DNA from: Fasciola hepatica
Taxonomy: Eukaryota > Platyhelminthes > Trematoda > Plagiorchiida > Fasciolidae
Reading direction: 5' to 3'
Length of the DNA stretch: 64,000 bases
NCBI GenBank assembly: GCA_948099385.1
Contig: CANUEZ040000024.1
Coordinates: forward strand, 19,480,001-19,544,000
This document shows, one piece after another, positions 1 to 64,000 of this stretch. Within the stretch, counting starts at the first letter, position 1, and every line of letters begins with the position of its first letter. The notes below the pieces were generated by a model that worked only from the letters and a program-made list of their open reading frames with translations, made no database searches and had not been told where the DNA came from. Position numbers and translations under genes: made by a program.

Positions 1-330
1 CGTCGTCATCATAGTTAAGGTTATCTTCCTGATGGTCGAATTCTTCATCAATCTCATCACTTTCACCATCTTTGTAGTCATCATCGTCATCCGAATCATC
101 GTCCGTATCCTTATTTGATCATGCGGATGATGATCATATTTTTGATCATCCCAAGCATCTTGTTGACCATCTTCGTGCGTAATACAAATATCATCCTCGT
201 AGTCGTCGTGTGCAATAAAAGCTTCACCTTTAAGCAAATCCTTGTTCAAATTTTCTGGATCATTATCTTGATCTTGATCTTGATCTCCGTAACCGTCTTG
301 CCTATGATCTTTGTACTATTTCACTTTTAC
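1..330 (-). other. Acidic (Asp/Glu-rich) coding-like segment, cut by the window edge
   Basis: Read on the minus strand, this stretch encodes a run rich in Asp, Glu and Gln, starting near DGYGDQDQDQDNDPEN and passing through HDDYEDDI. Around position 110 the acidic reading moves to another frame, where DDDSDDDDDYKDGESDEIDE follows to the window edge. A stop codon lies just upstream at about 345. This could be the end of an exon of an acidic, perhaps calcium-binding, protein with one frameshift, or simply a GAT-rich low-complexity repeat. No start codon or convincing acceptor was found; the upstream sequence is purine-rich rather than a normal polypyrimidine tract. The protein family is not recognised. 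Confidence 0.3.
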
Positions 331-359
331 TTGCTGCCTTTCATCATATTCCCGTAGGT

Positions 360-844
360 ATTTTCACGTTATGCTTTGTCTTTTGAGTCCCAGCAACACT
401 GATTTCGCGGCGGAATTTATTCGCAACTGTTGAACAGTGTCATTCTTAAGAAAAAGCATCGCATGGTTTCTCTTTAAGTTTACCCAACCCCGGCCGACCA
501 ATCAGCGGTTTTCTTTTTCACCGCGAGCTGAATGCTTATTGTCAGAATTCCCACCTATCTGATAAAAGAACTTTGCGTTATTGAACCAATAGAATTGGTC
601 GAAACCACTAGTGAATCTAGGATAATATTTTGTAATAATTCCTCACTGTACCGGAACCTACTGCTCAAACGTACCTGCTACGCGTTAAATAACTAAAGTC
701 ATATAACAGACGGAAAAGTACGAAAGTAACACTACATTTTTTGAGGTTTTGAAGGTTTATTGAGAATCAATTGGTCACGAAAGGCAACAACTAAAAACTG
801 TCCAAATGCACACTGTCAAAGTTTTCTCCTACCTTTTGCGAGAA

Positions 845-896
<52 letters not shown>

Positions 897-2835
897 CTGC
901 GAAAGGCATGTTACTTATCTTTGCCTTGTTAGCCTGCAGTAGTTGATTACAGCACCGTGCAATCTTCCACAAAAAGGCTAGAGTTTGTGTCGTACGGAAC
1001 ATTCATTAAAGGAGTTCTTTGGAGGACGTAGACTGAAATATTTTTCCAGTCTAATGAAGTTCATCTTACCCGTGATGTATCGATCATATGCTCTTTTACG
1101 AAATCTATATTTTCCAGATCGGTTCATCAGATGTGCCACTGATCAGATGACGCATCTCATTCCAGACGAATCTCTACACCTTGTCCACACAAAAGGACCT
1201 TATGAGGTATTACCGCTAGGTGAATAAAATTACTATTCTGACACTGACCTCTGCCGAAGTGTAGTTGCTTTCCAACGAAACCAGCCGATCCAGCGTGGTC
1301 ACTGAAAATCTCCTTTCACTGGATGAAGGGCTTTGAATATCAAGAGACTTCATAGTCCCATGTAAATCTGCCAATATTCTCTGCAACAAACGTATATCAT
1401 GCGAAATATTTTGCATCAAGTTGTCGCTTCGCACTTTTCAAATAACACTGACCGCTATCGAATACATTTACTATTGCATGCGAAGGAAACGCACCTTTCA
1501 GCTTGTTATGAGTAACTAACTAATTATACCTACAGTTATTTGGCCGGAATATTCCGAAGCCCGCAAATGTTTCTCCGGAAGGTCATCTGAATGTCAGAAC
1601 GTGTTTATGACTTATGACTTGATGACTCGTAAATTCTCTGTTGGATATGAGATGCCCACATACTCATGAAAGTGTTGCTGTGAATGGAGATCTCGACCTA
1701 TCAAATTGAAACATTCACGTCTTGATCCAGTCTGCGTTCTTCGTGAGCAAGAATATCTGTAGGTCGCGCACTAATATAAGAGAAAAATGCTTACGTCCAG
1801 TTTGTAATCAAATGAACTCACAAGGAGAACTTCTTTGACGTTCTGTTTTGTCCGAATAAATACTTGAATAAATGAGAAAAGTAAACGGATACTCATCAGC
1901 GACATTCCGTTTGTTCAATGTCGTCCTCATCATCTGTTGATAAGTGGCGAAAACATTTTCTGATCGAGATGAACCGCTTAATCTTATCAACCTACAGCTT
2001 TTGTTTGAATGGAAGACTGAAGTTTGCCGAAAGCTTCACTGGAGGGAAGCCTATCATCCTCGTATTTGGTTTGCATATCCAAGTCATGATCAAATGTCAC
2101 TAAAAAACAAAGAACGTAATCGATCGGCAGGGTCACTCAGATAGTCACCTTGGTTATACATCGGATAGGCCGATACCTGGCATCCGCGATGTTGATGAGA
2201 CCCACTTCCAACCTGATAGGCTACATAAGCCGACTGTTTTCCGTCTGAAATTCAGCTGCAGCTGATCGCTGGTCATACACTAGGGGATGTTTGGCATGTT
2301 AGTTTTTGCACGTGATCAGCTTCCGTTAGCAGGCTCACCATCAGAGTGTCGGACAGAGACGGGTGTGAACCTTTGAAATGCCTCAAGCCAACAAACAGAT
2401 AACAAACAAAATCACGTGTGCTGCAGACAAAATGACCCATAAACTATGGTCCAATCCGTTTCATTTGACGAATAACAGGACGAAAATATAGAGAATGAAG
2501 AACCCAGTGACGGCTTGTGCCTGGAAAGTTGTTTTTGGAGGAAAAACCATTTATTGAACAAATGCAATTCAATAATGAAAACAAGACTTTAAGCGAACAT
2601 GAAGTACCAAAGATAGATGCAATTAGTTTTTATGAATCCATATAATAATGCTTTTGAACTAAAGATGCTGTTTGAGCATTTCAGATACTACAAGTGCTGT
2701 TTTGATTGGAAACGTCCGAAGTGTTACCACCGAAGGTAAAGGTTGTGACAGTGTGCAATAAAACTTCACCAAACTGATTAGAAAGGAATTTGATTTTTAG
2801 ATATTACGCTTCATTATGCTGTGTGAATGTTCAAA
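360..2835. other. Intergenic stretch with no supported gene
   Basis: Open frames here are short (at most about 80 codons), lack recognisable motifs and overlap on both strands. Apart from the (TA)n tract at 847-895, I see no feature. Confidence 0.5.
847..895. repeat. (TA)n microsatellite
   Basis: A pure alternating AT tract of about 49 bases. The same dinucleotide repeat occurs at five other places in the window, each 44 to 68 bases long. Confidence 0.98.
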
Positions 2836-2837
2836 CC

Positions 2838-3000
2838 AGCCCGGATAGCCTTGTGGTTAAGATGTTCGACTCACCATTGTTCGAGCTGGGTTCAAGTCCA
2901 TTTCTTAGCTTGGTGGATGAGCAATGATAATGATGCCCAACAAGGATGAAATAGCTCTTCTGAAAGTTCGTATCGTATGACGAATCATATTACGTAACAA
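2838..3000 (+). repeat. tRNA-derived SINE, family 1
   Basis: The head resembles a tRNA gene: an A-box-like GGATAGCCTTGTGGTTAAG at 2847 and a B-box-like GGGTTCAAGTCC about 30 bases further on. The body aligns with the element at 51.4 kb, sharing the CCCGGATAGCCT.TTGGTTA head and a tail with GATGAAATAGCTCT-type sequence. The folded tRNA would be poor, so this is read as a tRNA-derived retroposon and not a functional tRNA gene. Boundaries are approximate. Confidence 0.55.
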
Positions 3001-3009
3001 GGAATCATT

Positions 3010-6000
3010 AAGTTATTAGTACTATTGATTTTCTTGTTGCGAGTGAAACTCAAAAGCACTGTGTGACTCTCTGGGGTTTTAAAATTCAATTCGGCAAGTT
3101 TTTAAGGTTATTTAAGGTTAAGGTGCAGCCTGACCAACCAATTGGGGATCGCCTCAAATCGATCGAAATTCAGACATATGGCAGAGCTCCCGTTCATGCT
3201 ACTGATACTACTTTCTCTCTACCTCGCTAAGCTATAGAGTCTACCGTATTTTCGGCTGATGAGAGTAGTATCAGTTGCAGAAACCAGAATTAGACCGTAT
3301 ATCAGGATTTCAACCGAAATCAGATGATCCCAATTTTTTTGGACAGACTGTACAACTCTCAGTGGTTTACTGAGGCAACTCTTCTTCCTGCTACGCTTGT
3401 TCCACAAGAAGACTACATAACCGATTTGCATGCTCGATATGTGACGAGAGTGAATAGGTCGCTTAGCTGGCAATGTAATTGCTGACAGTTTCTAAAATGG
3501 TGGGTAAAAGCGAGGAGAAGAATAGGAAATCCAGTTATTCCACTGTGCAAATATCAAGTAAATTAGTTAATTAAACCAATCAGCCATCCGTCATCTGATT
3601 TAAGACCCCATAAATTCACCTAGTCCCAAATTTTGTTCTCTCTATCTCTTTTCATTTATCTCCACAGTATTCGCTGCACTTATTGAACAAGAACATAAAG
3701 CTCCTCAGTGTAATTAAAGATATTCATCAATGTTACCTTAAGTTCTTGTGGCAAACGTGTCTTTAGGCGTACTGATTGACACAATGGAAAAGAACGCACG
3801 TCGGCAAATCTGTCTATACAACAAAGCTGAATTCCTAAACAGCTAGAGCATCCCCCTGACCGTACTACTGAGTAACCCCCAATAAAACAAGGAACGGGAC
3901 ACTCAGGGGATTGACAGTCTGGGCGGGAACTTTGGTTTTCTTCTTACCCCACCTGATCTCTGGCTTTTTAAGGGCCTCTTTATTATTGTTTCCGAATTTC
4001 ATTAGCAAAATATCCTGCCAACAACCCACGATTGAACGCAATCGACTTTTTGATATTTCTTGCGCTAAACCAGTCACACCTCAATAACGAGCACAATTTA
4101 AAATTAGTGACGGTAGTCAGCGTCCTATGAACTCGGAAAATTCCAGTACCATCATCTGATGTAAACCAAAAAACTAACCCACGATAAACCTCCGCAGAAT
4201 TCCAAGGACCACCACAAGGATAAAGTTGAAAAATTTATTTTGTACCTAAAATTTACAATGAAGAGGCATTTCGAATGTTCCTTTAGTCTTCATTATCTTC
4301 ACCTGGAATAGGAAAAAGCGGCAGATTTAAGCCACAAGCTATTTTGTGTAGTTATACACAGACATTTGTTCATAAGAGGCAAAAAATGCAGACGTGAAAA
4401 ATCGACTTATGCATAGAAAATTAAACACATAAGGCTGTAATACTCACCTCCTATTTCGGATGAATACCACCTATTATTAGTTGTCATCTCGGTAGATTGT
4501 GGTCTCCTCTCTTTCATTCACCTTTGCATTCCATCGGAAATGGTGCTGACCTTAGAGTCTCCAAAATGATGCTGTATTACAGCAAGTGACGAATAGCAAT
4601 TTTACGTAAAATGAACCCTCGCCTATTATTAGCCGGCATAGTTTGATTTTGCAAGCGATTGCTTGTTATTGATTCCTCCCCGACTGAGATGCTTTAGAAT
4701 TTCTTCAGGACAAAATGTTCTCGAAACGGCCCGTGTGCATTGTCCGGCCGAGATTCTTACCATATGTACGATCAATACATTGATTGTAAACTGCAGTTAA
4801 AGTGAAAGACAAAAATGGTTTCTCATCCCAAATATAATGTCCCCAGAGAAAGTCTTACCTTCCAATTTTTCGAGCAGTGCCTCACTAAGCGGGATATTCT
4901 TTACTAGAAGGCTACCAGGCTAAAGGTGAGTAGATCCTGTTTGGGTAATTGGTCTGCGTAGCGTTACCATCTCTTTCGTCATTTAATTTCTCCCATCCAT
5001 AAGCCGTGTTCTATTCACTCATCACACTCGTTTTTTCCTACAGATCAGAATCTTCACTTTCAACTACGGCACTTTTAATCTTAGATTCACACGTGTTATT
5101 ATTGTGGTTACCAATTTCGAATCTGTGGTTAAAATGTCGTTTTCACCAGTCCCCTGGTTTCCCAAAAACAAGCCCCTTGTGGCTTGCATTATCAAAACCT
5201 GTTGTGGAGCATCACCCTCTAGATCAAATCTGTTCATATCTACGATCAACTATTGGATAGACCGAAATTGTGACCTCACACCCTCTACTTTTTGTTTCAT
5301 CTAACATGAGGCTAAATGAGATATACGATATGCGCGCGCGTATACACATATGTATACTGCTTTCGTATTTTCTATCATTATATAACAAAAGACTGCGAGT
5401 AGCTTCTCACCGATAATTTTCGGCGAAATGGAGTACTTTTTAGTATATTCCGTAAATTTTTCTCGCGTTGCAATTGCACTACTCCAGTGTATCGCCTTTA
5501 GTGCCATAGTATTCAGTGTAAGTGAAATATGTGAAATTCAGCGTTTTAACTTATTTTTGTATTTTTGTGGCCTCACACTTCTCTATAAACGAATTATGAT
5601 CAATAGAATTATGGAAAATTCAGTCACCATTACTTTCATTTTCTGAAAGCTGGTTGACTGGGAAAGAAAGATAATGAATGACAAACTAAATTGCCTGTTA
5701 CGCCAAAGATTTTTTCTGTAAAATGACATGGAGCTGTGAGAATTTTCCAAGATTACATGAAATATTTTCATGGAATTCTTGTTTAACTGGGTTTGTAACG
5801 GTTAACAAAAGCGATAACATGATTTGGCGGTAGATATAACTATACCGTCAATCTATACAATCAACGTAAAGAAGTTTCCTATAACAAAATTCTATCATTC
5901 AATTTCGTTTTTTTTGGGTGGTCTTCAAGCATATGTGATAGAAAACAAGTGATGTTAATTTGGTAATGCAAAGTATAAACAAAGAATGCTGGATATATTT

Positions 6001-8360
6001 TCAACACCACAGAGCAGCTAGTGTATCGTACAAGTACGTTTCCATAAACTTTTACGCAATGGATAAACAAGGTAATTATCCATTCACAGTGGGTAGTTAT
6101 GTGAATGACTAGTGAATACGAGTGCATTAGTTTACAAAAATTAAATTCCGCCTGCGTCATCCAAATTTCGTTCATTCCGTCTACCTCGGTCAACTGGATC
6201 ACTTGATATAGAAAGGGTAGCTAGCTCTGACAGCGTTCCTTACCAATTTTGCTAGTTACCGTTCTCATACTACAGTAGCACATCGTGCTCACATCTTGAC
6301 AAAATTTGTCGACTATCACTGCGTCTTGTGAGAGCTGCGACCGTGAGTACTGGGTACCAATTGTGAACTCAGTGGTTGCTGACGGTCTCAAAAATGAGAC
6401 CATCGAACTGCACGTGCATTCCTAATGCATCATTGAAGCCCGGAGATGGAGTGAGACTGCAGTCCGGTATTTTGCAACGTATAACAACCAATCACGTCAC
6501 AGATTACGTAACTGGTGGAGAAGGGCGTAAACACAAAAGCCACTCGAAACGTTACATACAGCTTGTGTTAAAGTGACGGTACCTTATTTTTCTAATGTTG
6601 TAATATGATTAATATCAGCGTTCATCGGCTGGTATCCCCAGAGTGCCATTTGTCAAGTATTCTTTCCCAGATCAAATGTACTTGGGACCCAATACTGAGG
6701 CCAAAAGGGGTTTCTTATGGATTCCTTCTGTTACATACCCGTCTCCTGTTTGACAAGATGGGTACACATGCGACATCTTCTACCTGTAACTAATGGAATC
6801 TCTCCATGTAAACCCCAAGAACAAAATATCCCTTTATTCTCCTTTATTACAGGCTTTGAATCTTTCTTGACTTTCACGGCTTGGGCGAATAACTCCCACT
6901 CAGAAATCTCGAAGTTCGGTCGAGACTTGTTGGTATGATCAAAGCAAAAGAAAGGTGCACAACACGGGGTCTCGAGGCCCCCTAAAAGTGCAACAGCTGG
7001 ATTGGTCATGTAGAGTACTAAAAAGACTTTATGGTACACTAATTCTGTGTCAAAACAATCTAGGATAACAACAACAGAGTGGCATAGACAGAGGAACATG
7101 GGTAAACGGGTAGAAAGAAGAAGCGTGTACAATAAAAGTAAAAATTAAATATATGGTTTAAAACTAACTCCTAACTGTTCACTGTTCTAGTTGTTCAAGC
7201 CTGGGCAACGAATGTCCAGTGTCGACAAATAGCTTCAGAGATACTCAGTCTAGATGCTAGGAGTAGCTGCAGGTTGTCGAATTGGTCGAGATGGTGTAAA
7301 GACGAGGGACAAAACATTGTCGTAAAAACTTCTCAAGTATTCATTGATTATAGTTAGAACACCAGTTGAATTAATTCAGAAAGAGAAGCTGCTCCAGAAC
7401 GAGTGATTTATTAAGAGATTTGGTGTTACGCGATATATTGAGTGAGTCTTAAAAGCATGTGTTGACTCTATACAATAAAGGTCAGTATAACAAAGGAGGG
7501 CTGCTCCAGGGGACGTTAAAAATCAGGGAAAAGTCGGAAAAGTGCAGGAAACTAAAAGCAACAATAGCAAACCCTGCGATATCTACGGAATATGCATGTG
7601 TCCCGGGAGTGCGTCCCAGTCTTCACGGGTTACGTAAGTGTTTTGTGTCCTTATAGCCACCGATGATATCTTTCTTGTCATTTTTCAATCTTCCCGCAAC
7701 ACTTACATAATGGCACGCAATCCTCTGCAAAAGCTTGTTACAAAAAAGATACTTCCCAAGTAGCACACCTAATGCGCTCTCAACTGGGAGCTCCGTAGGA
7801 CACTACAGGCTAGCGCTGGCCAGCTACCACAGGTAGTGTATATTCGTCATTTGTGCATCTTATATTGACAATGACTGAGTTGTGCAAAAGTTAAGCTCCC
7901 GTAAGATACCTCGTAACGTGTGCACAGGTGGGACGGACCAATGAACGCGACTCAGTCAGCGCTGCGCGCGCAGTGTGTATGAACTGTATACCTATCATCT
8001 CGGTCAATGAACGGCGTGAGAGTTACCCAATAACGAAGCTCGGAAATACAACGAATTATTCAAGGCTCACTACTCCAATCTAGGTCCTGATGACGTTCGC
8101 ACAACCGAAAAAAGACTCCCAAATATCCGCGCTAATAAATATATACAACAAAGGCAATTTGTTCCACCTCCCGCTGTATTTAATCGTGAGTTTGCATACA
8201 TCACAAGCTGAAAGGTTATTTTATTATGAAAAGAAGTTACGTGCGTATACACAGTGATTCGTAAAAACTTCCAAAGAACAAGAATCCAATGCGAATAATT
8301 GACTTACTTTCCCACATTTAGAAGGGAATAGAACACAATGTAAATCAACTAGGAGCTGTA
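3010..8360. other. Intergenic stretch with no supported gene
   Basis: The sequence holds only scattered short frames on both strands. None has a family motif, a signal peptide or splice sites that link to others. A CTGATGA at 3256 was checked for a hammerhead fold and does not form one. Old unrecognised repeats may be present. Confidence 0.4.
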
Positions 8361-8362
8361 TT

Positions 8363-8484
8363 CTCATTTGAATCGAATGGAGTGTACATGGACATACATT
8401 TTTAAAATCACACTTTCGAAGAATCACCGTGTGATTCTAAAAATGAACTTCTCGTCCATGCAAGCTCCATTCGATTCAAATGAG
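8363..8484. repeat. Foldback inverted repeat
   Basis: The left arm begins CTCATTTGAATCGAATGGAG (8363) and runs to AAAATCACAC (about 8412). The right arm begins GTGTGATTCTAAAAATGA (8430) and ends CTCCATTCGATTCAAATGAG (8484). The arms match over most of about 50 bases with a loop of roughly 17 bases. The right arm runs directly into the hammerhead-bearing repeat, whose other copy at 55.3 kb also starts near TTCAAATGAG. The foldback may therefore mark an inverted duplication of that repeat's edge, or a small MITE-like element. Confidence 0.75.
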
Positions 8485-8656
8485 ACTACTGCTGTAAACC
8501 AACTGTGAAGTGCTCAAGTATAGGGATGATAAGGCCGAGGAGTATCGGGTACGATTGCCTGATCAGCGGCAGTAACCGCGAAACCGGTAGAGTGCTTCCT
8601 GGGAAATCGTGTCTTGTCATCCACAGACAGCATCATACTATTCATATCGTAAATCA
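8475..8656 (+). repeat. Hammerhead-bearing repeat, copy 1
   Basis: This stretch aligns with 55,318-55,500. Shared blocks include TTCAAATGAG, AGTGCTCAAGTATA, the hammerhead core, and a downstream stretch with TGTCATCCA or TGTTATCCA. The copy stops just before a (TA)n tract. It has no coding capacity and looks like a short non-autonomous retroposon. In schistosomes, a SINE family (Sm-alpha) is known to carry hammerhead ribozymes; whether this repeat belongs to that family cannot be told without a search. Confidence 0.65.
8551..8600 (+). ncRNA. Degenerate hammerhead ribozyme core
   Basis: The order of parts is: CTGATCA (8559-8565, one base off the CUGANGA consensus), stem II GCGG/CCGC (8566-8569 and 8576-8579) closed by a CAGTAA loop, GAAA (8580-8583), then ACCGGT (8583-8588) and A, after which cleavage would occur. 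ACCGGT is self-complementary, so stem III would be closed between two molecules, as in the minimal newt and schistosome hammerheads. The G to C change in the core and poor stem I pairing suggest this copy is inactive. The copy at 55.4 kb has the intact core. Confidence 0.6.
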
Positions 8657-8660
8657 GTTA

Positions 8661-8662
<2 letters not shown>

Positions 8663-8706
<44 letters not shown>
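8663..8706. repeat. (TA)n microsatellite
   Basis: An uninterrupted alternating AT tract of about 44 bases, immediately downstream of the hammerhead-bearing repeat. It produces long Tyr-Ile open frames on both strands that have no coding meaning. Confidence 0.98.
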
Positions 8707-8709
<3 letters not shown>

Positions 8710-8710
<1 letters not shown>

Positions 8711-10400
8711 GTATGACTGTATCAGAATCATCGTCCGTTTGCACAAAGCCGAGTTTTCAAAGAGCTTTATCAGCGAACTAGAAAATATAAGGATAAAAAT
8801 ATTTTGTAAATTCACATTACTTGCCGTAGTAACTGTTGTCGGAAGTTTGTGGCAGCTTTGTGCAATCAGCCGTGAGTGCACATGAGAATACAGTCCACTT
8901 TAAAAGCAGACAAGGGTGTTCGTTGTTGTAAGTATACTAAGCAAAAGCCTTTCGTTGAAAGATCAAGTATTCCATAGATGAAGCCATTCCGTGCGGATTT
9001 CCGAAACTCGTTATTTTCGAGGAGAATCGGAATGGATGGAAGCGATCACCAGACACGGACTGATCGATGAATGCATCGAATTGCGCTCGGATTTGTAGGG
9101 ATTTTCCTCACCGATGAATCACTTTTTGAAAAAAAAGAAGTTGCTAGCTGGTTGCGGACTTCCAAATTGTTCAAGTGATGATTTGAATGCACAGTTCCAG
9201 CTAGGGTTTTTCCTAGAATCATAACCATTCGAGTTGAGTGGTAATCAATGGAGCAAAATTTGTGGTTTTGGTAACGCAGAATTATATCAATAAGTGTGTC
9301 GATGCTTATAATTTTTTAATTATCGTAAAATTTACGAGAATCTGTGGAAAGTTTCATTGCAAATGTTACATATCTTTGGTCCCAACGTTAGCCTAAGTTG
9401 CGCCAAATAGCTTTGGTCATAGTGCCGCTGGAGTTTATGCAGATAGGTTTGGTACTTATTATCACAATACGGAGACTTTCCCAAAATATTTATTGACAGT
9501 ATCCTTTGTCACTTTTGAGTGCAACTTCATTAAAAGAGAAAAATTGTGACCTCTTCCTACCTGAGATCCTCCGGAGATTTCTTACCACGCTGTACCACTC
9601 TTTACACTGACTGGAGCAAAGTAATTTCCAAATTCCTCGCGAAAAACCCACAACTTTAAGCCGATATGCCCTTTAAATCCTTCCTGAAATCTCCGTGTGC
9701 GTCGGCTGCTCTTATCCAAAACTGATTTTTCCGTCGTTTTCCAACATTCATCTTATTTATCCTTGCTTGTTCGACACTTGGTTCACTGTTTCTTCCTCCC
9801 TTGCACTTTCTCAAGAAGATTTCAACGTCCAATTTAACCAGAAAAATCGATGTGCAGTGCTCAGGCTGAAGGTGACCACATCAGTGTTTGAGTAATATAA
9901 GTGTGGGGTCTAAATGTAATACCTGCTAAGCTGAGCTCTCGAAGTTTTCAGTGTTTTTGTCACTTCAGATCGAACACGCTTAACCCATCGCGGAGGAGTA
10001 CTGGTATTTGCAGGCTACAGCTGCGTCATTTACATTCCCCGAGTGTTAGTCACGTACAATTTTCAATCTTCTATTTTACTTTTAGGGGAAAACTTAATCC
10101 GATGACCTGGTAAAACCTGTACATTTCAATCAAGCCACCAAACGGTAATCTCGGGCTTTGGGAGAAATATCAGGTAATACATTAATTAACTCTGAAACAT
10201 GTAGGTAGTGAGTTGATGTGGGCGACTTCCACTGACTTCCTCTTCGTAGCCCATCCGTAAGCCTGAGAGACAAAATCACCGGTACACTTTCCTGAGTCAG
10301 AGCACATGTCAGTATAAGACCCATAGGAAAACAGTCCACAGCTCCTTCAACAGGACTGGCACTGCAAACCGCACATCACACTCCTATTCTAAAGTACCGC
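8710..10400. other. Intergenic stretch with no supported gene
   Basis: Short frames only. The right part may contain the upstream region or long terminal repeat of the Gypsy element that follows, but no repeat pair was found to prove it. Confidence 0.4.
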
Positions 10401-10419
10401 AGTCAGTTGCTCAACTTAG

Positions 10420-13220
10420 ACCTTGGCCTACGTGGCTGGTTTTGTGGGGTTTGTCGTTATCCTTGATTCAGTGGTCAATTTTCGTGAGCGATACATCATG
10501 GACCCTGTTAAGTCAAACGTGGTTGTCGGTTTTATGAACTACCGTCTTTCTCCGACAACCCCTTTTTCCCATTTTTACGCTAGAGTAGGAGATGAGCAGC
10601 CTTTTCAGTTAATTCCCCAGTCTTTTACACTTGGAGAATGATGTGCTTCAAATCACCACCAGAATGGTCCATCATATCGTGAAAATGAGTTCTCTCATCT
10701 ACAAAGACCCACGGGATGACCTCCAAAAAATTGTTTCCAAAGAGCACCTTTTCTATAAATACTGAGTCTAAGATCAATCTGGGCATACAGAAATACATGG
10801 ACATCAGCTTTGGACACGATATCAGTAAAATCATCGGGCAACTGGAGACCGTGTGGAGATTATCACTCACTCAACCAAATGGCCAGCCTGGGCTGATATC
10901 CCATCCCAACTTCACAGACCTCACAGACGGTTTGATCGGTAAATTAATTTTCACCCCCATAAACCTTGTGCGGGCATACAACAAAACAGCAATAGCCTAG
11001 ACGGACCTTCACGAAGTCACTGTAACAAAGCTGACCGATCCTCTCGAGCTTCTGACAGTGGTGTTTATTTTCTGTAAGGCTACGAAAACTCCCAGCAGTT
11101 CATCGGTATGTTTTTGATGGCTTTATTTCGCTGTTGCGCATAGTGACGAATTCCTCCTCACCAGCTCGTTTGAGAACATTTGACACTCCTAGGAAAACTT
11201 AGCTACCCCCAGCCTTGTCAAGGGATCAAGATGAACGCGAAAAAATGAATAGTGTGTCCGGAATTTATTGAATTCATATGGCCTATTTTTACTTCAACTG
11301 GAATAATACCTCTGTAAAAGAACTTGGGGGGCTATTTTAGACTACCTAGAACTCGCATCATTTAAGCAAGTACGGCTTTTCACTAGGCCTGGTTAGTCTT
11401 TATCAGTTTTTTATATTCAACAGTGCACTCAGCCGGTGCAGTAACCCGTGCAGTTCTGAAAAGACAAAGCAAACCAGCTAGTATTCACTGATGCCGCATG
11501 AGACGCTTTCCCCACTCCGAACCAGGCTATCGGCAATACGACCTGCGTGTCATACCTAAGGTCCACAGTTCCATTGACTTAGTAACCGAAGGAACCGAAA
11601 AATCCAAAGATACCATGGTTCAAAAATGTTTGTTCGACAGTTGGTAGCCCGGTGCATTTTTCTCAAAAACCTGCAACCGGAGGAAATCGGATATAGCACT
11701 TTTAGCTGTGAAATCTTCACCATTTGCCTAGGTACCTTTTGCTGTAAATCTTGCAGGGACGTGAATTCCTCACCATAAATTAATTACTTACGCATTGCTT
11801 ACAATCACGATCAGGCATTTCAGCAGAGAGTTCCGACATCTGGATCACATTACTCAGTTACCGCGTGACGTACGCCATATCTCAGCTGTTTATAATCCTG
11901 TGGCGGATACGCAATCCCGTATCTATAACTCGGCACTTCACACTTCCGGTCTGATCATTTTTGAGGACATTGCAACCGTGCAAACAGTTGATCACGAGAT
12001 AGAGAAACTCTTCGCTGTGGCTGCATCCTGTTCGCGTGCACTTGTCTGAACGTAAAATATGATGCAACATGTCATAAGACCATTCATGGCCAGTAGTACC
12101 ACCAGATTTCATGCGGCAGGTTTTCGAAACCTTAAGCCGTTTGACCCAGCCAGGTAAACGCGCTTCAACAAATCTCACCAAGATTGATTTGTTTGGTGCA
12201 GTATGACCTATGAAGTCGTTGCATGGAACCGAGCTTGCACCCAGTGACAACAATCAAAATTGTACAGGCACGCAAAACGTCCGTTATTCGAGTTCTCGTC
12301 CGCTGAAACGAGTTTTCAACGAGTGCACATTGACTCGGTATGGCCATTGCTGCCATCAGAAAATAGCATTAACCTCCTCACTCACGTAAACCAACTCACC
12401 AGATGGGCCTTAGCTATACTACCAAAAATGCAGCCAGTGAAACTTTCGCTCAGGCTTTCATAATACACCGGATGGCATCATTTGGTTGTCCAGTCATGGT
12501 TTCCACAGACCGTGACTAGCACTTGCATTTGCAAATTCTAGGCAGTCGTCTCATGCACACCACAGCCTACGGCTCATCAGCAAAGCGTATGGCAGTATAT
12601 TTCTACCGAAAACACAAAAGGGCTTTAGCAGCTCAGTTAAACCTAGGCTGGCATGGGTAAATACCATTATTACTGGTAGTTTGAGCAATGCACTTAAGGC
12701 CGATCTGCAAATTGACAACCGTTTTAGGTTGCTCACTACGCCTACATGGTGGCATGGTGGCTCCAAAACCGTTGCCACTTTGACCAAGCCGAATTGCTGT
12801 TTACTTAACACCTCAAATGCGCGGGTTAAGCCTATCCGCAGTAAGCGAGAAAAGGCAACAGAATAAGAGCACCTAATTCTTCAACATTGCACTGACCTAT
12901 TCCTTAGAACAAAAGAGTGCTCCCCTATACAACCTACATACTTCAAACCGTACACGGTTCTTTGCCGGACGGAATAAAACATTTGTCTTAGATCAGAATG
13001 ACTGAGAGGATTCGGCTTGAATGCACCATCTTCGACCTGTTTTCGTCGCGGAACTCATCATGCCTGTATCCACCTCGGCCAGCTTTCCCAGCCGAAGAAC
13101 TATGACAGACTCATCAACAGCCGACAAAATTAGAGCTAGAGACCCGTATGTCAAACCATCCTGCTGCGTTCCTCGACCCGCAGCAGCTTACCCGATTTTT
13201 CAATTGCGGAGTGAATAATT
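10420..13220 (+). mobile_element. Decayed Gypsy-type LTR retrotransposon 1 (pol region)
   Basis: Conceptual translation across frames gives the usual Gypsy order. Reverse transcriptase is recognisable near 10,920-10,990 (IFTPINLVRAYNKTAIA, matching the conserved FS.IDL..AY.QI.V block). RNase H follows near 11,600-11,900 (GAFFSK, then DHITQLPRDVRHI and NPVADTQSRI). The integrase core is at 12,310-12,440 (RVHIDSVWPLLPS, LLTHVNQLTRWALAI), continued near 12,560-12,720 by TAYGSSAKRMAVYFYRKHK and ALKADLQIDNR. The C-terminal stretch QPTYFKPYTVLCRTE lies near 12,920-12,965. Many stops and frameshifts interrupt it, so it cannot encode working enzymes. LTRs were not identified, and the ends are approximate. 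Confidence 0.8.
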
Positions 13221-14480
13221 ACGAAACCTATATAACTTGCGCAGATTTGCTTATTCCATAAAGTGAAGAACAATGTGGAGGCTCAAGAACAAAAAAGACC
13301 GTATTTTCTGGTTCTGCAGTAGTTTATTTTCTCAACAACTACAGGCTGTCCGACACCACTGCGGTATAATATATTTTCGTTTGAGTTCATTGGGTTCCTC
13401 TTCATCCTTAATCCCCCTTTGATTGTACTAAAAGTCTTCAGTTTTGTAAAAAACTGAGACAGTAAACCATCAAAATGAAATATTCTTCACTGATACGGAC
13501 GTCGATGAGCTCCTTTTGTGAGGTTTCTGCTTTCGTGATCCGTTGAACTTGTCCTGGGTACCATTCGTGACAACCAAATATAATAGTGTTTTCAAGATCC
13601 ACCAAGGTAGGAAGAACAGATAAGTAAATGGAGTCTGCGAAGGAAACGGATACCGAATGGAGGTCGACATCCCCTGCCAAGCAGACTTCGTAATACGTCT
13701 TTCAGTGGAGTGAGTGGAAAGTAAGTTCCACTGTCAGCATGACCACGATGGCCAAAATGTCTTACGTTCGGGTGTAACCCTAGAAGATATTGAGTTGGTT
13801 AGTCGGCTTCGCTGGCTCCCAAAATCTAGCTCCTAGTGCCAGCCACCACACCCTACCGCTTGTGAACATACGTCCATTCTTTCATCATCTTATTATTCAC
13901 AACTGAAGCCACTAACCTTTCAAACGGAACAGAAGGTATGACGAACGTTTACTGCCTCTAGTTCATTATGATTCACAACTTCCTTCGCAGACTGTTGATA
14001 TTCGAAATCTTTCTTCCAGTCTATCCTCGAGGAAAGGGTCTCTGCACTACTCAGCCGATTATCCTCCTTCGTCTCTTTTTTGACAGTGTGCGCAACTGTA
14101 AGGGATAATTCCAACAAACCCCCTCGGCGTAAGGCAACGTGCAGTCTTTGTAATAAGCTCCTATCATGATATACACCGTCGGAACCCAATGGTCTTTTGT
14201 CCTTGGTCTCACTGGTGAACGTTGATCGATCGGCTTAAAGATTTACCCCTCCTATAACGAAATCCGTTGAGCCATGGCTTCATCAGGCCTACCTCGTTCC
14301 ACTACCAGCAGCTTCTCAAAATTTTTCCTGAACTGTTCTATTCAAGTTGTCCTGTGGCACGCACCACGTTGTCACATACGAATCTGTCGTTTAGCGCCAT
14401 GCCAGGTGCTCAGCGCAGCAAATACGGAGACAGGTATTGAGCCATAGGACAACAGCAGCAGATGACCATTTATTACATTG
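13221..14480. other. Stretch between two Gypsy relics, nothing assigned
   Basis: Minus-strand frames of about 80 to 90 codons occur at 13,438-13,680 and 13,920-14,189 but show no motif, and no splice sites link them. Part of this space may be LTR sequence of either neighbour. Confidence 0.35.
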
Positions 14481-14502
14481 TAATATTCTACGAGATAATA
14501 AA

Positions 14503-14548
14503 GTATTATCCCGCGTGAGATGTCACGCAATCAGAACACGAATACAGC
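14503..14548 (-). repeat. Candidate LTR remnant of Gypsy element 2, low-coordinate side
   Basis: AGTATTATCCCGC at 14,503 begins a block of about 43 bases that matches 19,127-19,169 in the same orientation with about 7 differences by my count. The two blocks bracket the Gypsy-like gag-pol relic between them, as LTRs would. Only this core is alignable by eye. Confidence 0.4.
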
Positions 14549-14649
14549 ACACGACACGCTGTAGAATTTTGTTTATTGCGCAAGAGTACGTACAGTAGCG
14601 CGGTATATGAATACAACAAAAATGTCCAGTTGTATTTATAGTCAGTCGT

Positions 14650-17600
14650 GAATATCACGTCTGCCAAATGTTGGATGGAGCTCCGGATGCCTGAAGTACC
14701 CCGCAGGTAATGTTCACATTCCAGCTGATCTTTTGGCAGTGGGTTCTTCAGATGCTCTCCTGGATCCGGATTATTGCCATAGTCTGAGATAGGAGGATCG
14801 ACGGCAGAAACAACAGTGGGATTGTTCTTAGGCTGGCCTTCTCTGTCGAACTGTGCTTGAATGATATGTCTCCGGGGACTTCACAAGACCTGATAATGAA
14901 ATATGTCCGCCATTCAATTGTCGTTTTTACCAGAATGTGAAACTGAGTGGTCGCAGTTAGTTTCTTCTGAAAAAGCCTATATTAGTGGAAGATTTACATC
15001 CCAAAAAGGCTCCAAAGCAACAAGATCTGAAAATTTGCACTGGACTCTTGTCAGTGGTAACATGACGAGCAATTTGGTATTGTATCAAGAATTTATCAAC
15101 AACTCGAACTAATTCTACACATGGCTGGGGGTTATTAGAATGCATATCACTTCCAAGGGTGTAAACGAAGTTCTCAGTAAGTCCATTAGATTCAGTACGG
15201 TGGGGTAGATTATACACATGACGACAACCAAGTCCTTTCAGCCAAATTTCAAGGAACTTGGCGGAGAAAAGGGGACCGCTATCAGTATCATTTGCTAGAG
15301 ACACCGCTTTTATACTGAACATCTTGTAGAAGACAGTCTCTGTGCATCCGGCTGTGAGTGGAGTTGTCCAAAGGACATCTGGCCAGCATGAAAAAGCACC
15401 AACAATTACCAGAGCACAGATTTGTTTAGAAAGGGACCACGGTATTCTGCATACATATGCTACCCTAGCTCACACTATACTGACCACAAAAGCAGTTTTC
15501 TGGGTTTTGAAAATCCCCTGTATGGGCAGCTTTGGTAATTCATATTAGTACTGATATATCAGTGTTTAACTCAGGCTACCAATTTGTCCTTCAGGTCAAG
15601 AAACTCATTTTATCAACCTCCGAGTGGCCGGCGAATAAATCAGAAATTACGGCAGATCGAAGCTTTGGACGAACAAGAATAGTCCCTGAAGCACAACAGT
15701 TCATATCTAGACACCGAAGGTTTCTGTGTCCAAAAGAAGCCAGGAAATCGCCGCTTTTCACTGTCAGTACATCCACTGTGCAACACCGGGATGATTGATG
15801 CGAAGTATTTATGTGTATCTTGAATCATGTCTCCCCTACGTAAAGGAAGTGGTTGTACAAACAAGCCGCCTGACGTATGCGACGGCGTGGAGGCAGAAGC
15901 ATATCGGTATAGAAGGTCTGCCCGCTTAGTTTGTTTAGCGCTAAGTTGAGCATTGTCTTAGTCTGAAGAACCAATATCATGCCTTAGCTTCTGAACATTA
16001 GGGCTAACGACTTTTCTGGTGATCTCCTGTGGTGATAAAAAAAGTTTTACACCTCATGGTCATCGATAGCGAACCCAGCACTAAAAAGATGCTTGTACAG
16101 GTGCTTTACTTTCCAGCAGACCATCAGTGCTTTCCTTTGGGTGTCAGAGTAACCCATTGCAGCTTCCGTAGGAACTTGTGAAATGAAAATGACAGGTTGT
16201 GTTCGTTATTTAGGAGTAGTATCGATTTCCATGGGAGATGCATCAGTTATTTCAGTAGTATGATATTTTGGTTAAAATGGCTCAAGGACAACATCCGCTT
16301 TCGGAAGTGCTGACAGATTACACAGTATCGTTTCATGACCCAAAGACCACGAAAAATACTGGACAGAAAGAAATCAAAACAAAAACTGCTTTTCGAGAAA
16401 CGCTTGCAATGGAGAGAGAATAGCACTGTGAACCATGCTAAATAACGAAATTCGGGAATCCGTCTGGGTGAAGGTGCATCAATTAGAAGCTCTAATTACT
16501 TGGGGTTAGGATAAGTGTTTTCAGAATTTATGGTAAAAAGCACGAAAATTGTGAGATACCAAAAACAAACTGGTTTAGGTTGGTTGTCAACTTTAAACTC
16601 GAAGATATATCTATACTAAATAAAGCCGAGGAAAATCAAGTATGATTTTGGATGGGCTATGCATAACAAAGTCTCCCTGACATGACTGGTCTCCATCAAA
16701 ACCGGCAGTGGTCCATTAAGAAATTGGTAGAACACAGCAGGCGACACGTGAAAACCGAAAGGGAGAAAATTATGTTTGTAAAGACCAAAAGGAGTATTGA
16801 TGGCCGTTAGTAAACTGTATTCTTAATAAAGCGGTATTTTTAGTATGCATCATGAAGATCAACCCTAGAAAAGACTGTAGAACATGAAAGACGATAGAGC
16901 ACATCCTCTTATTCTTTAAGAGTACAAGTACACTGAAGTAGTCTTTTGTTGAGGGTCATCTGATAATCACTGCTTTATCGTGCGACTTCGCCATCCGACT
17001 TCAGGGAAGTTAAAATGGGATTAGCCTAACAAGATTGCATTATCTGGATGAAGTCAAGCAAAATACGGGGAAAATGTGTCCGTATCCCTTTCATGCGTGG
17101 ATATATACCTGTTTCTATCGATCTTTACTCATGATTCAGCGCGGATAGTATCATCCTCTCTATGAATAGAATGACTTCACTTGTTTGCTTGTGAAATTAC
17201 TTGTAGCTCAACTCTTTAACCTGCTCGTTCACTCTTTCACCGGCTTGCTTGCAGGCTTGCCATGTACTCGTCGGTTGCCATCGGGTTGCATTTACGTTTG
17301 TATAGATAAATGGAGTGGATCAGTTATGAGACAGGATTCAACTGGTATAAATATCCCTGTTTCGCACATGGACTCTGTGGTCAGGCGAAAATGTTCACGT
17401 TGGCCAAGTAGTATGATGCATGGCTCGAAAAATTCCACTTCGCCGGACACATCGAATTTAGTAGGCTATACGTGCATCCCATCAGTAACTTTAGGGCACT
17501 GGAGAAAAAGATTCTAAAGACAGGAAACAACACCCTGGAAAATATTTCCATATGACAGACGAACAATTTTAAGCCAAGGGTAGACGGACCGAATTCAAAA

Positions 17601-18540
17601 ATTATAAATTCCTACCGAATTAGAGGACAGTTAGAAACCTGAATCAGAATAACACACGGATCAAAAATAGGTACAGAATGGCCAGTGATACTTGTAATCG
17701 GGAGCTCAGTGGGTGAAATATGAGCATCGGTGAACTGTTTATAGATAAGATTTTGAAATGATAGATACGGTACTGACCCTGTCAGTAATAAATTGGTGTG
17801 AACTCTTGCCGGAGTAAATAAAGTATCAATAGGATAAGGAGAGGAACTACGGATAACAGATAAAGTCAAATAAGAAAGCTCATCTTCAATTAAAATTTGA
17901 GCGGAATGGGGATTACCCGTCAAATGACAAACGTTAAAGTGTCGGCATACATTCTGTTTATGACAAGTCTTACCGCAAGGAAAGCCCTTTGGATTTCGGT
18001 GCGAGCATGGAAAACAGGAATGTAGCCGCCCATAGAAGGTCCATTTTCCAAGAGTTTTCTACTCAGGAACATGGGAACCACTTGGTCCCTTGAGATAACA
18101 GCATTGATGCAGTAACGACCCGATGTTTTGATTTGTTGCCGAGTAATAACTCGGGCATCCTTATGGTTTTTAGTCGCAATGGCCGGAACTGAATCACTAG
18201 CAGGTGCAGTTATAGCCTTGAAATCCTTATACTGTTCTGAAATTTCGTGTTATTCTGAATTAGTCGTCTCGGCTGCAATTTGGCTGTATTTATACCAGCA
18301 ATGGAAAGGTCTGAGTTGATCATTCACTAGTGCACCATAATCACACTTCGCAGCTTGTGCATGCAGTTCAAGAGTGAAGGCTAAAACACACTGGTTTTCT
18401 GTGCTAACGAACGGATTGAATTCGGCCTGCTCAGATGCAATAAGGCTAATAGGTTTTACCTGAAGCTGTAGGGGCGCATGCAGTTTCGCAATGGAGAAAT
18501 CCACTAGAGAATCCGGATACTCAAGGTTTCTTACCAATAT
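14650..18540 (-). mobile_element. Decayed Gypsy-type LTR retrotransposon 2 (gag-pol, minus strand)
   Basis: On the minus strand the domains come in Gypsy order. A gag-like frame lies at 18,537-18,250. A Cys/His zinc-knuckle stretch at about 18,040-17,930 includes FPCGKTCHKQNVCRHFNVCH. A protease-like frame at 17,923-17,612 has LLLTGSVPYLSFQNLI, where the usual active-site Asp is replaced. Reverse transcriptase at about 16,890-16,690 has TAINTPFGLYKHNFLPFGFH and SPAVFYQFLNG. The integrase zinc-binding stretch at about 15,700-15,600 has SAVISDLFAGHSEVDKM, and the integrase core at 15,310-14,960 has DTDSGPLFSAKFLEIW, GCRHVYNLPHRTESNGLTEN and KFLIQYQIARHVTTDKSPVQ. Stops and frameshifts are frequent. 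It faces Gypsy element 1. Confidence 0.82.
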
Positions 18541-19126
18541 TTATATATTTTTGACAATGAAGTTCTAAACTGTCTCACCAGTTCTAGTGAGAAAACTTCT
18601 TTGGCCTCGAACTATTTCGATTTGTTTGTACAAAAAAGTCGATTTATATAGAATTCATTGTCGTCATAGCCAAAGGCTGACCCGCGCATGCATTGGTTTA
18701 TTTGTTATTCACAGCCAGCCCTTCTGATTGGCTAGTCTGGTACCAAAAACAGTTTGTTGATTCCGTCAAGTCGACTTTTGACATTTGACTAATCCTTTGA
18801 TCTGGCCCGTGTGCTCTGCTCTTGTCCTCGATTCAGGACAGGCAAAGACGTGCTGGTTGCTGACCAAACAATCGTGCAGTCCACTAAACGAACCAAGCAG
18901 TCTATCAGCAATGTATGAGCCTATTCATTCACAAACGAAAAGTCAGACTACACCGTTTTCCTTTCTCCGCTCAATGCAGTGTTGGTGCGACACCAAATTT
19001 CAAAATGTTGAAAGTACTCCTTGCATTCTCTGGAGGTGCAATTCACATTTAGTGGTTCCATTTCAGCAGAATGCGCTGTGGGATTCCCGTACGCGACGCC
19101 GGAAGTGAAATTGTGTGTATCAATGG

Positions 19127-19170
19127 AGTATTATCCCGCACAAGATTTCATGGAATCAGAGCACGAATAT
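19127..19170 (-). repeat. Candidate LTR remnant of Gypsy element 2, high-coordinate side
   Basis: Partner of the block at 14,503: AGTATTATCCCGC followed by GAATCAG.GCACGAATA. It lies upstream (in the minus direction) of the gag-like frame, where a 5' LTR is expected. Confidence 0.4.
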
Positions 19171-19239
19171 GATAAACGAAGTACAGCACTACTTCGTAAA
19201 TTGCTCGGAAGTATATGGTAAGTGAAAATAGTAAAAATG

Positions 19240-21855
19240 ACAAGACACACGCATAGTCTTTCACGAATACCACACGTTCCTATTTTCTTTTCTGTTTTCG
19301 GAGTAAACGGTTAACAGTTTTGTTGCTCACACCTAGCTCTCTATTTTAACCGCCTTTTCATCAAGTCAATCGTTAAAACTAGACTGCTTTTTGAAGGACT
19401 GCCTTTTTTTTTAGCTTTTTAGCAAGGAAGCCGTTGTAACGTTCGCAATATCCAACTGATAGAACGTACGGAAATCACTCCAAACCAGAGTTATGCGAAC
19501 CCAAATAGGAAAAACTCCAAGGCCGCGGAATTGAAGGTCGATTTTGTCGCAGAACTAATTTTTATAAATATATTAAGTTAAAGGGAATTATTGGGCAGAA
19601 TACAAGTTGACCATCCATAGTAAACTTTTACTGCACATGATCTCGGCGATTCTGGTTGGCTGAAGCTCTTCAGCATCTTCAGCCACGAAGCTGTACCTGA
19701 CAGTATCACGGGTGATGCCTACTGAATCACGACGACCGTGTAGTAGCTCCATATTCATTTCTGATAATCATCGAGTGCACTGCTAAAATTTACAACTTTG
19801 TTTTATTATACTGAACCGGGTTGTTTCGAGGTTAATCACGAACTCAACACCTCCTCGTGAGTCCCGCTCTATAATTTATACAATTTTAATTTGTAGAAGT
19901 CTACTGACTCGAAACTTTCGTCTCAAAACTATGACCGCTCTGTGAATCTAGCCACGGGCTACGCCCAACAGTGTTCTTGTTTTCAGCATGGTATGCCTAA
20001 CTATCCGCCGTCAAATACCTCACAAATCATCGAACTTCCACGATCACGAGGGAAACCTGGCGACCCACTAAGGTTTTTTCATTCATTATCATCGTCGTCA
20101 GAACCAGGATACCGATAAGCGGAAACGAATCGACATAAGAAAACAAAATATCCAAGTCAATCAAGAGTCGCAGAATAACACTACGCGACAATCTCGGCAC
20201 ACACGGGTTGACTGGTGAACGTAAATTTTGAAATGGGTATCGGTGAAAGTGATTCCCTTCACGAAACATTTCACAACTTGGCCGTTTACTGAACTGAATG
20301 AACCGTAAATTTTACTACGGTCATCACCACATAAACACAAATAGATATTCAGGCTTTTACAAAGTACTGTAAACCCGCCTTCCTGAACGGATGAATCTGT
20401 GAAAGCTTATTTAAATGTGCATTTCATGCACCTCGTAACTGTAAGCCCTAATTCCGTCTCACGTAATCGGATTCAGTCAGAATACTATCCCAATACAGAA
20501 GGACTTTGGAACACGCACGGTTTTTATTTGTACATTTTCCTCCTGATTGGCTCAATAACATTTGGAAACAAAACACTGAGTGAGAGAGTACTCGTCCGGT
20601 ACTAGGATTACATTTGTTCGATAATTGCGCTTATTTTATTCGGCCACTACGAATGTGCATTCTCTTTCATCTTTCGGTTGCCAGAATCCAAACTAGAGAA
20701 TTAGAAATTCAGCATGACTAGATACGAGGCAAAGAATGACAGTCAAACTAGCGGTCACAATACTTTTGCGAGGAAAAATATCGTAAATGATCTTAGGGAA
20801 ATATACATTTCCTCCGAACTAACGGCCAAGAATATTCTCAGGAGAATTGGAGGAAAATCCTAAATTGTCCCTGTAAGGTCGATGAGTTTACGGACAGAAC
20901 AGAAATTGGTACGTGCAATTCGGGGAATGAAAGTCGTACCGAATGTCAGGCGCACCAGCTGGCTTTTTATGTTTTAAGCGTCATCCATATTGCACTTGTT
21001 TAGAACAATGTCGTGAATATGACCGCCACGTTTTTGTTGGAAAGAGCTTTGTCTGCCCCTAATCTCTTCATAGCACACACGTCATTAACAAGACAAACCG
21101 ACCAATCTGAGTAAAACGGAAAATTCACACTGATGGGCTGCCTACTGGCAAATATGACATCAGTTCGCAGATATGATATCCATCGTAGATTCCATAGTAG
21201 TTTCTGAAACCAGTAAGTAACATTACTTCAAGAGACAATACATCTTCGAAGGCTCACTGGAGAAAAATCCGTTGTGCTTCAGTCTTCGTAAGTAGGTAGA
21301 ACGAGGATAAAGGATATTTCATGCCATACCAAGCGTCAGACTAAAATGTTTTGAACGAAAGCCTACAAAATGTGCCTTCAAATTGCAATCAGTGCTATAG
21401 CACATGAAAAAATAAGGGTTTCAGCTCGACCGAAACGATTATCGCTTATCTTGTATCCAACAGCTCACAGATATTCCTCCTAGGAGTCGTGGTAAAAAAT
21501 GGCTCAGCTACCGAGCAACTCAGCTTTACTGTTTCGCGGAGTATATCTGAAGGTGCTGTTTGCTTCATATCACAGCAATAAATTGACGTGCAGAGATGGA
21601 ATAAATTGTCATTTTAGACTATCTGATGTATTTATGCTTGAGAGAGTAAACAGTCGAGGTGTCACAACGTTGAGACTTTATTGCACATATTTTTACTTCG
21701 TTCTGGTATGGTTCACTGCTTCATCAACGGTTGATTCGTTCAAAATCCCGCTGCTCGCCACATTAAAGTGATCACAAGACATCGATTTGAAATTTCAATG
21801 ACCAAGTGTAGATTTTCTTGGTAATAGGTGACAGCGAGAAAGATTTTGTGTGTGA
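19240..21855. other. Stretch with no supported gene
   Basis: No family motif was found on either strand. A plus-strand frame of 90 codons at 21,499-21,771 is hydrophobic and unrecognised. The region separates the Gypsy relics from the 3' end of the EGF/TSP1 gene. Confidence 0.4.
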
Positions 21856-21860
21856 AACAT

Positions 21861-21866
21861 TTTATT
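21861..21866 (-). terminator. Polyadenylation signal AATAAA of the EGF/TSP1 gene
   Basis: TTTATT on the plus strand reads AATAAA on the minus strand, about 97 bases downstream of the TAG stop at 21,963. This is a normal position for a short 3' UTR. It is the first such hexamer after the stop. Confidence 0.6.
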
Positions 21867-21962
21867 CGTTGAGGATGAAATGCGCCGTTTGATTACACAC
21901 GAAGCCAGTGGGAGTACGTAACGTAGTGGTAAAACGTATTCCCCGGGGGATGAAAACAACGT

Positions 21963-22151
21963 CTAGGTTCCACGTACTACGCGTGCAATACATGCTGCTA
22001 TTCCAATAATCAGCAAAAACATACTGATCGCCAAACTCAGAAACGCTTGTAATTCTAAAAGACCCGGGTCCGTTGCTGCCAATGATTGGTAGTTCGGATT
22101 GTTGGGCGAAAACGGACACTGAGTTCCAGTTCTTGGGGGACATACTTCCGT
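21963..22151 (-). CDS. Exon 8: end of TSP1 region, membrane span, tail and stop
   Basis: The exon follows the acceptor TTTACTCAG and opens in phase 0, as exon 7 requires. It codes for residues 568-629: EVCPPRTGTQCPFSPN, with two cysteines that may complete the TSP1 module, then an acidic and Gln-rich juxtamembrane stretch. A span of about 20 hydrophobic residues follows (FLSLAISMFLLIIGIAACIA, 604-623), then the basic tail RVVRGT and TAG. The single span after extracellular modules gives type I topology. The tail is too short for any enzymatic domain, so signalling would need partners. Confidence 0.82.
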   Translation of the reverse strand, partial: TEVCPPRTGTQCPFSPNNPNYQSLAATDPGLLELQAFLSLAISMFLLIIGIAACIARVVRGT

Positions 22152-23323
22152 CTGAGTAAAACAAAATTGCAAAAAATCAATCACCACGCTTGCCTTGGTA
22201 TGAGCACGAATAAAATGCAATAGAAAAAAAAACAAATCGTCTGTTGAATTCTCGCCTAGTTGCGGTCGTGCGCGAACCAACGCTGGCGCTATAAATAGAA
22301 CGGTAAAAAGACAGGCGAATACATGCAGGAAATCCAGGAGACGAAAAGCAAACTTTTGCTCAAAATTGCACCAGTATTTTAGATAATTGATTCACGTGCA
22401 AAATTGTGTAGTGAAAAAGATTTCCTTGTGAAACGCCTTCAAATATTGAGCACTACGAGTACTTTTCACTTCATATACGCACGATTATTGGAGCAGGTGC
22501 AATCTTTAGAGATAACGGCCAATTTACCTAAACAATCAAATAGTAAATGTGTATAGCTCTGTTCAGACTGGGTTGTAAGAGGTTTTCGAAATGGATCACT
22601 GTGACCAATAAAATAGCGGAGGCGGCCGAATTATTGCAGGCTTGAATCTGAATCATGGTTTCCAGGATTTCGTACAGAATGAGTTACCTAATACAGGTTT
22701 TCGCTTATGTGAACAATCACGGACGGGTATGCCGCCGCTCATAATTCCCAGTCCACAGGACTCTACTAGTGTCTCTTAGGTTATGTCTATCATATGTGGC
22801 TTGTAAATAGGTGCGTCCTAGTACCAATACACACACCTCGGCGGGTATCACCTTAATTCCACGTATTCTTGATTGTGCTCCGTGGTTTGAACGTACAAGT
22901 TCCTATTACTGGATTTCACTATTCGGAATATTGTCAGTCCGAGTCCCCAGCACAAATAATTTAGACTACAAAGGGGTAAGGAGTGGCTTTCTCGTACTGC
23001 TAAGGAAAGCTTAGGCTATGATCCTTTTAAATTAGTTCTACTGACGAGAGCTTTTTATGAAACCAGTATATGTAACAACTGCTTTCTTTTTATTCTTTTG
23101 TCTGAATCATCAAGCCTGAAATGCGATAATTGTTCTACAGTCTGAAAAATTCTTATGCTATTTTGATGTCAGCATGCACTTTTGATAGTGAAGGGATATC
23201 GGACAGCGGTGCGTATAAGATCAGTTGGATATCACACTGAGTCATCACGTGAGTACGCTATCTATGGTATGACATAGCGCTCGAAGACGTTTTGAGTCTA
23301 GTCTGGAGTAGGCCGATCAAAAG

Positions 23324-23327
<4 letters not shown>

Positions 23328-23390
<63 letters not shown>
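23328..23390. repeat. (TA)n microsatellite
   Basis: An alternating TA tract of about 62 bases within intron 7. Confidence 0.98.
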
Positions 23391-23393
<3 letters not shown>

Positions 23394-23423
23394 TCATATC
23401 CCCATATATATGATATGGGGATG
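23394..23423. repeat. Palindrome next to the (TA)n tract
   Basis: CATATCCCCATAT and ATGATATGGGGATG form an inverted repeat with almost no loop, directly after the (TA)n tract. The stem could come from mispairing during replication of the AT repeat. Confidence 0.65.
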
Positions 23424-24144
23424 TGATTTCGTGACCTGTTGCACCTAGTGACTCGAGTTTATCATTTTGTGGTTCACCTGTTTTGATCCTTCCCGGTAGC
23501 TCTAGGAGAGAGATTTATAATGAAGTAATATATAAATCGAAATTTCTGATTCAATACACTATAAGCATAAAGTGAAATTTACGCAGCTTTTTTTAATGAC
23601 TGAATGATTTTTAAGCTCATACCATATAACAGCTTTTGAGGTGTTGTAGTAATGAGCCCCATATCACGTGTCTTCAAATTTTCAGTCTAAAATACTTCAC
23701 TTGATTTGGCCGTGAATGTGCAGAGAAATATCGAAATACACAGCAATGGAATTCAATCTAACATCTGACTGTCCACGTGGAATGCAAGTTATCGGTCCAA
23801 AATGCAAATACGTAGGTTGTAAACAAAACTGAAATGCAATTTAAAAGGTGTACAGTATTTACTGAAATCACCTAGTATCCACCGATTTAGAATTCAACTG
23901 CAGAATCACCGTATCTTCTTTAAACGGAAAATGTTACGAACTCCATCACGTGTCTATGCATTCCGAGCAAAACAGATTTTTAACGTGATTTAGAACAACC
24001 TTCCTTCAGACTTTTCGAGTACACGTTTGTGCACTTGACGCTTTCCTGCCCCGCTCTCATTTCCCTTCGGTAATACGAATTCCAATGAAGTGAACTCATA
24101 CGCATTCGAAGTAAGTGCACACTACCTCATTCACCTTCACTCAC

Positions 24145-24330
24145 CTGAATCAATTCACCAGGATAGGATAACAATTCCAAATCGGACATTTTGTTCGGCA
24201 ATTCAGCCAAATCATCGAAACGTGGCTCCCAGGCAGACGGATCTCGAATGATGGTTGACCGTCGTCTAGTCCTCGTGCGATTAGTACCACAGATAGGCAA
24301 ACATTCTGACCAAACACTCCAGTGATCTGC
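24145..24330 (-). CDS. Exon 7: thrombospondin type 1 module
   Basis: After the acceptor TATTGTGTAG the 186-base exon reads in phase 0 as ADHWSVWSECLPICGTNR, followed by TRTRRRSTI. The WSxWSxC start, the second Cys four residues on and the run of Arg are the signature of a thrombospondin type 1 repeat, including the Trp/Arg ladder. Only two cysteines lie in this exon and two more in exon 8, fewer than the usual six, so the module is short or divergent. The rest is acidic and helical-looking (EPRFDDLAELPNKMSDLELL). A longer overlapping frame in another phase lacks these motifs and is rejected. Confidence 0.87.
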
Positions 24331-27300
24331 CTACACAATAAAACATACACAAATGGGTTGTACTTTTATGAGAACACTGATTATATGATGACAGTAATGT
24401 GGGTTTTCCTACCACTTTTGATAGTTCGCCTTATCACATGATTCAATGAAATTAGAAAGAGAATGCCGCACGTTCCTGTTTGGACTGGCTACTGAATAAG
24501 TAAGTATTCCTAAAAGTTAGAATTCTGATGTGATCCTCTGTGAAAATCAAATCAAATCAGTTCATTCCAAACACAATTACACAACATACCCGGGCTTCGG
24601 CAGTTCTTCTTGCAAGATGAAAATTCCTAATGGATACAAAAATGAGTGAACTGGGAGTATTATTATGAAGCCTCTGTGGGAATAGAAGAACGTTGTCGAG
24701 TTCTCAAGTATTTCTAACTATTAGGTAATTGGATTTCGTTTGCCTCATAGTGTTCAGCCGATTACCTACCCCCTCCCTCATCTATCACCTTTTGCGACTG
24801 TACTTTTCGCGCATGCTTCAACAGCTAGAGCTGTTTGCGTGACATTCCGTCAGCGTAAAACCAGAGTGCGGTCGCTGAACTCAGGCCCGGTGAGAATACA
24901 CACGGTCGGCACTGCACGGTCTTTTCTCATTGACCTCCTAGAAGAAAGTGATCTTAGGATCTGAGGGAGTGTCTCTCCTCAAAACCCCACTCTGTAAGCC
25001 TAACAAGCATTTCTTGACCAACTCCGTAGCTCATGGTTTTCATGCCAATCTTCTATACATGGGTTGATCATCTTAACTTATCACTTGTCCGTCTCTCCAT
25101 CACGAAAACTGCACGGTCGAGCAAAAATCAAAATTTCATATCATAAAAAGGGTTCAGATGGAACAAATGGGTCGCCTACTCGTGTACTAATATCAACATT
25201 TGGATCGGCAAACAATTAGTGTTTTGCTGATGTGTCGGAGTACTTGAAATCAAATTCATTTTATTCGTGAAGATGATCAGCAGCGAGAAATGGATGTCAA
25301 CAGTTGTAAAAACGTTTCTTTATTTCTTATTGCGGTGCACAACATCGTTGGAAAGTTGGCTGATCATTTAATTTTACTTCTGGTAACATTTTTCGTAATA
25401 AATGAAAGGCTACCTGGAAATTCTAGTCATTAGTAACTAATTTCGGCATGGGCTGCATAAAAGAAAAATAAAGCAGCATTTATTTACTCTTATGTAATGT
25501 ACCCTATACTTTACTTCCTTCTCTCTTTATGTTTATTATGTAACCGCTTACAACAACTTAGGAAGGGGACGAGGCCAATGATGGGCTGCATATTGGGAAA
25601 GTGACCTGCAGTGGTGGGAATCGAACCCAGCTCGTTACTGCCCAAAGTTTACTATCATGGGCGCGAATCAGTTCAAGTGTGGTTTGATCAGCCAAAGACT
25701 TAATGCCTGATAACTCAGCATAGCCCTGTCAGACATGACATACACCGAAGCACAAACAGAATGCAGATGAAGTGGAGTGGAGCACAGCGGCGAGAAAATA
25801 AGTAACCTAATGGGGAATAAAGGATATAGATGCCATTTTTCATGTCTTAAACGATCCATTTCAGTTTAGTTCTTTCAACCATTATGGTTTTAGTTTCTTC
25901 CACGCAGCACCTTTGAGTCTTAAGCGTAATCAATCAAAGTACGAAGCGCAAATCGACGATTAAAAAAATAATGGTTAGATTACGTGTGTAAAATGTTATT
26001 TAAAAGCTAGGACCCCCCCCCCCTCAACAACTGCAAGCAGACATGCTATCAACCATCCAGTAATTAGATCCTGTGAAGTCAAACCGTAGAGCTTAATGTG
26101 TACTACCCGATCAAATTCACTGGCTGTGGTTTTCGCGCCTTTTCGCTGTGTCCTGAACTGACCGACACGACCGATCCTTCAACCGTCACTCGTCTCGGAG
26201 AACAGTTTACGATGAGAGAGTCTGTCTACCGGCAAGCTTAACACACTTTCTAATCAGCTACCTTTCTGTTTGGGTCGCAACTCCGGAAACGGGATATGCA
26301 TGCTCTAATCTACATCCCCAGTGGATAGGTTTCTCCTGAGGGAAAATCGAAAAGCCTTATGCTTTTGACATGACTGGGTCAACTATTCAATATCTTTTTA
26401 TTCCACTGAACATTTATCGACCTTTTCCATTCAGTAGGAAACCATATTATTCTGTGGTATGAATTACATGGTGATCTGTTAAAGCCTTTTTCCGCATCAC
26501 TCTATGCGGATTTATCACTCAGTGGCAAATCGCAAATGGAAATGAGCCTAGGAAACCATGAAGCTGGAATATTCGCACAAACTATCACTTAAACTCTTTG
26601 CGGAACTGATTGATTTCAATTCACTCGTGAATCACGGGTGACCAAATCGTCTGTGCTACAGAATCTAAAATAAACAATCTGAGGTGATTTGAAACACTTT
26701 CATCTTTCTCCGTTCAGACACAAAAACGTGATTTGTCGGTCACATTCACAATGAACCAACTATACACGCCAACAACATGAATTCTTCGGATTCACTACAA
26801 CCTGAACGTGGTTCGGTACGATTTTATTTTATTGTACGTGCTATCGTCTCAAGGACTGGACATTTTGTGAATCTAAATGGGTAACAGGTGTACCGAAACT
26901 GGCAAGCTTAACAAGGTTTCGATTTCTGGTTGTTGCAGTGTGAAGCGTAGTTCGTACTGTTAGGTAAGACTTGACGGTCGTACACTGGTGAGCAAATACA
27001 AGGTATCCGGATAATGGACCATTCGTTTTCACTAACCGTCTCTTTGAAGTGCCTTTTTCATTATGTACCTGCGCTTGGGTGTAGTAGAAGGAGTGCCCAC
27101 TGCCCTGTTAGAGATAAACGGTAACCTGGATTATTAGCCTTAGTGTGGAGAATCACATAAGGTCCCAATAGGTCAGAAGTGACAACGACGTGCGCGACGG
27201 AGCATTGCTATTTACGATGCTTTCACGTCGAGAGTCTTCTTAATGAAAAGAACACACAGAACTTCCAGATAGCTGCACAGGTCACAATACAACAGAGGCT

Positions 27301-27520
27301 TCTGGAAGAATTTGTACTTGGAAGTTACTTTTCTAGGGTAATTACCACGGGTTAGTGGAACACCTACTCAATCACCAGAAAAGAGTAACTGACCTCGGAA
27401 CTGAGAATGACAAAAATGTATAGCATGACCCATAGTTACGAAAGAAGTTATCAAAAAGATTGATATTTCCCCTTCAAGAGTGAACTAATCTGTTCACAAA
27501 ACAAGAGCCATGATGCTTAC
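24331..27520 (-). other. Intron 6
   Basis: About 3.2 kb. It contains a minus-strand SINE at 25.5-25.7 kb and a run of about 14 C around 26,010. No other coding signal was recognised. Confidence 0.7.
25515..25665 (-). repeat. SINE family 2, copy a
   Basis: On the minus strand a B-box-like GGGTTCGATTCCC is followed by CACTGCAGGTCACTTTCCCA, a CATTGGCC stretch, CCCTTCCTAAGTTGTTGTA and a tail ACATAATAAACATAAAG. The same body and tail order appears at 32.8 kb (minus), 49.2 kb (plus) and 54.1 kb (plus). It is a tRNA-derived retroposon in intron 6. Confidence 0.65.
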
Positions 27521-27875
27521 TCGACGTTCACATTGTGGTCCGTCATATCCAGGATTGCATACACAGATGCTGGTTGCATTGGGATCGGAAGAGGCCACAC
27601 AAGTTCCGTGCAAACACAGTCGTTCATCACACGGCCCCGTTCGTTTGAAACAATTAGGCATTGGGTGGCTGGTGTCCTCAGTGAATGGGGGCTCACACTG
27701 ACATCGGTATCCAGTTGTTCCCAATGAGGGGATGCATTGGGAGTGTATAAAAACTTCCCGCAGTTTGGGTTTCGAGTCTGAAAACTCCAAATCCTCAAGG
27801 CTTTCAACCAACTTTGTACGAGCTTGTAAACCGGACATGTTCACGTTACACATTTCCATGCCGGATGCCGTTTTC
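27521..27875 (-). CDS. Exon 6: two EGF-like modules
   Basis: The 355-base exon begins one base into a codon after the acceptor ATATTACAG and ends in phase 0 at CGA/GTAAGC. It codes for residues 388-505. The second half holds a textbook six-cysteine EGF module, C469 to C502, with CLHGTC, ICVC and NPGYDGPQCE. The first half has cysteines at 396, 434, 445, 447 and 462, which with C368 of exon 5 form a looser EGF-like module containing a long acidic insert. The frame stays open upstream of the acceptor, so the exact 5' boundary rests on phase and the AG; that acceptor has a weak polypyrimidine tract. Confidence 0.83.
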
Positions 27876-27954
27876 CTGTAATATTTCGTGGCCACACGTT
27901 TTGAATATTTTCGCATTTATAGTTTCGAAAAAATTCACATAACATTAAGTAAGG

Positions 27955-27998
<44 letters not shown>
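27955..27998. repeat. (TA)n microsatellite
   Basis: An alternating AT tract of about 44 bases, some 80 bases upstream (in gene direction) of exon 6. Confidence 0.98.
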
Positions 27999-28002
<4 letters not shown>

Positions 28003-28191
28003 CTGCGTCGGAAGTATTACAGCATGACGAAAAGAACTCAGCGTAGCTCCAGTTACGACCGAACGGCAGCCCACAACAATTTCCACCGACTGTGCGGTTT
28101 TACTACCATTACGAATTTCTCGCACAAGGCTTCGTTGTTTACTGCTCTTACCACCAACGAGGGTACATGTCTGGTCCCTAGCTGTGACCGG

Positions 28192-28325
28192 TCTTAGTCA
28201 AACGGTTATCATCGTGGACTTTGGACGACAACAACAAAAACAACCCGGGTTTGATTCCCCACGATCGCCGGCTACTTCCCTATTTGGTAGCCTTCCTTTA
28301 CCCGAGTCCCCCAGCTTGAATTTCT
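28192..28325 (+). repeat. Possible tRNA-derived SINE fragment
   Basis: A B-box-like CCGGGTTTGATTCCCC near 28,244 is followed by GGCTACTTCCCTATTTGGTAGCC, loosely like the body of SINE family 2. Only a short part matches and no clear tail is present. Confidence 0.3.
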
Positions 28326-31249
28326 ATACTTGTAGTATATTGATTTAAAACGGAAGTGAAATCACTATTTTAACATAGTTGATGAATAACATTTATTGGC
28401 ACTGTACTAGTATATTTTAACACATTTGGAGACACCTAAAGTCGTTTCAACAATGAAGCCTGACAAATTGCATGGCTGCTGGAAGATTTATTTAACCTTT
28501 TTTATCTCATCCAACTGTTCACCTCAGTTCATGGTTGTCGACCACTGAGGATTTCCGGTAAGACCATTGACAAAAAATTATATCTGGAGCTCAGAGAATT
28601 AGCTAAGGCAAACCTTTGCCAGCACCAAAAATCCGTCTCGTTTGATTAGATCTTGTGCAAAAATATGAATTTACTAGTTAGTACGTGGGTGTACGCCTAG
28701 AAAAAACATTCAGCTCTTCCTCACAATTGTACTACCATATTTGTGCTCTTTGTCGCATTGAACTGCTAAGCTCGATACCTTTTTGATCAACACGTTGATT
28801 TATATTGTGTCTGAATTTCCTTGGACTTTCTCGTCCATCAACTTGTGTGAGAAGAGAAGGAAACTGAAATCCAGACCAAAAACTCCAAAGATACTGGTCA
28901 CTTTTCACGTGACCGAACGGAACAAAACATGATCGAGTGTCCTAATGGTTTGTACTCTGAACGTATACGTAATCTGTAAGAACATATTATAGGTAGTCGG
29001 AAGAATTCGTACGTCTGATTCCAGTTCTGGTCGAATGGATTGAAATGACTGTTGCCTAATTTTTGGATTCAGTCAAAAGTACAAGAGAATCCGTTTAGCC
29101 CTGGACTTGAGAAAAATTAAATCACTCTGATTATCACAAAGAAAACGGTTTTGTTTATGGTCTCCATGTTCGTTTCTAGTCACCAGTACTCATTGGTACC
29201 ATTCAGAAGACTTTTGTCAGTGCGAAATGGACAGCTGAATCGGTAAACGTTTTTCTTACACATTTATTATCTTTGGGGCCTTTCATACAAATGAACTAGT
29301 ACTAAAATATAAGTTGAACATTCACGAAATACCTCCACTCGTTCATGAAACCACCTTTTGACTGTAGTGTGGATTGTTATTCAAGCAGGCCGGGGCGAGT
29401 ATCAGATCGATCGGACCAATCAGTCGAGAGCCACGGACCAAAGAAGAGACAGCAGATACATCAGAAGCACTCCACACTAAACTAAAAGAGCTGTGCAGAC
29501 ATATAGATGGAATTCCGTGGAGTCACAGACATTTAGTGACGTGAACTGTCAGCAGGGAAAAGTGTGCAAAAAAACCAACTCAATGGCCTAACTAGAACAG
29601 AGTCGAAGTGCTCAGTCAGTGGTAGCATCGATCCCGCCACAGCGCGGAATTGTGACAGAACCATTTAATCCATTGTTCGTGCTTAACCAACTTTATTTGT
29701 TTGGCTGGTCAAATAGAGGTGTACCTTTCCAGTCTTGCCTTCTTAATTCAGTGCAGCACATCCGAAAAGACATGAATGCACATAGTTGAAGAGACATGAA
29801 TTGCACGGCACATTATTATGTAGGTAATCATGTGTTCACCGAGAATACTGAATACAATAAAGTAAACGAAAATACGGGGAAATGTTCTATTTCAAATTTC
29901 TTCTAAGAACATACGACAAACAACAAATGAGTGTTAGCATTGTGCGTTATTCCCGTGTTTTTGGTCTACGTTGCACTTACACACCTATTTGTTTCAAAGT
30001 TGATGTTATGCATTTTTACGTGTGCGCTCATTCACTTAATCTACCATACGCAAATCGACCATCTACAGTCTGAATAGCTTAGCATTGGTTTCAATGTGTG
30101 TGGTCTTCAAAAATGATTGCGCCGAGTGTTTTTCAATGTGCAGTTCAGTAAGTCAGTCATTCCTCCGGCAGGGAATCAATGAACTCGTCAGGAATCGCTG
30201 TCTTTCCCAACTATCATCGCATGGCATCGTCTAATTTGTTGTTTTCCATTGAATTCTAAAATGAGATACACACACACATACGTACGGGCACGTGTTGCAG
30301 CAAACCCACTGAATTTTGCAAGTGAGAATACGTGCACACAGTCACATGTGATATACGGATGACGAGAATTTCTGGAACATTATAACCAAACTATTTTCTT
30401 TTGTACAACCCACAGAATATAACCGGAGATAAACCTAATTATGGGGATCTCGATGTGTCTGGAATTTAAATAAGAAGTACATGTGCTGAATTCTTCTATA
30501 CATTTTACAGTTTACCAGCTACTAGCACAAAAACTCTCACAAACAGAGAGAGAGAGGAATATTAAGGTGGGTTTCTTTGATTATAGCTTAAATAGTAATC
30601 ATTTAATGGTCAGTTTATCATTCAATCAGTAGAATGAACAAAAGTGAGCATTTCTTCATTGAACAAAATACGCGTCCTTTCTCGTTCTGACCGTAAATGT
30701 ATGTTGAAAAAGAGGCCACGGGTAGCATAGGAAAACAAAACAAAAAAAGATTACCGCTCCCGGCCCTGTTTTGATAGTCAACCAATGGCATCTTTCGGGC
30801 TATAATCTAGTTTATGAGACCTAAATTCCTTTGACTTCCTATTCTTTTGTCACAGCTCGCCATCAGATTCATCCGTATCGTCAGCTCTAGAGTGTAAAGA
30901 AAATTTTGAACAGAGTAAAATAGGATAGAATTTGGAATTCATTCCACCGTTAAATCAGCTGGAAAACATTGACGAACATGGTGCCCTGAAACGTCATTCC
31001 GAGAGCTCGTATAAGCTCTACGCCATGAAACAAGCACAATCCACTCTACGAAGTTTGGTGATCAGGAGTGAACTAACTTTTTGACATAATGTACATCTTA
31101 CCTATCACTTGATTTGAGTGGTAAATGCTGATGCGTAGACACAACGACCAATAACTTGAACAAATTGTTGTTATTTGTACAGTTATGAGTCTCCTCTCAT
31201 AAGTCACTTGCAAAGGTTTCGTGCAAATGTGGACTCTGTTCAACGACAC

Positions 31250-31965
31250 TTATGATCAGAAGATACAGTATGATATGTACTGATCAAACCTTTACCCTCC
31301 GACAGCTGTTAACGAACCGTTACGCTTTTCAAGGGCCAAAGACTATCGTGTTTCTAGACATTCGCGTGACCTCCGATTCTATCTACCGGTCTGCAATGTG
31401 GCACTGCTTAATAAGGAATTGCTTACATGAGAAGCACTTTTCGGTCCTCAATGAATTGTACCTTCATGTCTCAGGTCAGCTTGGAACTCATGGTCAGATT
31501 TTGCCGCCCTTTGTTGTCTTCAGCGGAGTACGACAAGGCTGCCCTGTTTACCCGTTTTTTCAACTTTGTCTGGTCTTCCAAACGGGGAAGTTGAACTCCT
31601 CGTCGTGTGTTCGGCGCCGATAGCCGCCCCATTGGCGGACATAATCGCTATACACTACCTCTGATGGCTCGGGAATGTTTCACAAATTCCTGCCCATCGT
31701 TTACCTTTTCGAACTATTTTTGCAAGTGCTGGGTAAGGTTGGATTAATCGGCTCGGCGGTCAGGCTAGGACTAGGCCCTGGGATATGAAGTTTGCTTCGG
31801 TTTTGACTTCGGTTGACGATTTCCACCTTTCTGGTTGGGGCCCTAGAGATGAGAATAGCCCCATTCGTTGTAGACGCTCACAGATATGGCTCGGAACCGA
31901 TTCTATTGGCGCAAATGCGGTACGACCTGTCTGTTGACTTCCCGTTCCTCATAAACAACTGAAAA
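31250..31965 (+). mobile_element. RTE-like non-LTR retrotransposon, internally deleted
   Basis: The frame at 31,252-31,623 matches the fingers and palm of RTE-type reverse transcriptases: CTDQTFTLRQLL, then IVFLDIRVTSDSIYRSAMWH and FVVFSGVRQGCPVYPFF. The A box shows changes (DIRVTSDS for the usual D.....FD). The YADD block is not found. Soon after, translations in shifting frames resemble the very C-terminal end of the same protein family (FHLSGWGPRDEN near 31,840, then MARNRFYWRKCG near 31,890). The middle of the element therefore seems deleted. Confidence 0.7.
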
Positions 31966-32118
31966 ACTGACAGGAAATATACAAAACGTGTACGGTGAAA
32001 ATATTTCAAAAAGGTTGCTCTTACTTGTAGTCTTCATGTCCACTCATAATCCCTCCCACACTTAGTATTTTTTCTGTTTTCGTTGCTTTGGGTCCATGTA
32101 TGTTCTGAAGTCGGTGTG

Positions 32119-32119
<1 letters not shown>

Positions 32120-32164
<45 letters not shown>
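32120..32164. repeat. (TA)n microsatellite
   Basis: An alternating AT tract of about 44 bases shortly after the 3' end of the RTE-like relic. Confidence 0.98.
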
Positions 32165-32167
<3 letters not shown>

Positions 32168-32817
32168 AAATGAAATCATCCAGTGGTATTAGACGAGGAA
32201 CTACTCTCTTGATGGTGGTTGAAACTCATAATTTTGCTTTCCGGTCTTGAGTTCCCGTAATGACCCGTTGGATGTACGATAGTGATGAGAAATTACTGAA
32301 CAATTTTCCCTTCTGTTTTTGTGTCCGTCAAAGCTCCATTCAGCATACACCTTCCAGTTATTTTTTCCACCACAAAACAATCCACAATAAGTCAACATTC
32401 CTGTTCGGAATCATAAATGAGATAATCTTCCAGGAAAAATCTCCTTACAGGGATGAGATTTCAGAGCTCAGTACACCACGTTCAACGCTTCTTACCCAGT
32501 ACGTCAGACGAGCTTGAGCAATTTAGCAAAGCAATTTGTACTCAAGCAAATTACTGTTCAAGAAGGGTGCGATAAGCTTCTAAACGTTGCCTCATCATTT
32601 GAATAACTCACCAAAAAAAGAGTGAAACGTTTCGGAGAAAACAAATTGCTCCAACTTTTGGACATGGTACTCCAAATTGAAGTTCTTCAAATGTACTACT
32701 TAATCAAACGGTCTACTATTTTGCGCACTAAGTCCGCCAATGTAACCAGAGCCCGAGTTGTGGGCAAACATATTTTTTTGTGACTTCTTCCGTAAGCCTG
32801 TACAATTCCACTGTTTC

Positions 32818-32925
32818 CTTCGTTTATCTCCTTTTTATTACATAATAACGGCGTACTGATTCAGGATGGAGGTCACGGCCAATGAGAGGCAGTCAATTGG
32901 GGAAAGTGATGAATGGCAGCGGTGT
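32818..32925 (-). repeat. SINE family 2, copy b (truncated at its 5' end)
   Basis: On the minus strand CACTTTCCCCAATTGACTGC leads to TCATTGGCCGTGACCTCCAT, CCTGAATCAGTACG and the tail ATTATGTAATAAAAAGG. This is the body and tail of the family seen at 25.5, 49.2 and 54.1 kb, without the tRNA-like head. Confidence 0.6.
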
Positions 32926-33039
32926 ATTTTATTGTACTGAGGACTTCAGCAAGGTAAAAATCTTACTTTTCAGCCAAATGGAAGGAAAGTGGTCAGTGTC
33001 ACCTTCAAATAAGTAGAAAAAAATGAATACCGCAGAAAA

Positions 33040-36000
33040 AAATGGTTCAACCTCTGCACTCCGCGCGAAGTTCTTCTGTGAGTTTTATATGGTTGGCCAG
33101 AACACGTGCTACGTAAGGCGCTGTAGAGTTGCTGCAGTTATTTATGCGAGGGGAGTTTAGTCTAAAAGCCACATGTATGGAGGGATTCGAACGGCATGCA
33201 GATAAGTCATAGTACAGGGGATGGTTGGGATCTGCGAGAACCTTCGTGGCCAATATCTCACATGCAAAAATGTGCAAATCGCAAACTTCTTAGATAAGAG
33301 AGTCTATGGGAATCAAAGAAACACGACCGATAATGGCCAGACCGCAGGGTAGAGTGATAAAATCTCTTTTGAGTAAACTTTGAAAGATAACGGGAGAGCA
33401 GCAGATAAAGATTAGGAAAATACACCGTTGGACAAAAGAAAAAATGTCGGATCGTATAACCCAAGACTGTCTTAGTCTACGAATCTGAAAGGACTGTCTT
33501 CGTGGTTTTTTCAACGCAATAAAGAGTATGAAAGGACCACTGTATTTTGGTGCTGACTGTAACGTCTAAGTATTTGACCGAGTCAGTTTTAAAAAAGAGG
33601 GGACATTGTTGATGTCTGATTGCTCTTTGCGGTAGGAGGAACGAGGAAGGTAGAGAACACACTGGAAACATTTGGAAGTGTTAAGATGAAGTCCAGAATT
33701 GGAAGAAAACTTCTGGTTCTCAGAAAAATAGATAGAGTTTGGTTGGTTAGCGACAGATTGACAGAGGACCACGTCACGGACGTACTCAAAAGTCGTGCAG
33801 GTGGTGTAATGGTCACGTCACTGGTGAGTGATGAAAAAGACTGGGGAATAAATGCATCGTGAAGGACACCAGTGCCGTTAGTCTAGCCAAGTCAATTCAA
33901 GTAATAGAATTATGCATCCCGAGGGGTGATTACTCAACCTTCACATAACTATGTACATGTCCTCAGAAAGAAAATGAAGTTATAAAATACAACGTAAAAA
34001 GGAACACTGGGGTAAAGTGTAGTAAGCTTCCGTGTTACTCCAAATGTTGTGTTAGTTCTGACATTACATAAGCCTGACTGTGCAAATGTACTGCCTGGTA
34101 GAGAATGGTAGAACAACTGTACGCCTTGATGAGTGTATAAAAATGTCTCTATTGAAAGCGTGCGGAAGAATTGAACATACATTGGACGAAGTCTTTCTAA
34201 TGGGGATGAACAGAGTCAGCGAGAATCTTCGTAGACATTTTGGCAAGCTTTGCAATGTTGAAATGTGACGAAGTGAGTAAAATGCGAAATTTAAAATTTT
34301 CAGGGATCCTGCAACGAACTTCAATTTTCTCAACAACAGACCAGGAAAGATGACGGGTAAAACACATAGCCAACGAGATAGGACACAAGAGAACACAAAG
34401 ATTTTTATAAAATGAGTGGGCAAGGAGTGGAATTTAAGGCGTGAAACATAGGGAGTCGAGCGTCCTGTTTTCACGAAAATGAAAACATTGACCAAGTACG
34501 GTTATCATCGAACCACACTCCAAGATGCTTCACGGAATCAAGGTGGTTCAGCAAATCCCCATTTGAAAGTGCAGTCGTTTTGGAAACTGGATTGCTTGCT
34601 ATCCTTCAAAAAGGAAAATATAGTCTCACCACACCTGATAGTATTAAGGCCTGAGTTATGAGCTTGGGACCAATCTGATATTTGAGCGATGCCACTTTTC
34701 AGGGTAGGAAACGTAGAATCGCACATTTACGGCATACCAAATAAGACGTCATCCGCGTATTTGATTAGAAGAGTATCGTCCTCTACAAGAACAGTAGAAA
34801 TGTACGCAGGAGATAAAACTTGGGACAGTTTGGCCCCTTGAGGAAAGTCAAGGGTAGTGGTGACAAGAGAACAGGTTTTGCTGTTATAACGAGTGAACTG
34901 CTGACGATTGTGAAAGTAATCTGCCAACACGGATACAGGTGAAGACTAATTACCGGAGAGGGAGAAAAAGCAAAGTAGTTTGCTTCTGTCAACGCAGCTG
35001 AATGTATCATTCTATTCTAGGAGGCATGTTCCTACCGCTTTTCTCTTCCTGCCCAGTGCGGACAGAATGCAGTGTGTCAAGATGGCGAGAGCTTCAAGAG
35101 TGGAGCTTGGTAGTTGGTGAGCAAACTGATTAGGGTCTGGAACATTGAAGTTTTTGTTCAATCGCTGGGGAACCAACTTTTTAAAAACTTAAGGAGAGAC
35201 CGGTGCAGTGGGAAGGAATTTCGAGGAGTTTGTCCTGGGAATAGGAACTGTAGCTGCAGTCGTCTAACAGTCTCGGATCTTTTTCCCTTCAGGCACTGGT
35301 TGAAAAGATCAGAGATAATAAGGCTGAGGGTAACAGCACGCTTCGAAAGCACTATGAGGTTGAGTTTGCTCTGTCCGGGTGATTTTCCGGGGTTCAGGAT
35401 GAAGCAGTTTCTCGTAGACTTCCACGGTGGGAAGGCCAAATGAAGATTCCTGAGACTGAATTACTTCAAGCAGTACAGGGACGAAAGGTCCTACTGCTCT
35501 GTTGAATGACTTGTTGAGCTCGTCCACGTCAACAGTAGCTGATTTACATGCGGATTAGCCACCGGTTAGATCTTTCAAGAGCTCCCATGCTTTCTCTTGA
35601 CTTCTGTTGGATAGAAGGGCACGTGTGTGGATGGATTTGAGTGGTATAACTTAGTCCTGATTGATTTTGTTAAAATCTTGAAGGCTGAGAGACTATGACG
35701 TTTGAAGACATTCCTTTCTGCGATGAAGCTGCTTGAAGTGAGATGATAGACTATCGGGGCGCCCATACAAAGTAACGACTGGGCAGCAAAGATTGGAGCA
35801 AACATTTAGATAGCTGATGAGAGGGTCCTAGGAGACTGAAAGATCCATATTGGATAATGAAGAAAATTCTGTCCGAACAACCATTTTCTGTAGTTTTAAA
35901 ATGTTTTCAGGACAAATTTGTCTCTTCCAAACTAGGCGACCAGGGCTTCGTGCAAAGTGTTTATGGTTGGAGTGACTTTTGATCTTTAGTGAGGTTTTGA

Positions 36001-36740
36001 CTATGGCGTGGTCAGAGGAGTCTGGAAGAGGGCGACTCGAAGTGGAAAAAGGGAGGGGCTGTTAATTAAAAGAAAGTCCGCAAGTGCTTTCAGTCTAGTT
36101 GAAGATGTGACAGTTTTCATCGAACCGAAGGGATAAAGAAAGCTCCCACCAAAATGATTAAAATTGCCAGCAAGAACATACAGTGAAATATCAACATAAT
36201 CTACCAAAATTTGTGAAACTGAGTGAACGAATGCTAGATAGTCCATCGTGAAACTTTTAGGGGAAGTGTTTACTTTCACTAACGGAACTGAGGAGGAATA
36301 GTTCAAAAACTTTGGTTTGCTTTCGTGCATGGAACATCCAACGAAAGTTGTAGAATAGGTAAAAGCTGTTCTGATTAGTTTACACCAAAGATTGTTTATA
36401 TACGTGATAACGCTGCCACCTCGCTTTTGATATGATGTAGGGCGACCCACGCGATAACCAGTGAAACCATCAAAAGCAACTATTTCATTGTCAATATCAC
36501 TGTTAATTGAGGTTTCTTGCAGAAGGATTGCTCCAAGCTGAGAGTATTCCGTGGTCCCAACAAGATCTGACGGCACCGGAAAAATGCCCGTTAGAGATTA
36601 CGCAGTTTTGCTGATTACAACGGGTAGGCACATGATGTGAATAGGTTTTTTGAGGGGAGCTATTTTCCAGCCCGCATAGTGTTCTCTTGGATGAGCTCCA
36701 GATTCCTGTATGTCCTTTTTCACTTGCTGAGTGCCACGTA
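33040..36740 (-). mobile_element. Jockey/CR1-like non-LTR retrotransposon B (minus strand)
   Basis: Reading in the minus direction, the endonuclease domain comes first, at about 36,576-36,001: LGAILLQETSINSDIDNE, GGSVITYINNLWCKL, and LAGNFNHF in place of the usual GDFN. A linker follows. Reverse transcriptase is at about 35,440-34,550: the frame near 34,930 gives ADYFHNRQQFTRYNSKTCS, FPQGAKLSQVLSPAYIS, LLIKYADDVLFG and then IAQISDWSQAHNSGLNTI. The C-terminal tail region ends at about 33,047 with LADPNHPLYYDLSACRSNPS. The catalytic YADD is kept, but several frameshifts and stops are present, so the copy is dead. This is the most complete non-LTR copy in the window. Confidence 0.82.
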
Positions 36741-36749
36741 ATCAAAAAA

Positions 36750-38200
36750 GATCAGTTCAAAAGGAGGTTTATTGCTGCTGAAGTTTTTCAGTAATTGACA
36801 GGAATAAGTTACCGATTCAGGCATTACTTTAATGATACCGCCATTTGTATTGTAATCAAGGTGAAAAAAGGGAAGTAAACCTAAGGATGCGTGTAAGGTT
36901 GTGTCATATATATTCCAATTGAGATGGAACGTCGTGGGCAGATTCGAAGGTACCGCCAAAGTTAATTAAAGGTCTCGATAAGCTTTTAGTACGTTGAGTT
37001 CTAACGTGAACATAGTTTCCCATCGATGAGAGCAAATAAGTGGGACAGCCGATAGGCTCCAATTTTTGAAGCAGAGAACGGGAAGCTGAATCTAAAGCGA
37101 AAGAACAGCCGAGAAGAGTAGAACGAACCGACTTCACGGAACTATTCAAGCTCTTTGAAATGAAGAGGCCAACTGAAGCAATGGCACCCAGGGTGCATTT
37201 TTAGTGCTCCGGATACCAGGTACTGACTAGATCGCAAGAATGGCCTGAGGAATGGGCAACAAGACAAAAGTTCCAACGGTTGCCAAAAGGCGGTAAAAGT
37301 CAGTGGAATAGGTGAAGGACGATTTATGTTGAAACAGTGTCGATCACGATTATATTTTAGAGGGAAAACGGAGGCAGTACCAGCTAAGGGATCTAAAGGT
37401 TCAACCGCCCGCAAGCAGAGCAGTTAAAAGTGTGTTTTTCAATTGGCGGAACCTAACAGTTTTTACAGCAAAAATACAAGCAACGCACAGCCCTGTGGCA
37501 TAGAACAAAACAAAAACTGCCTAGAGCTAAGTGCTAATTAGTTTTCATTTATGGCAATTCTTGACCACGAACTTACGCATTCAAACTCTCCAGGTCGCCA
37601 CATATCCGTTGGGTTTGTGCGCGAACTGGCATGAGTCTTTTGGAACAACCAAAGAGGAACGCAATCGACTTAGGCTGGCGCGCTCGGTCAACATGAGCAC
37701 ATAAAAAGAGACAACTTTGGGATGAAAATGTTTTAACAAAATGCTGGAAGTGGCATGTCTGGGAACGGGTACTATTTGCACGGGTTTTCAGGGAGCACGA
37801 ATAACACCAGCATCAATGGATTTATTGATAAGGGAAGTCACTATCCCAAATAGTGGACTGACTCCATATTCGAAAATAGTTAGGGATATGCCGTCGAGAC
37901 CCAAAGTGGAAGATTATTAGGAGGTTCGAAGTAACCTGAATACTTCTGGGGAAAATGGTTCTATATATGAGGGAACATAAGAAGCAAAGGATGGTAGGTT
38001 ATCTGATAAAGGGTAGATAAAGGCAGCTCTCTGGCTGTCAGCCTCTACGATGTAGTTCACTGACCGTGCCAGTTTTCCGTATCGTATCTGGATTCCTTGC
38101 CAGAGACTTTCATTATTATTGGCACAGAACTGATGGGCAAATGTCATATTCAGCCGTCGTATCTCTTGCACGATCAGCATGGAGAGTCGTTTCGCAGAAC
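36750..38200 (-). mobile_element. Jockey/CR1-like non-LTR retrotransposon A (partial, minus strand)
   Basis: The frame at 38,180-37,917 covers the linker and start of the reverse transcriptase (PFSPEVFRLLRTS). It is followed by LGLDGISLTIFEYGVSPLF and, near 37,760, VPVPRH. The frame at 37,149-36,904 gives SVRSTLLGCSFALDSASRSL and LLSSMGNYVHVRTQRT, clearly the same family as the relic at 46.3 kb. The YADD part and the 3' end are missing. The copy ends where element B begins. Confidence 0.72.
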
Positions 38201-40403
38201 CCCGGTTGTGCTGTTTACATGCATGTTATTCTGCCTTCTAAGAGATTCAGACAATGAAGAACCTGTTTTGTTTTTGTTAAAAAGTTACAATCTCTATAGA
38301 ACAATAAAAACAAATAACGCCTCTCAGTGTCTCGTTAATAAATCTAGTGTGCAAAGAGAGCAATCGAAAGAAAACCACGAAAAGAATAGGAAGGGACTTT
38401 CGAACATGGATGACAGGTTTCTAGAAGTGGACTTTATTTGTTTTGTCATGATGAGTATACAGGTTGTTAAAAGTGAATAGATTTGGGGTCTAATGATATT
38501 GACAGCGTGACCACTAAATGAAACTAGAGCTTACAGTTGTAAATGAAAAAAGTTGGTGATAATTTCGTCCAAAACCGTGTTTCCTCTAGTTGGGATAAAA
38601 AAGAGATCACCTAAGCTAGAACCAAGTTAAGGATACATGGGCGCAAGGGTAAAATCATTGACAACAATGCATAAACAGTCAGGTGGTAATAGAATCAGAA
38701 TGGGTATGAAAGCGTCAAAGGACAGATTGAGGTACTTCTGTGAGCAGAAGCGAGCTATGCACAGATTACTAATCGCAGTTCCCCGAAAAGGAGAGTATTC
38801 GGGATGACATTCAACAACCACGCTGTCAATTCTATTACGAAAGAAAGTAAAAAAAAAACAACTTCGGACTTATGACGCCATTCGAAACTGGTGTAAAAAC
38901 TGCACTACCACTGAGAAAATAGTGGTATAAATTCAATATAATGACCGGTTGACTAGAGCCGGTTGTCTATCATAGTTAATCTACCTAGTGAAACATTTAC
39001 CTAACGTACGCATCCTTGGACATTATTCGAAATGTGATCCGACGTAAGATAATCCAAGAGTTCCAGCAATTTTCCTACAAAAAGCAAACAGTAAAAATAG
39101 TTGAAAAGCTTTTCGCCTAGTTCGTATGAGGATCAGTGCTGGCACGAAGGTGAACGAATCAGCTCCAACCAGGAGACATTTTCACAGGAAACCGTATCAT
39201 TCAACGGATAATACGTAGCTTACTTTACCAATGCGGCCATGTGTGATTCAGTCAGCTCTCGACCATGGAATTTGGGGAATGAGAATAAAACCACCGAAAA
39301 CATGTTCACCCAAAATCTCGCATTCCGATTTGCGCTTTTTTGAGTATTCTGAACTAGCTGGTGTATATCAGTGTCGTGCAATAAATTACCATTGTGGTGA
39401 TATCACATGGTCTGTGTTGGGTGGACAGTTTACATGTAGACATCAAGCAGCAATCTGAAGGTATTTCCGTCCGTGGGAAGTATTTTGCCAAGACATAGTA
39501 TATATGTACTTAGGTCTGGAATAATAAGTGATAGATTCACAGAGTGAAAACGAATTAAGTTTTCTAGACGGCGATCTGAACGAAAGATGCAAACGATCGA
39601 TGCATTTTGAAGAAAATGCTCCTGCGTCGTGGGTATTTACATGTAACATTTGTCTAACTGGCAACGGTTCTTGGGGAGAGGGAAATTCGGCGAAGTTCGG
39701 AGTTGATAATCATCAAGGTGATGTTTATTTCTGGCAGCCATGAGAATGGTTAGAAAATAGCCTATCATTTCAAAGACATGATTTGAGATAATACGAAATT
39801 GTACAGCTTACAAAGTGAGAGATTTTCTGTTCGAATAAGTAGTATGGTGAAAAGAAACGAAATCGTCATTCGTGAAATGCACTCCTTTTTGAGATGATTC
39901 ATCCATGAAAAACAACTCCTAAATAACCAATGACAATTCGAGTGAGCATTATGCAGTTGTTTCAGCTGGCTTGTTAGGAGTCGTTGGCAGCGTCCCTTCC
40001 ACTGAGTCCTATATGTGGCTGGAACCCGAAGTGAACGATTGGGTTTTTACCTCTGCACTTCAACTACTTGTTACGATACAACTTTGGTGTGACCACTCAT
40101 ATACCACTGTGAATGTCAGTGATACTGATCGTGGGTAAAATTCGATAACCAGGACCTCATCGGTAATTCACATATCCATCGGTTTCACGGAAAAAGAAGA
40201 ATGCACGTACAAAGTGGAAGGACGTGATGATTGACTCGATGACTGAGCCTATTTGCACAGTGCAGAGTCATATTTGTAAAAGTCTTTATGCAACCAATAC
40301 AATGGTAGCTACATGAACAGCTACTGCACGTAAGATGATAAAACTAAGACCAAGCTCTTTGACGAATAAGTGGTACAGGCCGAACAAAAAACTAACAGCT
40401 TAC

Positions 40404-40535
40404 CTTACTTTTTTACCAGTTTTCGGATCTTTGTACATGTAGGTAACAAGTGACATCAGACAAGCATCCAGCATCTTCTCGCATCGTGCTCCAGTGTAAC
40501 CTGGATTGCATTCACAATAGGCAGCCCCGGTGTTT
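40404..40535 (-). CDS. Exon 5: C-terminal half of EGF module 2
   Basis: This 132-base exon lies between the acceptor CCCCCATTTAAAG and the donor AG/GTAAGC. It starts one base into a codon, completing the Gln split with exon 4. It reads NTGAAYCECNPGYTGARCEK, giving C350, C352 and C361, the last three cysteines of a canonical EGF module with the CxC and the GYTG turn. It then continues MLDACLMSLVTYMYKDPKTG. C368 here starts the next EGF-like module. The exon is too short to stand out by length alone; the motif and phase identify it. Confidence 0.9.
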
Positions 40536-42059
40536 CTTTAAATGGGGGAAAAACAGAAAAGCATACTTCGATTCCTAATTCACAATTAAAAAACGTTTAA
40601 TTTGTAGTTGTTATCTAAACGAATCTGAAATATCAGATCGCCCGTTTTTTTTTCTTCTGACCGTACAATGAGACAATTGATTTCAGGCGTGAGTGAGCGA
40701 TCGAGTATCACGTAATTCGATTCTATAGATTCTGATTAAAAATGAACAACCATAACGTCAGTGATTCCAGACAATTTCACAGCACTTTCAGTGCTTCATT
40801 TGAGAGAAAATCGTTCAGTTATGCTTTACTTTCAGTATATCTAACCGGTTGGACACTTTAATAATGAATAAAAAAACTTGTCTTTGGACCGAAATAGGCT
40901 GAAGTCATGTGACACTGCGAAGACTCGGATGAGAGGGAAGTCAATAAATCTGCGATCAAAGGTGAAACGTGTACGTGTGGATTTGTCGTACCGTCTAAAT
41001 TTGTTATTCTCTGTGGCTAAGCGTAGGGCACTTGCATTTAGCTCAAAGAACAAAAGTGCAGATTTTCATTTATATCAACAAGTAATTTCTATTATTTTTA
41101 TTAATCGGTACAGGCAGATCACTGATTTGAGAGATGAATGTGTTAGTCGGGTGGCTAATGGGCCCCTTAAACACTGGCTAGGAATTATGCAAGTTATTTT
41201 GGGCAGATTACAAAACTTTAAGGCCCGTTGATCGCATATAAACTTGCAAGAGAGTTGGGCTTGATTTTTTTGATTCAGTCAGTAACTAAGGCGAAATACT
41301 ACGAGAAGGTGCATCGGCGTACACAAAGCAAATCTGAGCCACTGAAGATGACGAAGACTGCGCAGGCCGGTCGGACGGGGGAGTATCTCCACTCAGCAAG
41401 TGAGCCCGGATCTCATCCTCCCTCATAAGATATGGACAACGAAGTCAAATAATATTTCGGAGAGAATAATCGTTAAGTGAGGCAATGCTCCGACGGTGAT
41501 CAGCGCGGAGTGAGAAAGGTTTTGCAACATAGAGCGAAACGCTATGCGCCTTGACATCGCGCTACGGTCCCTTGAAAGAACAGCCGAATATGGTAGTTGC
41601 TTTGCGAGCAATCAGATGTTACCATTATGCTAATTTTGATTGTTTTTGCAGTAGGAACTAATCCCGTGTATGTACACACACTCGAGTGAGGTCCTGAATC
41701 GCACCATTCTAACCTTCACGTTAGCAATTGCAATTGTTATCTGACCGTAAAATATTCAGTGAACTATGCTCCGTTTTTATGGCTATTAAAAGTAGCTCAT
41801 ATTTTATTTTCTATTTTGGCTCGTGATTTCAGGAGTTTTTGCGTCCGCTAAATAAAGATTCGTGCTCGAAAATGAAAAATGAATGACGTCACCGTCCTGA
41901 CAGCTGATTATTCAGCACACTTTCCCTGGCTATAGAGAAGATGGGTTTAACAGATCCACCCATCACCGTCATCACTACGGTAAAATATCTATCATGAAAA
42001 TGGTACTGCTTCCTTCTGCGTGGGTAATTTAGGAAAAAAATCCACCCTGATAACTTTGG

Positions 42060-42197
42060 TAATCTGAAAAGAGAATTCAGAATCGCAATATTGCACGATT
42101 TTTGTCTAGGACGATTTTGCTGCATCTCTACGCAGTCTATGCTACGGACAACAGTAAGTGCGACAGTTTACATATGATTGAAAGCATGACAACAAAA
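42060..42197 (-). repeat. Inverted repeat left arm beside the Penelope-like fragment
   Basis: Its reverse complement aligns with 42,854-42,992 over the full length. Shared blocks include GCTTTCAATCATAT, TTTACTGTTGTC or CTTACTGTTGTC, and AATCGTCCTGGACAAAAATC with one change. It reads as an inverted partial copy of the element's own end. Confidence 0.8.
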
Positions 42198-42257
42198 GTA
42201 CCATAGAAACCTTCTATGAAGTACGGTTCGTTCTGTTCGGTCTCCATCGTTTCACTC

Positions 42258-42277
42258 ACGGGAAATGGTTGTTTCAA
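42258..42277 (+). repeat. Direct 20-base repeat, left copy
   Basis: ACGGGAAATGGTTGTTTCAA occurs here and, identically, at 42,995-43,014. The two copies bracket the Penelope-like reading frame and may be the remains of its terminal repeats. Confidence 0.75.
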
Positions 42278-42400
42278 CTTCCTCTGATCAGTTATTTGGT
42301 ACTTGAATTTATCTTAGAATAAGTTTCATCACATTCAGAAGTATTCCTATTTGCCGACGGAATTTTCACGGATTGAAATTGTCCGTTTATTAATCCAGTA

Positions 42401-42730
42401 GTGAAATACGATTTACTCTGGTTGGTTGGGCGGCATAATAAGTTTGTGCAACTAAAAATTCTTTACCGCACGGAAGACATACCAATTTCGGCGATTAAAG
42501 AACGCCTATCTCTGTACACCACTTCACACGTGATATACCAGTTCGAATATGGGTATGGAGACACCTACATCCGTCGAACAGAAGGGCAGTTACGTAATCG
42601 GATTTCGGAACACATTCCCAATTGGATTCAACGAGCAACTGACGCTAAGATGCCAAACACCAACGATCGACGATTTAATAAGACACCGTTATCACCAATA
42701 GCACAACACTTACTGTTGACGCAACACTAA
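42401..42730 (+). mobile_element. Penelope-like element fragment (GIY-YIG endonuclease)
   Basis: The frame codes for RHNKFVQLKILYRTEDIP, then SHVIYQFEYGYGDTYIRRTE, GQLRNRISEHIPNWI and SPIAQHLLLTQH. This matches the C-terminal GIY-YIG nuclease of Penelope-like retroelements (consensus roughly VYKF.C.CG..YIGRTERRL..RI.EH, then AIA.HL...H). The catalytic GIY-YIG-like segments are modified (VIYQF and DTYIRRTE). The reverse transcriptase part is absent. In intact elements this domain nicks the target site. It lies within intron 4 in antisense to the host gene. Confidence 0.78.
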
Positions 42731-42853
42731 CTTGAGAAAGAAAAGGCTTTTCGGGTGGTCTACAGAACAAAAAAACACGAAACTGCTTAGATTGACTGAA
42801 GCGATAGCAATTAAACAATGGAAACCAAAGCCATGAGACACATATATTCGTAA

Positions 42854-42992
42854 TTTTGTTGTCACGCTTTCAATCATATATAAAGTGTCACATTTACTGT
42901 TGTCTGTAGTACGCACTGTGTAGGAATAAAGCGAAATCGTCCTGGACAAAAATCGTGCAATATTATGATTTTGGCTTCTATTTTCAAATTCA
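42854..42992 (+). repeat. Inverted repeat right arm beside the Penelope-like fragment
   Basis: Partner of 42,060-42,197. It ends three bases before the right copy of the 20-base direct repeat. Confidence 0.8.
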
Positions 42993-42994
42993 TT

Positions 42995-43014
42995 ACGGGA
43001 AATGGTTGTTTCAA
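42995..43014 (+). repeat. Direct 20-base repeat, right copy
   Basis: Identical to 42,258-42,277 and 737 bases away from it. Confidence 0.75.
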
Positions 43015-43269
43015 ATTTGATGATCCCATTGTCAGACACTGCCTCTAAATTGAACGCACAAGTCAACTGATAGGCGCGGCTCTTCACCTCGAATTCGGAT
43101 ACACACATTCAATATGAAATCTGTTCTGAGAAGAGCATTTCATTTCGGTTCAGTCCTAACAACCAATAACGATGCACTGTGCGCAGTGGTTTTGCTTTCT
43201 CTCGAAAATAGTGAAAGTAATAAGGGCTTGGGCATATTGAGCGAATTACAAATAATATCAAGTTGACAA

Positions 43270-43910
43270 AGAAAGTTTGTGAACACAAGAGCGTAACTGA
43301 CGGCAACATTTAACCATGTCCCCTAATTAATCCAGGCACAGAGGAGAGATTTCTTAGACCCCATTAGGAAGCTTAACACTTCACAGGATTTGGTCCATTG
43401 GTTAGACATTTTATACCTTTCCATGTCAATAACTGATCACCCTTACTTATAATCTAATCACTATCTGTCCCAGCGACCGATGCGCGTCGAAGAATCCTGT
43501 TAGGGGATAAGTGCAACATATGTCCCAACCGCCTTGGCCTGGTGAGCTTGAGTGCTTTATAAGGTGATCTGGTTCATGTAATTAAGACCGGCAGCCGAGC
43601 CTCAGTATTTCTGATGCAGTGTTCTCACCAGATTCGAGCACTGTTATAAAGAAATCGGTGTTCAAATACCGACAATCTTCATATATTCTCCACCCATAGT
43701 GGCCATGTTTCTGACCCATACAGAATCGCTGGCCTGGCTGGAGCAGAGTACACTCTACCCTTGATAGACAAACGGATGTTATGTAGACGCCACAGATGAC
43801 TTAGGCCTGCAATAGCCAGGCAAGTTTTATGTACGCACGAAAACACTTCATCCGAAATTTGACCTCCGGGTGAAAAACAGTCTGAGCTGTGTTGTTTTGC
43901 ATTCGGATGC
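43270..43910 (-). mobile_element. RTE-like non-LTR retrotransposon, 5'-truncated
   Basis: On the minus strand the frame at 43,912-43,679 gives SPGGQISDEVFSCVHKTCL, then SHLWRLHNIRLSIKGRVYSA and ILYGSETWPLWVENI. This matches the thumb and C-terminal part of RTE-type proteins (HLWRR.DIRLS.KGRVY, LLYG.ETWPL..ED). The match continues with LSVFEHRFLYNSARIW, RPRRLGHMLHLSPNRILRR and WKGIKCLTNG down to about 43,300. Keeping the 3' end and losing the 5' end is the normal outcome of target-primed insertion. It stops about 70 bases downstream of the donor of exon 4. Confidence 0.78.
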
Positions 43911-43978
43911 ACACATCCACCGTGAAATCTTTGCTAAGGACAGCAGATAAAAAAAGAAGTTATGATGAGCAAACTTAC

Positions 43979-44256
43979 TGGTCGGTAGTGCACTGATACG
44001 TTCCCGTCTGGTTACATGGACCCAAACTGTGCACCGATCCGGATGAGGACAATTTGCATTGATCCACCCAGTCTGCGGCGCGTTCGCACTGCAAGGTCGT
44101 ATCCACCCAACGATAGTGTGCCGCACAATCACATGAGTATCCGCTTTCTTTTGTTACCCATTTCAAAAATTCCCCCTCTCCGGGCAACAGAGTTAACTGA
44201 GACGGTCTGACCAGATCGGCGAACAAATTGTATATGAAAATATTCCAAACTCTACG
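43979..44256 (-). CDS. Exon 4: Cys-rich region and start of EGF module 2
   Basis: The 278-base exon follows the strong acceptor TGATCTGTTTCCAG in phase 0 and ends two bases into a codon at CA/GTAAGT. It codes for residues 251-342: RRVWNIFIYNLFADLVRP, then SGYSCDCAAHYRWVDTTLQC, which is the CxC half of an EGF-like module (C292, C294, C307). It continues with QCKLSSSGSVHSLGPCNQTG and YQCTTD, giving C317, C331 and C339, the first three cysteines of EGF module 2. A sequon lies at N332. Confidence 0.86.
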
Positions 44257-46129
44257 CTGGAAACAGATCACAAGAATGAACTATTATTTCAGAAAAAGTT
44301 CCAACTAATTTTACAGTACTGACGAATCACTTGCTATCAAACATTTCACAAGAGTACTAGGCCAACCACATGCGTGATGACTAACTGAAATATAACACTG
44401 GCCATTTTATCGTCGGATAACTTGGATTGGGTTTTTTTCCAATAAATCTTTCTAGGGGAAACACCAGCGAGTAAAAAATAGCAGAAGTTGAATAAACTGT
44501 GAATAAACTGTGAATAGATATTTTATTATCTGGAGTTGGTTTTAAGGATTCCAACAATAAATGAGTGTTTCACGCACAGCTTCAACGGATCACTCTTTAC
44601 AGGTAAACGTTGTCACAATACGCGGAAGAGATTTTCTGTTAATCAGAGTCTAAGCTTTCCAATCAATGGGAGATATTTATTGCATAAAGGCTGCAACCTT
44701 GTGAGATAATACTAATGTATACTTTTTTCTCTGACCTCAGGTCGAGGGTGCTTAGACATGATAGATACCGAGGTGAAACGGGAACAACCCATGGATATCA
44801 AGCGACAGAAAGCAGATCCAGCCAGGTCACACTAAACTTATTCTGTGGCATTGTGTAGAGAGTTTTCGGAATGTATATATCGCAACTCCCACGCATCTTG
44901 TTGTCTTTTGTGTTCACGTGTATGTATTATATTTAGGATCGTGTTTGAAAGTGGACTGTTACCCATTCAGTACTCATTGCACTTGGAGTCGCGCCTATTC
45001 TATGCGGAAAAAAGAAATGCAGCACACAGTAGGAAAGTTTCGGTAAAATGGATCGCATTTTCCTGATCTTCAGTTCACACTAAGTTTGATATGACCATGT
45101 TAAATGGGGAAATGAAAACTCCCACAGTTAAACTTGGATGTTTTTGCTCCCGAAAATACTAGTCATTGCATAGGTGTTCTATCCCTCGAGTTTTATTCTG
45201 CCATTTTGGTGAACGGTCTGTGCATTCGACCTCCGCTTGCAGCTTCTATCGTACCAGCCCACAAATTGAAATTAAAAGGATGACATCGCCGTAGACCATG
45301 TGATATTCTTGTGAACAGGATGATATTTAGACCAAAATGGAACAATCTAGAACTCGGGCTTCTAGTTAGATTTGTGCCTTGTCCGGTCGGTTAGGTTGCC
45401 AAGACTCTAGCTGGTCTTATTGGTTAGTTCTTTGACTCACTTTTTCTTGAACTGCCGGCCCTGTTCTATCAGCTAAGCTAAACCCCATGTAGTGTAGAGG
45501 TTTGAACGGTCATGCTTGACACGGCCAAACTGATTGGTAGCTTTGCCTTAGGGAGGTTTAATCGACGATCTGACAATAAGTATCTTCGTAGTTGAGTATT
45601 GTCCGTCAACACAGTGTAATACAAAATCGACTTGATAAAAATGAATGATAACACTAGTGATAAAAAGTTTACTGAGTTTTCACATACAAAAACCCTACTG
45701 ACAGAAAATATTCCATCTGGTTGTCGATATAAGGCTATTTTAGAAACAGTAAAATACAATGGCTCGCTCATTAGTGGTAAATAGGGACATAACCAACGGA
45801 CTGATTTGCATCTATATTCTACTTCAACCATCTTATTCTGTTCTCTTGCTTTCCCGGTGTAAGCTTTGATTATTTGATAGCCACCAAACCGAATTGGTTG
45901 GATACTCGTTTAGTAACAGTCCGAATCGAACTAAGCTATACAGAGCTTTTGAGCTCTGTGTTACAGAAAACATGAACTCCTTTTGCTCAATGGGCATTCG
46001 CGTTTCACATCGCCACACCTATATCAGTCGCATCAATCCAACCAAAACGGAAGCCCCTAACATGAAATTTACAATTATCGGAACTGAAATACGGCGCAAA
46101 CAACAATCTTTACAACAAGCGTAATATGG

Positions 46130-46131
<2 letters not shown>

Positions 46132-46199
<68 letters not shown>
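46132..46199. repeat. (TA)n microsatellite
   Basis: The longest (TA)n tract in the window, about 68 bases, near the broken 3' side of relic C. Confidence 0.98.
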
Positions 46200-46203
<4 letters not shown>

Positions 46204-46289
46204 GAATTGTATCTCACACTCACCTGATTTCAGACTGTGTCAAACAAAACACTACAACGGCAGAAGAGGTGGGAATAGGAAGTCACTTT

Positions 46290-48200
46290 CCATTAGTTGT
46301 TTCGTTTGTGGGCAGGTAGACGGAAAATAAATAGGAGGAAGGGACAGCTCCCCGAAGCACTCCTGTGTTGTTCACCAAGTGTTTAGATGTTTGAAACCTA
46401 GTCATGTGCACTGAGTTCTGTTGGTAAAATAACCGGACGGCCGTGCCAGTAAAGGTGCGGGACTGCCGAAAGCTTCCAGTTTGTAGAACAGGAGAGACCG
46501 CGGTATAGAATCAGAAGCGGATGAGTAGTCTAGATAGGCGCATCTCACAGACTTCGTAGATCCACCCAAGAATTTGGTTACATGGTGGACTAAGGAAGCG
46601 ATAGCACCCACAGTGAATCGGTTCGGTTTATTGGCAAACCGTAAGGAGTCCTCGGGAGAGTTTATAGAAGAATTAAAACGTTTCAGAATGCCACTTTCAG
46701 TAAGTTTAAGACCAGACGGAGTTAGAGCAATGGAACGAAAGCATTTAGCTGTGACACCAGAATTACAAAGTTTGGGTATAGGAACAATAGTGACTGGTCT
46801 CCAGCAGTCTGGAGTAGAATACGAGCACAAAGACTTTTTTAAGAGAGAAGTAAAAATATCAATCAGGGCAACAGCACCGTGTCTCAAAATGGATGACGAT
46901 AGATTATCAGGACCAATACCTGAGATTATTTTGGAAGTACGAAGAAACCTAAGTACATCCGTAGGGAACGGGTAATTTTGCGCGCCATCTTCTGGGATGA
47001 ATGAAATCGGAGAGTCATTTGATGGGTGGATGCATGCACTGTTGATACTGTCAACGTCTACAGCAAATTCCACTTGCTTCGTGTTCTTTCCACGCAGCAA
47101 CCGAATTCCTTACCACAGTCGGTTACTGTTACGGCTATATAGAAGTTGACTAGCATACAGCGAGTCAGTGCGTTCAATTTCTTTGTTTATCAAACGAGAA
47201 ATGTATCTTACTTTAGAATTACTCCGGGCTTTGAAGAAATATTCCTTCCGTCTTCTTAAGTATTTCAGCATCGAAGAAGTGGCACGGCGGTTATAGAGGA
47301 AGAGGGTTTCTAAGGAGTAGCACATGTCGGAACTTAAATTGACCGTCTCTACGAAAAGTTTGACATTGCTACTTAGCGACGATTCAAAAGAAAGCCAGGA
47401 AGATGTATGAGAAAGAAATTTCTATAGGAGAATAGTGTTTTAAATTGAAAAATTTTGGAGACAGACTTCGATTTGGCTGGTTTGCTTGGAAGAGTGGAAA
47501 GCAGACCGGGAGTAGATCTTAGGCCTCAACAGAAGCGGACAATGGTCGCTGGTTCAGAGAGGTGCACACAACTTTCGGGAGAATAATTCAGGATGATTGC
47601 TGATAATCCTGTCTGAAAAACATAGTTGCTCTTGTTGGAGAAACAAAAAAATTAGTTGAACACAGTGAGGGGTGGGGTGGAAGCTAGATTAAAATTGCAA
47701 ATTGTCATCTAACAAAGAAACGAGAAAAGGTAAAAAAGAGTCAGAAAGATGAAACAGTGTTCTGTGTGCAAGACGGAGATACGTGTAGTTTTGTTATGAT
47801 GGGGCTAAAGTGGCGAGGAAATTTAGGATGGCACTGCATCGCTAAACAATCAGTAGTGTTCATTGAGTAAGAATAAACGATATCAGACATGCCACACCAT
47901 GTGCAGTTGACATATGCGACTACTCCGCCTCCAGTCATCTTACTAGTGGAAGTCCTGTCCTGCCGGGACAGTTTGAAGCCATTTATTGACACCGGTGAGT
48001 CAGCAATATGTGGTTTTAGCCATGATTCTTGTGTGCAAACTACACACGTATGAAAACGAATGCGAGAGCGGAGAACAAGGGTTAGATCCGATATTTTCGC
48101 GAATAGGGAACGTATGTTGGTACCAAACAGAGACGGGGCGGATATCTTGGCTAGAGGGGTGCAGTTAAGAGCAGCCTGCCAGCCAGGATGCGTTTTCCGG
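46290..48200 (-). mobile_element. Jockey/CR1-like non-LTR retrotransposon C (3'-truncated, minus strand)
   Basis: On the minus strand the endonuclease begins at about 48,150 with SLFGTNIRSLFAKISDLTL, VCTQESWLKPHIADSPVSI and GFKLSRQDRTSTSKMTGGGV, then VAYVN. SDHCPLLLRPKIYSR-type sequence and a linker frame (47,325-47,110) follow. The long frame 47,100-46,402 is reverse transcriptase: LRFLRTSKIISGIGPDNLSS, WRPVTIVPIPK, VRCAYLDYSSASDSIPRSLL, GYFTNRTQ. Past 46,400 it continues as GVLRGAVPSSYLFSVYL. The YADD block and everything after it are missing. The RT frame of over 230 codons is unusually well kept compared with the other relics. Confidence 0.82.
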
Positions 48201-49189
48201 GTGGCAAGAGAATTCCTTGATATAAATGGTCGGCTAAATCAGATTGAGTGGAAAATCCCGTTTTCTTTTTCAGTCGAGTATTTCTGACAGCGTACAGCTG
48301 CGTACAGGGATCATAGAGAGTAAGTACCCTTATTTCGATGAGCTGGTGGTTATCGCAGAAATGTAGTGCAGCCAGTCGAAAGGTGCCCTACTTTGGATAT
48401 TGAGAAGATGAATGGTGGTTGACGGTGGACAGTCCTGAACCTAAAGTAGAAGTATGGAAGGCCAATCCAATGGATTTCGTCTTAAAAGACAAGTTTCGTT
48501 TTCCATCGCTGGGCATTGGTTACCGTCCAGTTCACAGTATGATAAGCACTTAGTTTAGTGGACAGATTTTGCGATCAGAATGGAATTTCCCCCTTTTCAC
48601 CCTCACGCTTCCATGTACATCTCTTGATTCGAGCCCAGTTCGTTTGCTTGTTATCGTTTTAATGAACAGCGCCAAAATGATAGTAGGAACCTTCGAATTT
48701 TTGTTCATGAAACTAACACAAACAAAGAATGGTGTTTTAGCCAATACTTTGATGGTGGCTTACAGAGGTTCTTATCAGTCTCATAAAACCATGAGCCTCG
48801 GTAATCTAATTTACTGGACCACAAATTCTTTCAGTCTGTGAGCATCCAAATCGACCGTAGTTTTTGCAGCTCAAAACATATGTTCTTATGAGTGTAGCCG
48901 GAAATGTAGTGTATAATAATTCACAGCAATCAAACCAAATGACTTTGTGCTTAATCTGAAACCAATTTTATTCTATGGTAATTTTTTTATTTACATATAT
49001 AATCAAACTCCACGTATGAAGAAAAGCTGTATGTTTTAAATGTCCCAAAAATTGATGCATCCCCCTATTTGTCAGTTTGGTGGGCAGAAAAAGGGAGAAG
49101 AGAGAATCTACGGTAAGCTCTGCAACACAACATCCGCTCGATCAGGAATTGGCCAAGTCCATTGCAATTCTTCATCCCTTTGCAACCAC

Positions 49190-49365
49190 CACAATCGGGC
49201 GATGGCCGGACAGTCGCCATCGCTGGCTTCCAATCTTTCTGTCCCGAGTTCGAATACTGCCTTCCCCCCCCCTGTCACTTACCCCAGTTGGCAACCTCTG
49301 GTTGGCCACGATCCCCTAACTGAAATATTGTACCGTAATGATTACGGGGTTAAAAAGTAAAGAAG
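49190..49365 (+). repeat. SINE family 2, copy c
   Basis: A B-box-like CGAGTTCGAATACTG is followed by a C run, CTGTCACTTACCCCAGTTGG, TTGGCCACGATCCCCTAACT, GAAATATTGTACCGTAATGA and an A-rich tail. It aligns along its whole length with 54,135-54,300, including the exact string CTGAAATATTGTACC. Confidence 0.75.
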
Positions 49366-49413
49366 AAAGGGAAAAGATGCAATTCTATGAACAGAACGCA
49401 CGTACACACTTAC

Positions 49414-49672
49414 AGAGGAACAGGCCGGTGATTTGGTGTTTCTCACATTCTCACAAGGATTGCCAAATTTGGTCGTGATTTCCATCCGATTCAGCCCTGG
49501 ATTGACTCGGCCCAAGCAAAGAGACGGACATAAAAATGTGTACCTTTTCTCGTAATGTTGACACAGAGCTAGATTGTACAAGATCAACAACAAAGTGTCT
49601 CGCTGTGGAATCCAATCCAAATCACGAGCTGGATCCCAATCCAATGCGGACTTATAGCCTATGGAAGCATTT
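49414..49672 (-). CDS. Exon 3: N-terminal extracellular region, second part
   Basis: The 259-base exon starts one base into a codon after CCCCCCGTTTATTCTAG, a good polypyrimidine-AG acceptor that fits the phase left by exon 2; a nearer AG does not fit. It ends in phase 0 at TCT/GTAAGT. It codes for residues 165-250: NASIGYKSALDWDPARDLDW, LLLILYNLALCQHY, FLCPSLCLGRVNPGLNRMEI and FGNPCENVRNTKSPACSS. C237 and C248 probably pair into the first EGF-like module completed in exon 4. The family of the preceding stretch is not recognised. A sequon lies at N165. Confidence 0.82.
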
Positions 49673-50410
49673 CTAGAATAAACGGGGGGGATGTGGATTG
49701 TGGCAAATGATGTGCAAAAAGAAGAAGAAAATCCGTTAAACTTAGAATCGTATTTTATTACTGGTGAGAACCAGAGACCCCAGTTAATAATGGAATAACT
49801 TATAATCCAGGTACTTTGCCACTTTTACAAAAACATTCACTGATTAACTGGAAGAAAATTTCTTCACGTGTTTTATTGAGAACCTATTTAGCTAAGAAGG
49901 TTATTATCGTTAACTTGGTAACGCTTACTATATTTGAAAGATGTGCGCGAATTTCTAGTGAATGAACCATAAAACTAGCCATATTTGTCGTAAGTCCCCT
50001 GAAAAGGCCCTATGAATGATACTTTACAACACCTGATCTATTGGGGCCTTATGTGGTTCTCCACTCCGAGTCTCAGAGTCTGATTGCTAGCTATACCTGA
50101 TAGAGTAGTGGGCCCGCGTGGCTACGGGGTATACCCCCTCCACTGCATTCACGCACAAGCATGTGATAAGAACAAGGAAAACGTGTATATTCCGTTCGTG
50201 TTTGAAAGTGGCCCCTAATTTGTTGTCATATGAATCTGCTCGCAATCGGTCATTCACCTCTTTCATCTTTCGATTGCCCCGAACGAATAAATTTTTGAAC
50301 AGTAAGCCTGCGATCGAATGGAGAAACTTGTTAGAAATTAAGATCACTTCATCGATTAAAAAAGACACTGATGACATGTTCGTCCCGATTTGTTTTGATT
50401 GATTCAATGT

Positions 50411-50540
50411 GTGAACCAGCGGGGGATCAGTGGTTAAGATACACCGCGTGGGAAGCGGGCTGGTTACTTAGGTACCCTACTGCGTGAATGCTATTTGACT
50501 CCCTGGCTGGACAACATTTAAGGGCGCTTTCCTTGCCGGT
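50411..50540 (+). repeat. Possible tRNA-like retroposon piece
   Basis: GGGGGATCAGTGGTTAAGAT near 50,417 resembles a tRNA A box. A weak B-box-like stretch follows, and no full SINE body was aligned. Confidence 0.25.
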
Positions 50541-50907
50541 GGTATACCTTCTGTCAAATTCTTTATTATATAGCAGTGCACGCGATACCCCCATCAGATT
50601 GCACTGAAGACAATTCAGTTCATTCACTTGACTCACGAGAACACCTTTTGTGATATTCGACTGCAAATAAACCATCCTAAATGTATGTTTAAAGCTGTCT
50701 TGAAAATCACAATAGTTCTGTACTTAGATGGATGCTACGTGAGCTGCACCTAACAATCTGGTTATTAGGCTTAACTTTAGCTATGCTGTAAATACTACCA
50801 GTTAAAAGACCCGGTTAGGTAAAGAGACTGGTTCAAATACTGCTCATTTATGCAATACGATACATCGAGGGGTGGTTTCATGTGCCTACGTGATCATCAG
50901 AATCAAT

Positions 50908-50943
50908 AGTTATGATTTTAATTATAATTATAATTATGATTAT
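50908..50943. repeat. Short TAAT/ATT-rich microsatellite
   Basis: TTTTAATTATAATTATAATT and following bases form an imperfect ATT-rich run of about 35 bases. Confidence 0.8.
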
Positions 50944-51415
50944 TGAAAGGCAATGGACAGCGAAGTCTATTTCATCGAACTTGCCATCGTTCACAACTGT
51001 CATTAATGAAGGAAAATTTTCTCGGGCAGAGTGTAGACTTGTGAAAAGGACAAGGCTAACCTTCCTGCCCGCCATTCCAGCCAATTTCGTCCAAAGTATC
51101 ATTTTCAAGTGTCCAGGCTCTAAACAAGTGTACATGACCAGCTTAAGGTTACCCGGAGGAGTGTTTCAATCACCAATCATTATTTTGTAACAAGGAATAC
51201 GCCATCAATTCACACTAGTGTTTTGGCTGTCGCTATCCGGTCAACTTAGGCGGTAGGTTGTCTGTAGTATGTTTGTCAGATCCAGGGTTCCAGTTAATAG
51301 ACTTTCATCATAGAAGGAGAGAGTCATTTTGTGAGTGACGAGTTGGCAAGGTCCAAGTTCGAGCGATAAATGAGTACCGTATCATATATTAATGAAGTGA
51401 AGCCAGTCGTCTAGC

Positions 51416-51575
51416 TCAAACCCGGATAGCCTCTTGGTTAGCTCATGTGACTTACAGCCATGTGCCTCCTGTTCGAGTCCCACTTGAGGCTCAGTGGACA
51501 GAAATTATCGATAAATCGCAACACAGAAGATATGGCTCTACAGTGTTTGTATCATTTCGCAATAGTGAGTTGGCA
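51416..51575 (+). repeat. tRNA-derived SINE, family 1, second copy
   Basis: AACCCGGATAGCCTCTTGGT carries an A-box-like segment and CCTGTTCGAGTCCCACTTGA the B box. The body aligns with 2,838-3,000, sharing a GGTGGA/AGTGGA stretch and GATGAAATAGCTCT versus GATATGGCTCT. It lies in intron 2, sense-strand opposite to the host gene. Confidence 0.55.
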
Positions 51576-52542
51576 GTTGATAATGCTTGATGAATCATTG
51601 CGTGCTTTTGTTACTGCCATACGATATCTTCTTTAGCGTCTTCCTAATCGTGCGTAGCGGAAGATACCATTTTCCGCTAATCTCTTCATGTCTTTCTTCA
51701 ATCTTTTTACTGTTTAATCCAATTATATCCTTACTATAATTATCCAGGAAGCACGGAGTGGTTGATAAGTAAATAACTGACCTGTTGCGACACACTCGCT
51801 AGTAACCTTGAAGTGCTCTCAGGTTCATAGTCCACATGATTCAACCGTTAGCTTCTCTAGCTAAGATATAAACAACAGTTGGTGTGTGCAACTTCAAAAG
51901 CGCAACACAATAGAGCGTACTTAAACCATCTGTTGTCTTATGCTATAACTTGTACTCCAATTTGTTCACTAATATTATTCTAGCCGCTCCGTTTCAGAAC
52001 GAAGGCGGTAGAGTGACATGAGCGTTTTTCACCTCGAAGAGTAGAGCTTCTAGTCCCACAACCGTCGATAACGTTGGGGGTAGACAGCAGGCCGCTATCA
52101 TTGAGCTAACTACCACGTTCAACCTGCTGGGATTTTATGCGGTCCTTCCTCACTCCAAGTCTCACAGTCACGGTTACTGATTCTCTGCAGTAAGTCTTTG
52201 TAGTTGTGGAATCTGCTCTTTCGGCAGTATTCATGTGCAAGTATAAAACAAAAACAAGCCCTTTCAACGGAGACAACCAGGACAAGAGTTTCACACATAC
52301 GAATCTTATACAAAGTCCCTTCAGATACCGATGGACAATTTTTAAACAATTATCCATCGATCAACTGAACGATAGATCAAATAACTGATTTTCATTCCCT
52401 TGATTTGGCCGATTTTCAGGTTTTCATTAGACTGTCTACGCGTAAGTCTCCAACCCGTGTTGACGTGCACAATGAACAAACTCATTTTATGTCCCAATTA
52501 AAATAACCGGTACTCATATTAGAAATACGCATTAGTATTTAC

Positions 52543-52872
52543 CTTGTGATGACCATGCCATAGGTACAGGGACCATAGTGTTTCCGAAAGTTGTACGTAG
52601 TGATGCAGTAGTAGAATATTAGCCAAGAATTCACAATGTTTTCGTATTCCGGCTTTTGTTCTGAGTCTGGGTTTGTAATGCGCCGGAAAATGCCGGATTC
52701 CAGATAGTGTATCACATTGGCCACAGCCTTACGAGCCAAAGTGACTTTAGTGCGATTGATTGGTTCTGTTCGGTATTGGTCAAACAACTTGAATAGACCT
52801 TGAAAACGACCATAAATAATGTCAGGTGGATCCCGAATTTCCTCCAGTGGAAGAAATGGCACCTCAGGGAGA
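52543..52872 (-). CDS. Exon 2: N-terminal extracellular region, first part
   Basis: The 330-base exon follows the acceptor GTTTTCCCGTCAG, begins one base into a codon (matching the two left by exon 1) and ends two bases into a codon at AAG/GTAAAT. It codes for residues 55-163: LPEVPFLPLEEIRDPPDIIY, FQGLFKLFDQYRTEPINR, ARKAVANVIHYLESGIFRRI, SWLIFYYCITTYNFRKHYGP and CTYGMVIT. Two aromatic-rich helices seem likely. Only two cysteines are present, so this is not an EGF-type module. A membrane-attack-complex fold was considered and not supported. A sequon lies at N93. Confidence 0.86.
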
Positions 52873-53099
52873 CTGACGGGAAAACAAAATATATGAATAA
52901 TATAAAATAAGTGCTTTGAATCGGAAAAAAACCTGGGTTCACAGTCTATGCTCCCGAACTGATTCATCATCATCCCCCACAAATTACAGTAGATGCTTCC
53001 CGTATGTCTTACTAGGTAACTAGTGGGGAAGAGGTGGAATACCCCATACGCATATTATCCAAATCAACCCATCCCTCGGATCAGAAGTTAATCAACTCT

Positions 53100-54115
53100 T
53101 TGTAGTGAAGAGGTTGGTTGGTGTAATAACTCAACTAGACACAAGATTGTTCAGCGCATCGTTACCAGCTTGAAAGCTACCCCCGGAAAGGAGGAAAACT
53201 GTAATTGTTACACCATACAACGGTGGGGAGAAGGCCAAGGCTGTCAACTATCGACTTGTCGGTCTAACATTTGTGGTCGAAAAGGTTATGGAATGCCTAC
53301 TGGACACTCGATTCCGGGAACATAGCGGTGGAAACAACCTGCTACACCGACAACAATACAGCTTATGGAAGAGCAGGTCGTGTGTAACAAACTTGGTACT
53401 AGCAAGGGAATATTGGACGAATACTAAGGTCGAGGGATACTCCACGGAAGTCATCTTGATGAAATTTAGCAAAGCTTCTGTTAAAGTTCTACACCATCGC
53501 CTAATAGTTAAACTCAAGACCCTCAAATTTGAGGACCTTCTTGATTCTATGGATCGGGGATTTCTTTAAAGGAGGGATCTTCGAGATACCAGTAGCACGG
53601 TAAATGTCGAGACGGCAGGTGGCCATCAGTACTGTAACACAAGGATCGGTTTAAGGCCCATACTCTTCCTGGTTTGGATGAATAACTTACAGGTTATTTT
53701 ACAAATAGTGTCTCGTTTATTAGAATGACTTTAAGATATGACATGGGATCATATCAAATGCAGATGAACTCATTCTTCAGGAGGATATCACTGTCCATGA
53801 AAGATGGTCTGACCTACGGTTTCCACCAACTGACACTGACAAATGCGCACATATAGGCGCAGGGAAACCATTCATTGATGTGCTAAACTATACATGAGAT
53901 GGACCACTTGGCCTTTCTATCTGCGGAAAAAGTTCTTGGGATGCTTATGGCTTCTTCACTAAAAAATAAACATAGACTGACGAACTTTGTGCTTCCGTGT
54001 GGAGTATTTTGGACCGCTTAGCCGGGCATTTTGTCTAATTCACTCGATGCTTTCCAAGTGTTCTACACTTCCCATGTATGACCTAGACTGGAACAAGGTG
54101 GTCTTGCTGTGTTCC
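53100..54115 (+). mobile_element. CR1/Jockey-like non-LTR reverse transcriptase relic
   Basis: Plus-strand translation gives KAVNYRLVGLTFVVEKVMEC near 53,240, then LLHRQQYSLWKSRSCVTNLV, VILMKFSKASVKVLHHRLIV and, in a following frame, LRPILFLVWMNNL. These match the order YRP.SLT....K..E, Q.GF..GRSC.TNL, V.LDFSKAFD.V.H and LGP.LFL...ND of non-LTR reverse transcriptases. FTKK and FTRCFPSVLHF further on fit the C-terminal part. The catalytic Asp of motif A is lost (LMKFSKAS), and frames shift several times. It belongs to a different family from relics A, B and C. Confidence 0.75.
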
Positions 54116-54134
54116 CATGTACGGCTGCAGAAAT

Positions 54135-54300
54135 GACCGGTGGTGGTCAACGATCATCGTCGTGGGTTTTCAACCCTTCTGTCTCAAGTTCGAATCCTGC
54201 TTCCACTGCCAGTCACCTTCCCCAGCTGACAGCCTTTAAGTGGCCACAAACCTCTTCCTGAAATATTGTACCATTAGTACATAATAAACTAAAGTAAATA
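54135..54300 (+). repeat. SINE family 2, copy d
   Basis: CAAGTTCGAATCCTG (B-box-like), CCAGTCACCTTCCCCAGCTG, AAGTGGCCACAAACCTCTTC, CTGAAATATTGTACC and the tail ACATAATAAACTAAAGTAAA. It is the fullest tail of the family and sits just after the 3' end of the non-LTR relic. Confidence 0.75.
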
Positions 54301-55317
54301 AAAGGATAAGAAGGTGAAGGACGGAAACAGTGTGGAGGAGCACATCCCGTCTTTTTCGGGTACTACGGTGGGATCAGCAACGAAGGTCATCTGCAGATTA
54401 TCGGATTTTTTTCTAGCTGTGCATCTAAAATTGCGAGGCGATCTGATCTTCACCAAAAGCACTATTCGAAGCGATTATGAGCCAGAACGGCTTGCAGAGC
54501 CACCTTTCTGTGATTGAAACGGCACGCGAGATTATTCTTTCACCTTAAAGAAGCAGCTGTCGGTGAGTCTACCTATGGTGTGGAGGTGGTAGCCGGTGAA
54601 TCTCCCCTGTTTGCAAGTCGCTGAGCTAAGGTAATGAGGCATTCATGGAAGAGATACCATCTGTCTCTATAATACAGAATAAAAAATGAATTTGGATCGG
54701 ATATCAATTCATCTGAGGAAAAAAATACAATGAGCAGAGTGTGGTGAGACGAAATACAAATTGAAATACACGGAATGAGTCTTTGGGTTTGACCCCTTTG
54801 CATGGCTAACTGTACCTAACTAAACAATGAAACGTGGACAACCACGTATTCGGCTGTTCTTTTGAATAATGCAGTACGATCTGTCGCACACAGACTAGTA
54901 ACGAACAGTCACGTAAGCCATCCGTAAAGAGGAAAACTATATACTGTAGTGTGTATTTTGATATCAAATCAACCGCCACTAGCTGTATATATGCTACCCT
55001 AGTCCTTTCAGACTTGGCAGCACTGACGATGAACGACAGGCCAAATGATCGGACCGAGAATACATCTGAACACCCTGAAAGAAAGAGACCATGTTAACGT
55101 TGGCTGAAAAGGCACGGTCACCGAGCCCCCGTCGTTGACGTTGACGTGTTAGTAACTCAGTTTTACTGTTCCACAATAAACCTTGCTGCATCACAAGCGT
55201 TCTCACTGTGTGACTCAGACTGAACATAAGATTTCAGTGCACGTTCACTCACTGTGAGCCTTTTATTTCAGGTGTGGTCACTTTCCCAGTAAGCTAGTTG
55301 GAGTGTTCTTAACTGTT

Positions 55318-55500
55318 CAAATGAGGTTAAGGTGATGAATCTACTGTGGAGTGCTCAAGTATACAGATGATTAGGCAGAAGGGTACCTGGTACGCATGAC
55401 TGATGAGCGGCAACAACCGCGAAACCCGTCGCGTGTTTCCTATAGAGTGTTGTCCTGTTATCCAGATAAAATATCACACCACTTACGTCATGAATATTAC
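55318..55500 (+). repeat. Hammerhead-bearing repeat, copy 2
   Basis: This stretch aligns with 8,475-8,656. Conserved strings are TTCAAATGAG, AGTGCTCAAGTATA, GATGAT and the ribozyme core. It lies in intron 1 on the strand opposite to the host gene, so host transcription would not make the ribozyme strand. Confidence 0.65.
55389..55438 (+). ncRNA. Hammerhead ribozyme core (consensus intact)
   Basis: The sequence has CTGATGA (55,400-55,406), stem II GCGG/CCGC (55,407-55,410 and 55,417-55,420) with a CAACAA loop, GAAA (55,421-55,424), a minimal stem III ACCCGT and then C, with predicted cleavage after 55,430. Stem I can form between the bases before CTGATGA (ACGCATGA) and those after the cleavage site (GCGTGTTT): of eight facing positions, four are Watson-Crick pairs and two are G-U. 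This is a type I layout with a stem III too short to close in one molecule, as in the minimal schistosome and newt ribozymes that work better as dimers. Confidence 0.7.
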
Positions 55501-57838
55501 ATATAGATCAAAAAGATTCCCAGTTGGCCTATTTGTTTCAGTTTGATAAAACCCTGATAGTTGCTGTTACTGACCTGTTCGATATGGTGAGGTTGGCCGT
55601 GGGATTTTGTAGACGTGGAGATCAGTCGGACGGATCGATCGCTGTGGCTTCCGACGCCACAATGATGGAGCGATGTTTTTCAGCCGCAAGAGCCAAATTC
55701 CAACTGAACGTGTTCATGTACCTCATCCAATAATGACTTTTTTGACTTTTGTCTACATGTCAACGTGCAGGGCATCAAAATCGTGCGTTCCAGCGAACAT
55801 TCTTTAAATGATTTGCGCATTAGCATCACTTTCTTCGACAGTATGTTTTGATTAAACTAACGAATAAAGAACCGTCACGACTTTTGTTTTCGTCCCGATT
55901 GAGAAAAAGTGCTTAGTTTTGGTGGTCCAACTGAATAACGTATGTACTCCCCCAGAAGTGCAGAATTTCACTGAATAACTAGCAGAAGAAAGAATAAAGA
56001 TCAGCTTCCTGCCTGGAACAGGTTCTCATATTCCCTATGTTGAATACCGTTGCGCATACAAGTCAGTTAAGATTTTGTTAAAATTAAGTCTTCTCAATGT
56101 CATTATGTGATCGATCGGATCGTCCGGAGCTGGTTAGGCGCGGCTGGGACTATGTCGAACCTATCACATGGACCAAAATTGTGATCATCCAGGATAGAGA
56201 AAAGAGCGGAAGTTATCTGTATTTGATTGTTGATATCTTCGAATCTGATAGGACAAATAAGTCAAAAGTGATGAGGTCAGAAGTCAGGTGTTGGTCCTTT
56301 AGTATCAAGTAATCATACTTTATCTACTATCTTCGTGGGTTCTCATATTTCACTTGTCACCAGGTGAAGTTCCACTATGTGAGATAAGTGGGTGTTGGGA
56401 GCTAAGTAAAGGTAAAAAGCCGATAGCGTAGAGGAATGGCATTTAAACTCTGAATAATGGACATAGTTATGTAGGTAGTGGTGACTCCCCCGAGCGGGAT
56501 TCCGAAGACGAATTCCCAATTCAAGCAGCATAACCTTCTGTACAGACTCATAAAAGTCTTATGCTCATAAGCTTTCCATTTTCATCATTATTCACTTTTT
56601 CATATTTATCTTTCATTTTATAGTTAGTAAAAACTCCGAGCTAATCGACTACGTAGTACACCAGTCCATTGGATCCAACACGATTTCCAACAACCTTATT
56701 TTTTCTTCCTAATAGGATGACCATCCTGAAATCTACCACTCAGTTGAATTTGCAACGGGGGTATGACTGAAGGGAGCCCAAAACAGCCATTTCGTTCGAG
56801 GGTGCACCTATAGCCTTCAATACTACTAAGTACAACTTGACAGGCAGCGACGTTCCATGGGGTACCGTGACACCTTGAATCTATCGACGGGAATCCATTC
56901 AGTACGAGATTTTAGGGCAATATCATTTTCACTGCCTTTTGACCCCGAAATGGCTCTTCCCCACCCACTCCACAGAGGTTAAAACCAAGCGCTCGAAGAG
57001 TACCGTCTCGTAAAAATCTGAGTCTCGGTTACTGTCCACCTTGTTTGGCCCGCCTGTCGAGCGGTTAACCAGGGTATCGTCACCACTTCAAAAAAACAAA
57101 TTGTCGGAGCCACAGACGACAGCTGAGTGGCAGGTGAAGAGAAATGACTGGGGCAAAGCTCGTTGAGGCCCCTTCAGACCCCCGATCAGGGGTGTTATAC
57201 CATAAGTCTGGGTACCATTTAATGTAAAACATCAACTGTGGGAGGTTTGACGACGCAGAGATGACAGCACTAGGGCATAGTATGTTATTCCTTACTGTGA
57301 TAACGTGAAAGTCGATGAATATAGGACAACGGTATAATGGGGGTTTGATCAATACCTAACTATTTCAGGCGGCTAGTTCAAGTGAGTCGTCTTGACAGTA
57401 CGTCCATTACTGTCTGGGGTTTAACCCTTCTCGTAGACTAGAATAGATATGATCATAAAACGTAGAATATGTAAGATATCACCTCGAGATGAAAATACAA
57501 ACATAGTGTCTACACGAAAGCTTGTTGTATTCAGTTTGACTTCGTTGTTATTGTCCATGAGCAGTGGCTAGGATTCTCAAAATTCTTTCTCATTTGATTG
57601 ATGCTAATCAGCTTCTTGAACCTACTTCATGATTGAAAAAATCCAAAAACCAAATCAAACCGATAAAATGTTATAATCCAGTCGATTTCTGTTTGATGGA
57701 AGCTTCTTTGTAATCTGTAAACTATTTTCTCTCTGAGGATCTAAAATAAATTTAAAAATGGTCTCAATGTAGTAATTCACAAACAAACAAGTCAATAAAA
57801 ATAATTAGACGATAAATTTTCGCACAAATCATTCTCAC

Positions 57839-57999
57839 CGAGGTTGTTGCAAACTTCTGCTCATTTTTTCGGACGGAATAAATACAGGGGGTTCATATAG
57901 TGGAAAATAAGAATAAAGTTCCAAATTGTCCAGCCAGTTTTGTTCCTCCGATCCTTTCGTTGGGGAGAACAAGCACAAAATTGTACAGACAAACAGCAT
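57839..57999 (-). CDS. Exon 1: start codon and signal peptide
   Basis: The first in-frame ATG is at 57,999-57,997, in a good context (A at -3). It opens MLFVCTILCLFSPTKGSEEQ, a hydrophobic secretory signal with probable cleavage after about residue 16. LDNLELYSYFPLYEPPVFIP follows, and the exon ends two bases into a codon at CG/GTGAGA. The frame is open 36 bases further upstream, but that part begins with TTG, not ATG, and would place charged residues before the signal. Confidence 0.83.
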
Positions 58000-58001
58000 G
58001 T

Positions 58002-58022
58002 TCAGGTGCAACGATAGTTCAT
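58002..58022 (-). promoter_or_regulatory. Upstream open reading frame in the 5' leader
   Basis: ATG AAC TAT CGT TGC ACC TGA on the minus strand encodes six codons and a stop that ends two bases before the main ATG. If the leader includes it, ribosomes would have to skip it or reinitiate, which would lower or condition translation. A splice-leader addition downstream of it would remove it. Confidence 0.5.
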
Positions 58023-58125
58023 TCCTTACGGACAACTACGGTGGATATTTGAAGGTAACTTGGATCGATCAACTTGTTCACGTGACCCATTTCACCTGAC
58101 TTATGACTAACCATATTCTTAGCCA

Positions 58126-58132
58126 TTTATAA
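58126..58132 (-). promoter_or_regulatory. Possible TATA-like element
   Basis: TTATAAA (minus strand) lies about 105 bases upstream of the upstream ORF and about 130 from the main start. The position is plausible for a short leader, but the motif is common by chance in AT-rich DNA. Confidence 0.25.
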
Positions 58133-58870
58133 AGCTTGATTATTTCGACACAACTGTGCTTCCAACTAAAGAAAAGGGGAATTGTTATTCACCAACTTCC
58201 TATGCTGATTATTGTTTTGTTCCATCCCGCCAGCTCTAGTGAGATGAATTTCCTACTGTGGAAGCATTTAATTTCACTAGCAGAAAACGGGCAGTTTTTA
58301 TATGATGTAAGGGTCGTTATTATCAACGCACCACAAACAACAGTGCTTCCGGTCAAACACCGCAGTTTGAGAGCCTTGTGTCACAGTTTAAGAGCCATTC
58401 ATCAGCATCTCTTGGACTGGTTATCCCACCCCTTGTGAAAATAGTGCGATATCGCATATTTTGACACGCACCTCTAGGCAGATGCTTCAGCGGAGATCTG
58501 GATTCCCAAAAAATGATGGAAAGAGGATTTTCGGGTCAACGACATGATAGCACCGTAAGACCTGACAAGTCTGTAAAACCAAAAGTACCGCATGCGCGTA
58601 CAGAAGCATTCAATTGTCGCTTTTCGATGTTGGTGAGGCCCTGACACGTGTTTTTACCAACTCGGAGTACGGCGTGATCAAGTGCGTTCGATATGCGCAA
58701 ACGACTTAATCAAATGATGCGATGTAAACAACCCACTGAATGGCGCATGAGGGTGTGACAACTAGCCATTGGTTTTGGTGGCTGTTGGTCGTCCGTTCTG
58801 CTACAACCTAGCACAAAGGTGTGAGAACCAGTAACTGTGTCATTCGTAAAATGAACACGTCAGAACAAAG

Positions 58871-60322
58871 ATGCCCGATGAGGGAGTGAGAGAGGAGATA
58901 GAAATAATCGACTTGAACCCAGAGAACAAAAGTCCTATACGCAGAAGAAAAACTCGACTTTCCAGAAACGGTGAAGATTTGAAACTGATATCTCAACATC
59001 ACGGAATAAATATGAAAACATGCAGAAGCATAGTAAGAAGAGATCAAGAAACCGGACTAAAACGAGTCCTCGGGAAAAGGAAGTTTTTGGGTGATATTAT
59101 CGCTAATCTATGAAACATTGTGGACCAAAATCCCTCAATAATTCTCTCCCGGATTAAAACAACATTTGAATCTGAAAGTTCCGGGTTGACCATTAGCGCA
59201 ACCTCTGTTGATCGACTCCTTGATAACATTTTATAAGATAACGAGCAATCGGCATTATTTTTGTCGTTGGCTGCTGCCGGAAACGGATCATCGCCGATGG
59301 CCGAGTGACTGAGATATTCCGAGACTACATTGAATGCTTTTCTACGGGTACCTGGTATGAGCACTTCAGAGCCTTCTTTGACACATATGGCTTCCTCTTC
59401 TCGTACTGCTACGTCTTTGACGATGTCTTCGAATTCTTTGTACCTCCTCGTAAGATGGCTCCTCTCTCTCCTTACAACATGGCTGGCGCGGTTCAACGGA
59501 TGCCGACCCCGGATCACCCTTATTACCCTCATTTACGACTTTATCTTGGTTAATTGCAAGTAAATTTTTCACACAAAATGATACCCATGACACAACACAC
59601 AAGGTTGGCAGTGAATCCCATGCGGGCTACAGCACGAAAAACCTCACGATCCAACCTATTGAGAGTAGCAGCTCTGATATCAAGACAAAGCGTGCCCAGT
59701 ATGCGGAGTGGTTACAAACGCAAGCAGGCTCGTTGTTGCGAATTAACGTTGACGAAACCAATTACGTTTGGTGCTCTGGATCGACCGGACGATCTGTTAA
59801 ACGAAAATCATGCATAAAAACCTTGGTTTCGAGTGAAGGGACTAACCTGAATATCATTGAATGCCCTTTGACTCCTGGAATGTTGCATTATGGATGTCAC
59901 GCGAAAATAAACCAGATATTTAATGGATTCTTGGAAACACATTTTTCTAAGGTGAACACTGGACAGCCTAATATTGAGGTGGTGTTTATTTTTGACCATG
60001 CTCCAATACACCGACGAGCATCTGAATTCCCTTTGGTCAGCAGACATTCTTTCCGTCTTCTTCCTCCGTATAGTCCACCTTTCAACCCAATTGGGGAGTG
60101 ATTTACCTGTTTTAAAAGTTCGGTAAAAGTTTTATTGGAAGAGAACAGAGAAAAGCTCATTAGAATACTAGAGTAACTGTCTGCCAGGATGTATATGTAT
60201 CTTTTATTACGAGAAATTTGCCGTGAATCCATTCACGATATCACAACAACTGCATGTACTTCCTACTTTACGGACAATTTCACATTTATACAACCACTCA
60301 AAGAATTTTTAGATTTTTAATT
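58871..60322 (+). mobile_element. Broken Tc1/mariner (IS630-type) transposase
   Basis: The N-terminal part (58,871-59,113) has a basic region and a helix-turn-helix-like stretch (DLKLISQHHGINMKTCRSIV). TISATSVDRLLDNIL follows near 59,210. The catalytic domain resumes near 59,665 with DIKTKRAQYAEWLQTQAG and RINVDETNYVWCSGSTGRSV (first Asp). It continues FIFDHAPIHRRASEF (second Asp) and LLPPYSPPFNPIGE, where the usual NPIEE has lost its first Glu. Beyond a stop the match goes on: CFKSSVKVLLEENREKLIRI, then LSARMYMYLLLREICRESIH and YFTDNFTFIQPLKEFL, ending at TAA 60,322. About 400 extra bases interrupt it near 59,260-59,650. Terminal inverted repeats were not found. It lies upstream of the host gene on the opposite strand. 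Confidence 0.8.
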
Positions 60323-61790
60323 TAGTTTCTCCTATAAATTAAATGTTATAATTCATATTTTTATGTGGAATTCACTCATTTGTGATATACTGCTCTTAAA
60401 CTGCGATGTTCGGTACCCAAACAACGGAAAATACTGTAGTTGGTTCGGAGTGATATCGGGCAACGTCTCTTCTGATTGATTGACTGGTGGTGCAGCCAAC
60501 AAACGCTTCCAAGGGGATTCTCTCTTGTCTTTTCCCATGGTTCGTGATCCCGTTTGCTCAAACCTTGACCTAGATTCTAGACAGGCTTTGGCGGGCTGAC
60601 TTCTAACAAGATTCGTCTGTCTGTCCATGGGTAGAGGAATGTGAAATTTCAACATTATCTGTTTGTTTTTTGATTGTGATCATGTTTATGTAATATTTTG
60701 CTTGTTGCCCTCTTAGATTTGGGCACTGAATGGCAGTTTTGTCCTTGCCCAACGGTCTGTGGCTCTTTCGCAGGGAACTTTCAGGCTAGCACTGGTGACC
60801 ATAGCATCTCAGACTTACGCGCACGATGACCATTAGCATAAAATAAACCTGAATATGATCAGTTTCGTCATGTGGATCTTTCATGTATTCGCTCTCACAT
60901 CTGAACTGGTCTTTGATTATCGTCACAGTGCGACTGAAAGATTATCTAGGTAGAATCTCACATCAATACCTTCTATGATCTAAGTTACGATATATAGATC
61001 AGTTAAATCAGATGTTGCATCAAGACGGTTCTATTTCGGTAACTGTATCAACCATGAATCACATTTAAATTCTCCCCCTGGCGGCCCTCTAATCTAGTCT
61101 CATTCCATATTTGTGTATGGTAATAATTTTGCAACCGAGAAACCGTGAATTGAAATCTTACAATACACCTCACCTCAATACCATAGAAGCTGGCCAACCC
61201 CGTCTTACCACCTAAACTGTGTTGGTTATCCTCTCGATATTCATCAAGTTATGTATAATCGTCGGTGCACCCGACTCGATCTTATGGCATCTTTTATATA
61301 GCTTGTGGTAATGTCCTTCAAGAAGTTACGTAAATCTATTTCATGTATCTATCCGGATTACGCGTAAGCATCAGACAGTGTAGCTCGCATTCATTTCATT
61401 AGACCTGGAGTCATTTTACTGCCCTATTATTTTGACTCGACGGCTGAGGGATTACTGTGACAACAAAATCCAACATAAAGTCAGCAGAAAAATTTTCAAG
61501 CCGTTCAGAGGCAGTGCCGGTGCCTCGCAATGAGATGGTTTCGTTTGTTTTCAAAATGGATAAGCTACTAAATCGGTGTATCAAGACCGGAAAAGATATA
61601 TGTAAACATTGTAATATATATGTATAATAAACTATAATTGAAAAGTATTATTCATGCACGATAAAAGCTCAAATAATCACTGAAAATGATGGAAGCACCG
61701 TACAGCAGTTTCTCCGGCTTATTGTTTTGCAGCCACCGCGACCCAAGTGGGACTCGGAATCGGGGTGCATGAGTGCAAATCATACACACA
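60323..61790. other. Stretch with no supported gene
   Basis: A minus-strand frame at 60,353-60,655 is hydrophilic with no motif. Nothing else stands out before the microsatellite. Confidence 0.4.
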
Positions 61791-61793
61791 CCC

Positions 61794-62220
<427 letters not shown>

Positions 62221-63600
62221 CTCACCACTGGTCTACCCGGGTTATGGCTTTCAACGGACTGTTTCGTGTCAACCGTACTCAATACGTACATGACACCCGT
62301 GAGTCGCTGATTTCAAACTTCAGCCAAACAGCAATGCACTCGCATGATGAATTTATGTTCTGTATGGGTCTATATGGGGCGAAGGGAGATAACAAACGAA
62401 ATACAGAACTTGGATACTCAATCACTTAAGTCCAGAATGAGTGAAAATAATTTGAAGCATTGTTAACCTGGCATAAGTTCACACATGAGATCCACAGAGA
62501 TGCTCACATAACCAGTGAACAGGAAATGATTTCGTTTTACCCTCTTGCTATGACTTTTCTTTTCAGCTGACATTTAATCGATGGATCGATATCGCCCAGC
62601 TTGTTATGTTTGATTGGTCCTCAGTTTGCCAATCCCGTTCGTTCATGTATTGCACTGAGATCATTTGTGTTGCTCAGCTCGTTCTTTTCAGCTTTGCGAT
62701 AAACAGTTTTTCAGCACCATTGTTGTTCTGACTTGCGAGTTATCGACTTTAACACACAGAAAACACCGGTTTGCAGAAGGTATTTCACAGCCGTCTGAGA
62801 AATCTGAGCGATTGAACAGTAACGTTGACTTAATCATTTTATATCAAGAAATGTACGCTTTCATAGGACCAAGGACAAGAAAACTGAAAAGAGGGACAAA
62901 AACAGCCCACACTTGAACTCATCTTGTCGCCGCAGCAATACTAGGTCAGCCTTAGATCGACGCTGTGATTCGTCTCTCGTAAAAAATGCGCAATCGATAA
63001 TCGGGCAACGATGTGGTCTTATTGAATCATTCATTTATTACGTTTTTAATCCCAACTGAGTTGTTTGCAGTCAGTTGCTTTCGTAACATCGTGCAGAACA
63101 ACATTGTTTGAGACTTCTCTGTTCAGAAATATTCGTGTCTACTTCGTATTGGAAGGCATCTTTTCCTGAAAACTCAAGTCTACAGGAGAAGCAATAATAT
63201 AATGGAGGGATGGGTATTTAATGACGCGTTCCTTCCTTATTGTCCGTTAGACTGTGCAATGTCTTTCGGACACGAACTATCAGGTCTCTTTTATCACAAA
63301 ATTACCTAAAGCAGATTTATGTGCGCATCAAAATTCCTCCTCGATAATCGGAGTGATAGGCGAAGAGACTCGTCCTTGAAGTGGTGATTGCTAATGTGCG
63401 TCCGTAACCCAATGAGTTGCGCAAAGTGACTTGTTTAAGCCTGATATCCAGTTGTGATGAGCAGGTAAAAAACACAAGGACCGGAAGAAGTGCGTTCGCG
63501 TTAAACTTGGTGATACGAAACATCTGCTTCGGAACGACCAAGTACTGTCTTTAGAGAGGACGTTCCAGTGAATTATCACGTAATGAAGCAGTGCCCCGTC
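62221..63600. other. Stretch with no supported gene
   Basis: Only short frames are present. The plus-strand frame that leaves the microsatellite and ends at 62,429 is a read-through of the repeat and not a gene. Confidence 0.4.
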
Positions 63601-63965
63601 AAGAACTTTCATTATGTGGACTTCGAAGTGGAGTACCTGGAATTTGTTTCGACGATGCTGGAAGTGTTCGTACTACATTGGGCACCTGTCGGTCGCCAAA
63701 GCTGGACAGTCTCCAATTCAAAGGATGTTGTCCCGCCACATTTTGCATGCGCTATCAGGTGCATGGTGTTACGGACTGGATGCGAAAAGCGATTTCACAA
63801 TGGCTGCCCCAGAAAACATGGAACAGAAAACAAGCAACACCCAACGGGCCGAAGAATCCCGTAAATGAGCAGCTGTGTCACGTTCTCCAGTTGGATCACC
63901 TCCTAACTGCCTTGTGGAGTCAAATACTCCGGTTTGGAATGTTAAAGCAAAATCGCCGACCATAA
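63600..63965 (-). mobile_element. Doubtful RTE-type endonuclease remnant
   Basis: On the minus strand MVGDFALTFQTGVF is followed by RQLGGDPTGERDTAAHLRDS and WVLLVFCSMFSG. The spacing of GDF, LGG and the FCSMF block resembles the GDFNA...LGG...STNF region of RTE endonucleases. The match is short and later blocks are weak. It is cut by the window edge. Confidence 0.3.
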
Positions 63966-64000
63966 TTTTTGTTTCATCAATATTTGACTTCCGAGTTAAA

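Follow-up and report, generated by a model that had tools for sequence, protein, structure and literature searches.

The stretch of the Fasciola hepatica genome analysed here (64,000 nt, hereafter the window) holds a short segment resembling a minimal hammerhead ribozyme, and raises the question of whether the resemblance is real and, if so, what kind of element carries the ribozyme and how such an element might spread. The segment lies on the forward strand. Its core CTGATGA (55400-55406) is followed by an exact stem II, GCGG/CCGC (55407-55420, with 55407-55410 pairing to 55417-55420 around the 6-base loop CAACAA), and by an exact GAAA (55421-55424). In the helix III segment ACCCGT (55424-55429), which corresponds to the palindrome ACCGGT of the family described below, 55424-55425 pair with 55428-55429 through one A-T and one C-G pair across a 2-base loop (AC/GT). 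Cleavage is predicted after the C17 base, 55430, from its place in the canonical order. The strands of stem I, GCATGA (55394-55399; GCATAC in the consensus) and GCGTGT (55431-55436), form five of six pairs, two of them G.U. All these parts except the cleavage position were read directly; the core, stem II and the 3' strand of stem I are also returned by the descriptor, and stem II and helix III by the family alignment. A preliminary description had placed the core, a 4-bp stem II and GAAA in hammerhead order, which is exact, and had added a pairable stem I, which does pair at five of six positions but carries an A.G mismatch at pair 1.1-2.1, adjoining the cleavage site.

Of all the loci in the window, this segment (55394-55436) alone passes a strict descriptor of the type I motif that demands five of six stem I pairs. 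No equally good locus arose in 300 dinucleotide shuffles, in which two loci reached at least four stem I pairs and three at least three. The bare pattern CTGANGA...GAAA matches the window eight times against 4.2 expected; since it is not rare, its count is uninformative, and it is the stems that carry the evidence for a hammerhead. At Rfam gathering thresholds nothing in the window is matched; in a relaxed scan the segment scores 23.3 bits against HH9 (RF02275, gathering score 52), with an E value of 0.0016 when 401 bases are searched and of 0.25 for the whole window. Its minimum free energy fold is a register-shifted rod which blocks the hammerhead, and the stability of this fold over 75 nt is equalled by 134 of 200 shuffles. 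The stem I mismatch, the blocked fold and the sub-threshold score could be taken to favour a chance resemblance, yet the shuffle controls, together with the family consensus and the compensation between families presented below, refute it as far as sequence goes and leave it scarcely credible. The segment is regarded as confirmed beyond chance as a predicted type I hammerhead in canonical order.

That this hammerhead sits in a dispersed repeat is borne out by a second copy in the window, at 8475-8654 (71.7% identity over 180 bp, E 4e-27), and by further loci across the genome. The two are the only loci of the window within one core mismatch, none being seen in 40 Markov draws. The first, copy A, spans 55304-55502 (+; family profile match E 9e-60, unit alignment 55316-55483 at 80%, locus L010), has a single arm and shows no clear flanking direct repeat by eye; with 141 of 180 positions equal to the consensus it is an old, ageing copy of a dispersed element. 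Copy B occupies 8355-8648 (+) and follows a two-armed plan with the inverted arm on the left, as seen from profile matches at 8420-8663 (+) and 8415-8354 (-) and from its palindrome; its ends were set from flanking direct repeats at 8340-8354 and 8649-8663, identical at 13 of 15 bases. Its hammerhead (8553-8595, +; descriptor and alignment) keeps the helix III ACCGGT and fails the strict rule. G8 is essential in the hammerhead, and copy B is expected to be inactive because it has lost this base (CTGATCA). Its relaxed Rfam score of 14.7 bits (E 0.85) lies below several chance matches, and its minimum free energy fold also blocks the hammerhead. Between the two copies 26 of 30 core columns are identical, compared with 54 of 73 in the upstream flank and 32 of 54 in the downstream flank, which for two sequences is no more than suggestive of a core better conserved than its surroundings.

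In order to describe the family, the 1.5-Gb assembly (656 contigs) was searched with copy A, giving 1,885 first-look candidates of which 40 were scored, and with the consensus, giving 4,769 of which 40 were scored (41 matches listed, of which 40 are 94-97% identical and the last 88%); these candidate figures count places and not copies. The 40 loci of the first query, which include copy A, and 30 of the second make 66 distinct loci, four places being shared (L050/L031, L056/L016, L060/L030 and L063/L022). Four loci (L029, L044, L045, L046) lie on a single contig, resemble one another almost perfectly and cannot be counted as independent, and the bait, which was the body of the element up to its tail, favours ends at the tail.

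The consensus of 45 copies (40 loci and copy B) is a textbook hammerhead, with a 6-bp stem I (GCATAC with GTGTGC), the core CTGATGA, stem II GCGG/CCGC around the loop CAATAA, GAA, the palindromic helix III ACCGGT and a GUC site with cleavage after its C. All three stems, an open-ended stem I and a U16.1-H17 cleavage site are thus present, and beyond a GTAC/TT internal loop there follows an outer CCGG/CCGG extension. The strict rule is passed by 17 of the 45 copies and by 15 of 26 further loci, helix III reads ACCGGT in 28 of the 45, and 90.8% of pair cells hold in the family, against 28.5-47.4% in slid controls. Taken alone, the family has no covariation in excess of shuffles, 156 of 500 of which attain its score; copies that are young and neutral would be expected to behave in this way. 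A check of genomic copies against covariance models, which the preliminary description had proposed, gave a divided answer: all 20 loci picked from the 40 match HH9 in the relaxed scan (E <0.01 for 18 of them, with a top score of 42.9 bits), this being the best-scoring hammerhead model for the family copies scanned, but none of these copies and none of 33 genome matches reaches the gathering score of 52.

For the consensus-like locus L031 the unconstrained two-strand fold is a double hammerhead (predicted at -49.5 against 2 x -23.1 kcal/mol), but a double hammerhead is the two-strand optimum in only 6 of the 45 copies, all of these being free folds; a canonical stem I of at least five pairs is predicted in the monomer optimum of only 8 of the 45. 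(Near the family copy at L031 lies another hammerhead, at 693-737 on the minus strand, similar to family 2 below and under the cut-off at 24.1 bits.) The RNA of the present family, family 1, would carry a type I hammerhead of a dimer-prone kind, since its helix III is the palindrome ACCGGU, and self-cleavage is predicted; as part of the whole explanation developed here, this is considered probable.

The family 1 unit measures 301 nt (GC 46.8%), comprises a head (1-144) and a body (145-301) with cleavage after 236, and has no ORF. Comparing loci with themselves had exposed inverted arms next to the hammerhead body, and mapping the loci onto this unit revealed that 46 of the 66 are two-armed, with the antisense arm on the left and the sense arm on the right. 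Two outer end sites were defined, site 1 in the tail, with sequence ACTACTCATATCGAAA (unit 285-301 or 1-10), and site 2 at ACAGCTGT (unit 125-155). In 41 of the 46 two-armed loci one outer end falls at site 1 and the other at site 2 (36 reading 2-1 and five 1-2), five have an end unclassified by the windows used (L020, L034, L038, L059, L069) and none has the same site twice. All 20 one-armed loci end at site 1; the bait cannot on its own explain why unlike ends are paired. Exact flanking repeats of at least 8 bp accompany 23 of the 46 two-armed loci, as opposed to 25 of 2,070 mismatched flank pairs, and are absent from the other 23; an initial test had given 12 of 17 loci against 6 of 272 mismatched pairs. 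Where at least 8 bp long, the exact repeats vary from 8 to 14 bp. Twelve example inserts of 236-483 bp, each with its own flanking repeats and no ORF, look complete. Inner junctions are variable and often overlap by a few bases, although some recur (59/76 in L066, L067, L070 and L077; 59/78 in L015 and L021). A fixed 5' hairpin head, an earlier interpretation, was replaced by the two-armed reading after unit mapping and may hold for copies with a shared junction, while separate insertions lying head to head are disfavoured where a single outer pair of flanking repeats encloses both arms, as in L041 (9 bp) and L071 (13 bp).

Inverted repeats between flanking direct repeats are also what would be expected of a fold-back or MITE-like DNA transposon that happened to contain a hammerhead-like sequence. 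Such an element is very improbable here, given that the two outer ends differ in sequence (site 1 and site 2), the exact flanking repeats are of variable length (8-14 bp among those of at least 8 bp), the inner junctions are not constant and some units continue past the tail-head junction. More weight is due to the possibility that the arms reflect one cDNA that snapped back on itself, or twin priming, a process known for L1, on a linear multimer and not on a circle. The variable inner junctions, with their frequent short overlaps, would agree with this, and recurrent junctions may mean inheritance from a hairpin-bearing source copy; snap-back, however, would need to end at the opposite start site whichever way it ran in order to give outer ends that are fixed and unlike (41 of 46, none with the same site twice). 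A linear multimer is still a plausible template; as a whole, this explanation is considered rather unlikely. Preferred is a reading in which the two arms are separate cDNAs primed from both target strands, which fits because two cDNAs with different fixed starts lie head to head between one pair of flanking repeats.

The arms also bear on the template. In 22 of the 66 loci an arm crosses the tail-head junction with at least 10 nt on each side, and in 12 it exceeds 301 nt (longest 395 nt, or 1.3 units), so that the template was multimeric or circular; no full head-to-tail array was found among the 66 loci. Long arms ending at site 1 extend across the cleavage site, which means that the copied RNA was uncleaved or re-ligated there; the 41-nt end piece of L023 does not reach through it. 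Folded as a circle, the unit has a predicted energy of -89.1 compared with a shuffle mean of -73.2 (sd 5.1), a stability exceeding that of 199 of 200 shuffles; 62.5% of it would be paired, and the hammerhead would be blocked within it.

The same genome harbors other hammerhead families. The model RF00163 gave 38 matches among 74 scored, 37 of them over the cut-off, and among 12 of these loci that were read (L080-L091) eleven form a second family and one (L081) is a decayed member of a third. Family 2 has stem II GTCC/GGAT or near variants and helix III ACAGCTGT in its 11 loci, and family 3 (L017, L103 and, decayed, L081) has stem II GCTC/GAGC and helix III ACTCGAGT. Five of seven family 2 loci examined (L080, L084, L088, L090, L091) lie in inverted repeats, and L091 has a 12-bp flanking repeat. 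In L103 (G000:C151:4296100-4297200) family 3 lies inside an exact tandem repeat of 451 bp, with six places 451 bp apart among those listed. The stem II of Sm-alpha is GUCC/GGAC according to the preliminary description, compared with GCGG/CCGC in family 1, and family 2 looks closer to Sm-alpha than family 1 does. The proposal that GCGG/CCGC marks a separate family is upheld, because a GTCC/GGAT family scoring over the RF00163 cut-off coexists in this genome; family 1 is accordingly distinct from both the GUCC-like and the GCUC families.

Aligned together in 18 rows, the three families retain pairing in 95.2% of stem cells, compared with 78.2% after shuffling and 18-46% in slid controls, the rows having been picked as hammerheads, so that the alignment speaks for shared structure and is not an unbiased discovery. 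Doubly changed cells, pair types and the covariation score are reached by none of 500 shuffles, and pairs changed on both sides number 7 of 13, a value reached by 50 of 500. Compensatory stem changes between the families can thus be read from the alignment. The helix III segments of all three are palindromes (ACCGGT, ACAGCTGT and ACTCGAGT), of a kind that would suit the dimeric mechanism with elongated helix III which the available part of PMC6155905 describes for newt and viroid RNA.

Families 2 and 3 bring up the alternative that family 1 is an ordinary tRNA-derived SINE of the Sm-alpha kind in which the inverted arm is incidental. By sequence patterns for the two pol III boxes, box B occurs in six and box A in four of the 11 family 2 loci, and both boxes in all three units of L103, so that these two families do look like SINEs; moreover, ACTACTC recurs near the 3' end of all three families. 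In family 1 it forms part of the tail motif ACTACTCA, found in 17 of 30 copies; it is present in three of 11 family 2 loci and in L103 of family 3, hinting at a possible common enzyme. By the same patterns, however, neither box A nor box B occurs in any of 30 family 1 copies (330 nt upstream of the core), and 46 of 66 loci are two-armed with fixed ends. ARAGORN found no tRNA in any of 20 loci, families 2 and 3 included, and Rfam no tRNA family in eight loci; these models fail to separate the families, as families 2 and 3 yield no tRNA either. Judged by the pol III box test, family 1 would not be an Sm-alpha-type tRNA SINE, and the SINE explanation is improbable.

A further alternative is that family 1 represents a pseudo-LTR fragment from an autonomous Penelope-like element, a setting in which minimal hammerheads of the dimer type are known. 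On the same strand as copy A, the window encodes at 42377-42727 (+) a peptide resembling the C-terminal GIY-YIG endonuclease of Penelope-like elements, by our own reading and not by a Pfam call; a protein search gave no match to it and no solved structure matched. Of 14,196 genome candidates for this remnant 150 matches were scored, one genomic locus contains an 835-aa open frame with RVT_1 (E 2e-11), and a minimal helix III is in the Penelope style as portrayed in the available part of PMC7761336. Nevertheless, eleven Penelope-type loci (L092-L102) show no family 1 profile match and no Rfam match up to E 1, ten of them (L092-L101) no descriptor match, and none of the eleven a reverse transcriptase and GIY-YIG ORF between hammerhead-bearing pseudo-LTRs; in addition, 12 inserted units with their own flanking repeats look complete without an ORF. 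The tail motif occurs in two of the eleven loci (L094, L096), where it runs antisense to the endonuclease match, and a link through this motif to the ORF of L102 was discarded, the motif being absent there. A pseudo-LTR origin is therefore held to be improbable, and family 1 does not appear to be itself a Penelope element.

Elsewhere in the window, RVT_1 fragments occur at 53174-53566 (+) and 46405-47109 (-) (E 3e-5 and 0.009) and a DDE_3 transposase fragment at 59454-60098 (+; E 2e-5), all below the Pfam cut-off; a protein search with a LINE fragment gave one match. An EGF-like domain at 27497-27916 (-; E 3e-6) is probably an exon of a host gene, and a long CA/CATACA-type simple repeat (61784-62219) yields microRNA-like matches in relaxed Rfam scans. 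The genome search also returned 33 COX1 matches, several per contig at 14-15 kb spacing (G000:C429, C468, C471 and others; 14.2-14.9 kb on C429 and C468), perhaps an assembly or read effect. The COX1 frame passes through two TGA codons and has two AAA codons, in INFI and DRNF, at positions of conserved Asn, as would fit code 9, the mitochondrial code of echinoderms and flatworms. No similarity to phages and plasmids was found, and viral contigs scanned for two family patterns gave no match. A looser GCGG stem II pattern in nine viral contigs was set aside as unrelated; type II hammerheads occur in five of the nine, about 400-850 bases away from the pattern, and score over the Rfam cut-off (L001, L003, L005, L006, L007).

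Among known systems, the W-elements of Schistosoma mansoni resemble family 1, by description, as dispersed repeats with a type I hammerhead and a very short stem III. According to the accessible portion of PMC8490949, W25.2, W26.2 and W27.2 have type I hammerheads with extremely short stem III and occur also on autosomes, and in vitro cleavage was seen for three of the five autosomal copies assayed, which were variants of W25.2 and W36.2. They differ in their units of 399-428 bp and in forming W-chromosomal clusters as well, and that portion describes no two-ended inverted insertion. The Sm-alpha/Sj-alpha elements likewise place a hammerhead in a short (~335 bp) non-autonomous flatworm retroposon (PMC8490949, in part) and, as related in parts of PMC2770079 and PMC4918200, are tRNA-related, unlike family 1, which is without box A and B by the patterns used. 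Metazoan non-LTR retrozymes (PMC7229834) have units of 150-450 nt that carry a type I hammerhead, with less than 50% GC and target repeats >4 bp. Family 1 has in common with them a short unit of 301 nt with a type I hammerhead, a GC content of 46.8%, target repeats >4 bp and a template of more than one unit; it differs in having no full head-to-tail arrays in 66 loci and in its mostly inverted, two-armed insertions. Excerpts of PMC4918200 give more than 70% pairing for the circles of putative metazoan retrozymes, against 62.5% in the family 1 fold, and describe plant retrozyme RNA whose hammerhead is blocked in the folded circle, as predicted here. By analogy, family 1 appears close to the W-elements of S. 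mansoni and seems to work like a retrozyme.

Penelope-like elements share the short helix III (PMC7761336 and PMC11167929, in the parts available), and the extension of both strands and the two RNA start sites seen in vitro resemble the shape of family 1 insertions (PMC11167929, same part). They differ from family 1, whose unit has no ORF and no linkage to a Penelope ORF in the 11 loci, and whose start sites are ~142-159 nt apart on the unit and not adjacent. In the literature searched, with subscription journals thinly covered and sources seen in part, no description of a two-ended inverted insertion or of the family 1 shape was found.

These data are best read as showing a retrozyme-like element, and we consider it probable that family 1 is a non-autonomous retroposon whose hammerhead RNA, as a tandem multimer or a circle, was copied by priming on both cut strands of the target. 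The hammerhead consensus, the family, its two fixed ends, the inverted arms, the tail-head junctions and the flanking repeats are read directly from the genomic copies; the steps leading to them would be as follows. A master RNA would be made as a head-to-tail multimer or circle of the 301-nt unit, in which two hammerheads would join at helix III and cleave after GUC; the ribozyme, acting in the dimer fold, would thus reduce multimers to single units. The unit-length RNA could be ligated to a circle, a form which we infer in preference to a linear multimer. A reverse transcriptase, which at a guess would be a Penelope-type protein, would copy the RNA from both cut target strands, presumably by both-strand priming. 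Synthesis of one cDNA would begin at the tail (ACTACTCATATCGAAA) and that of the second at ACAGCTGT; they would meet at an inner point that varies between insertions, and the product would be two-armed and inverted, between target-site repeats of ~8-14 bp.

Part of PMC11167929 reports that in vitro a Penelope-like protein of a lizard cuts the target on both strands and extends them, starts at two internal sites of the RNA and inserts mainly unprocessed RNA, and part of PMC7761336 names Penelope-type elements as likely candidates to move circular RNAs. Taken to its full extent, the reading would make family 1 a fossil record of circular ribozyme RNA handled by Penelope-type machinery on both target strands from two fixed starts, with two cDNAs of one ring joined head to head; this fuller version is tentative, and we would put it at somewhat below an even chance.

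The palindromic helix III in three families of one genome points to use of the hammerhead as a dimer. As to why animal hammerheads sit in retroposons, family 1 displays unlike fixed ends, inverted arms, flanking repeats and over-length templates together, over 66 loci, and the thousands of further candidate places in this genome would make the model testable by counting in genomes.
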